From assembly GCA_013373375.1 (NCBI GenBank), contig JABXHY010000009.1:186001-250000 (forward strand): a stretch of DNA of 64,000 nucleotides, written 5' to 3'. The stretch is from Gammaproteobacteria bacterium. GTDB lineage: Bacteria; Pseudomonadota; Gammaproteobacteria; Enterobacterales; Kangiellaceae. Positions 1-64,000 of the stretch are shown piece by piece. The position numbers and the translations under genes are program-made. The notes beneath the pieces were generated by a model. It ran no database searches and was not told the DNA's origin. It was given only the letters and a program-made list of their open reading frames with translations. Position 1 is the first letter of the stretch. The number at the start of each line of letters is the position of its first letter.

Positions 1-2854
1 TCGTTCGTAAGACAACCTCTTGCTCAAGTAATTCTTTTCCTTCTGCGAGTTTTTGATTCACTCGATTTCCTATAGAGAATAAAACTATGGTGGAGCCTGA
101 AGCTAATAGTATGGTAACGATAAGTGCGATAAGGATAAGAGATCGGGTGCTGTAAAATGTTGACAAGGATTCATTCAAATCCATCTCGGTTGTCATGCCT
201 ATCCCCAAGTTTTCGTTCCAGAGCCAAGCACCAATCACATAAACTCCTCTGTAATCTCTATAGCCTTTGACGTCAAAGCCATCAAGTTTTCTGGTTGCCT
301 GCCCCGCCATTTCTGTTAACGGCCATTGTTCTGGCTCAAGCACAATACTCGTCTCTTTGATTAAGTTAACGCCTGGATCCTTGATCACCAAACTAAGGGT
401 ACTCTCTTGACCTTTTTCAAGTAAGCCAATCGTAACTAATTGATTATTGAATTTACTCTCTGAAAGCATTTTGCCTTTTATATCGAAGATATAAGTTTCA
501 CCTGAATCACCGAGTTGACCAATATTTAATATGCGACCTAGCTCGACTTTGGGAGCCAGTCGATAGGTAAGTACACCTTCGATTTGATTCTCAGAATTAT
601 AAAGTGGAGTTGCGATGAACATGGTTGCCTTTGAACGTAACTCATCAGAAACAAGTATCCCCAGTTCGTCAACATCAGATCTTATCGGGGGTATCCAAAC
701 TGTCTCTCCGCTTAATACTCTCTGAAACAATCCAAAGCGTTGACGGAAGATTAAATTTTCTTTTCCAAGATTGCTATCTCTTTGTGAAGCAACATTAATA
801 CCTTCCGGCGTTATAATAAAAAAACCAAGATGATTAATCTGACTCTTGGCATCATAAAAAATTTGACGTAGTGAACTTAAATTTTCACTGTTTCTCACTG
901 ATCGACCTGCTCGAAAATCAGAAATAATTCTATTCGCGTATTTTTGAGTATTTTTATCTGAAGCTATATATTTTACTAACTGCCGCTGAGAGGTAACCCA
1001 TGACTCGAGTGATGAGTTTGTCGATCTTAAAGTAGTTTCTAAAGCTTGTTGATTTTTGTTTTTATGTTGCTGTTCTAGTTTTGATATCGACAACCAAGTC
1101 ATTACTGTTAGAAACAATACGAGAATTGCATTTACCAGTACCACTACTTGATTAGTTCGTTTTGAGTCGTAATGAAATTTTGTGGAGTTTTGCTTTGCCA
1201 GATGCGAGTATTTAGATTTCCACCAAATCAAAAAGGAAACTATCATTGCTAATCCTATCGCAACAAAAGTATAAAAGACCCATTTTTGATTAGGATTTAG
1301 ATTGTTTTTATCTTTTGCTTTAATTTGATTATAAGTTACCCAACGGTTAGCAAAGCTAGCGTGTTGTTCTTGACTTATTGAATCTAGAAGCTTATCAAGA
1401 ATAGAGACTAGAGGTTGCCAATCTTTCCTAATGGCGATAGAAAAGCCGGGAGAAGAAAAATTGGCGTAAGCTGAAACCTCTAAGTCAACAAAGTTATATT
1501 CCCTAATTTTGTATGTTGCGATAGCGACATCCATAATAAATGCTTCTGCTTCACCTGAGCTCACAGCTTGCAAAACCTCGAGAAGTGAGTTTTTTATAAT
1601 CGGTTTAATCTCTGGGTTTTCACTGAGCGAGAGTTCAGTTACTGGATAATCAGCTACGAATGCAACCTTTTTATCACTAAGATCGTTTATGCTTTCAATT
1701 GTATTAGTGCCTTTGCGTGTAATTATCGCGACAGGATATTTTATATAGGGCTTAGTAAATGCCAAATACTCTTCTCTTTTTGGTGTGCGACTCGCCAAAG
1801 GCAGAATATCGATGTCTTTGCTTTTTGCTTTAGAAATTACTTGTTGCCAATTAAGGTTTGGTTGATATTTCAGTTCCACATTTAATGCATTAGCGATATA
1901 CGTAAGATACTCTGCAGACAATCCAGCATGCTTTCCATTTTTATCACGAAATTCAAAAGGTTCAACCGATGAGTCTATTCCAACTCGCCAACTCTTATGC
2001 TTGTTAAGCCAACGGACTTCATCTTCAGACAAGTTAACATATGCCCAGTTTTTAATTGGTCGCATTAGAATCCATCGAGAGTGAATGACTCTCAATTCTT
2101 CATGATCGACAGCTTGAATCGCCTTGTTTAATATTGATTTTAAGATTGGAAGATCATTTCGAACGGCCAGCGAGAAGGATTGACTAAAGTGTTCCTCCTG
2201 CAAGAGTGCACTCTGCCTAATCGACTCAACGTTCATTTGGTCAATTAAATAAGAGAAGTGTGCACTTTCGTTAATCGTTGCGTCTGCATTTCCAGTAATG
2301 ACGGCTCTCACAGCTTGCAGTGAACTTCCGACGGCTAACTGTTTAATATCTGGATAGTACTTTGTTAATGTAGTTTGATCGGCAAATCCAGCCGGGATAG
2401 CCACTGTTTTTCCCCTCAAAGATTGTAAATCAGGATAAAGGTCCTTCCCTTTTTTTACGAAAATAGCGCTCTGAGTTTTGAAATAGGATTGTGTGAACAT
2501 CATTTTACTCTGACGTTCAGGTGTGTTGATTATATTGACAATGACATCAAGCTTTCCATTTTGAATACCTTCCATTGTGTCAGACCAAGACATATTCTCT
2601 AAATACTGAATACTTAAACCTGTTTTCTCCGCTAGAAGATTCATATAATCAATCGAGAAGCCGCTCGGTCGGCCTTCGTTGAAATTAAAAGGATAAAAAT
2701 CAGACTCATTCTGAACTTTTATTGTAGGGTTCTCTTTAATCCATGCTTTTTCTTCTTCTGTCAGCTCAATCGTATTTGCTTCGCTTTTTAAAGGTAGAGA
2801 AAGTAAGAAATAAGTAAGAATAACTACTGGAAGCAAAAATGATTTATTGGGCAC
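1..2854 (-). CDS. membrane sensor with two periplasmic solute-binding domains and a Cache-like domain (3' end outside window)
   Basis: Reading leftwards from a GTG at 2854 (GGAG seven bases upstream), 951 codons stay open to the window edge, so the C-terminus is missing. Residues 1-25 are a signal peptide. Two consecutive SBP_bac_3-type domains follow (about 30-255 and 270-490), the second starting with W-R-V-G-I-D-S-S-V-E-P-F. Membrane helices lie near 522-543 and 566-587, then an extracellular Cache-like region with T-Y-I-F-D near 800, and a helix near 905-926. The visible end is a charged helix (KELLEQEV) of the sort that precedes a kinase, GGDEF or cyclase output. The family resembles BvgS/EvgS-style sensors on the outside, but the output domain cannot be named from this window. 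Domain calls rest on residue patterns. Confidence 0.85.
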   Translation of the reverse strand, partial: MPNKSFLLPVVILTYFLLSLPLKSEANTIELTEEEKAWIKENPTIKVQNESDFYPFNFNEGRPSGFSIDYMNLLAEKTGLSIQYLENMSWSDTMEGIQNGKLDVIVNIINTPERQSKMMFTQSYFKTQSAIFVKKGKDLYPDLQSLRGKTVAIPAGFADQTTLTKYYPDIKQLAVGSSLQAVRAVITGNADATINESAHFSYLIDQMNVESIRQSALLQEEHFSQSFSLAVRNDLPILKSILNKAIQAVDHEELRVIHSRWILMRPIKNWAYVNLSEDEVRWLNKHKSWRVGIDSSVEPFEFRDKNGKHAGLSAEYLTYIANALNVELKYQPNLNWQQVISKAKSKDIDILPLASRTPKREEYLAFTKPYIKYPVAIITRKGTNTIESINDLSDKKVAFVADYPVTELSLSENPEIKPIIKNSLLEVLQAVSSGEAEAFIMDVAIATYKIREYNFVDLEVSAYANFSSPGFSIAIRKDWQPLVSILDKLLDSISQEQHASFANRWVTYNQIKAKDKNNLNPNQKWVFYTFVAIGLAMIVSFLIWWKSKYSHLAKQNSTKFHYDSKRTNQVVVLVNAILVLFLTVMTWLSISKLEQQHKNKNQQALETTLRSTNSSLESWVTSQRQLVKYIASDKNTQKYANRIISDFRAGRSVRNSENLSSLRQIFYDAKSQINHLGFFIITPEGINVASQRDSNLGKENLIFRQRFGLFQRVLSGETVWIPPIRSDVDELGILVSDELRSKATMFIATPLYNSENQIEGVLTYRLAPKVELGRILNIGQLGDSGETYIFDIKGKMLSESKFNNQLVTIGLLEKGQESTLSLVIKDPGVNLIKETSIVLEPEQWPLTEMAGQATRKLDGFDVKGYRDYRGVYVIGAWLWNENLGIGMTTEMDLNESLSTFYSTRSLILIALIVTILLASGSTIVLFSIGNRVNQKLAEGKELLEQEVVLRT

Positions 2855-3180
2855 TAAAAGACTCCGTAATGAGCACAACACTTGATTCGAAGTGAATGTA
2901 TTCTTGAATTATCAAATCATTCAAATTTCTGAAATTTTCATTACATGAATTTTGCATCACTGCGCTCTTTCTTTTTTAATGAGAACACGACGAAAATTTT
3001 GAGAAACAGTACGATAATTGGGAAATAGCCCACCTTTAAAAATTGACGCCATTTTAATGTTATAAAGCTTATTGTTTCCCATTAGAGGCTATTTGTTGGC
3101 CTATGTTATTTGAGTTCTATTACAGCATAGACCAACATTACAAATTCGTAATTTTTTGGGAAGTTCGTCTTGCTTAAAGT

Positions 3181-3339
3181 CTAACCCTCCCAAAAGGTCT
3201 CTGCTGTCGGATTGCCAAACAGTATTTTCATGTCTCGGGGATTTATTTCTACCCATCTAGATCGGTCAAACAACCTATTGGCTACCATTACGATAGGCAT
3301 AGTTTCTTCATGTTGCAAGTACCCTGGTGCCTGTAACAA
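3181..3339 (-). pseudogene. possible 3' remnant of an unidentified gene
   Basis: A 52-codon frame with a globular-looking composition (it contains RSRWVEINPRDM and ends NPTAETFWEG) runs up to a stop inside the 20-bp tandem repeat. There is an internal ATG at 3300 but no clear ribosome-binding site. It may be the end of a gene whose 5' part was lost where the tandem repeat now begins, or it may be a chance frame. No family was recognised. Confidence 0.3.
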
Positions 3340-3406
3340 TTAGGTAATGCCTGTAACAATTAAGTAGTGCCTGTAACAATTAAGTAGTGCCTGTGACAAT
3401 TAGTGA
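3327..3406. repeat. four tandem copies of a 20-bp unit
   Basis: The unit GTGCCTGTAACAATTAAGTA occurs four times head to tail with one to a few mismatches per copy (3327-3346, 3347-3366, 3367-3386, 3387-3406). There is no spacer, so this is a minisatellite and not a CRISPR array. It sits at the upstream limit of the possible gene remnant at 3181-3339. Confidence 0.9.
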
Positions 3407-3765
3407 ACTGTAGACCCCAAAGCATCCGCACGACGCTTAAGCCAATATTGGTGAAAGAGTCCGCTGAATGACAATACTGTCATCGAACATCGAGCAAGCA
3501 AGGTACATGCTTTCATTTATCATCATAAAACCATCGTTAAACCGAAGCTCGTTCATAATGGATTTCAGGTTAAAGATGAAGGGCTGGGTACATTACCAAC
3601 AGAAGTAACATACGATTTGTAAGTTTGTACTATTAGGTGCTGCAAAGTGAGAAAATTAAAAATAGAACAAGCATCAAGCAACCTCTGGAAGGTTGGCGAC
3701 ACATAGGCTGGTGCGCAGTCATAACATGGCTATCCAGAACATAACACGAGGATTGCTTTATCGCG

Positions 3766-3845
3766 GCTTTAAGATAAATTCTGACTTCTTCGCAGTTTTG
3801 CTACACTTTTCTTGTAGGCAGACGTTTGAATCAACTGCCTTGCGC
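3766..3845. repeat. block B of the repeat flanking the DUF285 gene, left copy
   Basis: This block contains AAGATAAATTCTGA and, further on, TGTAGGCAGACGTTTGAATC followed by AACTG. It matches 6072-6156 on the other side of the lipoprotein gene in the same orientation, with scattered mismatches. Confidence 0.75.
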
Positions 3846-3879
3846 CCTTAGGTCTCTGACGCCTGTATATTTTGAGAAT

Positions 3880-3960
3880 TAAGCAGTCTAGGTTAGGTTT
3901 TCATTTGAAGGATTGTAGGCTTGGCTTTTTATCCGGGTTAAGGCCACGATAAGATAAATT
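3880..3960. repeat. block A of the repeat flanking the DUF285 gene, left copy
   Basis: This block contains TAAGCAGTCTAGGT, a GTTAAG core and ATAAGATAAAT. It matches 6008-6085 in the same orientation. On the right of the gene, A and B are contiguous in the order A-B. On the left they appear as B then A, so the flanking copies are permuted relative to each other. Confidence 0.75.
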
Positions 3961-4014
3961 TCGTCATCGTGATTTAGTTTCACCATCAATAGCTGATACC
4001 GTGGCCTGATTCGG

Positions 4015-5676
4015 TTACCTTCTCTCAACAAGATTGGGATCTAATGCTTTAAAGTTGCCAGCATCATAGATTACCCAATTATAATTATCGATTAAAACAT
4101 TGCGCGCAATTTCACCTGCACTAGAGTAGGCACTTGAGCCAGCATCAAAAACAACATCTTGCTGAACATTTTGGCTGCTCCAACCAAGCAGTAAAGCATC
4201 ATAATTTTCGGTAGAGAGTTTCGCCGACCTAAACATCCGTGTCATGTCAGTGACAGACTCAATATTCCAACCACCTATGTTTTGGTTAAATGATAAAGCG
4301 TAATCAAACATATATGACATATCATCAACAGATGAAACGTCCCACTGACTGATGTCTCTATTAAAGCTGACTGCACTGCTAAACATTCCGTGCATACTTG
4401 TAACAGACGACACGTCCCACTGACTGATGTCGCTGTTAAAGTTGTCAGCACCATGAAACATGTTATACATGCTTGTTACGGAAGACACGTCCCACTGACT
4501 AATATCACTGTTAAAGTTGTCAGCCACATTAAACATAGCAAACATACTCGTTACCGAAGACACGTCCCACTGACTTATGTCGCTGTTAAAGTTGACCGCA
4601 TTAGTAAACATTAAGCCCATATCTCTAACATTAGACACATCCCATTGACTTATGTCGCTGTTAAAGCTGGTAGCTTCATAAAACATCGCTCTCATGTCTG
4701 TAACATTAGACACGTCCCATTGACTAAGGTCGCTTTTAAACTTACTCGCAAAAGCAAACATGCGGCTCATAGTCGAGACTGAAGACACATCCCATTGACT
4801 AATATCGCCATTAAAGTTGATTGCCTTATAAAACATAGAATGCATTTTTTCAACAGAGGACACATCCCACTGGCTAATGTCAGCATTAAAGTTTGTTGCG
4901 TTATAAAACATAAACCTCATATCAGTCACAAATGACATATTAGGAGTGTCGGAGGCTTCGACAACCAAGTTTTCACAGTTAGCAAAAGCGGCGTATCCGC
5001 CTCTCCAAGGGTATGTACCCCACTGCTCTATCGTGAGTAATTTTTGAGCGTCACTTAAACTGACATCTAGATCAAAGTAAGTTTGGGGGAAGAGTCCGCT
5101 TATGGTGATCGTGTAAGTCCCAGGCGAGTCATAATCGTGAGTGTAATCACCTTGGATGTTGCGAGTTTTTGTGCCATCTCCCCAGTCAACGTTATAGTCA
5201 TATTCGTGATTAGGTGAGGTTGTAATCAAAACTTGATTGTTTCCTGACACGCCAGGATTATCGGTTTTCCATGTCGTTAAAAGTGGACTGGTGACGCTTA
5301 TATCAATCCATACATCACTTATTCCTGTGTCATTCTCGGCTATAATTCGATGAATTTCTACTCCCTGAAGAGTGTTTGGAGTTCCAATGATCTCGCAGGA
5401 ATTACCATCTGTGGTTATTTGAATTGCCAAGCCAGCCGGCAAGCTATCTGTTCTGCACTCAAGTAACGAACCACCACCTGAGTTAATGAACCGAATGGGA
5501 ACGATCATTTCACCAATAGGCAAATAATTTACGCTCAAATTGTCTAACGACAAAGAAGGCTCTGAAACAGGCGGCTCACCTCCTCCTGATCCTCCGCTAC
5601 ATCCAACTAGTGAAAACATTATCAAACACATTAATGCAACACGAGTGATAACTAACTCCTTAATGAAATCATTCAT
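4015..5676 (-). CDS. surface lipoprotein with DUF285 (BspA-type) repeats
   Basis: This is a 553-residue secreted protein. The start is supported by AAGGAG six bases upstream. Residues 1-26 form a lipoprotein signal ending in the lipobox LVGC, followed by a Gly/Ser linker. An Ig-like region (about 40-130) and a PKD-like region with VDWGDGT (about 135-200) follow. Nine consecutive repeats of about 25 residues with the core FNSDISQWDVSSVTSM then run from about 265 to 490. These are DUF285 repeats, known from BspA-like surface proteins and thought to mediate attachment. The central repeats are nearly identical at DNA level, so copy number may vary. It is flanked by repeat blocks A and B, which suggests accessory origin. 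Its ligand is unknown. Confidence 0.9.
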   Translation of the reverse strand: MNDFIKELVITRVALMCLIMFSLVGCSGGSGGGEPPVSEPSLSLDNLSVNYLPIGEMIVPIRFINSGGGSLLECRTDSLPAGLAIQITTDGNSCEIIGTPNTLQGVEIHRIIAENDTGISDVWIDISVTSPLLTTWKTDNPGVSGNNQVLITTSPNHEYDYNVDWGDGTKTRNIQGDYTHDYDSPGTYTITISGLFPQTYFDLDVSLSDAQKLLTIEQWGTYPWRGGYAAFANCENLVVEASDTPNMSFVTDMRFMFYNATNFNADISQWDVSSVEKMHSMFYKAINFNGDISQWDVSSVSTMSRMFAFASKFKSDLSQWDVSNVTDMRAMFYEATSFNSDISQWDVSNVRDMGLMFTNAVNFNSDISQWDVSSVTSMFAMFNVADNFNSDISQWDVSSVTSMYNMFHGADNFNSDISQWDVSSVTSMHGMFSSAVSFNRDISQWDVSSVDDMSYMFDYALSFNQNIGGWNIESVTDMTRMFRSAKLSTENYDALLLGWSSQNVQQDVVFDAGSSAYSSAGEIARNVLIDNYNWVIYDAGNFKALDPNLVERR

Positions 5677-6173
5677 TGACTACTCCTTCTAAACTCCCAA
5701 TTACCTTGCCCAGCTTCGGGTTAAGGAAAATCAGTTTTAAATTCAATTCAATTTGCGGAAATATTACTGTGTAAGAGAGTATGTTTGACAATTGCAGGTC
5801 ATTTTTAAATATGAATCTTGTCGTCCTACTCGAATACTCAATGAAACCGCCTGTAAAGCGGCGTGTTTATACCATATGTCAAATACCCAGTCCTAAATAA
5901 AACCTTAAGGTTGACTCAGTTGTATATTATTCACACTACCCAACCTCAGATTGTTCATTTTTTAATCATATTTAATAGATTTTCATGAGCTAACGTCAGC
6001 CTTGGTAGATAAGCAGTCTAGGTGAAGTCTTGATTTTAAGGATTTTCATAACAGGGTTTTATTAGCGCGTTAAGACCGCTATAAGATAAATTCTGATTTC
6101 GTAATTTTGTTCCATTTTTCATGTAGGCAGACGTTTGAATCAACTGACTTGCGCATCAATTTTAGTCAATTGA
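5677..6173. other. upstream region of the lipoprotein gene, ending in flanking repeats
   Basis: There is no gene in these 497 bases. The left part is the 5' region of the DUF285 lipoprotein. The right part carries the A-B repeat copy (6006-6156). Confidence 0.6.
6006..6156. repeat. contiguous A-B copy of the repeat flanking the DUF285 gene
   Basis: This copy starts GATAAGCAGTCTAGGT, continues through GCGTTAAGACC and AAGATAAATTCTGA, and ends near GTAGGCAGACGTTTGAATC followed by AACTG. It corresponds to the separate blocks at 3880-3960 (A) and 3766-3845 (B). Confidence 0.75.
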
Positions 6174-6359
6174 TTATTTATAACGTGACCTGACCCCATC
6201 ACCTCCTTTTAACATGTCCTCTGCCTGGTCAGTTGTGTTGAGAAAATCTGCGTACGCATCTTCCGGAGACTGGAAAATTAGAGGTACTCTATCCACGACC
6301 ATCAGTAGGTAAAGAAAAAATATAAATATTACTAATAGTCCTGCTTTTTTTAATATCAC
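6174..6359 (-). CDS. small membrane-anchored hypothetical protein
   Basis: This is a 61-residue frame with a GTG start preceded at eight bases by AGGTG. Residues 6-22 are a strongly hydrophobic helix after two lysines, followed by a polar tail with SPEDAYADF. No family was recognised. The last ten residues (GGDGVRSRYK) and the stop are encoded by a REP-like repeat (6178-6198), so the repeat appears to have replaced or extended the native C-terminus. It lies immediately downstream of the third attI-like repeat, the position of a first cassette gene. It may be a real cassette gene with a rewritten end or a remnant. Confidence 0.5.
   Translation of the reverse strand: MILKKAGLLVIFIFFLYLLMVVDRVPLIFQSPEDAYADFLNTTDQAEDMLKGGDGVRSRYK
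6178..6198. repeat. REP-like repeat, copy 1
   Basis: It contains TAACGTGACCTGACCCCA, the same 21-base element as at 6450-6470 and 7992-8012. Motifs of the type GACCTGACCCC are common in REP-type elements of Gammaproteobacteria. Confidence 0.7.
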
Positions 6360-6380
6360 GATACTGGCACCTGCTTGGCA

Positions 6381-6449
6381 CTAACAGCTTATTCTATTCA
6401 GCAAATCACAGGTAACGAATGCGAATTGGCTGAATTAAACCTTAAACAT
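6381..6449 (-). repeat. attI-like promoter repeat, copy 3 (truncated)
   Basis: On the minus strand this reads TAGAATAAGCTGTTAGTG at its gene-proximal end and matches the first 65 or so bases of the copies at 7678-7857 and 10245-10424. It is cut off by the REP-like element at 6450. As in the other copies, a TAGAAT -10-like hexamer lies just before the GTTA core and a gene starts shortly after it (6359). Confidence 0.7.
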
Positions 6450-6470
6450 TTATAACGTGACCTGACCCCA
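6450..6470. repeat. REP-like repeat, copy 2
   Basis: This is an exact repeat of the 21 bases at 6178-6198, followed by TTGCTCT as in the copy at 7992. It interrupts the third attI-like repeat. Confidence 0.7.
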
Positions 6471-6545
6471 TTGCTCTACTGACAAAGGGTTTTTAACTAT
6501 TCCTGTATTATTCATTCTTCATCCAACGACTAATATTTGTGAGAC

Positions 6546-6602
6546 TCATAACGCCTGCGTAAAATGCGCCGCCAGGCGTCATTTTTGACGCACTTGTTAT
6601 GC
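6546..6602 (-). other. attC-like recombination site of the propeller cassette
   Basis: In gene orientation the site begins GCATAACAAG and ends GCGTTATG, with internal arms TGCGTCAAAAATG and CATTTTACGCA that pair almost completely. It is therefore an imperfect palindrome with the AAC/GTT ends of an attC site. The stop codon of the propeller gene (6597-6599) lies inside the first core, as is usual for cassettes. Confidence 0.8.
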
Positions 6603-7664
6603 ATTAAAAATCTTAATTAAACCAGGGTTATAGTTGAGTAAGATACACTGGTTTATCCTATTGATAGATATACCATCCCACAGACCAAACTTGTAAGCGC
6701 TAGGAACTCCAAGGTTCCCAATATCCAATATTGAAGTGACGTTACCTCCCTTAACATCAATGATCCCAGCAACGTACGAATCATCCTTTTCAAAAACTAT
6801 AAAAGCACTATTATCGTCTTTCTTCCAGACACCCTGTATACCGGCAAGATCGTTTGACCAAAGCTTCTTTCTTTTGCTGAGACTGAAGCAAGTTAATTTA
6901 TTGCAAACAAGGCTTTCGTGAAGAATGTAGCAATCACCAATCAAGAGATGATTCGGTCTACTACCAGATGTCTTTTTAAACCTTTTTTCAACTTCATTAC
7001 TATTTAGATCAAAGACAATAGACTTGGCACCATAACTGCTGGAAACCATTTTGCTTCCATGTATTAGTGGCGCACATCCAATCGCCCACCCACCTGGAAA
7101 CTTGAACTCCTGAACAACGTTGAGACTCTCGTCAAGCTCAAGTATCTTAGAATTAGCTGTGGAAACAAAGAAGCGTGATTCATACGCAACGACGCCTGAA
7201 TCAAACCATTTGACCCGAGGCTTCACACTTTTTTTAGTATTCCCAGTAGAGATATCGATCTCTGCAAGCTCTCCCCAGTTGCTAACGAACAATCTATTCT
7301 CATGAGTAGATAGCTTTACGCCTCCACTTTTTTTGAATTTCCTCTCCCATATAACAGCTCCGGTATCTTTGTCCATCGCTGCAATTTGATTGGTCGATAC
7401 TGCTATGATCGATTCATCTATGAGTACTGGATTGTCATTGATACTACATTTATTGCCAACCAGTTTCGTTGTCCATAGCAGCCTGTCAGAATCAACATCA
7501 TAAGCTACCACATAACAGTAATTATCAATGCCATCATTCGGAGATGGCATTCGAAAATTAACACCAAAATACAGGAACGCATCGGACTGAACGATATAGG
7601 ATGCTTGCGCATCCATAGCATTATCCGATTCATTCAAAAGCTTCTTTATATCAACACTACTCAT
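6597..7664 (-). CDS. PQQ-like beta-propeller protein
   Basis: This is a 355-residue protein without signal peptide or membrane helix, so it is probably cytoplasmic. It shows repeated blade motifs of the PQQ-enzyme-repeat type, such as VVAYDVDSDRLLW, IAAMDKDTGAVIWERKF and LAEIDISTGNTKK, spread over about residues 20-330. The family forms propellers that often act as scaffolds. No catalytic motif is visible. The gene sits between an attI-like repeat (14 bases upstream of the start) and an attC site that overlaps its stop, so it is a cassette gene. Its ribosome-binding site is weak. Function unknown. Confidence 0.8.
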   Translation of the reverse strand: MSSVDIKKLLNESDNAMDAQASYIVQSDAFLYFGVNFRMPSPNDGIDNYCYVVAYDVDSDRLLWTTKLVGNKCSINDNPVLIDESIIAVSTNQIAAMDKDTGAVIWERKFKKSGGVKLSTHENRLFVSNWGELAEIDISTGNTKKSVKPRVKWFDSGVVAYESRFFVSTANSKILELDESLNVVQEFKFPGGWAIGCAPLIHGSKMVSSSYGAKSIVFDLNSNEVEKRFKKTSGSRPNHLLIGDCYILHESLVCNKLTCFSLSKRKKLWSNDLAGIQGVWKKDDNSAFIVFEKDDSYVAGIIDVKGGNVTSILDIGNLGVPSAYKFGLWDGISINRINQCILLNYNPGLIKIFNA

Positions 7665-7677
7665 GATTCATACTTTT

Positions 7678-7857
7678 GCATAACAGCTTATTCTATTCAG
7701 CAAATCACAAGTAACGAGCGTGAATTGACTGAAGCAGATTTTAATTATTTACAAATCAACAGGTTACTAGGAACCCTTTGGTTTGCCAATATTATTAATT
7801 GCGTTTGGTGAAACTAATAGTATATCCAGCAGAGAGAGTCATTTCACTTATCAAGAA
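7678..7857 (-). repeat. attI-like promoter repeat, copy 2
   Basis: These 180 bases align along their whole length with 10245-10424. The gene-proximal end reads TAGAATAAGCTGTTATGC on the minus strand. The two ends are not complementary, so this is not a hairpin attC. The single GTTRRRY-like core next to a promoter-like TAGAAT hexamer is closer to an attI organisation. Confidence 0.65.
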
Positions 7858-7869
7858 GACCAAAGTATC

Positions 7870-7931
7870 TGACCCTATTGATTCAAGGTTTATTGCACTA
7901 GAAACCATATAATACAAGACTAGACCCCTTA
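7870..7931. repeat. 60-base dispersed repeat, copy 1
   Basis: The repeat runs from TGACCCTATTGATT through CACTAGAAACCATATAAT to CAAGACTAGACCCCTTA. It matches 8028-8100 in direct orientation with an extra segment in the second copy. Its end resembles the CAAGACxTGACCCC motif of REP-like elements. Confidence 0.65.
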
Positions 7932-7991
7932 GGTATCTTTTAATGTTGCGCTTTATCTTTAACATCAAAGCACACTGATGGGGTCATTATT

Positions 7992-8012
7992 TATAACGTA
8001 ACCTGACCCCAT
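7992..8012. repeat. REP-like repeat, copy 3
   Basis: TAACGTAACCTGACCCCA, one base different from the copies at 6178 and 6450. Together with GGGGTCA at 7981-7987 it can form a stem. Confidence 0.65.
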
Positions 8013-8027
8013 TGCTCTCATATCACA

Positions 8028-8100
8028 GACCCTATTGATATCTAATGTTAAAGGTTTACCTCACTAGAAACGATATAATGCAAGACTTGTCCCCTTAAGT
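8028..8100. repeat. 60-base dispersed repeat, copy 2
   Basis: The repeat runs from AGACCCTATTGAT through CACTAGAAACGATATAAT to GCAAGACTTGTCCCCTTAAG. It is a direct copy of 7870-7931 and ends just after the stop of the HEPN-motif gene. Confidence 0.65.
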
Positions 8101-8104
8101 TTTG

Positions 8105-9019
8105 TTAATTAGAGTTAGTTACTTTGACAGCCATATTGGTTCTAGTATGCCCGACAAGACAACAAAACATATATCTGACCGCTTCGGTGGTAAGCTTGTG
8201 CAGCTTCTTCTTGTCATGAACTACTGGTACCACCCAGTCGCCGTTATACTCCAGTAAACTTTCTTCACTGATGTTTCCATTGTGCGCAGCCGAATTTCTT
8301 AATTTGACCAGCAAGTCAATTACATCTCGCCCTTCTGGCAACTGCACACCGCATTCAGTAGCTAACAACGCCAGGTCGCCAGAAAACCCAATTTTCTCAC
8401 TAAAGCTTCTCAGTCTTTCAGCAAACGAGGAAGCGTTTTCATTGTCAGATGCTTCATCTAATAAAATGAGCTGAAATAATATCTGGTTGTCAATTTCCGA
8501 CTCTCGAAGAGAGGCTCTAAACAATCGAAGCAATAGCGAAAACTTTGTATCCGTCTGCGCTTTCTGCTCAATGTCAGGAAGAGCATCAAGATATCCCGGA
8601 ATATTAGTTCCGTGCCGAATAACACGATCAGAGGGTATGTAGAATTTTATACCAGAGTTTTCAGGTGCTTCAGCAAAAGCACATAGTGGTGTCGCTGGGT
8701 TAGCAGAAATCACAGACAAAGCACCAACAATATTCTCGGCCTCATCTTCTTTACTTTCTATCACTTCAACGAAGTTATCGCCTTCAACGGCTTCAAACTC
8801 TACAAGCGTACAGTGCCCGGTCCTCGCGTAGTTTCTCAGTGTGTTTTCGAGATCCCTTCGCGTAAAACTAAAACGTATTGATTCAAGCTTCTTCTTACCA
8901 TCATGGATCTCACCGGCAAAACCAGTAGGTGAAAGCGGCTTTACTGTCGCGGAAGCGAGCCTAACTTCCTGTTGAACGAAAGACCTGCTGAAAACGAATC
9001 CAACTCTGTATGTTTCCAT
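8105..9019 (-). CDS. cassette protein with a HEPN-type R-x4-H motif
   Basis: This is a 304-residue soluble protein. The start is supported by GGGGAG three bases upstream. Residues 1-150 are of unknown fold. Residues 160-290 are predicted helical and carry LLVKLRNSAAHNGNIS, where R241 and H246 form the R-x4-H signature of HEPN nucleases. Apea-like HEPN proteins have a similar RN-x3-H motif before the final helices. The gene directly follows the attC of the zinc-ribbon cassette, so it is probably a cassette gene. HEPN domains are frequent in phage defence and toxin systems, but no partner antitoxin is visible next to it. The function is inferred from the motif and context only. Confidence 0.7.
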   Translation of the reverse strand: METYRVGFVFSRSFVQQEVRLASATVKPLSPTGFAGEIHDGKKKLESIRFSFTRRDLENTLRNYARTGHCTLVEFEAVEGDNFVEVIESKEDEAENIVGALSVISANPATPLCAFAEAPENSGIKFYIPSDRVIRHGTNIPGYLDALPDIEQKAQTDTKFSLLLRLFRASLRESEIDNQILFQLILLDEASDNENASSFAERLRSFSEKIGFSGDLALLATECGVQLPEGRDVIDLLVKLRNSAAHNGNISEESLLEYNGDWVVPVVHDKKKLHKLTTEAVRYMFCCLVGHTRTNMAVKVTNSN

Positions 9020-9038
9020 TGCTCCCCTCTTGCCCAGC

Positions 9039-9094
9039 GCCTAGTTAAGGAGCAAGCTACTGTTTGCTTGTTCCGCTTGAATGTCTTGTTAGGC
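9039..9094 (-). other. attC-like recombination site of the zinc-ribbon cassette
   Basis: In gene orientation it begins GCCTAACAAGACATTCAAGC and ends CTTAACTAGGC. The arms GGAACAAGC and GCTTGCTCC pair. The first core is canonical RYYYAAC. The second is ACTAGGC instead of GTTRRRY, so the site may be partly decayed. It starts 24 bases past the stop of the zinc-ribbon gene. Confidence 0.7.
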
Positions 9095-9117
9095 TTTAAC
9101 TATATACATAAGAATAT

Positions 9118-9294
9118 TTAAGCTTGTGAGCACATTGATAGTAAAAATAAGAACATAGTTCCAAACACCAATATTGAAGTAAAGGGACCTATTTCGTTCC
9201 ATCTTCTTCTATATCTACGCCCGCAATTCGGGCATGATTCAGCTGACTTGCTAATTTCATGTCCACAGTCTTTACATTTTTTAAGAGAAGCCAT
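9118..9294 (-). CDS. 58-residue zinc-ribbon membrane peptide
   Basis: A short gene starts at ATG 9294 and ends TAA at 9118. It begins MASLKKCKDCGHE, then has SCPNCGRRYRRR, giving two CxxC knuckles about 12 residues apart (Cys7, Cys10, Cys22, Cys25). This is a small zinc ribbon like those of the zinc-ribbon_2/DZR type. A basic stretch follows, then a hydrophobic helix at about residues 41-54 (SILVFGTMFLFLLSM). It lies exactly between two attC-like sites, so it is the sole gene of its cassette. An octanucleotide repeat lies 23 bases upstream and the ribosome-binding site is weak. Function unknown. Confidence 0.7.
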   Translation of the reverse strand: MASLKKCKDCGHEISKSAESCPNCGRRYRRRWNEIGPFTSILVFGTMFLFLLSMCSQA

Positions 9295-9316
9295 TACAAA
9301 TTATTTTACCGAATCC

Positions 9317-9368
9317 ATTTATTCATTTATTCATTTATTCATTTATTCATTTATTCATTTATTCATTT
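9317..9368. repeat. octanucleotide tandem repeat (ATTTATTC)6.5
   Basis: Fifty-two bases are built from a perfect eight-base unit repeated six and a half times. It sits between the attC of the TIR cassette and the start of the zinc-ribbon gene (9294), where a promoter or leader would be expected. Perfect short tandem repeats in this position are prone to slippage. Confidence 0.95.
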
Positions 9369-9372
9369 ATAA

Positions 9373-9444
9373 GCCTAACGCCTTGCTCACCGGTAGATTT
9401 GGAGCGCAGCGAGAAATTTATCCGCGTGCAGCAACTTGTTAAGC
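9373..9444 (-). other. attC recombination site of the TIR cassette
   Basis: In gene orientation it begins GCTTAACAAG (RYYYAAC) and ends GGCGTTAGGC (GTTRRRY), both canonical. Arms GCTGCACGCGGATAAATTT and AAATCTACCGGTGAGC pair with a few bulges, giving the typical attC hairpin of 72 bases. It abuts the stop codon of the TIR gene at 9445. This is the best-formed attC in the window. Confidence 0.85.
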
Positions 9445-10230
9445 CTACTTGAAGTTAACTACACTCATGCTCTGTTCTCCACCTTCTCCATCCCAAGGAG
9501 CAATATTAGTAATATTTGCTCGTGGATTATCGCCATCACCAAAAACAACCCCCATTACAAAAGGCACTTTCGGTTTTATGTTATGGTCATAAATACGAAT
9601 ACCATACTCGAAATCACCTTTTAACTCGGAGATAGAGATTTGCTGCATACCTTTGAACGCAGGGTATTGCCACACAGTACTTTCTATTTTTTTGGATGTT
9701 GTAATTTTGAATCCGATTGGCTCAGCCCAAAACTGAGGCTCAAATACAACCATTGCGGCTTTTGGCTCGTCACTCGCAAGCTGAACAGAGACGGCTAGAT
9801 TGGCTGCTGGAGTATCTGTTTCTTTCTTTTGCCTTGTAATTGCCGCATAAATATCAAGCATCCACTCTTCTTCAGTTTTGTTTTCAATGTCGATGTAGAA
9901 ACGACTTTCTAAGAATGGTGGGAATTGAGATATATGGCCAACCTTTACAGGGACAATAAATTCTGGCTTGATGCCGTTGATCTCATCTGCCAATGCTTTG
10001 CGAAGTTCTGTTCTTACCCAAGGTTTATCTATCGAGTTTGGAGACAGAAATATAAGGAATTTATCTGCGGATTCGATTCCAGAATGGACAGTTTCTATTA
10101 GGTCGTCACCACCTAAAATTTCGTACTTATCAAGCCAACCTTTTATATCCGGAAATCGCTGACCGACCCTCAAAAAGACTTGTTCGACAAGTGGTTTATC
10201 TTCTGATGCGTGACTAAAAAATACTTTCAT
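9445..10230 (-). CDS. TIR-domain protein with an unknown C-terminal domain
   Basis: This is a 261-residue soluble protein. AAGGAG lies four bases before the start. Residues 1-135 are a TIR domain: KVFFSHASEDK at the N-terminus, GWLDKYEILGGDDL, then FLIFLSPNSIDKPWVRTEL, where Glu75 of W-V-R-T-E-L occupies the position of the NADase glutamate. Residues 150-261 form a beta-rich domain that was not recognised, ending in APWDGEGGE. Bacterial TIR proteins commonly cleave NAD or make signalling nucleotides in phage defence. The gene starts 15 bases after a GTTAGGC core and ends at an attC, so it is the first cassette of this block. A defence role is inferred, not shown. Confidence 0.85.
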   Translation of the reverse strand: MKVFFSHASEDKPLVEQVFLRVGQRFPDIKGWLDKYEILGGDDLIETVHSGIESADKFLIFLSPNSIDKPWVRTELRKALADEINGIKPEFIVPVKVGHISQFPPFLESRFYIDIENKTEEEWMLDIYAAITRQKKETDTPAANLAVSVQLASDEPKAAMVVFEPQFWAEPIGFKITTSKKIESTVWQYPAFKGMQQISISELKGDFEYGIRIYDHNIKPKVPFVMGVVFGDGDNPRANITNIAPWDGEGGEQSMSVVNFK

Positions 10231-10244
10231 GATTCTCCTTCTAG

Positions 10245-10424
10245 GCCTAACAGCTTATTCTATTCAGCAAATCACAAGTAACCAACGCGAATTGACTGAA
10301 ACAAATCTTAATATTTTAAAAATCAAAAGGTTATTGGCAGCTGTTTAATTTGCCAATATTCTTAATTTCATTTAGTGAAAATAATAATCTATTGATTAGA
10401 GAGATTAATTCCATTTATCAAGAA
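10245..10424 (-). repeat. attI-like promoter repeat, copy 1
   Basis: On the minus strand the 180-base segment ends TAGAATAAGCTGTTAGGC, with a perfect GTTRRRY core (GTTAGGC) 15 bases before the TIR start codon. It matches 7678-7857 throughout and 6381-6449 in its gene-proximal third. It does not fold back on itself as an attC would. Confidence 0.7.
10257..10285 (-). promoter_or_regulatory. candidate promoter of the TIR cassette
   Basis: On the minus strand TTGGTT (10280-10285) and TAGAAT (10257-10262) are separated by 17 bases, close to the sigma-70 consensus. The same TAGAAT is conserved in the repeats before the propeller gene and the small membrane gene, with weaker -35 hexamers. It would act as a cassette promoter embedded next to the recombination core. 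Confidence 0.55.
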
Positions 10425-10566
10425 TTTACCGCCTCATAGAAGCGTAGTAATAATAGTCGAGAGTTTCCAGTGCAAAGAACATTTATTAGCGACCAAGCTA
10501 ACAATGCATCAAGTTGAAAGGCCCAATATTATTAAGATGTGTTCAATTAATGAACGAAAGCCAACC

Positions 10567-12078
10567 CTAGCGAATCGGCAATTCAATGATTACCTTAAGT
10601 CCCTTAAGGGTTTTATTAACACCAGTTTGATTACTAACCGTTTCGTTACTAACGGTTTCATTATCAACTGGCCTATTCTCAGCGGTTCTATTCTCAGCTC
10701 TTATACTTCCACCATTTGCTTTAACCGCTCGACTGGCAATAGTAAGGCCCAATCCAATACCACCTGTGTGTCGAGCTCTGGCGGAATCCGTTCTAAAAAA
10801 GGGATCAAATAACTTATCGATATTTTCTGGCTCAACACCATCACCTTCGTCGTCGACTTCAATCAAAAAGGCTTCAGCTTCTTTTTTTAAAGTAACTGTC
10901 ACCGTACCATTTTGCTTGCAGTGTCGTATGGCATTTCGAATAACATTTTCAATCGCGCTGCACAGCAACTGATAATAACCAATGAAAAAATAAACGTCTT
11001 CTTTGTCTTGCTTATCGGACTTTAATTCGATGTCTAACTCAAAATTTACGGGTTTAGCAGATGCTTCGTACTCCAAATTCTTTTTCATTTGCAGCAGCAG
11101 TTCATTTAATAAAAAATCAACTTTACGCTCGGTTACTTGACCGCGTTCTAAAGCAGCAATATTGAGCAGTTGAGCAATCATTTGCTCCATTGCATCGATA
11201 TCGTTTTGAATTTGATTGAGATGCTTTGTCGTTGACTCGATATTTTGTTTTTCAAGCAAACCTATGGCAATTTGAATTCGCGTTAAGGGAGAACGTAGCT
11301 CATGAGAGACATCGCTTAATAACTGTTTTTGAGCATTAATGGTTTGATGCGTCGTATTGGCCATAGCGTCAAACTCTTCTGCCAATTGGTAAAACTCATC
11401 CTTACGATTGCCGATGGCATCGACCGCCGATAAATGTTCGCCTTTTCGTAACGCTTGAGTGGCCGATCGAAGCGCTTTAATCGGCCGTACCAAAGTGTAA
11501 GCCAATAAAAAGCACAGCGAGCTGCTGAGTATTAAGTAGATTAGCCATTGCAATAAAGTAATGCTGTCAAAAAAGTGAATGATCATTCGGCCTTTAAAGC
11601 GACCAATATAATTACTTAAAATTAATCGATACTCTTGTCCGTCAACACTCACAATAGGACCGCCAACAAAAGCAATATTCCCTTGTACGGCAACTCGTTT
11701 TTCTATTTCATCTTGCTGTAAGAATATTTTTAATGTTTGAGGTAACTCAATATTTGTTCTTGCCGTTTGGTTACGGTCAATGAGGTAAAATGGTTGAAAC
11801 CCTTTTTCACGCCAAGCATCAATAATCTCTTTCGGTGGCATAACAGAACTTAATAAAGCACGAGTTGCTCGCCGCTTACCTCGTTCGCCCATATCGGACT
11901 CAAGAATTTTTGCTAAACGTTTGGTGGTTGCTACCATACTGCGTTCGGCAGGATAAAAGTTAATGTTATCTCGTAAAGCAAGAAAGCTCACAATAGAAAC
12001 AACAACCATCACGCCCATAGCCAGCCAGAACCAAATGAAGATTTTCCAAAATAGTTTTAATCGGTTAAATGGCCACAT
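10567..12078 (-). CDS. cpxA: envelope-stress sensor histidine kinase CpxA
   Basis: A 503-residue inner-membrane kinase. ATG 12078 (MWPFNRLKLF) is chosen because it overlaps the cpxR stop by 14 bases and precedes the first membrane helix. The order is helix 1, a periplasmic sensor of about 130 residues, helix 2, HAMP, a HisKA domain with VSHELRSPLTR (His near 259), then HATPase boxes NAIRHCKQNG, DEGDGVEPE and GIGLGLTIAS. In the Cpx pathway it phosphorylates CpxR on envelope protein misfolding. Oddly, between GGSIRAEN and GLKVIIELP there is an insert of about 28 residues rich in E-N-R and S-N-E-T repeats, where E. coli CpxA has about seven residues. Confidence 0.9.
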   Translation of the reverse strand: MWPFNRLKLFWKIFIWFWLAMGVMVVVSIVSFLALRDNINFYPAERSMVATTKRLAKILESDMGERGKRRATRALLSSVMPPKEIIDAWREKGFQPFYLIDRNQTARTNIELPQTLKIFLQQDEIEKRVAVQGNIAFVGGPIVSVDGQEYRLILSNYIGRFKGRMIIHFFDSITLLQWLIYLILSSSLCFLLAYTLVRPIKALRSATQALRKGEHLSAVDAIGNRKDEFYQLAEEFDAMANTTHQTINAQKQLLSDVSHELRSPLTRIQIAIGLLEKQNIESTTKHLNQIQNDIDAMEQMIAQLLNIAALERGQVTERKVDFLLNELLLQMKKNLEYEASAKPVNFELDIELKSDKQDKEDVYFFIGYYQLLCSAIENVIRNAIRHCKQNGTVTVTLKKEAEAFLIEVDDEGDGVEPENIDKLFDPFFRTDSARARHTGGIGLGLTIASRAVKANGGSIRAENRTAENRPVDNETVSNETVSNQTGVNKTLKGLKVIIELPIR

Positions 12079-12766
12079 ACTGATACCCAACACCACGCAA
12101 CGTTTTGATTCGATCTTCGCCATTACTGGCTGGGCCTAACTTTTTTCTTAAATGACTGATGTGCATATCAATACTTCGATCATAAGCCATCAATCGACGT
12201 CCGAGACAGTGTTTGCTTATATCTTCGCGAGTTACCAGCTCTCCCGCTTGCTTAACCAACATAATTAATATTTGATGCTCGGTCGCGGTCAACTCGATTG
12301 GCTGTTGATTAATGGTGACTCGGTATCGTGCACAATCCACGGTTAGATCCTGGAATTGAAAAATAGAGCTTTCTGCTGCTGGCGTTTGTGCCGACTCAGG
12401 AATGGCGTTAAACCGTCTAATGATGCTGCGAATTCTTGCCACGAGCTCTCGTGGGTTACAGGGTTTCGCCAGATAATCGTCGGCGCCCATTTCAAGTCCG
12501 ACAATGCGATCTATCTCATCGCCTTTTGCTGTTAGCATAAGTACGGGTGTTTGTTTTTTGGTTGAAAGCTCTCTTAATATTTCGAATCCATTTTTATTGG
12601 GCAGCATCACATCAAGAATAATAAGATCATAATGTTCCGCCATTGCCTGCTCAGCGGCTTTTGCTCCATCGTGTACAGCATCAACACTAAACTCTTCGCC
12701 AGACAAATAGTCGGAGAGTAATTCGCATAACTCAATATCGTCGTCAACCAATAAAATTTTCTGCAT
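12065..12766 (-). CDS. cpxR: envelope-stress response regulator CpxR
   Basis: A 233-residue OmpR/PhoB-type regulator. The receiver has acidic D8-D10, phospho-acceptor Asp52 in ILDVMLP, and LTAKGDE and AKPCNP downstream. The C-terminal winged helix contains LGRRLMAYDRSIDMHISHLR, nearly the same as in E. coli CpxR, which supports the assignment beyond the general family. It is translationally coupled to cpxA and divergent from the cpxP-like gene, the classical arrangement. A direct repeat of TTTAC lies upstream and probably mediates autoregulation. Confidence 0.93.
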   Translation of the reverse strand: MQKILLVDDDIELCELLSDYLSGEEFSVDAVHDGAKAAEQAMAEHYDLIILDVMLPNKNGFEILRELSTKKQTPVLMLTAKGDEIDRIVGLEMGADDYLAKPCNPRELVARIRSIIRRFNAIPESAQTPAAESSIFQFQDLTVDCARYRVTINQQPIELTATEHQILIMLVKQAGELVTREDISKHCLGRRLMAYDRSIDMHISHLRKKLGPASNGEDRIKTLRGVGYQYVAI

Positions 12767-12876
12767 AGTTAATTTCTATCTTTTCGATTCGTCACTTTTG
12801 ATTGATCATTTATCTTTCGATTTATGACTAACGCTTAAGTTTATTATCAGGTGTAATATAGAGAAGCTAAAGCCTC

Positions 12877-12892
12877 TTTACATAATCTTTAC
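12877..12892. promoter_or_regulatory. candidate CpxR box
   Basis: TTTACATAATCTTTAC, read on the other strand as GTAAA-N6-GTAAA, fits the published CpxR consensus of two GTAAA half sites. It lies in the 244-base divergent region between cpxR and the cpxP-like gene, about 110 bases from each start, so it could control both. Confidence 0.65.
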
Positions 12893-13010
12893 ACTCGCGA
12901 TACCCAACTTTAAATTCCAGGTTATAGACTACAAACATGGTTAAAGTTTACTTCGAATCCGAATAGTGAGCTTTAACCTAATGCTTTAAGCTCAATACGA
13001 GGATACTGAT

Positions 13011-13463
13011 ATGACCCAATTTAAAACCACATGTTTACTTTTAATTATAGCGCTTACTTCAAGTGTGTCTGTGTTTGCGAACCAATTCGATGACGACAGG
13101 CAGCCAAAAGGCAAGCAGATGTTACAAAAGATGGAGCAAATGCTGGATCTCAGCAGCGACCAAGTTACCGCGATTAAACAGATATTCCAAAGCTCAAAAC
13201 AAACTGCGCAAAGCGATAAAGCAAAGTTAAAACAGCTTCAGAAAAACATTAAACAGCAAATGGACCAGTCATCGGTGGACGAGCAATCGATTCGAAAGCT
13301 GGCGCATCAAGCAGCTGATACTCGCGTTAACCTGATGTTGCTGAAGCATGCATCTGAGCAAAAAATAAAGTCGGTGCTGAATGCAGAGCAACAAGCTAAA
13401 TTTGAACTGATAAAGGAAATGCGTGCTGATAAAAGACAGCAGCGTCGAAACCGTCAACAGTAA
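13011..13463 (+). CDS. cpxP: CpxP/Spy-family periplasmic protein
   Basis: A 150-residue protein with a signal peptide (residues 1-23, cleaved after VFA). The mature part is highly charged and helical and carries two LTxxQ-type motifs, LSSDQVTAI near residue 46 and LNAEQQAKF near 124, that define the CpxP/Spy family. CpxP binds the CpxA sensor domain and damps signalling, while Spy is a periplasmic chaperone. Divergence from cpxRA across a CpxR-box candidate favours the CpxP role. The very basic tail (RADKRQQRRNRQQ) is unusual but not unique. Confidence 0.85.
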   Translation: MTQFKTTCLLLIIALTSSVSVFANQFDDDRQPKGKQMLQKMEQMLDLSSDQVTAIKQIFQSSKQTAQSDKAKLKQLQKNIKQQMDQSSVDEQSIRKLAHQAADTRVNLMLLKHASEQKIKSVLNAEQQAKFELIKEMRADKRQQRRNRQQ

Positions 13464-13792
13464 TCGGCCTGGCTTATGACGAAAGGGTTAACTGACGAGT
13501 GCTTTAATTTGCGAATGCTTTAACCAGCAGCACTTACTAATATTTTAACCGCTAATATTTTAACTACTAATAAAAAGACTCATGCAATTGTATTGCTGGG
13601 TCTTTTTATCGTATTAAAATCGTCTTTTAGTCGTTTATTAATCGCCGTTTAAAAAAAAGACATCTCTCCACATATCACAAAAGCAACCTGCAACTATCGA
13701 TTTAATGAAACCCGCTAATCGACATAACCGGGTTGTCTACCGCTCAGAATTGATTTACCGTTACTGCTTTGCAAATCAACAGGTTATCCCAC
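13464..13792. other. intergenic region after cpxP
   Basis: There is no gene in these 329 bases. They contain the terminator at 13572-13607 and the leader of the amidohydrolase gene. No clear promoter hexamers were identified. Confidence 0.5.
13572..13607 (+). terminator. rho-independent terminator after cpxP
   Basis: An 11-base stem AAAAAGACTCA / TGGGTCTTTTT with one G-T pair encloses a 14-base loop and ends in a T run. Its A/T-rich arms would work on both strands, but only cpxP ends upstream of it. Confidence 0.75.
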
Positions 13793-15352
13793 ATGTTCCG
13801 GCTTTTGATTGGTACTCTCATTTCGTTTTGTTTAATCTTCAATGGCGCAGTTGAAGCGGCAATTAAAGACGCTCCCGAGCGTCAACGGGGCGAAGGACCC
13901 TATCAAAAATTGATAATACGCGGTGTCAACATCATAGCCGGACACGGCGCTCCCGCCATTGGACCTGCCGATATCGTGATTGAAGGTAATACCATTACCG
14001 AGATAAAAGTAGTTGGTTATCCTCAAGTACCGGTCAAAGGTGAGCGACCGAAAGCCGATGACAATACTAAAGAGATTGACCTGACCGGACATTACGTATT
14101 GCCAGGTTTTGTCGACATGCACGGCCACCTGGGTGGAGAGTCACAGGGTACTCCGGCAGAATATGTACTCAAATTATGGCTTGCACATGGCATTACTACC
14201 GTACGAGAGCCCGGCAGTTTTAATGGACTGGATTGGACAGTAAAACATCAAAAAGCCAGCGCCGATAATAAAATTACCGCTCCGCGATTGGTGCCCTATG
14301 TTGGATTTGGTGCCGGCAAAAAAGGCCCGTTTACCTCAGTAAGACAAGTAAAAAACTGGGTCGACGATATGGCCGATAAAGGCGCATTAGGGATCAAGTT
14401 TTTCGGTGATCGTCCGGAATATATTCAAGCGGCGATCAATCAAGCCAAAAAACATAATATGAAAACCACCATGCACCACGCGCAGATTGATGTGGTCCGT
14501 ATGAATGCATTAATCAGTGCTCGAATGGGCTTAACCAGTATGGAACATTGGTATGGTTTGCCCGAGGCTATGTTTGAAGACAAGGTGATTCAAGAATACC
14601 CAGCCGATTATAACTATCAAGACGAACAGCATCGTTTTGGAGAGGCAGGCAAGCTATGGTTACAGTCGGCAGAACCCGGCAGCGACAAGTGGAATCAAGT
14701 TCGCGATGAACTGATTAAGCTCGATTTTACGCTCGACCCAACGTTTACAATTTACGAAGCCAGTCGAGATTTAATGCGCGAAAGAAATGCGACCTGGCAT
14801 AAAGATTACACACTTCCCAGTTTGTGGAACTTTTTTGAACCCAGCCGCTATGCTCACGGTTCCTATTGGTTTGATTGGACGACGCAAGACGAAATTAACT
14901 GGAAACGAAACTTTCAACGCTGGATGACTTTCGTAAACGATTACAAAAATCACGGCGGACGTGTCACCACAGGATCAGATTCAGGCTATATCTATAAACT
15001 GTATGGCTTTGGTTATATTCGTGAACTTGAGCTTTTACAAGAAGCAGGCTTTCATCCATTAGAAGTGATTAAAGCCGCAACAATAGACGGCGCAGAAGTG
15101 TTAAATATGGCCGATAAAATAGGCACCGTCGAAGTGGGCAAGCTGGCCGACCTTGTTATTGTAAAGGAAAATCCATTACATAACTTTAAAGTATTGTACG
15201 GTACTGGACATTTTAAATTGGGAGACGACAATAAACCAACCAGAACCGAAGGCATTAAATACACCATTAAAGATGGTATTGTGTATGATGCGCAGCAGTT
15301 ACTAGAAGATGTTCGTGCGATGGTAAAAAAAGCGAAGCAAGAAACGAAATAA
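13793..15352 (+). CDS. exported amidohydrolase-family enzyme
   Basis: A 519-residue protein. ATG 13793 is preferred over an upstream TTG because a clean signal peptide (MFRLLIGTLISF to EAA) starts there. The metal-dependent amidohydrolase fold is seen in VLPGFVDMHGHLGG (HxH pair), GIKFFGD (candidate carboxylated lysine), MHHAQ and MEHWYG (histidines) and TGSDSGY (aspartate), followed by the closing beta-sandwich GKLADLVIVKENPL. Members include imidazolonepropionase-like and prolidase-like hydrolases. The substrate is not evident. The cysteine synthase gene follows after 72 bases and may be cotranscribed. Confidence 0.88.
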   Translation: MFRLLIGTLISFCLIFNGAVEAAIKDAPERQRGEGPYQKLIIRGVNIIAGHGAPAIGPADIVIEGNTITEIKVVGYPQVPVKGERPKADDNTKEIDLTGHYVLPGFVDMHGHLGGESQGTPAEYVLKLWLAHGITTVREPGSFNGLDWTVKHQKASADNKITAPRLVPYVGFGAGKKGPFTSVRQVKNWVDDMADKGALGIKFFGDRPEYIQAAINQAKKHNMKTTMHHAQIDVVRMNALISARMGLTSMEHWYGLPEAMFEDKVIQEYPADYNYQDEQHRFGEAGKLWLQSAEPGSDKWNQVRDELIKLDFTLDPTFTIYEASRDLMRERNATWHKDYTLPSLWNFFEPSRYAHGSYWFDWTTQDEINWKRNFQRWMTFVNDYKNHGGRVTTGSDSGYIYKLYGFGYIRELELLQEAGFHPLEVIKAATIDGAEVLNMADKIGTVEVGKLADLVIVKENPLHNFKVLYGTGHFKLGDDNKPTRTEGIKYTIKDGIVYDAQQLLEDVRAMVKKAKQETK

Positions 15353-15424
15353 AAGTATTGTATTCGAAGTTTATCTTTAACCATTTTCGACAATAACAGA
15401 CGGTATTATGAAAGACCCGATATT

Positions 15425-16486
15425 ATGAATAACAGTATCAACTCTATTAAAAATGACTTAACCGAGTTAGTGGGCAATACCGATCTGCTTCGTTTGCCAT
15501 CGTTATCAACGCTTACCGGATGCGACATTTTAATCAAGTGTGAATTTCAAAACCCGGGCGGCTCAATAAAAGATCGTGCGGCCCTGCAAATGGTGCTTGA
15601 TGCCATGGGTTCAGGAGAACTAAAGCCAGGCATGACAATTGTTGAGGGAACGGCAGGTAATACCGGCATCGGTCTTGCGGTGGTCGCGAAGGCATTAGGC
15701 TTTAAGATGTTAACCGTAATGCCAAGAGGGCAAACACCAGAGAAAGAAAGATTAATTGCGCTTCACGGCTCGAAATTGAAACTCGTCGACCCTTGCCCTT
15801 TCGCCGATCCAAACCACTTCTATCACACGGCCAAACGCATTGCAGACGAAAACGACGATTACTGGTGGGCCAATCAATTTGAAAATTTAAGTAATGCCAA
15901 AGCGCATTATTTAAGAACCGGTCCAGAAATCTGGCGCCAAACCGAGGGCAAAGTTGATGCGTTGGTGTCGGTGTGCGGAACAGGTGGAACCCTTGGCGGT
16001 ACATCCAAATACCTTAAAGAACAAAACCAAGATATTGATACTTGGTTAATCGATCCCGACGGCTCAGGCATTTATGAATTTCTTAAGTCTGGAGAGTACA
16101 AAGCCACTGGCAGTTCATTTACCGAAGGCATAGGTATCATGCGTTCAGTTGCGAACTTCCGTGAAGCCAAAATTGATTACGCAATTAATTTACCCGATCA
16201 AGATTTTGTAACTGTTTCGCGAGCAGTGCGGGATAAAGACGGTTTGGTACTCGGAAGTAGTGCGGCATTAAACGTTGCGGCGGCACTTTTGGTTGCAGCA
16301 CAAAAAGGCCCAGGACAAACAATTGTCACTTTCGCCTGCGACGCAGGTGATCGTTCTTACTCCAAACTTTATAACAAAGAGTTTTTGGACAGCAAAGGGA
16401 TTCGTACAGACCATGAATCCATTACTCAATTGTTTAATCGCTACAAAGCAATGGACAGTAAAAAAATTCTCAATTTGAAATCTTAA
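15425..16486 (+). CDS. PLP-dependent cysteine synthase family protein
   Basis: A 353-residue fold-type II PLP enzyme. FQNPGGSIKDRAA carries the PLP lysine (Lys49), GTAGNTGIGLA binds the substrate carboxylate and GTGGTLGG the phosphate. It is longer than typical CysK (about 320) and resembles the cysteine synthase A subgroup with an extended C-terminus. The expected reaction is O-acetylserine plus sulfide to cysteine, but cystathionine beta-synthase-like activity cannot be excluded. There is no cysE or sulfate gene nearby. Confidence 0.85.
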   Translation: MNNSINSIKNDLTELVGNTDLLRLPSLSTLTGCDILIKCEFQNPGGSIKDRAALQMVLDAMGSGELKPGMTIVEGTAGNTGIGLAVVAKALGFKMLTVMPRGQTPEKERLIALHGSKLKLVDPCPFADPNHFYHTAKRIADENDDYWWANQFENLSNAKAHYLRTGPEIWRQTEGKVDALVSVCGTGGTLGGTSKYLKEQNQDIDTWLIDPDGSGIYEFLKSGEYKATGSSFTEGIGIMRSVANFREAKIDYAINLPDQDFVTVSRAVRDKDGLVLGSSAALNVAAALLVAAQKGPGQTIVTFACDAGDRSYSKLYNKEFLDSKGIRTDHESITQLFNRYKAMDSKKILNLKS

Positions 16487-17087
16487 GACCAATCATTAGC
16501 AATACATTTTGAGGATGCGAAATTTTAACGTTGCCAAAATAATAAAGTATATCGCATTCGCTCACGTGTAAATATTCACGTTTCTATAAATTATTGAAAT
16601 AGCCCAAATTTCAACTATGCAGAACAAAAAAATCAAAAAAGTGCAACTAACAATTTAATTTTATTAGTTTAGCCGTTGTCTAAAAATTTCAATTTTCAAA
16701 GCTTTTGAAACTCACTAACAAAATCACATAAAGCCTTTGAATTAACTCGACTGCTTTCCAAAAACATTTCTTTTAAAAATAATTTTTTATTGAGATAAAG
16801 TACTTTCGTCTATAGCGAATATCTTACATTTAAATTCGCCAGACGCTGATTAGTGCCCCTCAATAAAATAGATATACTCCACCGCGTTTTAATTCAGAAT
16901 AAAAACGAGTAAAAGAATTCTAAAACAGAAACATCATTAAAAAAGAGACATTAACCGTTTGTCACTTCAATGATTGTTTTTAATTCCTTACGTTGTTGCC
17001 GTTCAATATCTGAAGTCAGGCCAATGTGACTGGAGGTTCATCTCCCATTTCACAACTTAGTTTAAATCAGATTAAAAAGGAAAAAAT
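16487..17087. other. AT-rich non-coding stretch
   Basis: There are 601 bases without a plausible gene, tRNA or hairpin terminator that I can see. The last part is the leader of the metalloprotease gene, which has AAGGA eight bases before its ATG. The long AT-rich leader could hold regulatory sites, but none was recognised. Confidence 0.5.
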
Positions 17088-19547
17088 ATGTTATTTACTA
17101 AGGTGTATCAAGAAAACAAAAAGATATTATTTTTGGCATGTAACGCATTCATTGGATTATTTATGTCGTTCAATGCTTTTTCAGGTCAAGTTTATACCTT
17201 GTCGGACTCTGGTGTGATTAGAGCACTTGTCGATGATAATTGTACTGTTTCAGATTGTGAATGGACCGAGTTAGATCGTAACCCACAAACTAAACAAATT
17301 GTCGCGGATGAAGGCGGGTTATACCAACTCCACGATAACGGAAGTATTTGGCGTTTTACGGGAAGACCCTGTGATACAGATTGGTGTCGCGGCTGGGAAA
17401 AGCTCGATAATAACCCTCGAACAGAACAGATAATCGCGTCTGATGGCAAGTTATATCAACGTCATGATAGCGGCAGTATTTTTCAATTTACCGGTCGAGC
17501 TTGCAGTGGCTCATCTTGTCCTGGCTGGCAAATGCTAGACGTTAACCCAAGCACCACTCAGATAGTTGCTGGCGGTTCAGAGCTTTATCAACGGCATTCG
17601 AGTGGCGCGATTTTTCGATACACGGGTACGCCTTGCAGCGGTTGGTCTTGCCCAGGTTGGGAATTAATTGATCGCAATTCGAGTAATATTGATATTGTTG
17701 CTGCGGACGATAAATTTTATCGCCTCCAATCAAACGGGAGAATCTATGAGTTTACAAATCGAGTTTGTGACTCAAGTGGTTGCCTTGGCTGGCGTATGCT
17801 CGACAATAATTCTCGAACAGAACAGATTGTTGCCGACAGGAATTCTCTCTATCAACGTCACTCTTCAGGACTAATTTATCGATACACTGGACGTCCATGT
17901 TCGGGTTCCAGTTGCCCAGGTTGGCAGCTGCTGGATAACAATTCATACACCGACCATATTTCCGCTAGCGATGGAGCTCTAATTCAAACCCATCGTAATG
18001 GAAATGTTTGGCAGTTCACCGGCGCTACTTGCAATAGTACCGGCTGCCCAGGTTGGAAACGCATAGGTTTTGTCAGTAATCTAAAAAACGCGAATGTATT
18101 TATGGGCGATGCACTTTTAGCCGAGAGTATCCTAGACGAAAACCTGGCACAAAAAACCGGGTATAAAATGCGTCCCGTCAGCGGCACGCGTCCATTATTA
18201 CTTATCGTAGCCGACGTACAACAAAGTGATGGCACACGTCTTTTCAACCTTTCTCCACTTGCGACATACACACAGTTAGTATTTGGTGGTCATGCATCAG
18301 GTTTAGGCGTGACTGACTTTTTTCGACTGAGCTCAAGTAATAACTTTCGCTTTTCAAATGCGGGAACCATTCGAGTGTCATTACGCGGCAACAACATTAC
18401 ACCGTCGCAATTTGTCTCAGCAGCCTCGAGAGCAGGTATCGACTTTTCAACTTTTGACCGAAATAACGATGGGGTTGTTTCTTATAATGAGTTGAATCTA
18501 CTTGTTATTGATAATATTACTCGAGGTTTAGGCGCAACCCGATGGATCAATCAGCGCAACAACGGAGTAAGAATTAATTTGCCCATTAGCCTGGCGGGAG
18601 GACAATCGATTTTCTCTAACTTTACGCATGAAGTCGCTCATGCTCTGCACGGAGTGCTACCCGCCGATCTTTATGGTTCTGGCTGCAACCTTCAAAACCG
18701 AACGCTACTTGGCCATTGTACCGCACGAAATACACCGGTTACATTTGATACGGATTCAATAGACTTATCACCCTGGAACAAAAGCCGCTTCGGTTGGGTA
18801 CAACCTGAAATACAATACAGTAATATGAAAGGTGCTTGTCGTGCGATGATTGCTCCTTCTTATTCGTTTGCGAAAGAAAATTCCGTTTTGCTTTATAACC
18901 CTAATCGTTCAGACAAAGAGTTTTTTATGTTTGAACATCGAAATAGCGTACAGCGCTCAAACTTTCACCCTTACGATCAAGACTTCATAGGAAAAGGCAT
19001 TGCACCTTACTACGTCAACTGGACCAACGATGATGAAACCAATATTTTCGTAAATCCAAATGGCAGTCAAGATCGCTTGATGCTGATGTCAACCAATCCC
19101 GGAACCACTCGTCGAGGTAGTTTACTGACATCTTTACCCGTCCCATTAACCTATTTTAACGGTGATGATACTGAAACTCGTGCAAGAGGAAGTTATAAAA
19201 GCTGGTTGGATGAAGCGGTTAGCTATTTTGAATGGGATCGCGGAACACCCATTCGTCCTCGTATTAAAAGTGCAGAAGATGGTGGAACTGGTATTGTAGA
19301 GTATACCGCAACGCAAAACGGACAAATTACTTTACGAGGTCAATTTGGGGTAAGCACTCAGGGTCGACGAGCTTTCCTTGTTCGAGGAAACGAACGCATT
19401 TCTGTAAGAACATCTAACTGGTCTTGCGATCAATTGACACTTAACATTCCTGACACCGCAACTCGTGGCGAAACTTACGATTTGGTCATGACCCACAACG
19501 ACTGGGATTCAGAGCACACCGTTGATGTAAAAATTCGCGTGCGCTAG
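17088..19547 (+). CDS. secreted M6-like metalloprotease with N-terminal propeller repeats
   Basis: An 819-residue exported protein. After a signal peptide (to about residue 30) come seven roughly 46-residue repeats with cores such as LYQRHDSGSIFQFTG and paired cysteines (C-S-G-S-S-C-P-G-W), resembling tectonin or lectin-type propellers. FDRNNDGVVSYNE near 465 is an EF-hand-like calcium loop. The catalytic motif is HEVAHALHG (His514, Glu515, His518) followed by ADLYG, similar to the HExxHxxGxxD of M6 proteases but with extra residues before the aspartate. A C-terminal beta domain ends in DVKIRVR. It is probably a lectin-targeted extracellular protease. There is no operon partner. Confidence 0.82.
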   Translation: MLFTKVYQENKKILFLACNAFIGLFMSFNAFSGQVYTLSDSGVIRALVDDNCTVSDCEWTELDRNPQTKQIVADEGGLYQLHDNGSIWRFTGRPCDTDWCRGWEKLDNNPRTEQIIASDGKLYQRHDSGSIFQFTGRACSGSSCPGWQMLDVNPSTTQIVAGGSELYQRHSSGAIFRYTGTPCSGWSCPGWELIDRNSSNIDIVAADDKFYRLQSNGRIYEFTNRVCDSSGCLGWRMLDNNSRTEQIVADRNSLYQRHSSGLIYRYTGRPCSGSSCPGWQLLDNNSYTDHISASDGALIQTHRNGNVWQFTGATCNSTGCPGWKRIGFVSNLKNANVFMGDALLAESILDENLAQKTGYKMRPVSGTRPLLLIVADVQQSDGTRLFNLSPLATYTQLVFGGHASGLGVTDFFRLSSSNNFRFSNAGTIRVSLRGNNITPSQFVSAASRAGIDFSTFDRNNDGVVSYNELNLLVIDNITRGLGATRWINQRNNGVRINLPISLAGGQSIFSNFTHEVAHALHGVLPADLYGSGCNLQNRTLLGHCTARNTPVTFDTDSIDLSPWNKSRFGWVQPEIQYSNMKGACRAMIAPSYSFAKENSVLLYNPNRSDKEFFMFEHRNSVQRSNFHPYDQDFIGKGIAPYYVNWTNDDETNIFVNPNGSQDRLMLMSTNPGTTRRGSLLTSLPVPLTYFNGDDTETRARGSYKSWLDEAVSYFEWDRGTPIRPRIKSAEDGGTGIVEYTATQNGQITLRGQFGVSTQGRRAFLVRGNERISVRTSNWSCDQLTLNIPDTATRGETYDLVMTHNDWDSEHTVDVKIRVR

Positions 19548-19561
19548 AAACTAGCGAAACT

Positions 19562-19595
19562 TAATTCAACAGACCATTGCAGGTTGGTTGAATTA
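19562..19595 (+). terminator. stem-loop after the metalloprotease gene
   Basis: A nine-base perfect inverted repeat TAATTCAAC / GTTGAATTA with further pairing inside lies 15 bases past the stop. It lacks a long T run, so termination is only a possibility. Confidence 0.4.
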
Positions 19596-19788
19596 ATCTT
19601 TCACAACGCGAATTAAATTGGAGCTGAGTATATTACTGTTATTATGGTAATTATTTAGCTCCTCTAAAATGCTTACTTATTAGAGAGTAAATAAATTCTC
19701 AATTTGAAATCATAAATTAAAAGTCGCTGAAAACATCACCTATTATTGATACACTACGCTCAACAAGGATCAATAAAAAACTCGTATC

Positions 19789-20046
19789 ATGGAACAGGCC
19801 GATACCTATTTACGTCCCAAATCACATTTACTCGTTTATATTTTTGGTTATTTGACTGGCGTTATACTTGTGCCTATTTTTTCACTCGGAATGGTTAGAG
19901 TTGAGTCTTTGTCTGGAAAAGCTAACGTTTCTGAAACAGGATGGGTAGAGCCGCCAAAAAGAACCGAAATAAACTCTAAAGTGGGTATTATTTTCGGCTT
20001 GGTATTTTGGATGATTATTGCGATCAGTTGGGCATTTGCGGCTTAA
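19789..20046 (+). CDS. small hypothetical membrane protein
   Basis: An 85-residue protein with two hydrophobic helices (about 14-37 and 66-84) separated by a polar loop with GWVEPPKRTE. No family was recognised and no strong ribosome-binding site is visible (AAGGA lies 20 bases upstream). It converges with the regulator gene on the opposite strand 69 bases away. The coding call rests on its clean topology. Confidence 0.55.
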   Translation: MEQADTYLRPKSHLLVYIFGYLTGVILVPIFSLGMVRVESLSGKANVSETGWVEPPKRTEINSKVGIIFGLVFWMIIAISWAFAA

Positions 20047-20115
20047 ATCTAAATCACCTTACACACTGTAAGAGCTATGTGACTGTCACAGAAACAACTG
20101 TCACAAATGCGCCCA

Positions 20116-21402
20116 TCACATTTGCTTGCACACATCCAAGTTCCCGATTTTTGATTGATAATCACTGCACAACGACCTCGCATTCGACACATCATCACTT
20201 TTCAGCATTAATCTAATCAGATTAGACGTTGCTTCTTGATGATAAGGCGCTATACCGAGCACTCGTCTAAACCAAATTTCAGCTTCATTGGTTTTGTTTT
20301 GCGCTAGATACCGCTCACCAATTAAATTTCCAATCCCTGGCTGCCATGGTTTAATTCTGGCTGACTGCTGCTCATACACTCGCGACATGGCTTCAAATGC
20401 TTGCTCCAATACTTCAATAGATTTCAAAGGTTGGCTTTTTACTTGATAAATTTCTGACAAGTTAATCATTGCGCCCCAAGCATTCGGATCAAGTTGTATG
20501 GCTTTTTCATATTCATGTTGTGCCAAATCAAATTTCGATTGAGTTGCATACGCAAAGCCTAGCGCTCTTCTGCTCGTTGCATTACCGGGATCCAGCCTAA
20601 CAGCTCTTTGTGCTAATTGTTCAGCTCGCTGTAATATCACTATTGCCGACTCGGTTTCAGTTCTCCCTTCCTGTATTGCTTCCAGCAAATTATTGTGTTG
20701 AATAGGCTTTTCGTCGAGTTTGTTGGGCCAGCGAAGAACTTTCTGAATTAATGCATTAGCCAGGCCTGACTGGCTAGGAGCAAAGTCTGGCTCAGCGGCA
20801 ATGGCTCTTTGATAAAGTTCGATTGCGGCCTCATTGTCCGCACGATTGTACTGAGCATAAAAATCGTCCGCTTGCTTGGTTAACTTTTCAGCAAATGATT
20901 CTGATAGATGTTCAGACTTACTACCGGTCGCTGCAACTTTTTCTGGTTGAGGTTTATTTAAGGTATTTTGATTCGGCCATGCAAAATATAGAACCGCGAT
21001 AAAAATTACCAGGCAAGTTGCCAGGAGTGACCCAAGCTTTTTAACATTTGATGGAGGTTGTTTAGGCTCATAAACATTCACCTCCATGGTAAGGCGATAG
21101 CCCTTACGAGGAATAGTCTCAATAAATTCAGGTTGCTTTGGATTATCGCCTAGCGCTTTGCGTAAGCGAAATATGGTCTGTGACAAAGCATCTTCACCAA
21201 TCACTCGATTCGGCCACACTTGTTCCATCAAAATCTCTTTTGCGACTACCTGTCCTGGTTGTGCAGCAAGCGCTTTTAACAATAAGAGGGGCGTTGGCTC
21301 GAGCCATACCTCTTGCTCACCATCAATTAACAGACCCGAGTCCAAGTCAGCGGTCCAGCGACCTACCTGTATTGTCGAATTTTTAACACTAGACTGCGAC
21401 AT
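20116..21402 (-). CDS. CadC/ToxR-like membrane regulator with TPR domain
   Basis: A 428-residue protein. Residues 10-108 are an OmpR-type winged helix (Trans_reg_C) with DALSQTIFRLRKALGDNP and ETIPRKGYRL. A single membrane helix is at about 124-145, and the periplasmic part (about 185-428) consists of TPRs such as AIELYQRAIAAEPDFAPSQ and AQHEYEKAIQLDPNAWGA. This is the CadC-like one-component design in which a periplasmic signal alters DNA binding. It is divergent from the S41-type gene (156 bases between starts), which is its most likely target. Confidence 0.85.
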   Translation of the reverse strand: MSQSSVKNSTIQVGRWTADLDSGLLIDGEQEVWLEPTPLLLLKALAAQPGQVVAKEILMEQVWPNRVIGEDALSQTIFRLRKALGDNPKQPEFIETIPRKGYRLTMEVNVYEPKQPPSNVKKLGSLLATCLVIFIAVLYFAWPNQNTLNKPQPEKVAATGSKSEHLSESFAEKLTKQADDFYAQYNRADNEAAIELYQRAIAAEPDFAPSQSGLANALIQKVLRWPNKLDEKPIQHNNLLEAIQEGRTETESAIVILQRAEQLAQRAVRLDPGNATSRRALGFAYATQSKFDLAQHEYEKAIQLDPNAWGAMINLSEIYQVKSQPLKSIEVLEQAFEAMSRVYEQQSARIKPWQPGIGNLIGERYLAQNKTNEAEIWFRRVLGIAPYHQEATSNLIRLMLKSDDVSNARSLCSDYQSKIGNLDVCKQM

Positions 21403-21558
21403 ACCCTAACCACTTGAAAAATATGATTTTTAATTACATTAATACTGCTGTCAGAACTTTATCAGAAGTTTTTAATGGGTTAAAAAGGGTATTATTGCTC
21501 GAATTAGGGAATAGTAAAAGCTCACCAGTAAACCAATGAAAACTAACCGGAGTATTTG

Positions 21559-23061
21559 ATGAGACCCCATTGGACCTTCACTGCCGCTGCACTGCTACTG
21601 TTTTTCTCAGTCTTCACTGAAGCCAGCGCAAATAGCGAATCGAGTCAACAGAACCCACTTTCGAAACAAGAAACTGTATTAAGTCCCGAACAAATACAAG
21701 CCGACTTAAAACAACTCTATCAAGGTTTAAAAAGTGCACACATTGACTTATATGCCAATATCAGAAAGCAAGATTATGATGCTGCTTTTAGCCGACTCAG
21801 CAACTCTATTGATAAACCATTAAGCGTGTTTGAAGTCACTCTGCTATTCCAAGAGTTCGTGGCACTCGGAAAAATAGCGCATGCAAAAATTGATTTGCCC
21901 ACCCAGGATTATGACGAGTACCGTTCACACGATGGCAAGATTTTTCCAATCTTCATTCGAGTGATTGATAACAAAGTTTTTGTAACCGAGAACTATTCTT
22001 CAGTCACAATTCCTATCGGTGCACAGCTACTGAAGATTGATGGAATAGCAATCGATATTTACTTTGCGCAGCTGCAAAAGTTCCTGTCGGCTGATACAGC
22101 AATAATGGCCAATGGTTTCTTAGAGTTTTATTTGCCTATGCTAATTTGGTTCGAGCATGGTGAGCAAAACAGTTACCAGATCAGTTACACAGTTGATAAT
22201 GAAGCTGTGAAAACGGTAAACGTCCCATCGATGACTCGTAAAGCTATGACAGAAACAACTCAAGATAAACCTGAACAATTACAGCTCGGAATGGAGCGAG
22301 TGTTCAAAATGCTCGATAACCAAATCGCTTACTTAAGACCAGGGCCGTTTTTCAACACAGAACCAAACAATGACAACACATGGGATGCAAAACCATTTGA
22401 GAAGTTCATCGATGATGCTTTTATTCAGTTTGAAAAAAATAATGCAAAAGCGCTCGTGATTGATATTAGAAACAATCCTGGTGGAACCAACTCTTTTAGT
22501 GACTACATGATGGCAAAATTTGCTGACAAGCCATTTAAGTTTGCATCGAAATTTATCGTTAAGGTGAGCCCAGAATCCATTGCAGCAAATGCCGCTCGGT
22601 TAAGAGTTAACCCGGATGATAGCGACAGTTTTTCAGCCAAAATTGCCAAAGAGTATGAAAAACGAAAACCAGGTGACACTTTTGAATACTCCATTGAACA
22701 GGTTCAACCAAGTCCAAAGAAAAAATTTGAACGTCCTGTTTTTATCTTGATTAATCGACACTCCTACTCTAATGCCGTTTTTGTCGCGGCGATTGCTCAA
22801 GACTATGGTTTTGCGACGGTTATTGGCGAGGAGACTGCAGATTTAGCAACCACTTATGGCGCAATGGAACATTTCAATCTCAAACATTCGAAGCTAACGG
22901 TCGGTTACCCAAAAGCATTGATAGTTCGACCAAACGGTGATGATACTATTCGAGGTGTAGTGCCAGATATTCACATTCAAATACCGGTTGTTGAACCAGT
23001 GAATGACCCAGTACTGAAAAAAGCAGTTTTACTAATAGAGAAAAACCAGGTCGCTAAATAA
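21559..23061 (+). CDS. exported S41-family peptidase-like protein
   Basis: A 500-residue protein. ATG 21559 is chosen because GGAG lies six bases upstream and a signal peptide begins there. The N-terminal half (about 35-240) is a helical, PDZ-lacking region. The C-terminal half has the S41 core: ALVIDIRNNPGG, then NRHSYSNAVFVA with Ser404 as candidate nucleophile, then VIGEET and GVVPDIHI. The position usually filled by Glu after the serine motif is Val here, so activity is uncertain. It probably acts in the periplasm. It is divergent from a CadC-like regulator. Confidence 0.8.
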   Translation: MRPHWTFTAAALLLFFSVFTEASANSESSQQNPLSKQETVLSPEQIQADLKQLYQGLKSAHIDLYANIRKQDYDAAFSRLSNSIDKPLSVFEVTLLFQEFVALGKIAHAKIDLPTQDYDEYRSHDGKIFPIFIRVIDNKVFVTENYSSVTIPIGAQLLKIDGIAIDIYFAQLQKFLSADTAIMANGFLEFYLPMLIWFEHGEQNSYQISYTVDNEAVKTVNVPSMTRKAMTETTQDKPEQLQLGMERVFKMLDNQIAYLRPGPFFNTEPNNDNTWDAKPFEKFIDDAFIQFEKNNAKALVIDIRNNPGGTNSFSDYMMAKFADKPFKFASKFIVKVSPESIAANAARLRVNPDDSDSFSAKIAKEYEKRKPGDTFEYSIEQVQPSPKKKFERPVFILINRHSYSNAVFVAAIAQDYGFATVIGEETADLATTYGAMEHFNLKHSKLTVGYPKALIVRPNGDDTIRGVVPDIHIQIPVVEPVNDPVLKKAVLLIEKNQVAK

Positions 23062-23133
23062 GACAGGGCGCTCAATAATGATTATTGTTGGGCTCTCATC
23101 AACACTCTAAGCTTACAATGCCAACTTGATGAA

Positions 23134-23628
23134 CTAAATGCTCACAATTCTGTTTTTTATTTTGGTCAAATCTTGAAGCACAGCAGCATACTCTCGATGT
23201 AAACGGTCACTCTTCAAAACAGGTTGTTTATCAGCATTGTCTGAATTTACATTATCAATTTGAGCTGTCTGGTTAAGATTTTTTTCAACTGCCGAAGAGT
23301 TAAATTTTGAATTAGAATCGGCCGTTATGCCGTTATCTAGACGCTCTGCTTCTGGTGATAGTAATTGTGTAACACTGAATGCAGTAAAGATAACTAAGGA
23401 TGCAGCAACGGCATAGTAAGGCAAACGAAATACTTTCGCCTTGAATGAGTGATGAGTCTCTGGATGTGAGCTGCGCTTAGAGTAAAGAGTCGACGATTGT
23501 GCCGCTAACTTATTTTGAAGGTCTTCTGCCACATCGACAGGAACATCACCATCGAGCTGACTCGCGTGCTGCTGTAGCGTACTTTTGAGCTGTCGCTCTT
23601 CTTCGCTGGTTAATGGACTTTGTTTCAT
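23134..23628 (-). CDS. candidate anti-sigma factor (single-pass membrane protein)
   Basis: A 164-residue protein whose start lies 26 bases after the ECF sigma gene. The N-terminal 85 residues are cytoplasmic and helical (SPLTSEEERQLKSTLQQH), one membrane helix is at about 90-108 (YAVAASLVIFTAFSV), and the rest is periplasmic and ends in a coiled segment. Size, topology and position match anti-sigma factors. No zinc-binding HxxxCxxC motif is present, so it is not a ZAS-type anti-sigma. Confidence 0.7.
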   Translation of the reverse strand: MKQSPLTSEEERQLKSTLQQHASQLDGDVPVDVAEDLQNKLAAQSSTLYSKRSSHPETHHSFKAKVFRLPYYAVAASLVIFTAFSVTQLLSPEAERLDNGITADSNSKFNSSAVEKNLNQTAQIDNVNSDNADKQPVLKSDRLHREYAAVLQDLTKIKNRIVSI

Positions 23629-23654
23629 ATCATCACCTTAATTATACGATACAC

Positions 23655-24260
23655 CTATTCTTTAACCCAATTCAACAGATCGTAAAACGAAGCTTCTGTT
23701 TTTTCGGATAAAATAGATTTTAAGTGTGCTTTTGCTCGTATTAAATTGATTTTCACCCACGCTACACTTCGATTCATAATAGCGGCGATTTGCTTACCAG
23801 TATATTCTTCAACATAAAAAAACCATAACAGATTTAAATGCTCTTTAGACAAATAAGGTTTGATTAGTAGCCAGATATTAGAGTCATTGCTCCCAACCTC
23901 AGACAAAACCTGGCTATGCTCCATCAGCTCACCTTCCGCCTGTTGGTCTTCAATAATTATTTCGGATTGGCTTTCTAACGAACTCTGTTTTTTCTTTTTT
24001 GCTAACAGCTGACTCATTTGCCGCAAAGCAATGTTAAATAGCCAAGTACTAAACGCGTATTTCGGGTCATAAGATCTTAAGTATTGATGAGCATTTAAGA
24101 AGGTTTCCTGAAAAACATCTTGAGCATCTGCTTCGCAATTTAATCGAAAACGTAAAAAGCGAATTAAAGAATTTTGATAGCGAGACACCAGCACAGTAAA
24201 TGCACTAGTGTCTCCTTTTATGGCATCTTGAATCAAAGAATGATCCGAGGGCTCTGTCAT
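23655..24260 (-). CDS. ECF-type RNA polymerase sigma factor
   Basis: A 201-residue protein with sigma region 2 (about 10-90: DAQDVFQETFLNAHQYLR, then AFSTWLFNIALRQ) and region 4 (about 130-185: GKQIAAIMNRSVAWVKINLIRAK). The linker is longer and more acidic than in most ECF factors. ATG 24260 is used, although a GTG one codon upstream is equally placed relative to AGGT. The gene lies between a periplasmic protein gene and the anti-sigma candidate with 26-base gaps, so the three form an operon. Confidence 0.88.
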   Translation of the reverse strand: MTEPSDHSLIQDAIKGDTSAFTVLVSRYQNSLIRFLRFRLNCEADAQDVFQETFLNAHQYLRSYDPKYAFSTWLFNIALRQMSQLLAKKKKQSSLESQSEIIIEDQQAEGELMEHSQVLSEVGSNDSNIWLLIKPYLSKEHLNLLWFFYVEEYTGKQIAAIMNRSVAWVKINLIRAKAHLKSILSEKTEASFYDLLNWVKE

Positions 24261-24289
24261 CACATCGTTACCTATTGACCGACTAACGA

Positions 24290-25306
24290 TTAATCGAGTT
24301 CTTTCGACAGAGCTTCAAAGCTTTGAATCGGACCAGACAATACTAACCTTAAACTGTCATTATTACGCTCAAAAATCATCGACCGTAATAATTGATTGGC
24401 TTCTGGAGCTGCCGATGACAACATTTTCAGCGCAACCAGTCCACGAACCACAGCTTCAATTTGCGAAGCGGTTTCATAACTGTCGGTTTTCAAACCCACC
24501 TCTATGTCAATGTTGCCGTTATTTTCTGAATAAGTAGCCGATAGTTGTGATAGTTGACTCGCGGAAATTGATTCAAACTCAAAATTCTGACTATCACTGT
24601 CAATGTTAACCCCGCCGTGCATCAAAGACTTTTGAATATCGACCACCACTTCAAACACCTGGCTGTTATTTTGAGGCTGCCATTGTTTGCTGCTCGTTAA
24701 CCATTGTTCAACAACCGCAGCGGACTCACTGAAAACTAAAATATTATTTGATTTGTACCCGAGATAGATAGTACTAATATCGTTATCATCTTTATCAATG
24801 GTTATATTGACCTTTTCGCCGTCTTCACTATTAATTAACTTTTTTTCTTCAAGCGTTTTAATAGTGCGCTCTACGTACTGCTCAATATCTTTTTCTTCTG
24901 CTTTAAGAACTTTACTGTTTGACAGTGTTTTAAAGCCAATATCTTTCATTTTTGAATGCAGCAGCTTTTGCAACGCGGGCTCATCAAACTTTCCTTGAAT
25001 AAGTAACGTTTTAGTGTCGTCTTTATCTAACTGACCTCGTACAGAAATATATTCCACACGCTCACTTAATTCTTTTCCGAAAAATTCATCGATGATTTTT
25101 TGCCCATCCGATTGCTCACTTTCTAGCTTTTTACCTAACAAACTTTTGCGTAGCGCCGCAATGTCCATATGCAAATACCAGTCGTCTTGAGCAGACTGTT
25201 GGCTACTTTCTTTCACAGTCACGTCAACATTTGCCTGTGAATCAACAGGCATCATTAATCCAATATTAATTCCGATTGCCGCAGCGATGCTCATAAAACG
25301 ATTCAT
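24290..25306 (-). CDS. exported hypothetical protein heading the sigma operon
   Basis: A 338-residue protein. ATG 25306 has GGAG six bases upstream and begins a signal peptide (MNRFMSIAAAIG to SQA). The mature protein is acidic, without Cys pairs or membrane helices. DDWYLHMDIAALRKSLLGKK opens the first domain and QWLTSSKQW lies near 208. No family could be named with confidence, though the layout recalls DUF3352-like proteins. Being first in an operon with an ECF factor and its probable inhibitor suggests an envelope role. Confidence 0.65.
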   Translation of the reverse strand: MNRFMSIAAAIGINIGLMMPVDSQANVDVTVKESSQQSAQDDWYLHMDIAALRKSLLGKKLESEQSDGQKIIDEFFGKELSERVEYISVRGQLDKDDTKTLLIQGKFDEPALQKLLHSKMKDIGFKTLSNSKVLKAEEKDIEQYVERTIKTLEEKKLINSEDGEKVNITIDKDDNDISTIYLGYKSNNILVFSESAAVVEQWLTSSKQWQPQNNSQVFEVVVDIQKSLMHGGVNIDSDSQNFEFESISASQLSQLSATYSENNGNIDIEVGLKTDSYETASQIEAVVRGLVALKMLSSAAPEANQLLRSMIFERNNDSLRLVLSGPIQSFEALSKELD

Positions 25307-25430
25307 ATATTTCTCCAATAATTTTGCTTCTGTCACATACTTGTAGTGAGGGTCATCCGAAAAGGATACAAGTTTTCACTCGTTTATCTGATTTTTACTC
25401 AAACGATATGTAACAAAGCATGTCACGAGC

Positions 25431-26162
25431 TTATTCTGGACGTATTCTTTGGCGGTGAAGCTGCTCATAATAAGGCATGGCCTGCTTTGCAAGTTCCATT
25501 AGTTCAGCCGATAGCGACGTAGATAATGAGTGTCTTGGCTTCGAGAATCCTGTTGATTTTTCAACGTTATGATACCAGTGACTGGCCCATACACCGTCAC
25601 TGTCTCGTTTTCCTGCAGGCCACTGTAACATGGCATCGTCAAATGTAATGTCTAATTGACGACACACTTGAGACAGAACCGACCTCGGGTTCTGCAGTAC
25701 ATCCGCAGAATCAATAATGGGGATCGACTGGCCGGTTATTTGTGATATCAAGTCATAAAGCTCACCTTGTCGAATAATACCGATATCGTCTTGAGTTACA
25801 TTTGGCATTGCTTTTTTATAAGAAGCAATGACACGCTTGGGATCTCGAATTAAAAAGACATGCTTTATCGGCTGGGTCCACGATAAATCGACATCCGGTA
25901 AAATATGATGCGTCATATGTTTTTGATAAAAAATATCACTTTGCTTTGGCGCTTCAGTAAGTTGGTGAATCACCTCCTGCCAATCAGTCGACTGATTTTT
26001 TAGAATGTCGTCGGTGCAAGGATGTTGCAAACCTGTCGCACTTAAATAGCAAGCATAGAAAGGTTCATCGACAACTTCACAATCACTTCGGTTTTCCCAA
26101 CTGCGCATCATGGCGGTACTTATGTTTCGTGGTCCTGACCACATAGCAATTCGAACGGTCAT
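25431..26162 (-). CDS. sulfotransferase-like P-loop protein
   Basis: A 243-residue soluble protein. The N-terminus RIAMWSGPRNISTAMMRSW is a P-loop of sulfotransferase type (the 5'-phosphosulfate-binding loop), and HVFLIRDPKRVIASYKKAM matches the 3'-phosphate-binding region. The substrate is unknown. It follows the class IV aminotransferase gene by 43 bases on the same strand, so the two are probably cotranscribed. Confidence 0.8.
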   Translation of the reverse strand: MTVRIAMWSGPRNISTAMMRSWENRSDCEVVDEPFYACYLSATGLQHPCTDDILKNQSTDWQEVIHQLTEAPKQSDIFYQKHMTHHILPDVDLSWTQPIKHVFLIRDPKRVIASYKKAMPNVTQDDIGIIRQGELYDLISQITGQSIPIIDSADVLQNPRSVLSQVCRQLDITFDDAMLQWPAGKRDSDGVWASHWYHNVEKSTGFSKPRHSLSTSLSAELMELAKQAMPYYEQLHRQRIRPE

Positions 26163-26205
26163 TGTTGTTCTCGCTGTTATTTTTCACCTGATTAATTAGT
26201 TACTC

Positions 26206-27102
26206 TTATTCAGATTCAATTAATTGATGATAAAGTTTATTCAGACGATCGACCATCGCTCCCTTTTTCCCATCGCCTATGGTGCGACCATCGACTGATA
26301 TTACCGGCGTTAATCCGGCGAAGGTTCCGGTGCAAAAAGCTTCATCTGCGCTGTACACATCAGTGAGTGAAAAGTTTTTTTGAAATACAGGAATATTATT
26401 TTCTCGACAAACTCGGATAACGTTTCCTCGAGTAATTCCACCCAAACAGTAATCGCCAGATGAAGTCCAAACTTCTTCACCTTTTACAATAAAAAAATGG
26501 GTCGAATTACAAGTGGCAACAAAACCATGCGGGTCCAACATCAAAGCTTCATCAGCACCGGCTTTAGTTGCTTGAATACAGGCAAAAATACAGTTGAGTT
26601 TTGAATGCGAATTTAATTTTGGGTCCTGCACGTCGGGATACCCTCTTCGCACATGAACCGTAAACAAGTTCATTCCTGACGAAGGTGTCGATGCCTTGTA
26701 CTCTGGAATTATGACTATAGTTGCAGGCGATATAGTAACACGAGGATCTTGATAGGGTGTCGCTTTAACACCACGAGTAACCATTAAACGAATATGCACT
26801 CCATCGCTCATTCCATTAGCATTCAGTGTTTCGTTGATGCGTCCAATTAATTGTTGCTGCGTTAACCCTATATCCATATCCAGCGCTTTTGCACCTTCAT
26901 ACAAACGGTCCATATGTTGCTGTAAAAAAGCTATCTTACCCTTATGCAAACGCAAGCCTTCCCAAACACCATCGCCCAAAATAAAACCACTATCAAACAC
27001 ACTTATTTTTGCATCTTCCCGCGCAAATAATTCACCGTTTATATTAATCGTGATGTCGTTGTTACGAGGATCGTCTTGATAGCTATGAGCGCCAAATCCC
27101 AT
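26206..27102 (-). CDS. class IV PLP-dependent aminotransferase (IlvE/D-amino acid type)
   Basis: A 298-residue protein. The family pattern is seen in FDSGFILGDGVWEGLRL, the PLP lysine in LNSHSKLNCIFA, EALMLDPHGFVATCNSTHFF, and the phosphate-binding GGITRGNVI and GTFAGLTPV. Branched-chain, D-alanine and aminodeoxychorismate enzymes share these. The exact substrate cannot be set. The partner downstream is a sulfotransferase-like gene and the divergent neighbour is an amino-acid permease, pointing to amino-acid or amine metabolism. Confidence 0.88.
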   Translation of the reverse strand: MGFGAHSYQDDPRNNDITININGELFAREDAKISVFDSGFILGDGVWEGLRLHKGKIAFLQQHMDRLYEGAKALDMDIGLTQQQLIGRINETLNANGMSDGVHIRLMVTRGVKATPYQDPRVTISPATIVIIPEYKASTPSSGMNLFTVHVRRGYPDVQDPKLNSHSKLNCIFACIQATKAGADEALMLDPHGFVATCNSTHFFIVKGEEVWTSSGDYCLGGITRGNVIRVCRENNIPVFQKNFSLTDVYSADEAFCTGTFAGLTPVISVDGRTIGDGKKGAMVDRLNKLYHQLIESE

Positions 27103-27203
27103 GATGCAAGCCTTTTAATGTTTTAAATATGTAAGAACCTAAGCTATAACACAAAACTTGATTTGTCGATCAGCAATAAGCAAACTGAGCAAAAGGAGAT
27201 GCC

Positions 27204-28586
27204 ATGAATTCAAACAATAATAACTCTAATAACTCTAATAGCTCTGATCGCTCTTTCGGTCTCGCCATTACTTCATCATTAGTGATAGGTACCATGATTG
27301 GCTCAGGTATTTTCTTACTGCCTGCGTCTCTTGCCCAATATGGCGGAGTAAGTTTATTCGGCTGGTTATTCGCAGCAATGGGCGCAGTTTGTTTAGCGTG
27401 GGTTTTCGCCAAGCTTAGCCATTGGCATCCCGGATTAGGGGGACCTTATCATTACACCAGAATTGGCATTGGTGAATTTCCAGCATTTTTGGTTGCCTGG
27501 GGATACTGGATTTCGATTTGGACAGGTAATGCCGCCATTGCGATGGCAGCGGTGTCTTATTGCAAACTGCTCATTCCTGCCTTGAGTGACTCAACTTTCC
27601 TCGCAACCGGTTTAGCGTTAAGTTTTATCTGGTTGTTTACAGCAATTAATATTTCTGGAGTAAAAGAAGCCGGAATTACTCAGCTAATAACGACTGTTTT
27701 GAAAGCTGTGCCGTTAATATTATTTGCGATTATGGGTCTTTGGTTTGTCGAACCTGATCATTTTACTTTTGATTTATCAAGTTTTACAGAAGCCACCAAT
27801 GAATCCACCGACAACAACACAATCATCCAGTTAGGTTCGAGCATAATGGCAGCAGCAGCACTGTGGCTTTGGGCATTTTTAGGCGTCGAGTCGGCTAGTA
27901 TTCCTGCAGACAGTATCAAAGAGCCACAAAAAACCATTCCTCGCGCAACCATAATTGGCGTTTTAGCTGTCGCATTCATTTACGCACTAGGCGTCATTGT
28001 CGTCATGGGCGTAATTCCCCCGTCAGATCTTGCCACATCAGACGGGCCATTTGCCGATGCTGCTCAGCGACTGTGGGGATCCTGGGCCGGAATTTTAATG
28101 ACCATTATCGCGCTAATCAGTACTCTTGGAGCACTTAACGGATTAATTTTACTGGGAGGACAAATGCCAATGGCGGCAGCACGTGATAATTTATTTCCGA
28201 GATGGTTTGCCAGGCAAAATAAACGGCAGGCACCTGGGTTAGGAATATTTTTATCCGCGATTCTTACTTCTATTCTCATACTGACCACTACCAGTAAAAC
28301 TTTACTCAATGTTTTTAATTTTGCGATTTTGTTATCAACGACCTCCATTATTGTACCCTATCTTTTTTGTTCAGCCGCAGCGTTTCGATTTCAATCCAGC
28401 AAAAAAGAAAAATTAAAATTTATATCCATTACTGCCATTATCGCTGCTTTTTTATTTTCACTCTGGGCACTTGCTGGTGCCGGACAAGAAGCAGTTTACT
28501 GGGGATTTTTACTTATGATGGCAGGAATCCCTATTTACACCGGACTTAAAATGAAAAACGACCAAACCAACGAGACAAATTCATGA
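27204..28586 (+). CDS. APC-family amino acid permease
   Basis: A 460-residue inner-membrane transporter with about 12 hydrophobic helices. SLVIGTMIGSGIFLLPASLA is the APC helix-1 motif, and GLGGPYHYTR and GVESASIPADSIKEP are typical of AdiC/CadB-like members. An Asn/Ser-rich head of 15 residues, encoded by AAT/AAC/TCT codon repeats, precedes helix 1. AAGGAG lies before the start. Its stop overlaps the start of the amidinohydrolase gene (ATGA), so a guanidino compound or arginine derivative is a likely substrate (inference). Confidence 0.88.
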   Translation: MNSNNNNSNNSNSSDRSFGLAITSSLVIGTMIGSGIFLLPASLAQYGGVSLFGWLFAAMGAVCLAWVFAKLSHWHPGLGGPYHYTRIGIGEFPAFLVAWGYWISIWTGNAAIAMAAVSYCKLLIPALSDSTFLATGLALSFIWLFTAINISGVKEAGITQLITTVLKAVPLILFAIMGLWFVEPDHFTFDLSSFTEATNESTDNNTIIQLGSSIMAAAALWLWAFLGVESASIPADSIKEPQKTIPRATIIGVLAVAFIYALGVIVVMGVIPPSDLATSDGPFADAAQRLWGSWAGILMTIIALISTLGALNGLILLGGQMPMAAARDNLFPRWFARQNKRQAPGLGIFLSAILTSILILTTTSKTLLNVFNFAILLSTTSIIVPYLFCSAAAFRFQSSKKEKLKFISITAIIAAFLFSLWALAGAGQEAVYWGFLLMMAGIPIYTGLKMKNDQTNETNS

Positions 28587-29461
28587 ATACAATGCAAACC
28601 GATGTTGGAAAAATAAAACGAGTGTTACTCAAGCATGCGAAAGACGCTTTTCGTGATGAACAACAAATTGAACAAGAATGGCAAGCCCTTAACTTTTTGG
28701 CGAAGCCCGACCGATATAACGCAATTCGAGAGTACGACTTATTTTGCGAGCTGCTGACGAAACTTGGCGTCGAGCTCTGTTTTCTTCCTGATTCAGAAAA
28801 CACTACGCTGGACAGCCTTTACCCGCGCGATAATGCGCTAGCAACTGATAAAGGCATGATCTTGTGTACTATGGGAAAACACAATCGGCAAACAGAGCCA
28901 CAACATCACAAAAAGTTTTACCAACAGCAAGCAATCTCGGTGCTTGGTGAAATTCAAAAACCCGGCTCAGTTGAAGGTGGAGACGTTACCTGGCTCAACA
29001 ATAATGTTATTGCCGTTGCCAATGGTTATCGCACCAATCCAGCGGGTATAGCACAATTAAAAGAGTTAGTGTCATCTTCAGTTAATGATTTTATCGAAGT
29101 ACCCTTACCTCACTTTCGGGGCCCGGGTGATGTCTTTCATTTAATGTCGATCATTAGCCCGATCGCCGATAACACTGCGGTTGTGTACTCACCATTGATG
29201 CCCGTACCTTTTCGCAACTACTTACTTGACTCTGGATATCGATTGGTTGAAGTTCCAGAAGAAGAGTACGACAGTCAGGGTTGCAATGTTTTAGCGGTTG
29301 CTCCAGGTGTCTGCGTTGCCGTTGAAGGCAATCCAATCACTCGAAAAAGACTGCTTGACGCTGGCGCAGAAGTGCACACATTCAGTGGCAAGGAGATTTG
29401 TGAAAAAGGCTGTGGAGGCCCCACATGTCTTACGCGACCTTTGGAAAGAGAAACCGAGTAA
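28583..29461 (+). CDS. DDAH-like amidinohydrolase
   Basis: A 292-residue protein of the guanidino-group-modifying superfamily. SVEGGDVTWL, GPGDVFHLMS (candidate His186) and GGPTCLTRPLERE (nucleophile Cys282) are the catalytic elements shared by dimethylarginine dimethylaminohydrolase and related enzymes, which hydrolyse the guanidino carbon via a cysteine adduct. The substrate may be methylated arginine or another guanidino compound. It overlaps the permease gene by four bases and is followed 89 bases later by a Rieske oxygenase. Confidence 0.85.
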   Translation: MNTMQTDVGKIKRVLLKHAKDAFRDEQQIEQEWQALNFLAKPDRYNAIREYDLFCELLTKLGVELCFLPDSENTTLDSLYPRDNALATDKGMILCTMGKHNRQTEPQHHKKFYQQQAISVLGEIQKPGSVEGGDVTWLNNNVIAVANGYRTNPAGIAQLKELVSSSVNDFIEVPLPHFRGPGDVFHLMSIISPIADNTAVVYSPLMPVPFRNYLLDSGYRLVEVPEEEYDSQGCNVLAVAPGVCVAVEGNPITRKRLLDAGAEVHTFSGKEICEKGCGGPTCLTRPLERETE

Positions 29462-29550
29462 ATAAAGTCACTAATCTTTTTAAATAACAAAATGATTACT
29501 TAACTTATAGGTGAGTTTTAATATTCATCTCACAGTGTGGACGACAACAC

Positions 29551-30639
29551 ATGCTTGATTTAACAAAATTTGTTCAATACTTTAATACAACATCACTAGC
29601 GGACGCTATTACGTTACCTGCTGAACTTTATTCGAGCGACACCGCACATAAACTGGATCAACTAGCAATCTTTTCAAACAGTTGGCAATGCGTCGGACAT
29701 ATTTCTCAATTAATCAATAATGGGGATACATTATTAGCGAATATTGCTAATCGACCTATTGTCATCGTGAAAGATCACCAAGGTGAATTAAAAGCGTTTT
29801 ATAATGTATGTAAACATCGTGCAGGACCCTTGGTATTTGAATCTGGAAACATTAAATTGTTCAGCTGCAAATATCACGGCTGGACCTACAAGCTTGATGG
29901 GCAACTTAGAACTGCCCCAGAAATGTCGGACACTCCTAACTTTAACACCTGTGATATACATCTCGACAAGGTAAACCTGGATGTATGGGAAGGCTTTATT
30001 TTTGTTAATCTCAGTGAGTCACCGATACCGCTGCACAAATTTTTTGAAGGAATTTCCAACACTATCAAGCCGATTGATTTAACGGAAATGACCTTTCATC
30101 ATCGCGAAGAATATAATATCGCCTGCAACTGGAAAACCTATATGGATAATTATCTGGAGGGTTATCACTTGCCGCACGTTCATCCGGGTTTAAATAAACT
30201 TCTTGATTATAAAAGTTACTCCACTGAACTTTACGACTGGTACTCTTATCAACACAGTCCGTTAGAAAATCAAGCCAGTTTTTACGGCGAAGGTTCAGCG
30301 CATTATTTTTGTATTTACCCGAATCTAATGTTGAATATCTTACCGGGCCGTTGTCAGGTTAATATTATCCTCCCAACGTCAAAAACCAGCTGCAAGGTAA
30401 TTTTTGATTATTTCTACACCAATCCAGACTCTGACAATGCAAAGAAAATGATCAAGGAAGATTTATCCTTCAGTGATGAAGTTCAAGATGAAGACATTAT
30501 GATTTGCGAGCATGTGCAAAAAGGTCTTGAGTCAGGTGTTTATCATCAAGGACGACTTTGTGTAAAACGAGAACAAGGAGTTTGGCACTTTCAAGAATTA
30601 TTAAGAAAGGCGTATCGCGCTAGTATTCCGGATAAGTAA
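29551..30639 (+). CDS. Rieske non-heme iron oxygenase, alpha-subunit type
   Basis: A 362-residue protein. The [2Fe-2S] Rieske ligands are Cys87, His89, Cys106 and His109 in CKHRAGP and CKYHGW. The mononuclear iron motif is DNYLEGYHLPHVH (His206, His211). The length and motif spacing fit the choline, carnitine and betaine oxygenase branch that demethylates quaternary amines. No reductase subunit is adjacent. Its position after a permease and a DDAH-like enzyme suggests oxidation of an N-methylated amino acid derivative (inference). The gene converges with the GGDEF-EAL gene after two bases. Confidence 0.88.
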   Translation: MLDLTKFVQYFNTTSLADAITLPAELYSSDTAHKLDQLAIFSNSWQCVGHISQLINNGDTLLANIANRPIVIVKDHQGELKAFYNVCKHRAGPLVFESGNIKLFSCKYHGWTYKLDGQLRTAPEMSDTPNFNTCDIHLDKVNLDVWEGFIFVNLSESPIPLHKFFEGISNTIKPIDLTEMTFHHREEYNIACNWKTYMDNYLEGYHLPHVHPGLNKLLDYKSYSTELYDWYSYQHSPLENQASFYGEGSAHYFCIYPNLMLNILPGRCQVNIILPTSKTSCKVIFDYFYTNPDSDNAKKMIKEDLSFSDEVQDEDIMICEHVQKGLESGVYHQGRLCVKREQGVWHFQELLRKAYRASIPDK

Positions 30640-30641
30640 GT

Positions 30642-32798
30642 TTACTTCTGGCTTAACGACTTCCAATCATTATCTTTTTTCCAGTTCTCGAACCACTCAT
30701 TAAACTCTATGATAGGAACGGGTCTGGAAATACCAAAGCCTTGAGCGAGATTACATCCCATATTTAACAATTGCTTTCCATGCTCTATTGTCTCTACTCC
30801 TTCTGCAATCACCTGCTTCTTAAAGGTTTTTGCTAGTTGAATAATGCCTTCAACAATCGCTTTGTCGTCAGAATCGCTTAGCATATCGCGAACAAAGGAA
30901 CGATCGATTTTCAAAATATCAGTTGGCAACCGCTTCAAATAAGTAAGCGATGAATATCCCGTACCAAAGTCATCAATTGAAAAACCTACCCCAAGATCAC
31001 GACAAGCAGTAATCACATCTGCTGCGCGCTCTATTTCGTTAACAGCACTTGTTTCCACTATTTCAAATTCAAGTGAACCTGCTTTAAAATTAGGGAATTC
31101 ACTAATTAATAATTTCAACCTCTCGATAAAGTTTGGGTTTTGCAAATGCAGCGAATCTAGGTTAACACTAATTGGCAAGTTAATACCCTGCTGCGCCCAA
31201 TTTGATAACTGCTCTAATGCCTGCCGGATTACCCACTCACCGACTTCAATGGTAAGTAAATCACCTTCAATAATAGGTAGAAATTTTATTGGAGGTAAAA
31301 GTCCTTCAGTAGGATGAAGCCATCGAATGAGCGCCTCCGCGCCAATCACCAAATTACTACTTAAATCGATCTTCGGTTGAAAAAATAAAACAAACTCATT
31401 ATTCAAGAGTGCCTGACGAATAGTCTCAAGTTCCTCAATATGAAAACGTGATGCTGAATCTTTCTCGACATCAAAAATATGAATGCTATTCTTTCCCGAG
31501 TTTTTTGCGATGTACATCGCCTGATCAGCATGTCGGATTAAATGCGCATAATTGGAACTGTCTCGTGGATAGGTTGTAACGCCAATGCTAGCTGTGATTC
31601 GAATGTCTTTATACTGAATGCTTGCACTTTCACTTACTGCTTTATGGATTTTTTCAAGTACGCTTTTACTATCATCAACCGAATTTAACTCATTAATCAG
31701 CACAACAAACTCGTCACCACCAAAACGAGCAACAGTATCACTTTTACGCAAACAACCTTGAATTTTACTGGCAATATGACAAAGAAGCTCATCTCCAATG
31801 TTATGACCATAAGTGTCATTAATTTCTTTAAAACCATCTAAATCGATAAATACAACCGCCAAATATTGATTACGCCGCTTACAACTCGCAATATTTTGCT
31901 CCATTCTATCTTCGAGCAATGCTCGATTAGGTAACCCTGTCAATGGATCGTAGTGCGCACTTTTTTTAAGGGTATGATTTAAATTTTCAAGTTCTCTGTT
32001 GGTTTTTTCAAGTCGCTTTTGTACAATTTTTTGCTCGGTAATATCTTGAAAGGTGCCTAGTAATTTTCGAGGTTTTCCATTTTCAAATAAAACTATGCCA
32101 TTCGTCCTTACGTCTATTTTTCGTCCTTTTGTCGTGTAAGTTTCCAATTCTAAATCGTAGCCTTCCCCTTTTTCAATCGCTCTCTCCAATGCATTGATTA
32201 TTTGCGCTTTTGAGTCAGGTAAAAAATATCCAACACCAGCATCGACGGTTGGATAAAATTCATCCGGAGAAGTGTCATGAATCCTATAAGTTTCATTTGT
32301 CCAAAATAACTCACCTGATGGAATATCCAGTTCCCAACCTCCAACTTTGGCGATGCGTTGCGACTCTTCCAATAGTTTGGTTTTCCGGTCTAAATCCGTC
32401 TTTTGAGACTTTCTATCATTAATATCTATATGAACACCCAGCATTCGCACTGGTTTTTGGTCTTCGTCGAACTCGATTGTTTTCCCAATAGCGAGTACCC
32501 AATGGTATTTACCTTGTTTGGTTTTCATTCGAAATTCTATTTCGTATGAGCTTGCCAGACCTTTAAAGTGCTGCTCAAGTGACCACTTTGCTTTTTTCAA
32601 ATCATTAGGATGGACTAACCCCTCCCACGTCTCATAAGAGATGGGGTTTAACTCTTCGTGCCTGTAGCCTAACAGTTCAGCCCATCGACGATTAAAGAAC
32701 AATTGCCCAGATTGCACCTGCCAGTCCCAAACGGCTAAATCTGCAGCATCAATAACCAATGCCATTTGCTCGGGTGTTAGTTTACTTGTTGAACTCAT
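30642..32798 (-). CDS. PAS-PAS-GGDEF-EAL cyclic-di-GMP protein
   Basis: A 718-residue soluble protein with two PAS/PAC modules (about 10-130 and 140-270; WDWQVQSGQLFFNRRWAELL opens the first), a GGDEF domain (about 285-445) with an intact RKSD inhibitory site and FGGDEFVVL, and an EAL domain (about 460-705) with IGAEALIRW, DDFGTGYSSLTYLKRLP and AEGVET. Both catalytic signatures are intact, so it may make or degrade c-di-GMP. It is the last gene of the signalling island, 115 bases after the degenerate receiver gene. Confidence 0.93.
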   Translation of the reverse strand: MSSTSKLTPEQMALVIDAADLAVWDWQVQSGQLFFNRRWAELLGYRHEELNPISYETWEGLVHPNDLKKAKWSLEQHFKGLASSYEIEFRMKTKQGKYHWVLAIGKTIEFDEDQKPVRMLGVHIDINDRKSQKTDLDRKTKLLEESQRIAKVGGWELDIPSGELFWTNETYRIHDTSPDEFYPTVDAGVGYFLPDSKAQIINALERAIEKGEGYDLELETYTTKGRKIDVRTNGIVLFENGKPRKLLGTFQDITEQKIVQKRLEKTNRELENLNHTLKKSAHYDPLTGLPNRALLEDRMEQNIASCKRRNQYLAVVFIDLDGFKEINDTYGHNIGDELLCHIASKIQGCLRKSDTVARFGGDEFVVLINELNSVDDSKSVLEKIHKAVSESASIQYKDIRITASIGVTTYPRDSSNYAHLIRHADQAMYIAKNSGKNSIHIFDVEKDSASRFHIEELETIRQALLNNEFVLFFQPKIDLSSNLVIGAEALIRWLHPTEGLLPPIKFLPIIEGDLLTIEVGEWVIRQALEQLSNWAQQGINLPISVNLDSLHLQNPNFIERLKLLISEFPNFKAGSLEFEIVETSAVNEIERAADVITACRDLGVGFSIDDFGTGYSSLTYLKRLPTDILKIDRSFVRDMLSDSDDKAIVEGIIQLAKTFKKQVIAEGVETIEHGKQLLNMGCNLAQGFGISRPVPIIEFNEWFENWKKDNDWKSLSQK

Positions 32799-32913
32799 AG
32801 AATCAAAACGACTATTAAATTCATTGAAGTATAGCCAAGTTTCAACAATTCGACAGAAACTCCGAAAAGAGAAAAGGGTGCTTGAATTCGATTAAATATG
32901 ATTAATGATCGAT

Positions 32914-33369
32914 TTAATAAAAATATCGCACTGGTCTTGGTAACATAACGGTATTTAACCAATAGCTGTCTAGCACTCCCATAATCGTAACGATAGAATC
33001 AAACCGATACGAATAGCGAACAATCGATGTAACACCTAAGCTATGGGCTTTTTGAATTTGAAAAGCATTATGCTCTCGACTTGCAACAATCAATGGCAAC
33101 TTGTTTTGATGATGAAATAAATGATCTAATTCAAGTAAGGCATCAATAGTGCTCTGCTCTGATAAGTTAGCCACTAATAAAATTATATTAGGCCTGGGAA
33201 ACTGCTTTTGGTCATTATAAGGTTCATTTTGCGCTAGATAAGCAAAGAGTTGATTAACATCATTCACTAACTCAATACTCGCATTCGGTCGCACAGATTG
33301 GATCGCTTCCAAAAACTGCGGTTGTTCAGATTCAGGGATCAGACATAACATAACCGGTTTATTACTCAT
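32914..33369 (-). CDS. degenerate receiver-domain protein (no phospho-acceptor)
   Basis: A 151-residue protein that aligns with the Rcp1-like regulator at 35065-35502 over most of its length (YNDQKQFPRPNIILL against YDDLEKYPDPGLIIL; VLDSYWLNTVMLP against ELGNYWFSIVEQ). The acceptor Asp is replaced by Ala (LLVANLSE) and the conserved Lys-Pro by Arg-Tyr (VRYSY). The acidic pair near the N-terminus is also missing. It overlaps the REC-GGDEF-EAL gene by four bases (ATGA). It probably binds partners without phosphorylation. Confidence 0.78.
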   Translation of the reverse strand: MSNKPVMLCLIPESEQPQFLEAIQSVRPNASIELVNDVNQLFAYLAQNEPYNDQKQFPRPNIILLVANLSEQSTIDALLELDHLFHHQNKLPLIVASREHNAFQIQKAHSLGVTSIVRYSYRFDSIVTIMGVLDSYWLNTVMLPRPVRYFY

Positions 33370-35072
33370 GAAGCTGCACCGTAATCTTTTTGTAAAAGTT
33401 TAGTCGCCAGTTCCGCATTTAGCGGTTCATTAAAGTAAAGCCCCTGTGCTAAATCGCACCCCTGCTGCATTAATAAATTAGCCTGTTCCTTTGTTTCAAC
33501 TCCTTCTGCAATCACCTGCATATTTAGACCATGTGCCAAGGATATTATGGCCTGATTTATAACTTCCTCTTGCTGACCGACTGATGGACCAGAAACAAAT
33601 GAGCGATCGATTTTTAATTTATCGAGAGGAAAGTTTTTCAAGTATGCCAATGCAGAATAACCCGTACCAAAATCATCCAACGCCAAAGAAATACCAGATT
33701 GTTTTAGATGTTTAAAAAAGCCGATATTATGTTCGCTAGCGTCAATAAAAATTGATTCGGTTAATTCCAGTGTGAGTTTTCCAGGTACTAAATTGTATTT
33801 AATTATCTGCTCGTTTAAATGCGTATAAAAATTAGGTTTTTTCAGCTGCTTGGGAGACATATTTATTGCAATATTGAGATCTCTATAGCCCGCCTTATTC
33901 CATTCATGTAACTGCCTACACACAGTTTCAATTATCCAGTCACCTAACTCGAGAATTAAACCAGATTTTTCTGCGATCGGTATAAATTGTTCCGGCGGTA
34001 TTTTTCCTAAAACAGTACTATCCCATCTTATTAATGCTTCAAATCCATCGAGCCTGTTATCGAGCAAATTATATTGAGGTTGATAGTACATTGAAAATGC
34101 TGGCGTGTTAATTTCTAGTCTTAAAGCCTTTTCAATTTCAGTTTCATATTGAAGTTTCGTTCTCAGCTCTTCGCTAAAAAATTGAAAGTTGTTTTTCCCC
34201 AAGGTTTTAGCTTTATATAAAGCTAAATCTGCTTTTTGCATTAATCCAATTGGCGTATCAGCATTATCAGGAAACATAGCAACACCGATGCTTGTCGAAA
34301 CAAACAAGCTACTTTCATTGATAGGAGTAGGCTTTGTCAGATGTGTGAGGATCTTATTGCATATTGCAACTACAGATTCTGAGTTCTCAACTTGACTCAG
34401 TAGTATTGTGAATTCATCTCCCCCTATTCGCGCTATGATATCTTCCTTTCGCATTAATTCTGTAAGCCGGTTAGCAACAATACTCAGGAGCATATCTCCT
34501 ATATTATGACCAAGTGTGTCATTAATTTCTTTAAAGCGGTCTAAATCTAACAGAAGAACGGCAAACTTTTGGTTTCGTCTTTTTGATATTGCCAGAGTTC
34601 TTTCAAGGTGTTCTTCAAACATGGCTCGATTTGCTAAATTGGTCAAAGGGTCCCGATTTGCAAGATATTCCAATTTTTTAATATATCGAGTACGCTCTAG
34701 AGCGTGTTTAATGGTTCTATCAAGTAGCGAGGCCGATAATTCTTCTTTTGGTAGATAATCTGCGGCTCCGGCATTCATTACCTGCTCATCGACTTCTTCA
34801 CTTTCGGCACCGGTTATAACAATGATAGGAGTCGTTTTACCTATTCTTCGAGCCTCACGAATTAGCTCAAGTCCATCAGATTCACCAAGATAATAATCCA
34901 TTAAATAAACATCGTGATTATCAGCGGCTAAATGCAGTCGAGCATCATTTACATCGCAAATATGTTCTACTTTAAATCGAGTGTGCTTAACTTTTTTTAA
35001 TAACGCTTTCACCAGACGAATATCAACTATATCGTCATCGATTAACAGTACATTGATTTCCTCGTTATTCAT
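33366..35072 (-). CDS. REC-GGDEF-EAL response regulator
   Basis: A 568-residue protein. ATG 35072 is preferred because it overlaps the preceding stop by eight bases. The receiver (about 5-120) has VLLIDDD and acceptor Asp in VYLMDYYLGESDG. The GGDEF domain (about 135-300) has RKED as inhibitory site and IGGDEFTILL. The EAL domain (about 310-560) has GFEALIRWD, DDFGTGYSALAYLKNFP and AEGVETKEQ. Phosphorylation by an upstream kinase would tune c-di-GMP levels. Confidence 0.93.
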   Translation of the reverse strand: MNNEEINVLLIDDDIVDIRLVKALLKKVKHTRFKVEHICDVNDARLHLAADNHDVYLMDYYLGESDGLELIREARRIGKTTPIIVITGAESEEVDEQVMNAGAADYLPKEELSASLLDRTIKHALERTRYIKKLEYLANRDPLTNLANRAMFEEHLERTLAISKRRNQKFAVLLLDLDRFKEINDTLGHNIGDMLLSIVANRLTELMRKEDIIARIGGDEFTILLSQVENSESVVAICNKILTHLTKPTPINESSLFVSTSIGVAMFPDNADTPIGLMQKADLALYKAKTLGKNNFQFFSEELRTKLQYETEIEKALRLEINTPAFSMYYQPQYNLLDNRLDGFEALIRWDSTVLGKIPPEQFIPIAEKSGLILELGDWIIETVCRQLHEWNKAGYRDLNIAINMSPKQLKKPNFYTHLNEQIIKYNLVPGKLTLELTESIFIDASEHNIGFFKHLKQSGISLALDDFGTGYSALAYLKNFPLDKLKIDRSFVSGPSVGQQEEVINQAIISLAHGLNMQVIAEGVETKEQANLLMQQGCDLAQGLYFNEPLNAELATKLLQKDYGAAS

Positions 35073-35502
35073 GATGCTGTTCCACAATGGAAAACCAATA
35101 ATTACCTAATTCTTCCATTATCGTGATGAGCTTATTGAGGCTTAGAGGTTTAGTAATGAAAGAGTCGGCGCCTTCGTTATAGCCTTTGATAACTTCCTCT
35201 TCTTCATTAGAAGTCGTCAGAATAATAACTGGTATATGATTAAACTTATCACTCGATTTAATCTCTTTCAAAGTCGACATGCCATCTTTTACCGGCATAT
35301 TTAAATCCAGAATAATTAATCCTGGGTCCGGATATTTTTCAAGATCATCATAAGGTGAAAGTCGGTTCAAATAATCAATACACTTTTGCCCATTATCGAC
35401 GCATAAGAAAGGATTGGTGAGTTTTGAACGCTTCAATGCCAAATTTGCCAATAACTGGTCTTCTTTATCATCTTCAGCCATCAGTATTGCGACAGGAGTC
35501 AT
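35065..35502 (-). CDS. Rcp1-like single-domain response regulator
   Basis: A 145-residue stand-alone receiver. ATG 35502 has GGGA ten bases upstream. The acidic residues are in ILMAEDDKED, the acceptor is Asp66 in LIILDLNMP, and the conserved Lys is in FITKPL. Such receivers are usually paired with phytochrome-type kinases. The kinase just upstream has the same kind of HisKA domain (ASHDLKEPLRK), so the two are likely partners. Confidence 0.92.
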   Translation of the reverse strand: MTPVAILMAEDDKEDQLLANLALKRSKLTNPFLCVDNGQKCIDYLNRLSPYDDLEKYPDPGLIILDLNMPVKDGMSTLKEIKSSDKFNHIPVIILTTSNEEEEVIKGYNEGADSFITKPLSLNKLITIMEELGNYWFSIVEQHHE

Positions 35503-35520
35503 ATACAATCCCTTATATGC

Positions 35521-37416
35521 TTATTCGTTCATATTGAAGTGTAGTTCAATCACAGTGCCCTCTCCAGGCGATGACGTTGCCATGATGGTGCCACCATGAT
35601 GCTCAACAATTTTCCGACAAATAGCCAAACCAACCCCCGTTCCCTCGTACTCACTTCTCCCATGAAGCCTTTTAAACATTTCAAATATTTGCTCTGAGTA
35701 TTTCTGCTCAAATCCAATGCCATTATCTTCAACAAAAACAGTAACTTGATGAATGTTAACCTGCTCAGAGTAAATCTTTATTCTTGGAGTTTCGTCGCTT
35801 TTTCGATATTTGAGGCTATTGCTAATTAAATTTTGAAACAGCTGATACATCTGAGAAGGCTCAGCGAGAATTTCAGGTAACTCGACCACCTGAATATCCG
35901 CTTCTGTTTCTTCGATTTTCAGTTCCAGGTCCGTTAAAACTGTTTTAATAACTTGATTTAATGCAACATTTTCAAATGGCTTTGCTCGAGAGGTGACACG
36001 ACTGTAAGTTAATAAACTTTGTAATAAACTCTGCATTCGCACCGTCGCGCTAATCATGTATTGAAGGTAATCTTTAGTGTCGGGCTCTAGCTTGGCTTCT
36101 ACCTCTTCCTTTATCAATTGTCCGAAGGAAATTATTTTTCTTAATGGCTCTTTTAAATCGTGAGACGCTATAAATGCAAAGCTCTCCAGCTCCTTGTTGG
36201 ATCTTTCCAATGCTCTATTTTGACGCTCTAGAGCTTTTTTCGCGTTTATATTTTCTGTGATATCACGAGCTATTACCGAGGCTCCAATAACTTTACCATC
36301 AAAATCCTTCACTGGTGAGATGGTTAACATGACATTAACTAACGAACCATCTTTTTTGACCCTAATCGTCTCAATATGTTTTATCTTCTTGCCCGACTTT
36401 AACTCATTCAAAAAGTCAAAAACTTGCTGATGAAGTTCTTGAGGAACAATTTTTAAAATACTCTCCCCTACCATTTCACTTTCATCATAACCATACAGAG
36501 TCTCTGCGGCTGGATTCCAATGAGTCACTGTTCCGTCAAGCTCTTTACCGATAATGGCATCATCACAAGAACTCACAATTTCGGAAAGATATGAGCGAAC
36601 TTCTTCAGCCTGCACTTTATACGACTGATCAGAAACCGACATAAAAATGATTTGCTCTCCAAGATAAGTCTCACCATGTGCTCGAACTTCAACGGGAACA
36701 AGATCACCGTTCTTTTTCTTTGCATAGATAATTGAAGGACTGATGTAACGAAAATTTGGACCTTGCTCGCTCGTAAGTCGGTCGATAACTTCCTGGCTAA
36801 AAAAGTTTGACTCGACAAATAAAGAACTCACTTCCATATCAACTAGCTCACTGTTTTGAAAGCCAAAAATCTCATTGATTTCATCATTAACTATTCGAAT
36901 TACGCCACGCTTACCAATCGCTAATAGGCCAACTGGAGCAGCGTTTAATGACAGTTTAAATAATCGCTCAGACTCTCTTTCAGCTTGCAGACGTGATTTT
37001 TCGATTTCCTTCTCTGCAACTAGGCGGTTAGCTGTTTCAATTTGCTCAACTGATGGAATACTAAGAATATTCGGTATTAGTTTGAACAACACTACCGCAC
37101 TCAATACAGATACAACCGCAGTTGCAATTTTTGCAACACCATGTATTCCGTATATTCCATGCCAAATGGTAAATATACTTAATAAATGTGTCACACCGCA
37201 TAGAAAAATAAACAGTGAAAACAATAGAAAGACTTTTTTAAACTTCCAATCGGTTCGTTTTTTCTTAATCAGGAAGAGTAATACAGGAATTGAAAAATAA
37301 GAGGCCGCTATTAAAATATCAGACAACACATGTGTCCATAATATTTCCGGTCGCCAAAGATAACAATGCCCATGCGGCATGTAACTGCCATCGAAAAAAG
37401 ACGTTAATAAATCCAT
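35521..37416 (-). CDS. sensor histidine kinase with ethylene-receptor-like membrane domain
   Basis: A 631-residue protein starting at ATG 37416. Residues 1-125 are three membrane helices that match the ethylene-binding domain of plant ETR1 and cyanobacterial homologues: VLSDILIAASYFSIP and FIFLCGVTHLLSIFTIWH. Asp33, Tyr40, Ile43, Pro44, Ile70, Cys73 and His77 sit at a constant offset of eight from ETR1 Asp25, Tyr32, Ile35, Pro36, Ile62, Cys65 and His69, the copper/ethylene site. Two PAS domains (about 145-265 and 270-390), HisKA with FIASHDLKEPLRK, and HATPase with NLISNSLKYR, DNGIGFEQ and GTGVGLAIC follow. It heads a row of c-di-GMP regulators. Confidence 0.9.
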   Translation of the reverse strand: MDLLTSFFDGSYMPHGHCYLWRPEILWTHVLSDILIAASYFSIPVLLFLIKKKRTDWKFKKVFLLFSLFIFLCGVTHLLSIFTIWHGIYGIHGVAKIATAVVSVLSAVVLFKLIPNILSIPSVEQIETANRLVAEKEIEKSRLQAERESERLFKLSLNAAPVGLLAIGKRGVIRIVNDEINEIFGFQNSELVDMEVSSLFVESNFFSQEVIDRLTSEQGPNFRYISPSIIYAKKKNGDLVPVEVRAHGETYLGEQIIFMSVSDQSYKVQAEEVRSYLSEIVSSCDDAIIGKELDGTVTHWNPAAETLYGYDESEMVGESILKIVPQELHQQVFDFLNELKSGKKIKHIETIRVKKDGSLVNVMLTISPVKDFDGKVIGASVIARDITENINAKKALERQNRALERSNKELESFAFIASHDLKEPLRKIISFGQLIKEEVEAKLEPDTKDYLQYMISATVRMQSLLQSLLTYSRVTSRAKPFENVALNQVIKTVLTDLELKIEETEADIQVVELPEILAEPSQMYQLFQNLISNSLKYRKSDETPRIKIYSEQVNIHQVTVFVEDNGIGFEQKYSEQIFEMFKRLHGRSEYEGTGVGLAICRKIVEHHGGTIMATSSPGEGTVIELHFNMNE

Positions 37417-37523
37417 TTTGTGTCTCAAAATAATTTCTTGATTGGAAATGATTATAGAACAGATACTATTTAATTGAGGTTAAACAGAATTAAGACTGAG
37501 TCAAAATCTCAACAAACCATACC

Positions 37524-39779
37524 TTATCCGTTTTCAGCAGTAGACATGGCTTGTTCAATGGTTTCTTTTAAAATATTCAGATTGATTGGTTTCGCAATAT
37601 AATAGTTCATTCCGGCTTCAAAGCATTTTGTTTTATCTTCTGACAGAACATTCGCCGTCATAGCAACGATCGGCACATTTTCATTACCCGGCAATTTTCT
37701 AATCAATTTAGTCGCTTTAATACCATCCATTACGGGCATTTGCATATCCATAAAAATTAAATCGAATTTCTCTTGCTTTACTTTATCAACTGCTTTGAGC
37801 CCATTTTCTGCCACTTCGACCTGACAGCCGATTTTGATTAACATTTGTTTCGCTATTAATTGATTGACCTCATTGTCTTCTACCAATAATACTCGTACAT
37901 CCAGATTAACATCGATTTGTTGGCTTGCCTCGTCTTCCCTTATCTCATCTCCTTGTTCGAGAGTAACTTCAAAATAGAAAGTCGAGCCTACCCCTTCCTC
38001 ACTCTGTACACGAAGTTCACCTCCCATCAACCCGACTAATTTACTTGAAATTGTAAGCCCTAAACCTGTGCCACCAAATCGACGAGTAATAGAAGTGTCC
38101 GCTTGAGAAAACGCTTTGAAGAGCCCATCTAAGTTTTCCTGACTAATACCAATACCCGAGTCAACAACTTCAAATTTCACATTGTAAGACTTAGCGCCAA
38201 CAGGTGATGAAGAGATTTTTATTTCAACACTGCCATGAGAAGTAAACTTAATAGCGTTGCTCACCAAGTTCAAAACGACTTGTTTAATTCGTGTGACATC
38301 TCCCACTAAGAATTCTGGTAAATTTTTATCAATCTTGTCATAGTTGAATCGAATTCCCTTATTGTTCGCTTGCGCAGTAAAGATAAAACCAACTTCACGT
38401 ATCATTTTCAAGATAGAAAATGAATTCTGTTCAATATTCACTTTACCAGCTTCAATTTTGCTCAGGTCTAAAATATCATTAAGAACGGTCAGTAAGCCCT
38501 CACCAGAAGAAGAAATGGTGTCCACCATATCCTTTTGTTCCGCATCAAGTCGTGTGCCTTTTAGTAAACTTACCATTCCAAGAATTCCATTCATAGGTGT
38601 TCGAATTTCATGGCTCATATTAGCCAAGAACTGAGACTTAACTTGCGTCATTTGTTCTGCGGATATTTTTGCGTCGTGTAACTCCTGACTTCTAACCCTA
38701 AACTCATTTGCAGCCTTTGATAAAAGTCCTATCTCATCTTTTCGCATAGTACCGGGTACCTTCCTTGAAAAGTCACCCTCCAAATAATCTCTAAACGCAT
38801 TGGCAATTCCCCTAATCCCTCTCGAAATATGATAGTTATAAAATAAGAATAAAAAGATCAAAATTACAGCTGAGAAAATTAGAGAATTACGCATTAGAGT
38901 AAGTCCGCTATCCACCTGTTTATCACTTTTCACTTTTAACTCATCTAATAAAGAAAGGGTGCGTTGACGTAATCCTTTTGCTAGTGTTGAAAACTCAGAT
39001 GACTCGCCCGCCATAACAACATTAACTAATGAAAGATAAATCCTGTTTGCCTGAACGCTTTTATCAAATATTCTTTCGTATTCTTTAGTTGTTGATATAA
39101 AGTCTTTGACTAATGATGCATGTTCTTTATCAAAAGCTTTCGTCAGTTGATGTATTAAGATAAAGAGTTGTTTTAAATTCTCTTTGACATTTTGACGTTG
39201 TTTAAAATCACGGTTAACCAAAAAGCCCAAAGCATTAAAGTTAGACTCGAGCCAAAACTTTTCAATTTGCAACAAAACCTCTCTATCTTCACTTAGGGTA
39301 GATTTAGAGAACAACTCTCTAATTTGTTGAGTGCCTTTTCGCTTGATGGCTGGTAACTCGTTAGATAAAAGGTTTTTTCGGTAACTATAACGCTGCTTCA
39401 ACGCATTAATATTTTCTCCATAACGCGCAACGACCTCTTTCATACTATTCACAATCGAATTGATGATGTCATCATTTGTATCTTGAGAAACCTGTTCCAG
39501 CTGAAGTTGAATGTCAGCATAATTTTCTTTCATCTGCTCGATAAGTGCGTCATTCCCTGATTGCCCATATACCAATGCAGTTTTCTGTAACTCAATAATA
39601 TTATTATTGATTTCCAAAACTGAAACAGAATTATTAGAAACGCGATCGAGTTCATTTATCGAATAATCAATTTCTTTAATATTATCCAATATTAATAGAA
39701 GGGTAATCGCAAATAGCGCAACAACCAGTGTTAAACCCAGCGCGATTTTAAATCCTATTGAAATTCTTTGAATTGCCAC
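37524..39779 (-). CDS. hybrid histidine kinase with HAMP and receiver domains
   Basis: A 751-residue protein with a GTG start (AGGA six bases upstream). A membrane helix at 10-30, a helical periplasmic domain of about 270 residues, a second helix at about 301-321 and HAMP are followed by HisKA with [15 protein letters not shown], HATPase with [17 protein letters not shown] and [10 protein letters not shown], and a receiver with acceptor Asp in [13 protein letters not shown]. The architecture resembles TorS. The binding-protein gene 46 bases upstream is probably its periplasmic partner. Confidence 0.92.
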
Positions 39780-39825
39780 TAAAAGTCCTGAGTATTTGAA
39801 TACCGAGTATTTAGATACGGATCCT

Positions 39826-41085
39826 TTATAAACTTAAGAATTCATACCAACGATCAAGACTATAATCGTAGTTATCCATGACGGTATTCCATACAGCTAT
39901 ATTCGAGAACCGCTTCAAATAACTTCCGCCGTCTCTTACCGAGCCTTGTTGAATGGTTATTTTTCCATCGGTGCCTTTTAAGTTTTCTGCAGCCTCTTTT
40001 CCCTCGTACCAGTAATCCCATTCGGCATTTGACATTAATGGTTTTGAGCGTTGCGGATTCGAAATGTAGTAACCTTGTCGAGCAATAAAAGCGCCTGGAA
40101 AACCGGATAACCACCAATTCATATATTCGTATGCGATATCCTTTTGGCGACCTTCGGTTTTCGAGGACAAACACATCACACCATGCCAGGCTCGATACCC
40201 TTCTTTTGGAGCCGCATAAGTGACAGGAACTCCTTGCGCTTTGCTCGCGCTGACACCTGGTGAAAACATACTTTGAATGGCCACTCGCTTTGAAACCATA
40301 AAGTCAACTGATTGAGGCACCGAGGTCCAAAATCCTGCGAAATGTCCTTGCCGTTTTTTCTCAATTAAAATTGAGAAAAGTTTGTCAATTTCTTCGATTG
40401 TCATATTACCGATATTTTGAAACGTCATGAGTCCTTGTGCTTGTGCCGCAAGCGCCGCATCAAAAATGCCAATAGTTGGCGCATTAACTAATGCGACTTT
40501 ACCTCTGTATTTCTCTTCTAACAGCCATCCCCAGCTTTCTGTTTCGTAGGCTACTCCTTTAGGGATAACATTAGTGTTGTATCCAAACGAGTCTGTGTTA
40601 TGAACATAGGGCATGAAAGTGATTTTGTTGGTTGGAGTAGTTCCAAGTTTGCCATCTGGTTGAATAAACAAGATCTTATTTGGAGCATCACCGGCACCGA
40701 CTCTGGCATCTTCAGTCAGACGTCCTGTTTTTGTTAACGAATTAATCTCATTCCAATAAGTTAACCGGTCGACATCAATCGCCTGGATTGCCTGCGCTTG
40801 CCATAAAATATTAATACTGTCGGACCACTGCTCATACAAATCGAAGGATGCCGGATTTGACGCTGCTTTTTGCAGAACCGCAGCACTGCCTTTGGGCTCA
40901 AATGTAATGTTTATCCCGAGTTCCTTCATCGCTCGCTGTCGAAGTTCTTCCTGTAACGTGACGTGAGTGCCCATCACTCGTAATGTAGGTTTTGATTTAG
41001 CAAAAACATAGGGCGCTTTTACCGCCGCAGCACTAATAGCCGCTGACTTGATAAACTGCCTACGGGATAAATTAGCGTTTGTCAT
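39826..41085 (-). CDS. Tat-exported extracellular binding protein (PotD/spermidine type)
   Basis: A 419-residue protein with a twin-arginine signal, [10 protein letters not shown] at residues 6-15, followed by [15 protein letters not shown]. The fold is that of type 2 periplasmic binding proteins (Fe/polyamine family; [12 protein letters not shown] and [13 protein letters not shown]). No permease or ATPase genes of an ABC importer are nearby. It is followed directly by a TorS-like kinase. The likely role is signal capture for the kinase, like TorT, and not transport. The ligand is unknown. Confidence 0.85.
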
Positions 41086-41432
41086 CTAATTGTCTCAAAT
41101 TAACTCTAATGCATAAAAGTGTAGACCAGTTTAGACGGTATGACCGGTTTGAGTACTTGAATATGGGTTGACTAAAAATTGTTATAGGTTTTGTAGAATT
41201 AAAAGTCATCCTTGACTCATGCGGCTTCCTTAGCCAAACGGCGTCCTTTGCCTAAACGCTTCCTTTACAAAAAGCTCTTGTCGCTCCATATAAGATATGT
41301 CGTCGGAAATTTAAGAGTCGACAGTCTATAGAAGACTTTGGCACCTCTCGTCATAACAAACGAGAGGATGTCGATTCATTTTCATTGACTCATTATTGCT
41401 ACTCTTGTGTTTTCAGAGCTTTAAATTTTTAA
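41086..41432. other. intergenic region upstream of the binding-protein operon
   Basis: There is no gene in these 347 bases. They hold three short direct repeats (41222-41270) and a seven-base inverted repeat CCTCTCG / CGAGAGG (41344-41367), which could belong to the end of the upstream metalloprotein transcript. Confidence 0.5.
41222..41270. repeat. three degenerate direct repeats of about 17 bases
   Basis: CGGCTTCCTTAGCCAAA, CGGCGTCCTTTGCCTAAA and CGCTTCCTTTACAAAA follow one another without gaps. They lie 137 bases upstream of the binding-protein start and could be an operator array. Confidence 0.5.
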
Positions 41433-43796
41433 TCAGGGCATAGGGCATATCGGCACTATTTGAACGGAAGAATGAAGATCATCATTCAACTCCCTGACAT
41501 CGCCAGCGTCAGCAGGTCGGATGCAGTCGTCACCAGGACCACCACTGTAACGAGCCAACTTTGGAGAAGTAAAAGAACTACACCCTGCAGCGTTACACGC
41601 TCTAACCTTGTAGTACTGATTGCTGGTTACATGCACAATACGAGAGCGATTGGGTGCATTTACCGTAGAATTGAAATAGTAATTGCCGGTACTGGAGGTC
41701 CCGCTGCTTTTGTAAACTTGATAATAATCAGCTTGGCTCACAGCATTCCAATACAAAGTATTCGTGGTGCCACCAGAGTGTGAAATATAAAATCCCGATG
41801 GTGTCGCAGGTACGCTTAGGCCATCTCCACCATCGACACAAGTGAAACCGTAAGAGTGAAACAAAGTTTCAATATCGGGTCCATCAACTGGATTGGCATT
41901 GACTAAATCTTTTCCGAAATCACACGCTGTATAAACATCGTTTTGTAAAAGACTGAACACAGGCCTTAATTCCTGAGAGTGAGAAATAAAAGTATTATCA
42001 GAAATTCGACCGTTAAATACATTAGTCACTCTATTACCAGTCGTACCATCTCGGAAATCAGCAGAAAAGTCAGCTTGATTATCAATCACATCCCAGAAAA
42101 GTCCCTGCAAAAACCAGCCTTGAAACTCAGCATTTTGTGCAACACTTAGTGGAACAGTATAAGCATCGTAACCATCCATTAGTCGAGAAATCTGCCAACT
42201 GCTTTCCCAGGTATTCCAGTCTCGAGCAACACCATAACGATCCAACATGGCTCGAAACTCGACTAAAGTTGCCCAACCTTCTGCCAGTGCAATTTGTTTT
42301 GCCGCGGTAAATGACGGTTCACTACCATCACCATAAGGAGCAAAATCTGGCGCTGTCGTGAGCATGTTCGCTAACTCAGACGCAACTAACTTCGCCCAAT
42401 ACCAAGAGCCTGCTTGTTTTGAATGAGAATAATGAGCAGCTTCATGAAAAACTAACTGTTCAATCTCGCGAGTATTGACGACACCGCGAGTTCGGTTAAA
42501 CCCTTGCAGTCCGGAAAAAATCATATCGGGTTGCAATCTTTGAGGAACTAAGTTGATAACATAAGAGGCCGCGCTGTTAACTAAAACATCCCAGACATTT
42601 GATTGACCAATACCGGCAATCGATGAGATTTTAGAAAGATGACGATGGTGATTAAACATTGGCGTTGCACCAACCGACTGACCATTTTTCCACACCCAAA
42701 CATTCGCGCCTGACACTAACTTACTAATACCATTAGCAGCAGCGTAATCATTGTATTTAACTAAACCGTTATGCACAGTTCCCTTGTACCATAAACGATC
42801 ATCACCAAAGTTAATGTTTTTAGTGCGACCGTTGCTGCTTCGAGTAATCGTCATTAAATGATCAGACACTTGAATGCCCAGCATTTCATTCCATGACTTT
42901 CTTATAGTCGCTATGTTACTGCGCCATTTGGCTCGAATTCTAACTTTGCCTCGGTATTTTTTCGGTGACTCAAAATGTCCATTATTGTCGGTGTGGGTAT
43001 ATTGCCACCAAAAGCCGCGACCAATACTTATTTTAGCTTGTCGCAAAGGCTCCATTTTGTTTGAAGAGTTGGTTTGCGCAACTTCAGTGTTTTCGATCAT
43101 CACATAACCGTGCGGGCGGTATCGACGAGAAAATATTCGCTGGCTCGCTGCGGTATTATTCTGGAGAGTTGCTCCCTCATCTGTGTTTGACGGAGTAATG
43201 CCATCGTCTTCACAAATTATTACACTGCCTTTACAGCTGTCTTCGTTTTCCCAGCCAGCAGCTTCCAGTGCCATGGATTCAACGTCATACTCTTCATCGG
43301 TCGGCCGATATAATTTTTCTAATACCTCATAAGGAAGTCCGGTCGGCATATTGAATCCAACAGGTATAACGGTATAGACCGGATAAAATAAATCCGTCTC
43401 GTCATGAGGCATTACATAATAATCACCATCTGAGTTGATTTCCCGATCCAACGGATGGTCTTGCAAAACAATATCGCCATTATTGGCACCATCTAAATTT
43501 TTCAGTAAATTTAAATGAAATTGATTCGTTGGGTTAATTCGTATGTATTGATGGGTGGCTTGAATTGTTGGCCTGTTGTCATAGGGCGAGTTTGGTACTT
43601 TTTGATTATATCGAGAAAAGGCCCGTTGCATATTGTCGACACTGTAAGGGTTTTCCAGTCGAGCACCCAATGCTATCTGACTTTGATTCCCCGACTCCTG
43701 AAGCTTGGCGGCTTCTTTATTCATAGCAAGTGTTGGGTTGCCATGAAATACACATGCTGCGGAAAATAGCAGCAGCGATATTTTTTTTATGTTCAT
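41433..43796 (-). CDS. secreted HEXXH metalloprotease-like protein with C-terminal fibronectin-type domain
   Basis: A 787-residue protein. ATG 43796 is chosen because a signal peptide starts there (MNIKKISLLLFSA). The N-terminal half is of unknown fold, with a beta domain near 250-300 (HTDNNGHFESPKK) of carboxypeptidase-regulatory character. LVFHEAAHYSHSK carries the zinc motif (His451, Glu452, His455), and no obvious third ligand could be assigned. A fibronectin-III-like domain (about 665-755; TNTLYWNAVSQADYYQVYK) precedes a Cys-containing tail. No known peptidase family could be named. It is probably extracellular. Confidence 0.75.
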   Translation of the reverse strand: MNIKKISLLLFSAACVFHGNPTLAMNKEAAKLQESGNQSQIALGARLENPYSVDNMQRAFSRYNQKVPNSPYDNRPTIQATHQYIRINPTNQFHLNLLKNLDGANNGDIVLQDHPLDREINSDGDYYVMPHDETDLFYPVYTVIPVGFNMPTGLPYEVLEKLYRPTDEEYDVESMALEAAGWENEDSCKGSVIICEDDGITPSNTDEGATLQNNTAASQRIFSRRYRPHGYVMIENTEVAQTNSSNKMEPLRQAKISIGRGFWWQYTHTDNNGHFESPKKYRGKVRIRAKWRSNIATIRKSWNEMLGIQVSDHLMTITRSSNGRTKNINFGDDRLWYKGTVHNGLVKYNDYAAANGISKLVSGANVWVWKNGQSVGATPMFNHHRHLSKISSIAGIGQSNVWDVLVNSAASYVINLVPQRLQPDMIFSGLQGFNRTRGVVNTREIEQLVFHEAAHYSHSKQAGSWYWAKLVASELANMLTTAPDFAPYGDGSEPSFTAAKQIALAEGWATLVEFRAMLDRYGVARDWNTWESSWQISRLMDGYDAYTVPLSVAQNAEFQGWFLQGLFWDVIDNQADFSADFRDGTTGNRVTNVFNGRISDNTFISHSQELRPVFSLLQNDVYTACDFGKDLVNANPVDGPDIETLFHSYGFTCVDGGDGLSVPATPSGFYISHSGGTTNTLYWNAVSQADYYQVYKSSGTSSTGNYYFNSTVNAPNRSRIVHVTSNQYYKVRACNAAGCSSFTSPKLARYSGGPGDDCIRPADAGDVRELNDDLHSSVQIVPICPMP

Positions 43797-43953
43797 TGTA
43801 TTAGCTCTCTGATTAATATTTTCGATTGTTGAGTTCCAACGGCGAAACAATAGTGGAGAGAGCTGAAAGATAGCTGAGGAAAAGTTAAGGCTTACTTAAT
43901 GTTTAGTTAATGCCTGATTCATTAAGTTAAAAACAGTCATTAAGTCTATTGAA

Positions 43954-43976
43954 GCCAGCCCCACAAAAAGGCTGGC
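43954..43976 (-). terminator. hairpin after the small membrane protein gene
   Basis: GCCAGCC / GGCTGGC, seven perfect pairs around a nine-base loop, 33 bases past the stop at 44009. No T run follows, so it may be a weak terminator or an mRNA-stabilising hairpin. Confidence 0.4.
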
Positions 43977-44008
43977 GCCCAAATGAATGAAAACCACTCA
44001 ATTAAAAT

Positions 44009-44599
44009 TTAGAAATCAGGATTGATATAATATACGTAGGTTCCGAACGCAATAAACAGCCAATAAATTGAACCCACGATTAACCATGCATAATTGGCTG
44101 GAGTTAAAGACTTGTTAGACTCACCTTTTGGATCGCCACAGGCTTCATTGGCTGCTTTTTGAACAGGAAGTAATACTGCGGCAATGACGAAAATGGTCAT
44201 TAAGCTAACAATATCCGACCAAGGCTCGCCCACTCCTCTCATTGCCATTCGCGCGGAGACTCGATCAACGATTAGAAACACCACATATAATGTTGCGTAC
44301 AGTCCAGGAGACCAGAACAAGTTGCTTTTTTGCTGTTCCAAGCGGTCGTTAATTTTATTGGTCAGTGAGTGTGCGAAAAAAATACTGAACAAAGCGCGTG
44401 GAATCGGCCAAAGAGATTCATTATTAAACTTTCGATATTGATCGAAATTCTTGTAAAACCAATACAGCCCGTAAAAGCCCACGGTTAAAATAAATAGCAA
44501 AAGAAATTTGCTCGGGGCAACCACATAAAACTCTTTAGACTCGGTTTGAGAAACGACAATCTCAGCTTCAGGTGCTTGATAAATGTTTCCTTCCATCAT
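44009..44599 (-). CDS. hypothetical multi-pass membrane protein
   Basis: A 196-residue protein with AAGGAG five bases before the start. A polar head of about 28 residues precedes four hydrophobic segments. The motif ILTVGFYGLYWFYKNFDQYR, followed by PIPRALFSIFF and LTNKI, is the same as in the membrane part of the protein at 55797-58793 (LTFGFYTLFWYYKNWEYIR). This pattern resembles DUF4234-type proteins. Function unknown. It lies next to, and divergent from, the GntR regulator. Confidence 0.7.
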   Translation of the reverse strand: MMEGNIYQAPEAEIVVSQTESKEFYVVAPSKFLLLFILTVGFYGLYWFYKNFDQYRKFNNESLWPIPRALFSIFFAHSLTNKINDRLEQQKSNLFWSPGLYATLYVVFLIVDRVSARMAMRGVGEPWSDIVSLMTIFVIAAVLLPVQKAANEACGDPKGESNKSLTPANYAWLIVGSIYWLFIAFGTYVYYINPDF

Positions 44600-44708
44600 T
44601 ACTACTCCTTATCGACTAGATTAGAAAACAACCAGTTGTTACCGGCATCATTATCCTAAATGACTACAAATATCTCAATAGCTAATATTAACCATATTCT
44701 CTCCCAAT

Positions 44709-44720
44709 ATTGTCGACAAA
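44709..44720. promoter_or_regulatory. candidate GntR operator 1
   Basis: ATTGTCGACAAA, containing the ten-base palindrome TTGTCGACAA. A second copy lies 52 bases downstream. GntR/FadR-type regulators bind such short palindromes, and a motif of this form is what I recall for PrpR of the methylcitrate cycle. Confidence 0.65.
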
Positions 44721-44760
44721 ATGCGCCATTAATTTGACCTAAAGCAGAAATAAACCTAAG

Positions 44761-44772
44761 ATTGTCGACAAT
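44761..44772. promoter_or_regulatory. candidate GntR operator 2
   Basis: ATTGTCGACAAT is a perfect 12-base palindrome located 32 bases before the regulator's start codon. Occupancy there would block the regulator-acnD-prpF transcript, indicating autorepression. Confidence 0.7.
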
Positions 44773-44803
44773 ATCTAACGCAAAGTGCCTTATCATATCT
44801 GCA

Positions 44804-45469
44804 ATGACCGAAAACCCAGCGGAACAAGCCATCACCAGCGCCGACAAAACCTTCTATCAATTAAGGCGTGACATAGTAGAAGGCGTGGTAGCCGCGGGCT
44901 CAAAATTAAGTGAAGCTGACCTGGCGGGCCGATACAACGTGAGTCGGGCTGTCATTCGAGAAGCCATCAGTCGTCTGGAGTCTTGTCATTTAATCGAACG
45001 AAAAGCCAATGTAGGAGCGAAAGTTGTCGGGTTATCCGAACAGGGGCTGACGGAACTTTATCAAGTCCGAGAATCACTCGAAGGAATGGCAGCGAGACTG
45101 GCCGCCATTAACATGACCGACGAAGAAATTGAGAAACTCCAAGACTTGTTGAGCTCTCACTTTAAAACTGTAAAAACTGGCGAAACCTATTATCAGGAAG
45201 CTGGCGACGTTGACTTTCATTACCGGATCATATTAGGCAGCAAAAATCAGCACTTGATCAATTTATTAGTGAATGGGCTTTATCATTTAATCAGAATGTA
45301 TCGAGTTCAACTGGGCATGGCAGGACCAAGAGTGACAACCGCATTTGATGAACACAAACATATTGTGCAAGCCATTGCCAACCGCGATGCAGAGCTCGCC
45401 GAAATGTTAATGCGTCGACACATTCAATACACACAACGAAATTTAGCAAGCAAACTGACTTCAAATTAA
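44804..45469 (+). CDS. GntR-family (FCD domain) regulator of the methylcitrate genes
   Basis: A 221-residue protein. ATG 44804 is preferred because the upstream TTG alternative would overlap the operator. The winged helix (about 10-75) has LSEADLAGRYNVSRAVIREA. The FCD ligand domain (about 85-210) has metal-binding candidates in DVDFHYRI and FDEHKHIVQA. It stands directly before acnD (31 bases), so it most likely controls propionate catabolism in the role of PrpR of GntR type. Confidence 0.88.
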   Translation: MTENPAEQAITSADKTFYQLRRDIVEGVVAAGSKLSEADLAGRYNVSRAVIREAISRLESCHLIERKANVGAKVVGLSEQGLTELYQVRESLEGMAARLAAINMTDEEIEKLQDLLSSHFKTVKTGETYYQEAGDVDFHYRIILGSKNQHLINLLVNGLYHLIRMYRVQLGMAGPRVTTAFDEHKHIVQAIANRDAELAEMLMRRHIQYTQRNLASKLTSN

Positions 45470-45500
45470 ATCAACTTAAACTTAACTGTAGGATTAACTT

Positions 45501-48110
45501 ATGAATACTGATCATCGTAAATCACTACCTGGCACTCAACTCGATTATTTCGATACGCGCGAAGCGGTCGAAGCAATTGAGCCCGGTGCTTATGACCAAC
45601 TTCCTTATACGTCTAAAGTTTTGGCAGAAAACTTAGTTCGACGATGCGATCCAGCGGACTTAACTGAGTCATTGAAACAGATTATTCAACGCAAACGAGA
45701 AAAAGATTTTCCTTGGTTTCCCGCTCGAGTCGTTTGTCATGATATTTTGGGACAGACAGCTCTCGTCGATTTAGCTGGATTGCGCGATGCGATAGCCGCA
45801 AAAGGTGGAGACCCAGCAAAAGTTAACCCTGTTGTTCCCACTCAACTAATTGTTGATCATTCTTTGGCTGTTGAGCACGCCGGTTACGAAAAAGATGCCT
45901 TTGAAAAAAATCGTGCGATTGAAGATCGTCGTAACGAAGATCGATTTCACTTTATTAACTGGACCAAAAAAGCATTTAAAAACGTTGACGTTATTCAACC
46001 GGGTAACGGCATCATGCATCAAATAAATTTGGAAAAAATGTCGCCGGTTGTGCACGCGCGTGATGGCGTTGCTTTTCCAGATACATTAGTCGGTACCGAC
46101 TCACATACGCCGCATGTTGATGCACTCGGTGTAATTGCTCTTGGAGTTGGTGGCTTAGAAGCAGAAAGCGTAATGCTTGGTCGTGCATCTTATATGCGTC
46201 TCCCTGATATTATCGGTGTTGAATTGACTGGCAAACCTCAGCCAGGAATTACCGCGACAGATATCGTATTAGCCCTTACGGAATTTTTACGTAACGAAAA
46301 AGTTGTTTCCAGCTATCTGGAATTTTATGGCGAAGGCGCCAATGCGCTTACGTTAGGTGACCGCGCAACTATTTCAAACATGACACCCGAGTATGGTGCA
46401 TCTGCCGCAATGTTCTATATCGATCAGCAAACAATTGATTACTTAAAACTTACCGGACGTGATGACGAGCAAGTCAAACTGGTCGAGACCTACGCAAAGC
46501 AAACAGGTTTATGGGCCGACCAAATGACACAAGCTAAATACGAGCGTGTATTAACCTTTGATATTTCATCTGTCGGTCGAAACATTGCAGGGCCATCAAA
46601 TCCGCACCGCCGTGTCGCAACCGCCGAGTTGGCAGCTCAAGGTATTACTGGTGCTGTTGAAATGCCAAGTGATGATGACTGGAGCGGAAAAATGCCCGAT
46701 GGTGCGTGTATTATTGCGGCCATTACAAGCTGCACCAATACATCGAATCCACGTAACGTTATTGCCGCAGGATTACTCGCTCGTAATGCCAATAAACTCG
46801 GCTTAAATCGACGCCCTTGGGTTAAAACATCGCTTGCTCCTGGATCGAAAGCGGTTCAACTTTATTTAGAAGAATCTGGATTAATTAACGACCTGGAAAA
46901 ACTTGGATTCGGTATCGTTGCATTTGCTTGTACCACTTGTAATGGTATGAGTGGTGTCCTTGAGCCAGAAATCCAAAAAGAAGTCGTGGATAGAGATCTT
47001 TATGCGACGGCTGTACTTTCTGGTAACCGAAACTTCGATGGCCGCATTCATCCTTATGCAAAACAGGCGTTCTTAGCTTCGCCTCCTTTAGTCGTTGCTT
47101 ACGCTATTGCTGGAACGATTCGTTTTGATATAGAAAAAGATGTGCTTGGTCACGATCAAAACGGTAATCCAATTACCTTAAAAGATTTATGGCCAAGCGA
47201 TGAAGAGATTGATGCAGTAATTGCAGAGCACGTTAAACCAGAACAATTCCGAAAAGTTTATGAACCAATGTTTGATCTTTCTGTGGATTACGGCGAGCAA
47301 ATTGACCCGCTTTATGACTGGCGCGAAATGAGTACCTATATTCGTCGACCACCCTATTGGGAAGGAGCTTTAGCGGGCGAACGAACACTTACCGGAATGC
47401 GACCGCTTGCTGTATTAGGCGATAACATTACAACCGATCACTTATCTCCTTCAAACGCAATTTTAGCGTCGAGTGCGGCTGGCGAGTATTTAGCAAAAAT
47501 GGGTTTACCAGAGGAAGACTTTAACTCTTACGCAACACATCGTGGCGACCATTTAACAGCACAACGAGCAACCTTTGCTAATCCAAAACTGTTTAATGAA
47601 ATGGTACGTGATGACAACGGCGAAGTTAAACAAGGGTCATTCGCAAGACTTGAGCCAGAAAATCAAGAAATGCGCATGTGGGAAGCCATTGAAACCTATA
47701 TGGAACGCAAACAACCGTTAATTATTGTCGCGGGTGCTGATTACGGACAAGGTTCGTCTCGCGACTGGGCGGCAAAAGGTGTTCGACTTGCGGGTGTTCA
47801 AGCAATTGTCGCGGAAGGTTTCGAACGCATTCACAGAACCAATTTAATCGGCATGGGTGTTCTACCACTCGAATTTACCAACAACGAAACTCGCCACACT
47901 TACAACATTGATGGTACCGAAACGTTTGATGTTAAGGGAGAGGTTGCACCAGGTGCTGCATTAACGTTAATTATTCATCGCAAAAATGGTGAGCAAGTTG
48001 AAGTGCCTGTGAAATGTCGACTGGATACTGCAGAAGAAGTTTCTATTTATTCTGCTGGTGGTGTTTTACAACGCTTCGCAAAAGATTTCTTAGAATCTGA
48101 AGCTGCCTAA
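45501..48110 (+). CDS. acnD: Fe/S-dependent 2-methylcitrate dehydratase AcnD
   Basis: An 869-residue aconitase-family enzyme that converts 2-methylcitrate to 2-methylaconitate. The cluster cysteines are in AAITSCTNTSNPRN and ACTTCNGMSG. The swivel domain at the C-terminus has GADYGQGSSRDWAAKG. Its size and its direct coupling to prpF (20 bases) separate it from housekeeping AcnA. The preceding GGATTAACTT is a weak ribosome-binding site. Confidence 0.93.
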   Translation: MNTDHRKSLPGTQLDYFDTREAVEAIEPGAYDQLPYTSKVLAENLVRRCDPADLTESLKQIIQRKREKDFPWFPARVVCHDILGQTALVDLAGLRDAIAAKGGDPAKVNPVVPTQLIVDHSLAVEHAGYEKDAFEKNRAIEDRRNEDRFHFINWTKKAFKNVDVIQPGNGIMHQINLEKMSPVVHARDGVAFPDTLVGTDSHTPHVDALGVIALGVGGLEAESVMLGRASYMRLPDIIGVELTGKPQPGITATDIVLALTEFLRNEKVVSSYLEFYGEGANALTLGDRATISNMTPEYGASAAMFYIDQQTIDYLKLTGRDDEQVKLVETYAKQTGLWADQMTQAKYERVLTFDISSVGRNIAGPSNPHRRVATAELAAQGITGAVEMPSDDDWSGKMPDGACIIAAITSCTNTSNPRNVIAAGLLARNANKLGLNRRPWVKTSLAPGSKAVQLYLEESGLINDLEKLGFGIVAFACTTCNGMSGVLEPEIQKEVVDRDLYATAVLSGNRNFDGRIHPYAKQAFLASPPLVVAYAIAGTIRFDIEKDVLGHDQNGNPITLKDLWPSDEEIDAVIAEHVKPEQFRKVYEPMFDLSVDYGEQIDPLYDWREMSTYIRRPPYWEGALAGERTLTGMRPLAVLGDNITTDHLSPSNAILASSAAGEYLAKMGLPEEDFNSYATHRGDHLTAQRATFANPKLFNEMVRDDNGEVKQGSFARLEPENQEMRMWEAIETYMERKQPLIIVAGADYGQGSSRDWAAKGVRLAGVQAIVAEGFERIHRTNLIGMGVLPLEFTNNETRHTYNIDGTETFDVKGEVAPGAALTLIIHRKNGEQVEVPVKCRLDTAEEVSIYSAGGVLQRFAKDFLESEAA

Positions 48111-48130
48111 TAGACGATAAGGAGATCACA

Positions 48131-49303
48131 ATGGCATTCGCACCACAAATCAAAATCCCCGCAACTTATATGCGGGGAGGCACCAGTAAAGGTGTATTTT
48201 TTAACCTAACTGATTTACCAGAACATGCTCAGGTTGCAGGCGAAGCGCGTGATAAAATTTTATTGCGAGTTATCGGCAGTCCTGACCCTTATGGCAAACA
48301 TACTGACGGCATGGGCGGCGCAACGTCGAGTACCAGTAAAACCGTTATTCTTTCAAAAAGCGATCAACCCGATCACGATGTGAATTATTTATTTGGTCAA
48401 GTTGCGATTGATAATGCGTTTATCGACTGGAGTGGTAACTGCGGTAATTTAACCGCAGCAGTGGGTTCTTTTGCAATATCAAGTGGCTTAGTGAGTGCTG
48501 AACGCATTCCAGAAAATGGAGTTTGTGAAGTACGCATTTGGCAAGCCAATATTAAAAAAACCATTATCGCTCATGTGCCGATCACCAATGGTGAAGTTCA
48601 GGAAACAGGCGACTTTGAACTCGACGGAGTCACTTTCCCTGCTGCCGAAGTTCAAATAGATTTCGTTGATCCTGCCGATGCCGAAGGCTCGATGTTTCCG
48701 ACTGGAATCCTGGTTGATGATCTTGAGGTTCCAAATATTGGTACTTTTAAAGCAACTATGATCAATGCTGGCATTCCAACTATTTTTTTAAACGCAGATG
48801 AAATCGGCTACAGCGGTTGTGAATTACAAGAAGCCATTAACAATGATGCCGATGCTTTACAGAAGTTTGAAACCATTCGTGCTTATGGCGCAATTAAAAT
48901 GGGTTTAATTGAATCAGTTGCTGAAGCGGTCAGCCGACAGCACACACCAAAAATAGCGTTTGTCGCTCCGCCCAAAGCATATGCATCATCGAGTGGGAAG
49001 TCGATTGGTGAAAATGACATCGATTTAAATGTACGTGCACTCTCGATGGGAAAACTGCATCACGCCATGATGGGCACAGCAGCTGTTGCAATCGCAACAG
49101 CTGCCGTCATTCCTGGTACATTGGTCAACCTTGCTGCTGGCGGTGGTGAAAGAGAGTTCGTTACTTTTGGTCACCCTTCAGGGACATTAAAAGTTGGCGC
49201 TGAGGCGTCACAACAAGAAGGTGTTTGGCAGGTCAATAAAGTGAGCATGAGTCGAAGCGCACGAGTATTAATGGAAGGCAATGTGCGAGTACCGGTCGAG
49301 TAA
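48131..49303 (+). CDS. prpF: 2-methylaconitate cis-trans isomerase PrpF
   Basis: A 390-residue protein of the PrpF family: MRGGTSKGVFFNLTDLP at the start, DGMGGATSSTSKTVIL and DWSGNCGNLTAAVG, where Cys and Lys residues shape the active site. It isomerises the AcnD product so that the second hydration can proceed. AAGGAG precedes the start. A bidirectional terminator follows at 49324. Confidence 0.94.
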   Translation: MAFAPQIKIPATYMRGGTSKGVFFNLTDLPEHAQVAGEARDKILLRVIGSPDPYGKHTDGMGGATSSTSKTVILSKSDQPDHDVNYLFGQVAIDNAFIDWSGNCGNLTAAVGSFAISSGLVSAERIPENGVCEVRIWQANIKKTIIAHVPITNGEVQETGDFELDGVTFPAAEVQIDFVDPADAEGSMFPTGILVDDLEVPNIGTFKATMINAGIPTIFLNADEIGYSGCELQEAINNDADALQKFETIRAYGAIKMGLIESVAEAVSRQHTPKIAFVAPPKAYASSSGKSIGENDIDLNVRALSMGKLHHAMMGTAAVAIATAAVIPGTLVNLAAGGGEREFVTFGHPSGTLKVGAEASQQEGVWQVNKVSMSRSARVLMEGNVRVPVE

Positions 49304-49323
49304 ATACTTGTTGCGTCTTCAAC

Positions 49324-49354
49324 AAAAAAGCAGCTCACTTAGAGCTGCTTTTTT
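49324..49354. terminator. bidirectional rho-independent terminator
   Basis: Stem GCAGCTC / GAGCTGC with a five-base loop, preceded by six A and followed by six T. It ends the prpF transcript and can also serve the convergent propeller-cytochrome gene. Confidence 0.9.
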
Positions 49355-49367
49355 ATAAATCCAGTTA

Positions 49368-49402
49368 ACTTGATCAAAACATGCGAATCGTTTTGATCAA
49401 GT
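49368..49402. terminator. 13-base perfect inverted repeat near the propeller-cytochrome stop
   Basis: ACTTGATCAAAAC and GTTTTGATCAAGT flank nine bases. It lies eight bases beyond the stop of the minus-strand gene. It may be part of its terminator or a 3' stabilising hairpin. Confidence 0.55.
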
Positions 49403-49410
49403 CACGTCAT

Positions 49411-52400
49411 CTAATCAATCTTAAAAAACGCATTGGTAGTACTAAACGCAAATCCACCTGCGTGATACACAGCTGTAATGCGATAACAACCAGCTTGGTT
49501 CGGATCAAATCCGCCAACATCACCACCATTTTCTTCAGTAATGTCGAGAACTTCATCTAATACCTGATCGATGAATACCGGAGCGTTTAAATAAAGACCG
49601 TTAAAGGGTGAAAATCCATTTCGTGTCACCGCCCAGTAAGTGGTTCCTGAAGAAACTCGATAGCCACCTGGAGCAGCTTGATCTTGCTCAATGACAGATT
49701 CAGGAGAAGTAATGAATACCGAGACGCCATTACCATTATCCCAATTGACACCGAAAGAACCATTGTCATTGATTTCAACTAAACCATTGTCATTGGGTTC
49801 GCTGGTGCAATTATCTGGAATATTAATAACGTCTTTCGCTTTTATTCTCCAGGTTACATCTTCCTCAAACCAGGTCGATAAAACTTTCGAGTCTCCATTA
49901 GCCAAAACCGCTTCTATATGAGTTCCATCGTCGCTTGGAATTGGAGGAGGAGGATCTTGGTTTACAACTTCTAAAGGATAAAGATCCGCTATTCCATCAC
50001 CGTCACGGTCAATAAGCTTAGATTTCATACCAGCAGTATCAGCTAACGCCAAAGGACCCGCAGGAATACCCAGTCGACCCGTCGTTAAAACATCACCATC
50101 AATTACACCAACGATACGTTCGATATTACTACCGGTTTCATTATCAAAATATTTAACATCCAATGCTATACCCGACGGTGTCATTTCAACAGTAAATGGT
50201 TCTGCTACAACTGCTGTGTGTGTAGGACTAATTCCTGAAGGTCGCGAAAGATCAACATGTGGAAAATCAACTAACCACTCGTAGGCTTTACCTGGATCCA
50301 ATACAACCGTTGGTTTCTTCGCTGTTTTGAATGAAATAAGTTGGTTATCACCTATTTTCATTTCGTTATAAGCTTCAAAATCCTGTTCAATTGAAATGGA
50401 ATATTGTTTATCGTAATCCAACAAAGCTTTAGGTTTAATAATGATCTCATTGCGAGTGATTTCAATATCAGAGTCCACTGAGTTTCCGTATCCATCAAGC
50501 AATTTAACATGCCCAATATTCTGCTGTTGTTGCCATACACTGTGAGAAAATTCTAGTTTAATCGGTTGGTCAACCGCGGCAGCATTTTCATTGGCTTTTG
50601 GAGAAGAGTGCAATAAAAAGAAACGTCGGCTAGTTATTTCAGCCACGTAACGCGTTAATTTATTGAGTTCGCTATCACTTAAATTAACGTGGCTCCAATC
50701 TTTTGCCATACGTTCAACGGATTCTGTCAATGTCATATCATCGCCACGCTTACCCCAGGTACCACGACGATAAGTAGAGATTAAAGTAGTCGTATCCGAT
50801 AACGTCTTACCTTCTGGATCAAGGTAACGTTCATTATTGGTATAAATATTACCCGCGTGACAATCACGACAACCAACGCTATCAAAAATGTCGCGTCCTT
50901 CTAGAGCAACGGTTGATAAACTACCGTCTCGTTCTGTCCAGTCATTGGCTGGTGGAGGCGCCATAACACCCGACATATATTCATATAAACCGTTAAATTC
51001 TTCTTTAGTCGGCTTTCGACCCACACTCGCATTTCCTGAAAGAGCATAACCTTCGATACTGGTCACATTACCGTTCCAGGTCATTGGCGCCGTTCCTTCC
51101 ATCCAGATTAAAGGTTTAGCAGTAACAGGTTCGCCTGCAGCACCATTTAACCAAACTAAAGTATCGATCTCTCCATCAACATGACAAGTATTACATCCTC
51201 GATCGATGCCAACACCAATACCCGTGTTAGTGAAATATCGTTGGCCATGTGCCATGCCCGGCGTTCTTGGATCTTCTGCAGTTTGAACACTGGCAATGGT
51301 GCCACTTTGATCCATGCGAGTTTTTGCTAAGTTGAATCCTTGTGAGTTATGAACATAAATATTGTTGGCATTATCAATTAACAGTCCTCGAGGTCGACCT
51401 TCACCACTTGGAACTCGGTTAATTTCAGTCATAGTTTCGGCATCAATTTCAATGACGGATTCATAAGCTTCAGACACAACGTACACACGACCATTTTGAT
51501 AGGTTAATCCAAACAAATTGAACGCTGCATTTTCAGGAACACCAACACCTGTTTGACGATAAAGATCGATTCGACCAACAATTGTTTTTGATTCCAAGTC
51601 AATTTTAATAACTTCATCTGCAAAGCTAACTTGAGCAGGGTTAAAAATACCCGTGTCATTAAAACCTTGTGTAATTGATACAAATAAATATTTATTATCA
51701 TCTGAAACAGACATTGAACGAATTATGTTTCCATAATCGATAAAAGTGTATTCAACTGATAAAGAATCCAAGTCAATCATCGTAATGTCTTTTTCTGCTT
51801 CAACAGGGTCATTATCATAATCAACCCGGTTTGGCGTACCAGAACGATAAGATCCTACAAATAATTTTTTATCATCGGAACTTATTGCGAGTGCTTTTGG
51901 AAATGCACCAACAGAGATTTTTTTAATTACTTTTCGAGACGCGAGATCAATTACCGCAAGCTGTCCTGAAGTCGACAGTGTTACATAAGCAAAGTGCCCA
52001 TTGCTTGAAAGCACTATATTACTTGGCTCGTCGCCGACCCAAAGCGACTCTTCCACTCGTCGTGTAATTGGGTTAATGAATCCGACAGTGTCATCGGCCA
52101 TATTCACAACTATGGGAAACGTTGTATTTTTATTGTTAGCAATCGCTACCGGCCACTGTCCTGTGTGTATTTCGCTGATTTTCTCCATCGTATTAGGATT
52201 TATGCGACTAACCGATGCCCGGTTGTTATTGGCAACCCACACTTCGTTACCAACAAATGTTAATGAGCGACTTGGGTAATAATTATAATGCTCGTAGGCT
52301 AACTCATTATCTTCAACATTGATGGTAAAAAACTCTTTGGTTCCCCAAAGTTTAAAATAATAAGTGCCAGCGATCGGAGCTGTAAAAGTTGTAAATTCAC

Positions 52401-52740
52401 CATCTTTTACGGGAAGGTTAGTATTCGACTGTGGTGATTTTTTAAGATACCAAAAAGCTTTACCACAGCTACTGTTTTGAGCAAGCTTAGGTAAATGATA
52501 AGCCTTTGCGAGTGGAAATCGAGTTTTGCCTTGCAGTTCTAAGGTGTTGTCAATACAACCTTCCATCGGTTTATTGGTTAGAAAGAAAAACAACTCTCTA
52601 AACGAATTAGCGACAGAATGGTCAGCCACTTTCAATAGTCGCTGAAACATATTATCCGGTTTTTGTAATTTTTGATCGGCAAAAACCGAGTTACTCATTA
52701 CCAGCATCAAAATCGATACTGTGCCTATCAACGAGCGCAT
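49411..52740 (-). CDS. exported YVTN beta-propeller / di-heme cytochrome c protein
   Basis: An 1109-residue protein with a signal peptide (to about residue 21) and AGGGGG before the start. A short N-terminal domain is followed by YVTN/NHL-type propeller blades (about 150-480; VAYVTLSTSGQLAVIDLASR-like motifs). Two heme-binding CxxCH sites follow, CNTCH (Cys516, Cys519, His520) and CRDCH (Cys624, Cys627, His628), an SbsA-type Ig domain (about 715-800), and a C-terminal beta region of about 280 residues with calcium-loop-like DRDGDGIADLYP. It is probably a periplasmic or surface redox protein. The electron partner is unknown. Confidence 0.85.
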   Translation of the reverse strand: MRSLIGTVSILMLVMSNSVFADQKLQKPDNMFQRLLKVADHSVANSFRELFFFLTNKPMEGCIDNTLELQGKTRFPLAKAYHLPKLAQNSSCGKAFWYLKKSPQSNTNLPVKDGEFTTFTAPIAGTYYFKLWGTKEFFTINVEDNELAYEHYNYYPSRSLTFVGNEVWVANNNRASVSRINPNTMEKISEIHTGQWPVAIANNKNTTFPIVVNMADDTVGFINPITRRVEESLWVGDEPSNIVLSSNGHFAYVTLSTSGQLAVIDLASRKVIKKISVGAFPKALAISSDDKKLFVGSYRSGTPNRVDYDNDPVEAEKDITMIDLDSLSVEYTFIDYGNIIRSMSVSDDNKYLFVSITQGFNDTGIFNPAQVSFADEVIKIDLESKTIVGRIDLYRQTGVGVPENAAFNLFGLTYQNGRVYVVSEAYESVIEIDAETMTEINRVPSGEGRPRGLLIDNANNIYVHNSQGFNLAKTRMDQSGTIASVQTAEDPRTPGMAHGQRYFTNTGIGVGIDRGCNTCHVDGEIDTLVWLNGAAGEPVTAKPLIWMEGTAPMTWNGNVTSIEGYALSGNASVGRKPTKEEFNGLYEYMSGVMAPPPANDWTERDGSLSTVALEGRDIFDSVGCRDCHAGNIYTNNERYLDPEGKTLSDTTTLISTYRRGTWGKRGDDMTLTESVERMAKDWSHVNLSDSELNKLTRYVAEITSRRFFLLHSSPKANENAAAVDQPIKLEFSHSVWQQQQNIGHVKLLDGYGNSVDSDIEITRNEIIIKPKALLDYDKQYSISIEQDFEAYNEMKIGDNQLISFKTAKKPTVVLDPGKAYEWLVDFPHVDLSRPSGISPTHTAVVAEPFTVEMTPSGIALDVKYFDNETGSNIERIVGVIDGDVLTTGRLGIPAGPLALADTAGMKSKLIDRDGDGIADLYPLEVVNQDPPPPIPSDDGTHIEAVLANGDSKVLSTWFEEDVTWRIKAKDVINIPDNCTSEPNDNGLVEINDNGSFGVNWDNGNGVSVFITSPESVIEQDQAAPGGYRVSSGTTYWAVTRNGFSPFNGLYLNAPVFIDQVLDEVLDITEENGGDVGGFDPNQAGCYRITAVYHAGGFAFSTTNAFFKID

Positions 52741-53127
52741 ACCTACCCCCTGTATTTCTAATTAATATTATTGGTCGCTTTCGGCATTGGTAATTTTTGA
52801 TACGGCTACCTACCAAAACGAACGAAGTTAAAATCTAGGATGGTTAATTATTTGGGGTATATGTATAGACAACTAACATGGTTGAACAATTAAAAACTCA
52901 TCATTAAGAAATTCATGAGCTTCAGTTGTGAACACAATTACCGGACTTTCTTAAAAACCCTAAATTGTGCTCGATTGTATAGTTAATAAGATTGAGGAAC
53001 TTGCCGGAACGTTTAGTTTTCTATTCAGGAAGTCTCATTGAGATATCATATTTCATAAGGCGATACAAACAGAGCCGTTTAACCTCTTTGTACCGCGGAT
53101 ACACAAGGATTGTCTTTAACTGTCCAG
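52741..53127. other. non-coding stretch upstream of the propeller-cytochrome gene
   Basis: There is no gene in these 387 bases. The right end is the 3' region of the lipoprotein gene and the left end the leader of the large exported protein. No terminator or operator was recognised. Confidence 0.5.
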
Positions 53128-53916
53128 TTAATAATATTTCGCTTGTTTAGTTTCAAACTTATCTTGATAAAACATGATGCAATAACTTAATGCCGCAGTT
53201 AGACCTTGCTCAGGTGTGTTTTTGCCATTAACTAGCCATAAGGTCGCACGACTCACAATAGACATCACACCATATTCTTCACCTTTCACTCCGTTAAAAT
53301 AAAATCCTGATAATTCGTCTGTTCGCTCGACCTCAATGATCTCTTTTCCATCTCTTTCACCATATTGCTTCACAACATAACTGGGGTGAATGGAAATCGT
53401 CAGATTCGAATCAAGCTTATTGTCGTAATGCTTTCTAAAGTTAAATTGGTTAAACCGATGAAAACTAAACTGATACATCCCGAACTCAGTGCTTTTTAAA
53501 TCACACCTTACCGCTTGTCTAAAATTTGAGTCAGTTTCAATAAATAAAATACCTGCTGATTTTTCATACCGTGTATATCGGCAGTAGACAGTCCAGTCCA
53601 TCGGATTTATTCGCTCTTTCGATGTTAATTGAAACCCGAATGTCTGTTCGTACTCGATTTTTTCATAGCCATAGAGCTTACCCAGTTTAAGTCTGTCTCT
53701 ATTTTTATCGAGTGAACTTTTTTTGAAATTAGATAGAACATACGGCCCCACTGATCGCTCAGAGTCACTGTCAAAAAAGGAAAAGTCAGGCCATTTCATT
53801 TTGATTTTAGTCGAGTTGTCTTCCAGAGACTTGGGAACTAAAGCTTCTTGATGCTTGATGATGTAGCAGCCAGGCAATAGAAGTGGCAATAAAAATATTA
53901 GTAGAATCCGTTTCAT
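53128..53916 (-). CDS. hypothetical lipoprotein
   Basis: A 262-residue protein. ATG 53916 begins a lipoprotein signal, MKRILLIFLLPLLLPGC, with LPGC as lipobox. The mature part has mixed beta strands with no recognised domain. DWTVYCRYTRYEK and VRCDL suggest a disulfide-containing fold. The ribosome-binding site is weak. It lies 196 bases from the glycosyltransferase gene on the same strand, but a common operon is unclear. Confidence 0.7.
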   Translation of the reverse strand: MKRILLIFLLPLLLPGCYIIKHQEALVPKSLEDNSTKIKMKWPDFSFFDSDSERSVGPYVLSNFKKSSLDKNRDRLKLGKLYGYEKIEYEQTFGFQLTSKERINPMDWTVYCRYTRYEKSAGILFIETDSNFRQAVRCDLKSTEFGMYQFSFHRFNQFNFRKHYDNKLDSNLTISIHPSYVVKQYGERDGKEIIEVERTDELSGFYFNGVKGEEYGVMSIVSRATLWLVNGKNTPEQGLTAALSYCIMFYQDKFETKQAKYY

Positions 53917-54112
53917 AAGTTTTGCAGTTTTGTGCAATTAATAAATACGTGCCTGCACTATATTTAAGGTTACCTTACCAGTACCTGAACGGCATAATAA
54001 ATGATGTATAAAGACTAGTTAATGTGACGATCAAGTTTTAATTGCGACGAGTGGCAGCATTGTCTGATTGACTAAACTAACAATGCAGACCACTCGTTTA
54101 TTCAAAACTTAA

Positions 54113-55498
54113 CTATTGAACCGGAGCAGAGGCAATTCCGGCTCTGTTCCATTTTTGCCAAGCGAGTGACTGCTTTGTGATCATTCGTTTTAAGCTTCTA
54201 ACCAGAGCCTGAAGCTCAACTATGTCTACCGCGTAAAATAAAACCCAAGCAATTGGCGTTAATGTTAGTAGATTTAAATGAAACCTTGCTTTACTGTCGA
54301 GCGCAATTTGTAGACTCACCAAAGAGGTCAAAAACAAAATCACAAATACCATCGGTAAATAGTCAAAAGTCATAATGGTGTAGAAGAAGAAAAAGCCGAC
54401 TAAAACCGCTTCAAACAGCAATAACAATTCTGAATACAAGGCTAATGGAAACAGTAACCAGCTTAAATACATAGGGTGTTTTTTATCTGGACTAAAAAAT
54501 AAATTTTTATGCTTTATAAACGTTTGTAAACGTCCAAATTTCCATCGTAAACGTTGTTTACATAAGCCACTCCATTCAGATGGCCCTTCGGTATAAACCA
54601 CCGACTTTGCGGCGTAGCGTGTTTTATAGCCTGCGTTAAGTAATCTGACCGAAAGCTCAATATCTTCGGTGATGATTGACTCATCAAAACCACCTAACTC
54701 TTTGATTACTTCTGTTCGATACGCTGCTGCAGCACCACCAATAATATAAACGGAGTTAAATACAGAGTCAGCTCGTTTAAAGAAAAATCCATATAAGTAT
54801 TCTAATTGCTGTAACAGTTCCAGAGGCTTATTTCGGTTTGCAACAATTACATTACCAGCGACACCGGCGACTTTTTCATCGGTAAAGCTATCAACAAAGT
54901 GGCGAATGGCATAGGGATCCATTATCGAGTCGGCGTCTATGGTAATCATAATATCACCGTCAGCAATCGAGAGCGCTTTGTTCATTGCTGTGGCTTTACC
55001 ACCGTTAGCAAGCTTTAGATACTTTATTAGAGGATGACCTTTGGTCTTATCAGAAGCATTATGTTGCTTAATGTAGTGTGTAACGAGTTCATGAGTTCGG
55101 TCGGTTGATCCGTCATTAACCACAATCAACTCAAAATTTGCATAGCGAGCATTAACCACTGACTCGATTGTTTTGATAATGCCCACTTCTTCATTCCACG
55201 CAGGAACCACAACCGATACTCGTGGCAAACGTTTATCAACACGTCGTTGATACCGAACTTTTTCAATAGGCGAGTAGAGTAAAGCGGCGATCAGTTGAAT
55301 ACTGATCTTAACCAACAAAGGATAAAGAATGGCAAACATTACCAAACGAATAACTTGATACTGCTCTGTTTGCTCAGAAGTATAATTCGCCGCCAAATAA
55401 AATATGGTGGCCGTAAGGCTCATAAAAGCCACGTAAAATAACGCTGATTGAAAATGAGCCCACGCCTTTCGGTGCACGTAGCTCCGTAACCTGTTCAT
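54113..55498 (-). CDS. membrane family 2 glycosyltransferase
   Basis: A 461-residue protein with two N-terminal membrane helices, a GT-A domain (about 90-330) with VVVPAWNEEVGI, IVVNDGSTDRT, TIDADS (DxD) and TEDIELSVRL, and QRLRWKFG as the Q-x-x-R-W motif of processive synthases, then three to four C-terminal helices. It is similar in layout to PgaC, NodC and hyaluronan synthase. No pgaABD-like partners are adjacent, so the polymer is unknown. Confidence 0.88.
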   Translation of the reverse strand: MNRLRSYVHRKAWAHFQSALFYVAFMSLTATIFYLAANYTSEQTEQYQVIRLVMFAILYPLLVKISIQLIAALLYSPIEKVRYQRRVDKRLPRVSVVVPAWNEEVGIIKTIESVVNARYANFELIVVNDGSTDRTHELVTHYIKQHNASDKTKGHPLIKYLKLANGGKATAMNKALSIADGDIMITIDADSIMDPYAIRHFVDSFTDEKVAGVAGNVIVANRNKPLELLQQLEYLYGFFFKRADSVFNSVYIIGGAAAAYRTEVIKELGGFDESIITEDIELSVRLLNAGYKTRYAAKSVVYTEGPSEWSGLCKQRLRWKFGRLQTFIKHKNLFFSPDKKHPMYLSWLLFPLALYSELLLLFEAVLVGFFFFYTIMTFDYLPMVFVILFLTSLVSLQIALDSKARFHLNLLTLTPIAWVLFYAVDIVELQALVRSLKRMITKQSLAWQKWNRAGIASAPVQ

Positions 55499-55796
55499 TT
55501 TCTGCTCCCTAAAACCTTTTTATATGACTTGGTTGTTTTTTGTTCAGTCATTTTTAAAAAGATTATGACAGTATCAATTGGGTGGCAGAAGCAAGAGATT
55601 AAGTCTTTTTGAACTAGCGCACATTTCTTTTTCAAATACGAGAAGTAATTCAAGTTTCTTAAACAACTTTTGTTCTTTTTCACTACTATCGTAATTACTG
55701 ATTAGGTAACATTTACTCACGATACTTTTGTATGTCGATTGGATAGTTTTTCAACGGACTTGTGATTTTCATTAGGCATTTTGAGGCCAAAACACC

Positions 55797-58793
55797 ATGA
55801 CTCGAATTAAATTACTCATTATATCTTTACTTTTATCAGTACAATTACTTGCAAACCAAGAGTCTGCACCTAATTGGGTAAATCTAACCACTATTGAAAA
55901 AGCTGAAGAAATTCCCTCTGCAGAGATTAAAAACGGTATTTACTATTTATTAGTTGACAGTCAGCTTCGAGTGCCAGCGTCAGGACAGCAAGAGTACTAT
56001 TTTCGAAATGTAAGACAAATAGTGGACGCAAACGGAGTTGAAGATGCGTCGCAGCTATACATTAATTACGACCCTACTTATCAAAGTTATCAAATTAATG
56101 CAGTCCAAGTTATTCGAAATGGAGAGATCATTGATAAATATTCAACTGCCAGTATTACTGAAATTCAACGAGAACCTGAATTAGAACAGCTAATTTACAG
56201 CGGAGAAAAAACGGTTCACATCGTCTTAGATGATATTCGAGAAGGTGATATTCTTGATTTCAACTATACAATCAAAGGAAGTAATCCAATTTTCGGAAAT
56301 TTAGTTGCAAATGGATTCTATTTTCAATGGACAGTTCCCGTAAAACATCGAAGAGTTCGCATAGTCTGGGAGAAATCAGATCAACTCTATTTCAAACAAC
56401 ACCATACCAATATTGGGATAAATGAAAAAAAGCATGGTCATGGAAAAATTTATGACATTAACGCATTTAATACAACTGTTTTACATACTGACGAGAATAC
56501 TCCAAGTTGGTTTGACCCATTCGCTTACATAGAAATGTCTAACACCGACTCCTGGGCTGATCTAGTGGAGTGGAGTTTACCACTATTCAACGATGCTATA
56601 TCGACCGATAAAGAAATAAAGCTGATTGCTAAAAATATTCGTTCAGAAACAAATGATAGTCAATTACAACTCGCCAAAGCTCTTCAGTATGTACAGAATA
56701 ACATTCGATACTTTGGTGTTGAGCTCGGCACAAATTCACATGCACCTTCGATAGCCAGTGAAACTCTTGAGCGTAGGTACGGCGACTGTAAAGATAAAAC
56801 AGTGCTACTGATTTCAATACTTAAAGAGTTAAATATTGAGTCATATCCAGCCCTCATCAATACCGAAGCAGCCCATACTTTAGCGGATCGTCTTCCAAAC
56901 GCTAAAGCTTTTGATCATGTGATAGCAAAAGCAGTTATTAATGATGTAGTTTACTGGCTCGATCCAACTCGAAAAAATCAAGATGGACCACTTAGTTCCA
57001 TTTATCAACCAAACTATACTCTTGCTTTACCGGTTCAACGAGGTGCTCAGGCGCTCGAATCAATAGAAGTCACAAATTCAGAAACATACCAAACCATTAT
57101 CGAAAGCTTTGAGATCCCCGAGCAATATCAAGGAAGTATCAATTATCGCATAAAAACTCTTTATTCCGGATACAATGCTGAAAGACAAAAATCTAATTTA
57201 TCATCTCGAAGCCTCGGTAAGGTGAGAGAAGATTTTTTAAAGTTCTATCAAGAATACTATCCCGATATTACGGTAATTAACGATACTCAATTCTCTCTGA
57301 ATGAAAACGGACAGCTCACATCTGAAGAGACTTATTCAATAGATAATTTCTGGGAAGTGAGTAAAGAAGAAGATAAAGCTTATGCTTGGTTTTATGCTAA
57401 CGCTATTTCAACACTTTTGTACGAAAAGTCAGACCGTAATCGAAAAGACCCGCTATTTTTGGGCTTGCCGTTAGATCGAAAGCAAACTATCTATGTTAAT
57501 TTTCCTGATGACAACTGGGAGTTTGAAAGCGAACAAACCACAATTGAAAACTCTTACTTTCTGTTCAACTACTCAGTAAGTTATGAGAATCAACAATTGA
57601 AACTAGAGTATCATCTAAAACATAAGCTCAATTATGTTAAACCCGAAAACTTAGAGGCTTACTTTAAAGATCTCAATAAAGTGAGAGAGCATAATTCTTT
57701 TGCAATTTACCGAAAGCTAAATACTAAACCTAGCACTGATAATCATCTATTAACAGATTCTGATGATGGCAATGAACAAGTCTCTCAACAAGATGATTAT
57801 CTATTATGGCTTGGTATTTTTCTATCCATAATCGCAGCATGGACGATCCTGTATTTATTGGTATTTGTGCTTTGGCTAGTCGATTCCCAAAAAAATCCTC
57901 ATACTGAAAATGATAAATTTTATCCTATATCGATTTTCAAGCTGATCAGCATGCACATTCTTACTTTCGGATTTTATACGCTGTTTTGGTATTATAAAAA
58001 TTGGGAGTATATCCGAGACCATTTACAACCCAATATTTCACCTGCAGCACGTGCTTTTTTTAATTTAATTTGGCTTTACCCTTTGACAAAATATCTGTCG
58101 AGCCAAAGTGATGGAAAGACAAACATTCTTATAACTCCAGTGGCTGCCACCATAACGTTCGCATACATCTTTATATGGTTTGGCGGGACTTATTTGACAG
58201 GCTCGCGTATGTTAGCGTCTTGCCTATTAGTCTTTCCAATAATTCCATTGGCATACGTGATTTTGAAACTTAACTCGGATAATAATGAGTCTATTAGATT
58301 TAATTCTCGCTGGTTGCCTCGTCACTTTATTTTGGTGATAGCGAGCACTCCAGCAATCCTGATGTCGTTTGGAAGTGACTTCGGGCTTCTCCCAAGTGAT
58401 AGAGTCATACCAGGAACAAAGTTATTATCACATGATGTGCGATACTTTAAGCGTCAAGGGATCATAAAGCCAGGACAAACAATAAGGTATTTTTACAGTG
58501 ATGCAATGTTATTTTTGAGAGATGATGGTAATGGCTTTACAGATAAGCAGGTGTTTTCGTATTGGCGAGAAGACGATAAACTAAATATTGAAACAGCTCT
58601 ATTTGAAGAAATAGCTGATTTAGAGGTTAAATACTCAGATAATAATCTCGAAAATACTATCGTTACCGTAAAGCGCAAGAATGGAACCGAATTTCTTCTC
58701 TTTGTTTCAAGAGAAAAAAGACTTGATAAAATATTCGTAAATGAGCTTAGAAAGCTCTGGGAAGCGACTAAAGACATACAAGAGACAAGCTAA
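55797..58793 (+). CDS. DUF3857/transglutaminase-like protein fused to a multi-pass membrane domain
   Basis: A 998-residue protein. A signal peptide (to about residue 19) is followed by a DUF3857 domain (about 50-240) and a transglutaminase core (about 265-400) with Cys331 in RRYGDCKDKT, His374 in FDHVIA and Asp389 in YWLDPT, a complete triad. Residues 675-870 hold several membrane helices, and LTFGFYTLFWYYKNW there matches the small membrane protein at 44009-44599. A hydrophilic domain of about 110 residues ends the protein. The protease- or cross-linker-like part faces the periplasm. The substrate is unknown. Confidence 0.85.
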   Translation: MTRIKLLIISLLLSVQLLANQESAPNWVNLTTIEKAEEIPSAEIKNGIYYLLVDSQLRVPASGQQEYYFRNVRQIVDANGVEDASQLYINYDPTYQSYQINAVQVIRNGEIIDKYSTASITEIQREPELEQLIYSGEKTVHIVLDDIREGDILDFNYTIKGSNPIFGNLVANGFYFQWTVPVKHRRVRIVWEKSDQLYFKQHHTNIGINEKKHGHGKIYDINAFNTTVLHTDENTPSWFDPFAYIEMSNTDSWADLVEWSLPLFNDAISTDKEIKLIAKNIRSETNDSQLQLAKALQYVQNNIRYFGVELGTNSHAPSIASETLERRYGDCKDKTVLLISILKELNIESYPALINTEAAHTLADRLPNAKAFDHVIAKAVINDVVYWLDPTRKNQDGPLSSIYQPNYTLALPVQRGAQALESIEVTNSETYQTIIESFEIPEQYQGSINYRIKTLYSGYNAERQKSNLSSRSLGKVREDFLKFYQEYYPDITVINDTQFSLNENGQLTSEETYSIDNFWEVSKEEDKAYAWFYANAISTLLYEKSDRNRKDPLFLGLPLDRKQTIYVNFPDDNWEFESEQTTIENSYFLFNYSVSYENQQLKLEYHLKHKLNYVKPENLEAYFKDLNKVREHNSFAIYRKLNTKPSTDNHLLTDSDDGNEQVSQQDDYLLWLGIFLSIIAAWTILYLLVFVLWLVDSQKNPHTENDKFYPISIFKLISMHILTFGFYTLFWYYKNWEYIRDHLQPNISPAARAFFNLIWLYPLTKYLSSQSDGKTNILITPVAATITFAYIFIWFGGTYLTGSRMLASCLLVFPIIPLAYVILKLNSDNNESIRFNSRWLPRHFILVIASTPAILMSFGSDFGLLPSDRVIPGTKLLSHDVRYFKRQGIIKPGQTIRYFYSDAMLFLRDDGNGFTDKQVFSYWREDDKLNIETALFEEIADLEVKYSDNNLENTIVTVKRKNGTEFLLFVSREKRLDKIFVNELRKLWEATKDIQETS

Positions 58794-58962
58794 TATCTAT
58801 TGGATGACTTTATACTTAGCGACCTTTACAAAAATAAAGTTTCAGAGTATAAATCGGCCTATGATTATCGTATCTAAATCAAAGGCCTCCAGCGCAATAT
58901 TCGCCAGTCGCAATGGCTGCAAGAGTGTATTGGTCTGAATCCATCTACTAGCCTATATTGTT

Positions 58963-58986
58963 AGTGCGCTTACTTGCGCACTTTTC
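58963..58986 (+). terminator. rho-independent terminator before the kynurenine operon
   Basis: AGTGCGC / GCGCACT, seven pairs with a six-base loop, followed by a short T run. It separates the transglutaminase gene from the operon starting at 59047. Confidence 0.8.
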
Positions 58987-59046
58987 TAAAAACTATTCCT
59001 TTAAATACAATAAGTTAGCTAATTTATCTCCATAGGATTCTATGTT

Positions 59047-59499
59047 ATGAGCAATGATAACCAAAATTCAAGCGAACGTTTTGATTCGAAAAAAGCCCCT
59101 GAACCGGTTGGTTTGTACCCGCACGCGAGACGGGTTGGCAATTTGTTATTTTTATCGGGGGTAGGGCCTCGACAACGCGGCAGTAAAGATATTCCCGGTG
59201 TTACCTTAGACGAACATGGCAACATTGTTGAATACGATATCGAAGCTCAATGTCGCAGCGTTTTTGATAATGTTCGCTGGATTTTAGAAGAGTCGGGATC
59301 CAGCTGGGAAAACCTGGTCGACGTTCAAGTATTTTTAACAAACATGAAAGCCGACTTTAAAAAGTACAACAAAATTTATGCGGAGTACTTTAATACAAAT
59401 CAACCATGTCGCACCACGGTCGAAATAAACGCTCTGCCCACACCGATCGCAATCGAACTTAAATGCATTGCTACTATCGGTAATGACTACAGTTACTAG
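59047..59499 (+). CDS. RidA-family protein, probable 2-aminomuconate deaminase
   Basis: A 150-residue RidA/YjgF-type protein. NLLFLSGVGPRQRG and CRTTVEINALPTPIAIELKC are the family signatures, the latter with the arginine that binds imino acids. General RidA hydrolyses enamines. Its place as first gene of a kynurenine-3-hydroxyanthranilate operon suggests the 2-aminomuconate deaminase variant. The next gene follows after nine bases with AGGAGG in between. Confidence 0.82.
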   Translation: MSNDNQNSSERFDSKKAPEPVGLYPHARRVGNLLFLSGVGPRQRGSKDIPGVTLDEHGNIVEYDIEAQCRSVFDNVRWILEESGSSWENLVDVQVFLTNMKADFKKYNKIYAEYFNTNQPCRTTVEINALPTPIAIELKCIATIGNDYSY

Positions 59500-59508
59500 G
59501 AGGCTACG

Positions 59509-60051
59509 ATGAGTGCACCCATGCAAGTGCTCAATTTCCAAAAATGGATTGATGAGAATAGAGACAAACTTAAACCGCCCGTTTGTAATAAAGAAGTTTA
59601 CCGTCAAGGCGATATGATAATTATGGTAGTTGGTGGTCCCAACGGACGAAAAGATTTCCATTATAACGAAGGACCTGAGTTTTTTTATCAACTTGAAGGC
59701 GAGATGTTGTTGCGTACACAGCAAGACAATAAGGTTGTTGACTACCCCATAAAGAAAGGCGAAATATTTTTGTTACCTCCGAAGGTGCCACATTCGCCAG
59801 TACGTTTTGAGAAGTCAATTGGGTTGGTTATCGAACAAGTTCGCCGTCCAGAAGAAACCGATGGACTTATGTGGTTTTGTGAAAACTGTAATCACAAGTT
59901 ATACGAAGAATACTTTCCACTCAAAGATATCGAGAATGACTTTGGCGCTGTTTTTAATCGTTTTCTAAATTCGGAAGAACTGCGTACCTGTGATAAATGT
60001 GGAACCGTAATGCCGCACAACAAGTTCGATTTTGAAACAACAGGAAAATAA
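59509..60051 (+). CDS. haaO: 3-hydroxyanthranilate 3,4-dioxygenase
   Basis: A 180-residue cupin that opens the ring of 3-hydroxyanthranilate. [17 protein letters not shown] and PPKVPHSP give the iron ligands (two His, one Glu). The C-terminal CENC and CDKC pairs bind the structural rubredoxin-like iron found in bacterial enzymes. It is preceded by AGGAGG. Three bases separate it from the formamidase-like gene. Confidence 0.94.
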
Positions 60052-60054
60052 TTA

Positions 60055-60873
60055 ATGTTGGTGTATGAACTGAATTATCACCAGTATCGAGTTTTATCCG
60101 ATGCGCCGATTTCAATCGCGATTGAGCAAACCTTCGATGAACATCAGCCGAATCATTTCGGAGCGGACAAAGCAAAAGCAAGTGTATTAAAATCGGGGAG
60201 TTTTGTCGGAGATACTCGCCAAGGTGGCAGTTGCAATGTAACTGAAATAACCATTACCCCTCATTGTAATGGCACGCATACAGAATCACTATCGCATATT
60301 ACTGACCAACTTATACCCGTTGGCAATCTGGCGAAAGAGTTATTGCCAGCAACCTTAATTACGGTTATGGCTGAGACGGGAGAAGTAACAGTCGACAACT
60401 ATAAACCTGCCTTAGAACCAAGCGATAAAGTCATCAGCAAAGCTATTTTGGTTCAGGAGTTGTCAAGCATCGATAACGCCATGTTAAAAGCACTTGTTAT
60501 TCGTACTCTTCCAAATCCTTCAGAGAAAAAACACTATGTTTACGGCGATTCGTTGCATCCCCCTTTCTTCACAATGGAAGCAATCGAATACCTCAATCAA
60601 AAAGGCGTTGAACACTTAATTGTTGATGTTCCATCCATCGACAAAATGTATGACGAGGGTTTACTAACCAATCATCATATTTTCTGGAATGTAAAAGAAG
60701 CAACCCATGAATTAGCCGATAACAGTTGGATTCGAAAAACCATCACAGAGCTCTCATTTATTAACAACGAAGTGAGCGATGGTCATTATCTAATTAGTTT
60801 GAATATTGCACCCTTTCATTTAGATGCGGCTCCCAGTCGCCCAGTTTTATATCCTTTGGAGTTAATTAAATGA
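60055..60873 (+). CDS. cyclase-family hydrolase, probable kynurenine formamidase
   Basis: A 272-residue protein with the metal-binding motif HCNGTHTESLSH of the cyclase/KynB superfamily and DVPSIDKMYDEG, NHHIFWN downstream. KynB hydrolyses N-formylkynurenine. This protein is somewhat longer than typical KynB, so a related amide substrate remains possible. It overlaps the kynureninase gene by four bases, which couples the two. Confidence 0.8.
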   Translation: MLVYELNYHQYRVLSDAPISIAIEQTFDEHQPNHFGADKAKASVLKSGSFVGDTRQGGSCNVTEITITPHCNGTHTESLSHITDQLIPVGNLAKELLPATLITVMAETGEVTVDNYKPALEPSDKVISKAILVQELSSIDNAMLKALVIRTLPNPSEKKHYVYGDSLHPPFFTMEAIEYLNQKGVEHLIVDVPSIDKMYDEGLLTNHHIFWNVKEATHELADNSWIRKTITELSFINNEVSDGHYLISLNIAPFHLDAAPSRPVLYPLELIK

Positions 60874-62192
60874 ACCAAAGTATTACTCAATTTGAATTTG
60901 AAAAATCATTGGAATTTGCACAACGACTTGATGCGAGCGACCCAATAAGAAATATGCGTGATGAATTTCATATTCCCAAACATAATAACGAAGAAAAAGA
61001 TGAAATTTATTTTTGTGGAAACTCGTTAGGTCTTCAGCCTAAGTTGACGCAAGAATATTTACATTACGAGTTATCTCAATGGCAAAAGCTTGGCGTGAAA
61101 GGTCACTTTTCGGGTGATTTTCCCTGGATGCCTTACCATGAATTTTTAACTCACGGCTTTGCAGATTTAGTTGGCGCAAAACCCTCAGAAGTCGTTGCGA
61201 TGAACTCTTTAACCGCCAACCTTCATTTTATGATGGTGAGTTTTTATCGACCAACCGGAAAGCGGTTTAAAATTCTTATCGAAGATCACGCGTTCCCATC
61301 TGATCACTACGCTGTAGAATCACAAATCAAGTTTCATGGTTTTGATCCCAAAGAAGCCATGATCCTGATAAAACCCAGAGATGGCGAAGAGACTTTCAGA
61401 ACAGAAGATATTTTACAAACGATCGAACAGCACGGTGATGAATTAGCTTTAATACTACTACCAGGAGTTCAGTACTACACTGGACAGGTTTTCGATATGC
61501 AAGCAATCACAGAGAAAGGACATGAGGTTGGCTGTAAAGTTGGGTTCGATCTAGCCCACGCAGCAGGAAACATCACAATGGAGCTAAACAAATGGGGGCC
61601 TGACTTTGCTTGTTGGTGTAACTATAAATACTTAAATTCTGGTGCAGGCTCTGTCGCGGGATGCTTTGTTCATGAGCGTCATCACAGTAATAAAAATCTG
61701 CCTCGATTTGCTGGATGGTGGGGCCATAATAAAGAAACTCGTTTTAAAATGGACAATCAATTTGACCCGATTGATAGTGTCGAAGGGTGGCAACTATCAA
61801 ACCCACCAATACTTTCTTTAGCCGCAATTCGAGCGTCACTCGACACAGTAAAAAAAGCTGGTGGTATTAAAGTTCTTAGAGAGAAATCACTTAAGCTAAC
61901 CGCTTTCTTACGTTTTTTACTGAAGCAAGAACTTGGTGATGACATTCATATTCTCACACCAGAAGAAGATGAGGCTCATGGAGCACAATTAAGTCTAACC
62001 GTTAATACCCATGGCCTTGATGGAAAAGCCGTCTTTAACCGAATCGAAAATGCGGGTGTTACCGGCGACTGGCGATACCCGAATGTTATTCGAGTTGCCC
62101 CTGTTCCTTTGTACAACACTTTCGAAGACTGTTATCGCTTTGTGCAAATTTTAAAGGAAAGTTTACAAACTGATGAACAAACGGCCAGCTAA
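60870..62192 (+). CDS. kynU: kynureninase
   Basis: A 440-residue PLP enzyme that cleaves kynurenine or 3-hydroxykynurenine. YFCGNSLGLQPK opens the fold, GFDLAHAAGN binds PLP, and CWCNYKYLNSGAGS carries the PLP lysine (Lys253). FAGWWGHNKETRF is the substrate-specific loop. The length matches the family. It lies between the formamidase-like gene and the monooxygenase gene. Confidence 0.95.
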   Translation: MNQSITQFEFEKSLEFAQRLDASDPIRNMRDEFHIPKHNNEEKDEIYFCGNSLGLQPKLTQEYLHYELSQWQKLGVKGHFSGDFPWMPYHEFLTHGFADLVGAKPSEVVAMNSLTANLHFMMVSFYRPTGKRFKILIEDHAFPSDHYAVESQIKFHGFDPKEAMILIKPRDGEETFRTEDILQTIEQHGDELALILLPGVQYYTGQVFDMQAITEKGHEVGCKVGFDLAHAAGNITMELNKWGPDFACWCNYKYLNSGAGSVAGCFVHERHHSNKNLPRFAGWWGHNKETRFKMDNQFDPIDSVEGWQLSNPPILSLAAIRASLDTVKKAGGIKVLREKSLKLTAFLRFLLKQELGDDIHILTPEEDEAHGAQLSLTVNTHGLDGKAVFNRIENAGVTGDWRYPNVIRVAPVPLYNTFEDCYRFVQILKESLQTDEQTAS

Positions 62193-62206
62193 AAGGATAA
62201 ATCGCT

Positions 62207-63571
62207 ATGACTGATAAACACATCACTTTAATTGGTGCGGGCTTAGTGGGAAGTTTGACTGCCGTTTTTCTGGCGAAGCGTGGCTTCACCGTAGACGTTT
62301 ACGAGCGCCGGCCTGACATGCGTAAAGAAAATATTTCCGCGGGCCGCTCGATCAATTTAGCATTAGCAAACCGTGGCATTCATCCGCTAGAAAAAGCCGG
62401 ACTCATGGATGATGTATGGCCAATGCTAACGACGATGAAAGGTCGAATGATCCATGATAAGACTGGACAATGTCATTTACAGCCTTATGGCCAAAGACCT
62501 GAAGAAGTCATTTATTCTGTGCCGAGAGCAGACTTAAATAAACTGTGCATGACTGCAGCAGAGCAACATGGCAACGTCACCATCCACTTTAATCATAAAT
62601 GTAATCGAGTAGATTTTGAAAACAATACAGTCGAATTAGAAGACACGTTAACTAACACTGTTTTTGAGAAGCCTTTTACTCGAATTATCGGCACAGATGG
62701 CAGTGCATCTTCAGTGCGAGAGGCCATTCATGAACGCACATCCAGTCACAATTTTGTTGAGCCATTAGGGCATGGGTATAAAGAGTTAACCATTCCTCGC
62801 GGTCAACAAAATAAATTTCAAATCGAAGAGCAAGCATTGCACATTTGGCCTCGTGGTGGCTTCATGGTGATTGCATTACCCAATAAAGACGGTAGCTTTA
62901 CGGTAACTCTTTTTATGCCCAATGAAGGGCCTGTCAGTTTTTCTGAAATTAATAACGAGCAAAAACTAAAAGACTTTTTCGCCCAAGAATTTCCAGATGC
63001 GTTGCCTCTTCTCCCTAATTTGGTCGAGGAATATTTTGAAAACCCGACAGGCAACCTTGCTACTGTTCGATGTAAGCCATGGCATTATCAAGACAAAGCG
63101 ATCATTATTGGCGACGCAGCACATGCCATAGTACCGTTTCACGGTCAGGGAATGAACTGTGGATTTGAGGATGCTTGGGAACTGACGCAACAAATTGATC
63201 AACATGGAGATGAGTGGATAAGAATATTCAGCAATACCGATAGTCAACGATATACCAATGGCAATGCAATCGCTGACATGGCGATCGAGAATTACATCGA
63301 AATGCGCGACTCAGTAAATGATCCTGTATTTCGTTTAAAAAAAGAACTGTCATTTGAACTTGAAAAACGTTGGCCAACGCTATTTATTCCGCGTTACTCG
63401 ATGGTTATGTTTCATCGACTACCCTATTCGGAAGCTCAGGCTCGCGGGAAAATTCAACAAGAAATATTAAGTCAATTGGTTGAAGACAAGACACAAGTTG
63501 AACAAGTCGATTTTAAACTTGCTGAAAAACTCATACACGATAAGCTATCAGAATTTGTTTTTACTCATTAA
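62207..63571 (+). CDS. kmo: kynurenine 3-monooxygenase
   Basis: A 454-residue FAD monooxygenase. LIGAGLVGSLTAVFLAKRG is the FAD-binding GxGxxG, GRSINLALANRG is characteristic of KMO, and GDAAHAIVPFHGQGMNCG binds flavin phosphate. A hydrophobic C-terminal helix of the eukaryotic membrane anchor is absent, as in bacterial KMO. AAGGA precedes the start. Confidence 0.95.
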   Translation: MTDKHITLIGAGLVGSLTAVFLAKRGFTVDVYERRPDMRKENISAGRSINLALANRGIHPLEKAGLMDDVWPMLTTMKGRMIHDKTGQCHLQPYGQRPEEVIYSVPRADLNKLCMTAAEQHGNVTIHFNHKCNRVDFENNTVELEDTLTNTVFEKPFTRIIGTDGSASSVREAIHERTSSHNFVEPLGHGYKELTIPRGQQNKFQIEEQALHIWPRGGFMVIALPNKDGSFTVTLFMPNEGPVSFSEINNEQKLKDFFAQEFPDALPLLPNLVEEYFENPTGNLATVRCKPWHYQDKAIIIGDAAHAIVPFHGQGMNCGFEDAWELTQQIDQHGDEWIRIFSNTDSQRYTNGNAIADMAIENYIEMRDSVNDPVFRLKKELSFELEKRWPTLFIPRYSMVMFHRLPYSEAQARGKIQQEILSQLVEDKTQVEQVDFKLAEKLIHDKLSEFVFTH

Positions 63572-63593
63572 ATAAGCAAGGATTGAAGCGAAT

Positions 63594-64000
63594 ATGTTGC
63601 TGCAAAAACTCGGTAAAGTATTACTGTGGGTCGCTGGTATATTGATCATCATTATTTCAGTACCGGTGATTATTTTTTGGCAACCCGATCAATCACTCGC
63701 AGAATTAAAACCCAAGTGGATCAACGAGCAGTCTGAATTTATCGATCTCGGCGGTATGCAAGTTCATATTAGAGACGAAGGCAACCCAGAGTCAGATCAT
63801 ACGCTAGTGTTAATTCATGGTACTGGCGCGTCTCTTCATACTTGGGAAGCCTGGGTCGAAGAGCTTGCGAGTTCATATCGAGTGATCAGTTTGGATTTGC
63901 CAGGATATGGTTTAACGGGACCGCATCCAGAGCACGATTATCGAGGTGAAAAATACGCTGATATTATTGCCCAACTCATCAAACAAAGAAATGCCAGCAA
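63594..64000 (+). CDS. alpha/beta hydrolase with N-terminal membrane helix (3' end outside window)
   Basis: A frame from ATG 63594 stays open to the end of the window (135 residues visible). Residues 8-28 are a hydrophobic helix (LLWVAGILIIIISVPVII). FIDLGGMQVHIRDEG, LVLIHGTGASLHTW (oxyanion region) and VISLDLPGYGLTG are the start of an alpha/beta hydrolase fold. The nucleophile elbow is outside. It is the last visible gene of the kynurenine operon (22 bases after kmo), but its role there is unclear. Confidence 0.85.
   Translation, partial: MLLQKLGKVLLWVAGILIIIISVPVIIFWQPDQSLAELKPKWINEQSEFIDLGGMQVHIRDEGNPESDHTLVLIHGTGASLHTWEAWVEELASSYRVISLDLPGYGLTGPHPEHDYRGEKYADIIAQLIKQRNAS

Follow-up and report, generated by a model that had tools for sequence, protein, structure and literature searches.

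Genes of the kinase locus

The window (the whole 64,000-nucleotide stretch analysed) carries on its reverse strand a gene for a sensor histidine kinase with an N-terminal domain of the ethylene receptor type, followed by genes for a stand-alone receiver, a REC-GGDEF-EAL protein, a pseudo-receiver and a second GGDEF-EAL protein (Table 1). The kinase reading frame covers 35521–37428 when its TTG start is taken; the ATG at 37416 gives the residue numbering used earlier, and numerous stop codons are present on the plus strand opposite the gene. The Pfam search of the kinase showed a match to ETR1_N at residues 25–120 (E 5.1e-34, 116.9 bits, above the curated cut-off of 27), a PAS fold in two stretches (the best at residues 277–386), HisKA at residues 416–476 (E 1.6e-10) and HATPase_c at residues 520–629 (E 3.5e-25). 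No GAF domain was found in the kinase by this search at E ≤ 0.001, the PAS folds being present instead. The ETR1_N, HisKA and HATPase_c matches confirmed the original prediction of an ethylene-receptor-like kinase at this position.

Table 1. Features of the kinase locus, in window coordinates
Feature	Position	Strand	Remarks
EBD-PAS-PAS-HisKA-HATPase sensor kinase	35521..37416	(−)	631 aa from ATG; Pfam
Predicted ethylene-binding domain (EBD), residues 25–120	37057..37344	(−)	Pfam, AlphaFold, alignment
Stand-alone Rcp1-like receiver	35065..35502	(−)	ATG at 35502 (ORF list: TTG 35508); IILDLNMP phosphoacceptor motif intact
REC-GGDEF-EAL	33366..35072	(−)	GGDEF, RKED I-site, EALIRW and DDFGTG present
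151-aa pseudo-receiver	32914..33369	(−)	Overlaps REC-GGDEF-EAL by 4 nt; without Pfam match
PAS-GGDEF-EAL	30642..32798	(−)	115 bp beyond pseudo-receiver
Hybrid histidine kinase	37524..39779	(−)	Upstream of EBD kinase, 95 bp away

The receiver gene starts 12 nt (TTG) or 18 nt (ATG) past the kinase stop codon and is co-directional with the kinase gene, which is the two-component arrangement of the AzoEtr1 type. The expectation of an Rcp1-like receiver behind the kinase was borne out, since the best PDB relatives of its product, after the CheY-like regulators 5ic5, 5brj and 5te9, are RCP1 (1jlk and 1i3c, about 3e-22), RcpB and RcpA. The ATG of the REC-GGDEF-EAL gene at 35072 gives an overlap of 8 nt with the receiver stop. 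With the starts of the ORF list, the kinase, receiver and REC-GGDEF genes lie in this order on one strand with gaps of 12 and −23 (limit 250 bp), which is the definition of the three-gene unit used in the comparison below.

The pseudo-receiver is paralogous to the stand-alone receiver but has diverged from it (32 of 141 positions identical, pairwise E 4e-14), and it lacks both the acidic pocket and the phosphoacceptor Asp. A fast-changing pseudo-receiver was observed behind REC-GGDEF-EAL in two genomes of the same genus, that of the window and that of L133 (3710–4168 (−), also without the Asp; sources other than the window carry L numbers).

Two GGDEF-EAL genes had been predicted downstream of the kinase. 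Both are present, and their catalytic and I-site motifs are intact by pattern; the pseudo-receiver between them had been missed, and only the first is the conserved partner of the kinase. PAS-GGDEF-EAL, which is not beside the EBD kinase in the same-genus L132, L133 and L134, is probably a neighbour and not part of the module, and the upstream hybrid kinase looks incidental to it. Both were rejected as parts of the system, being absent from the side of the kinase in L132 and L133. Promoter and terminator scans gave no more hits than shuffled sequences (19 against 21.8 and 5 against 4.8, respectively).

The predicted ethylene-binding domain

With the own genome counted in every sample, ETR1_N matches over the family cut-off were found in 6 of 41 relatives; for the genus the count was four of five genomes (no match in the remaining one), for the family 5 of 40, for the class 12 of 369 (sampled genomes) and for the phylum 28 of 398. 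The own genome contains one match and the 14 control genomes none; the match is therefore not due to chance. A chance resemblance to the ETR1 N-terminus was also ruled out by the profile value (E 5e-34) taken together with the presence of all seven residues discussed below.

For comparison, 126 sources were assembled from 80 loci (the best of 216 confirmed stretches), 45 further genome stretches and the window; 117 of them gave an EBD gene in the ORF selection and nine gave none. The best 80 of 216 were fetched with the motif [DSK][YF]MPHG[HM]C, and the set leans towards relatives of the window. Neighbouring domains were found with profiles built from the window proteins, except for those checked with Pfam. 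L165, taken as the genome of L025 on account of the same gene sizes, and the fragment L149 were dropped from the tree, the loose-adjacency counts and the per-type counts, and were kept in the strict-order counts (21 of 86), the fusion count, the seven-residue count and the motif counts.

Residues were paired in a 118-row MAFFT alignment including AtETR1. The ETR1 residues D25, Y32, I35, P36, I62, C65 and H69 correspond to D33, Y40, I43, P44, I70, C73 and H77 of the kinase at a constant offset of 8, so that the earlier claim of a complete site held for 7/7 residues. The alignment also holds outside these residues: 40 of 120 aligned positions are identical to AtETR1, and 36 of 95 across ETR1 18–115, the membrane part. 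The AlphaFold model, calculated with a 93-row alignment (a chosen part of 112 references, which are without L147, L148, L149, L165 and L175), showed a confident three-helix bundle (mean pLDDT 91.7) with helices at residues 23–53, 60–86 and 89–119. In this model D33, Y40, I43 and P44 lie on helix 1, and I70, C73 and H77 on helix 2. No related solved structure was found in the PDB, either by sequence or, at E ≤ 0.001, by fold. On the strength of profile and alignment, the assignment as a predicted EBD is well supported.

Ethylene binding has been reported to require the seven residues (PMC11819568), and it also needs copper, for which C65 and H69 are described as putative ligands (PMC6586836). 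By homology, C73 and H77 would ligate Cu(I), at which the domain would bind ethylene. All seven residues are kept in 92 of the 117 EBDs and the C65/H69 pair (ETR1 numbering) in 112. The conservation of the copper pair, together with the copper requirement itself, would also suit a domain acting mainly as a copper or redox sensor, in which Cu(I) at C73/H77 sets the kinase, ethylene is not the natural signal and the output to c-di-GMP is the same. A PHGxC motif (P14, H15, G16 and C18, window residues 14–18), near-invariant before helix 1 in the 93 EBDs, points the same way, but its conservation is partly inflated, as part of the loci were fetched with a motif containing it. We consider such a sensor unlikely, since the other five residues are kept too, the AzoEtr1 domain has been shown to bind ethylene (PMC11819568) and SynEtr1 reportedly does so as well (PMC5812497). 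Ethylene as the ligand is suggested by the seven residues and by these proven relatives.

At least one of the seven residues differs in 25 of the 117 EBDs, and the cluster in the window contains a pseudo-receiver; both would fit a reading of the whole set as a degenerate or inactive relic whose domain is kept as a membrane anchor only. This is very improbable for the window, in which the seven residues, the GGDEF, I-site and EAL motifs and the phosphoacceptor motif of the stand-alone receiver are all intact, and whose EBD shares 72% identity with the EBD of L133, from the same genus.

Association of EBD genes with c-di-GMP enzymes

Of the EBD kinases, 86 are not truncated by a contig end. A stand-alone receiver comes next in 34 of them, and in 21 a receiver is in turn followed by REC-GGDEF(-EAL), an order that none of the 47 other kinases at these loci shows. 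All 34 and all 21 are among the 58 non-hybrid EBD kinases (34/58 and 21/58, the latter 20 without L165). The unit, as far as gene order shows, is thus EBD kinase, receiver and REC-GGDEF(-EAL). The GGDEF pattern is present in 19 of the 21 operon partners, the other two having AGDEF. EAL motifs were found in five (the window, L041, L133, L134 and L167) and not in the remaining 16, of which L029 is cut by a contig end.

When REC-GGDEF was sought within two genes on either strand, it was found for 36 of 100 EBD genes (L165, L149 and fusions left out), as compared with two REC-GGDEF among the 833 genes at a distance of at least four places. It was found for 20/20 of the operon group, by definition, and for 8 of 36 genes of the remaining EBD types. 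In the clade of the window it accompanies 29 of 36 EBD genes (22 on the same and seven on the opposite strand), and outside this clade only seven of 64. Other kinases in the same loci, a small and local control (n = 50), showed it in five cases, four of which have an EBD gene within three places. In three Bowmanella loci (L042, L046 and L053) REC-GGDEF-EAL adjoins the EBD kinase on the opposite strand; the L042 kinase has a HisKA_2-type core.

The own genome gave 40 HisKA, 77 GGDEF and 74 receiver profile matches. Only three of the 77 GGDEF matches start less than 5 kb from a same-strand HisKA, two of them at this locus and the third in one reading frame with its kinase; by gap length one further pair is present (contig C2, 4,926 bp), and the HisKA profile alone misses other kinase types.

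The kinase might serve the free Rcp1-like receiver only, as has been proposed for AzoEtr1, with REC-GGDEF-EAL a neighbour under other kinases. Indeed, no gene lies closer to the kinase than that of the free receiver, a protein of Rcp1 type, and in 13 cases the EBD kinase precedes a receiver without REC-GGDEF beyond it (L101 has a truncated GGDEF frame there). However, the REC-GGDEF gene is retained in units of different families and in different gene contexts, it overlaps the receiver gene in the window, and it is also found behind hybrid EBD kinases with an incorporated receiver (L039, L059 and L143). An exclusive role of the free receiver is accordingly rather doubtful. The suggestion that kinase, receiver and GGDEF-EAL act in c-di-GMP control gained from the comparison as regards the link itself, which the order counts (21/86 against 0/47) and the clade (29/36) make well supported; the inclusion of the second GGDEF-EAL protein did not stand. 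REC-GGDEF lies within two genes of eight of 31 hybrid EBD kinases, the other 23 being without it, and of none of the 13 EBD kinase–receiver pairs. Therefore, c-di-GMP appears to be one output among several.

A direct connection was found in 15 of the 117 EBD genes, in which the EBD is fused to GGDEF: 13 EBD-GGDEF proteins of 301–343 aa and two EBD-PAS-GGDEF-EAL proteins. Pfam agreed for the six fusions checked (L045, L081, L092, L100, L138 and L141). The seven residues are kept in 13/15, GG[DE]EF in 15/15 and the RxxD I-site in 14/15. The 13 short EBD-GGEEF proteins are those of L045, L056, L060, L063, L064, L069, L073, L077, L081, L090, L092, L096 and L100, eight of them from Methylophaga or Alteromonas. 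Such a fusion would allow ethylene control over a cyclase to be tested directly in a single protein.

The EBD tree (115 EBDs, 132 columns) was obtained by a quick search; 51 of its 112 inner branches are open, and the positions of long rows are uncertain. The tree puts the window into a starred set of 36 rows, the named members of which are one verrucomicrobium and otherwise gammaproteobacteria, many of them of marine genera. The operon label needs seven changes on the tree, at least three of them forced by starred branches, and the fusion label three, at least two of them forced. In L134, of the genus of the window, an EBD of another lineage heads the same order of kinase, receiver and REC-GGDEF-EAL, and by eye the units of L132, L133 and L134 have different neighbours. 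Therefore, the link between EBD and c-di-GMP appears to have originated, or been transferred, on more than one occasion.

A candidate route from ethylene to c-di-GMP

We consider it probable that the locus encodes a membrane-bound histidine kinase of the ethylene receptor type that has a dedicated output to c-di-GMP. Its N-terminal bundle of three helices would carry Cu(I) with ethylene bound at the copper, and the ligand state would pass through the PAS domains to the kinase. From gene order and family we infer phosphotransfer to two receivers, the free Rcp1-like receiver and the REC domain of REC-GGDEF-EAL. The latter protein would then raise or lower c-di-GMP, with an effect on attachment or motility, and the free receiver would probably act as a phosphate sink or open a second branch of the pathway. 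Ethylene most likely reduces the activity of the kinase, to judge from ETR1, SynEtr1 and AzoEtr1; inhibition by ethylene is the model for the first two and a prediction for the third (PMC11819568). For units with cyclase-only partners, ethylene should lower c-di-GMP.

Ethylene-binding bacterial kinases are already known (SynEtr1 and AzoEtr1), and the window locus is a variant that suggests a route to c-di-GMP. The original prediction held that non-photosynthetic bacteria with this domain are little studied, which does not agree with the work on AzoEtr1 of Azospirillum brasilense (PMC11819568). In Azospirillum, Carlew and co-workers reported that ethylene lowers c-di-GMP and biofilm, and stated the route from the receptor to be unknown (PMC11819568). 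Like the window kinase, AzoEtr1 is an EBD-PAS-kinase with all seven residues and a stand-alone receiver gene (AzoRR-etr1) downstream, which there overlaps the AzoEtr1 gene, and it shares the biofilm and c-di-GMP theme. Unlike it, AzoEtr1 has 525 aa and one PAS domain, and the parts of the source used here describe no REC-GGDEF partner; its ethylene binding is proven (PMC11819568), whereas that of the window kinase is predicted from sequence.

In SynEtr1/UirS (Slr1212) of Synechocystis the EBD likewise belongs to a histidine kinase, and response regulators are encoded downstream, but the protein contains a light-sensing GAF domain and is described as signalling via Slr1213 to a small RNA (PMC11819568, PMC5812497, PMC7700396), whereas the window kinase has PAS domains and is accompanied by a c-di-GMP enzyme. 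Plant ETR1 shares the three membrane helices, the seven residues at offset 8 and a kinase-type C-terminus; it differs in its disulfide cysteines 4 and 6 (PMC6586836), in place of which bacterial EBDs have PHGxC, and in a ser/thr kinase route as opposed to a bacterial receiver output, with the 36/95 identities given above. PcrK/PcrR of Xanthomonas likewise joins a plant-hormone sensor kinase to a response regulator acting on c-di-GMP, but cytokinin is sensed through a CHASE domain and PcrR is a phosphodiesterase (PMC7700396). In the cyanobacterium Geitlerinema, the gene for the EBD protein GeiEtr2 is grouped with one for a diguanylate cyclase domain; this is a neighbourhood only, and the consulted part of the source describes no receiver/REC-GGDEF unit (PMC6682694). 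A review records a wide range of output domains for bacterial EBD proteins, the word GGDEF being absent from the text consulted (PMC7700396). No EBD-GGDEF protein and no EBD kinase/receiver/REC-GGDEF operon was described in the titles and abstract beginnings among the matches listed, and an earlier description is possible.

The locus and its relatives bring a receptor-type kinase and a c-di-GMP enzyme together in one compact gene set, and an EBD kinase beside such an enzyme offers a testable route for a bacterial reaction to ethylene gas. A wider reading may tentatively be put forward, in which many mostly marine gammaproteobacteria use ethylene as a general c-di-GMP cue, read through the mobile three-gene unit and through one-component EBD-GGDEF cyclases. 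The latter (in Methylophaga, Alteromonas, Arsukibacterium and Halioglobus) would then be gas-gated and kinase-free, and ethylene from sunlit dissolved organic matter or from other organisms would switch cells between attached and swimming life. Photochemical formation from dissolved organics is a named source of ethylene (PMC11819568, PMC6682694). If this reading is true, a plant-hormone receptor domain is a recurrent c-di-GMP input in sea bacteria, far from land plants. Own ethylene production was also considered: a single DIOX_N match in the genome exceeded the cut-off (E 9e-8), in a 286-aa frame, and Pfam returned DIOX_N again for an 85-aa piece of this frame.

Elsewhere in the window, an 805-aa protein encoded at 41433–43850 (−) gave no Pfam match at E ≤ 0.001, and a 553-aa protein encoded at 4015–5676 (−) matched DUF285, a family named from Mycoplasma, with E 3e-105.
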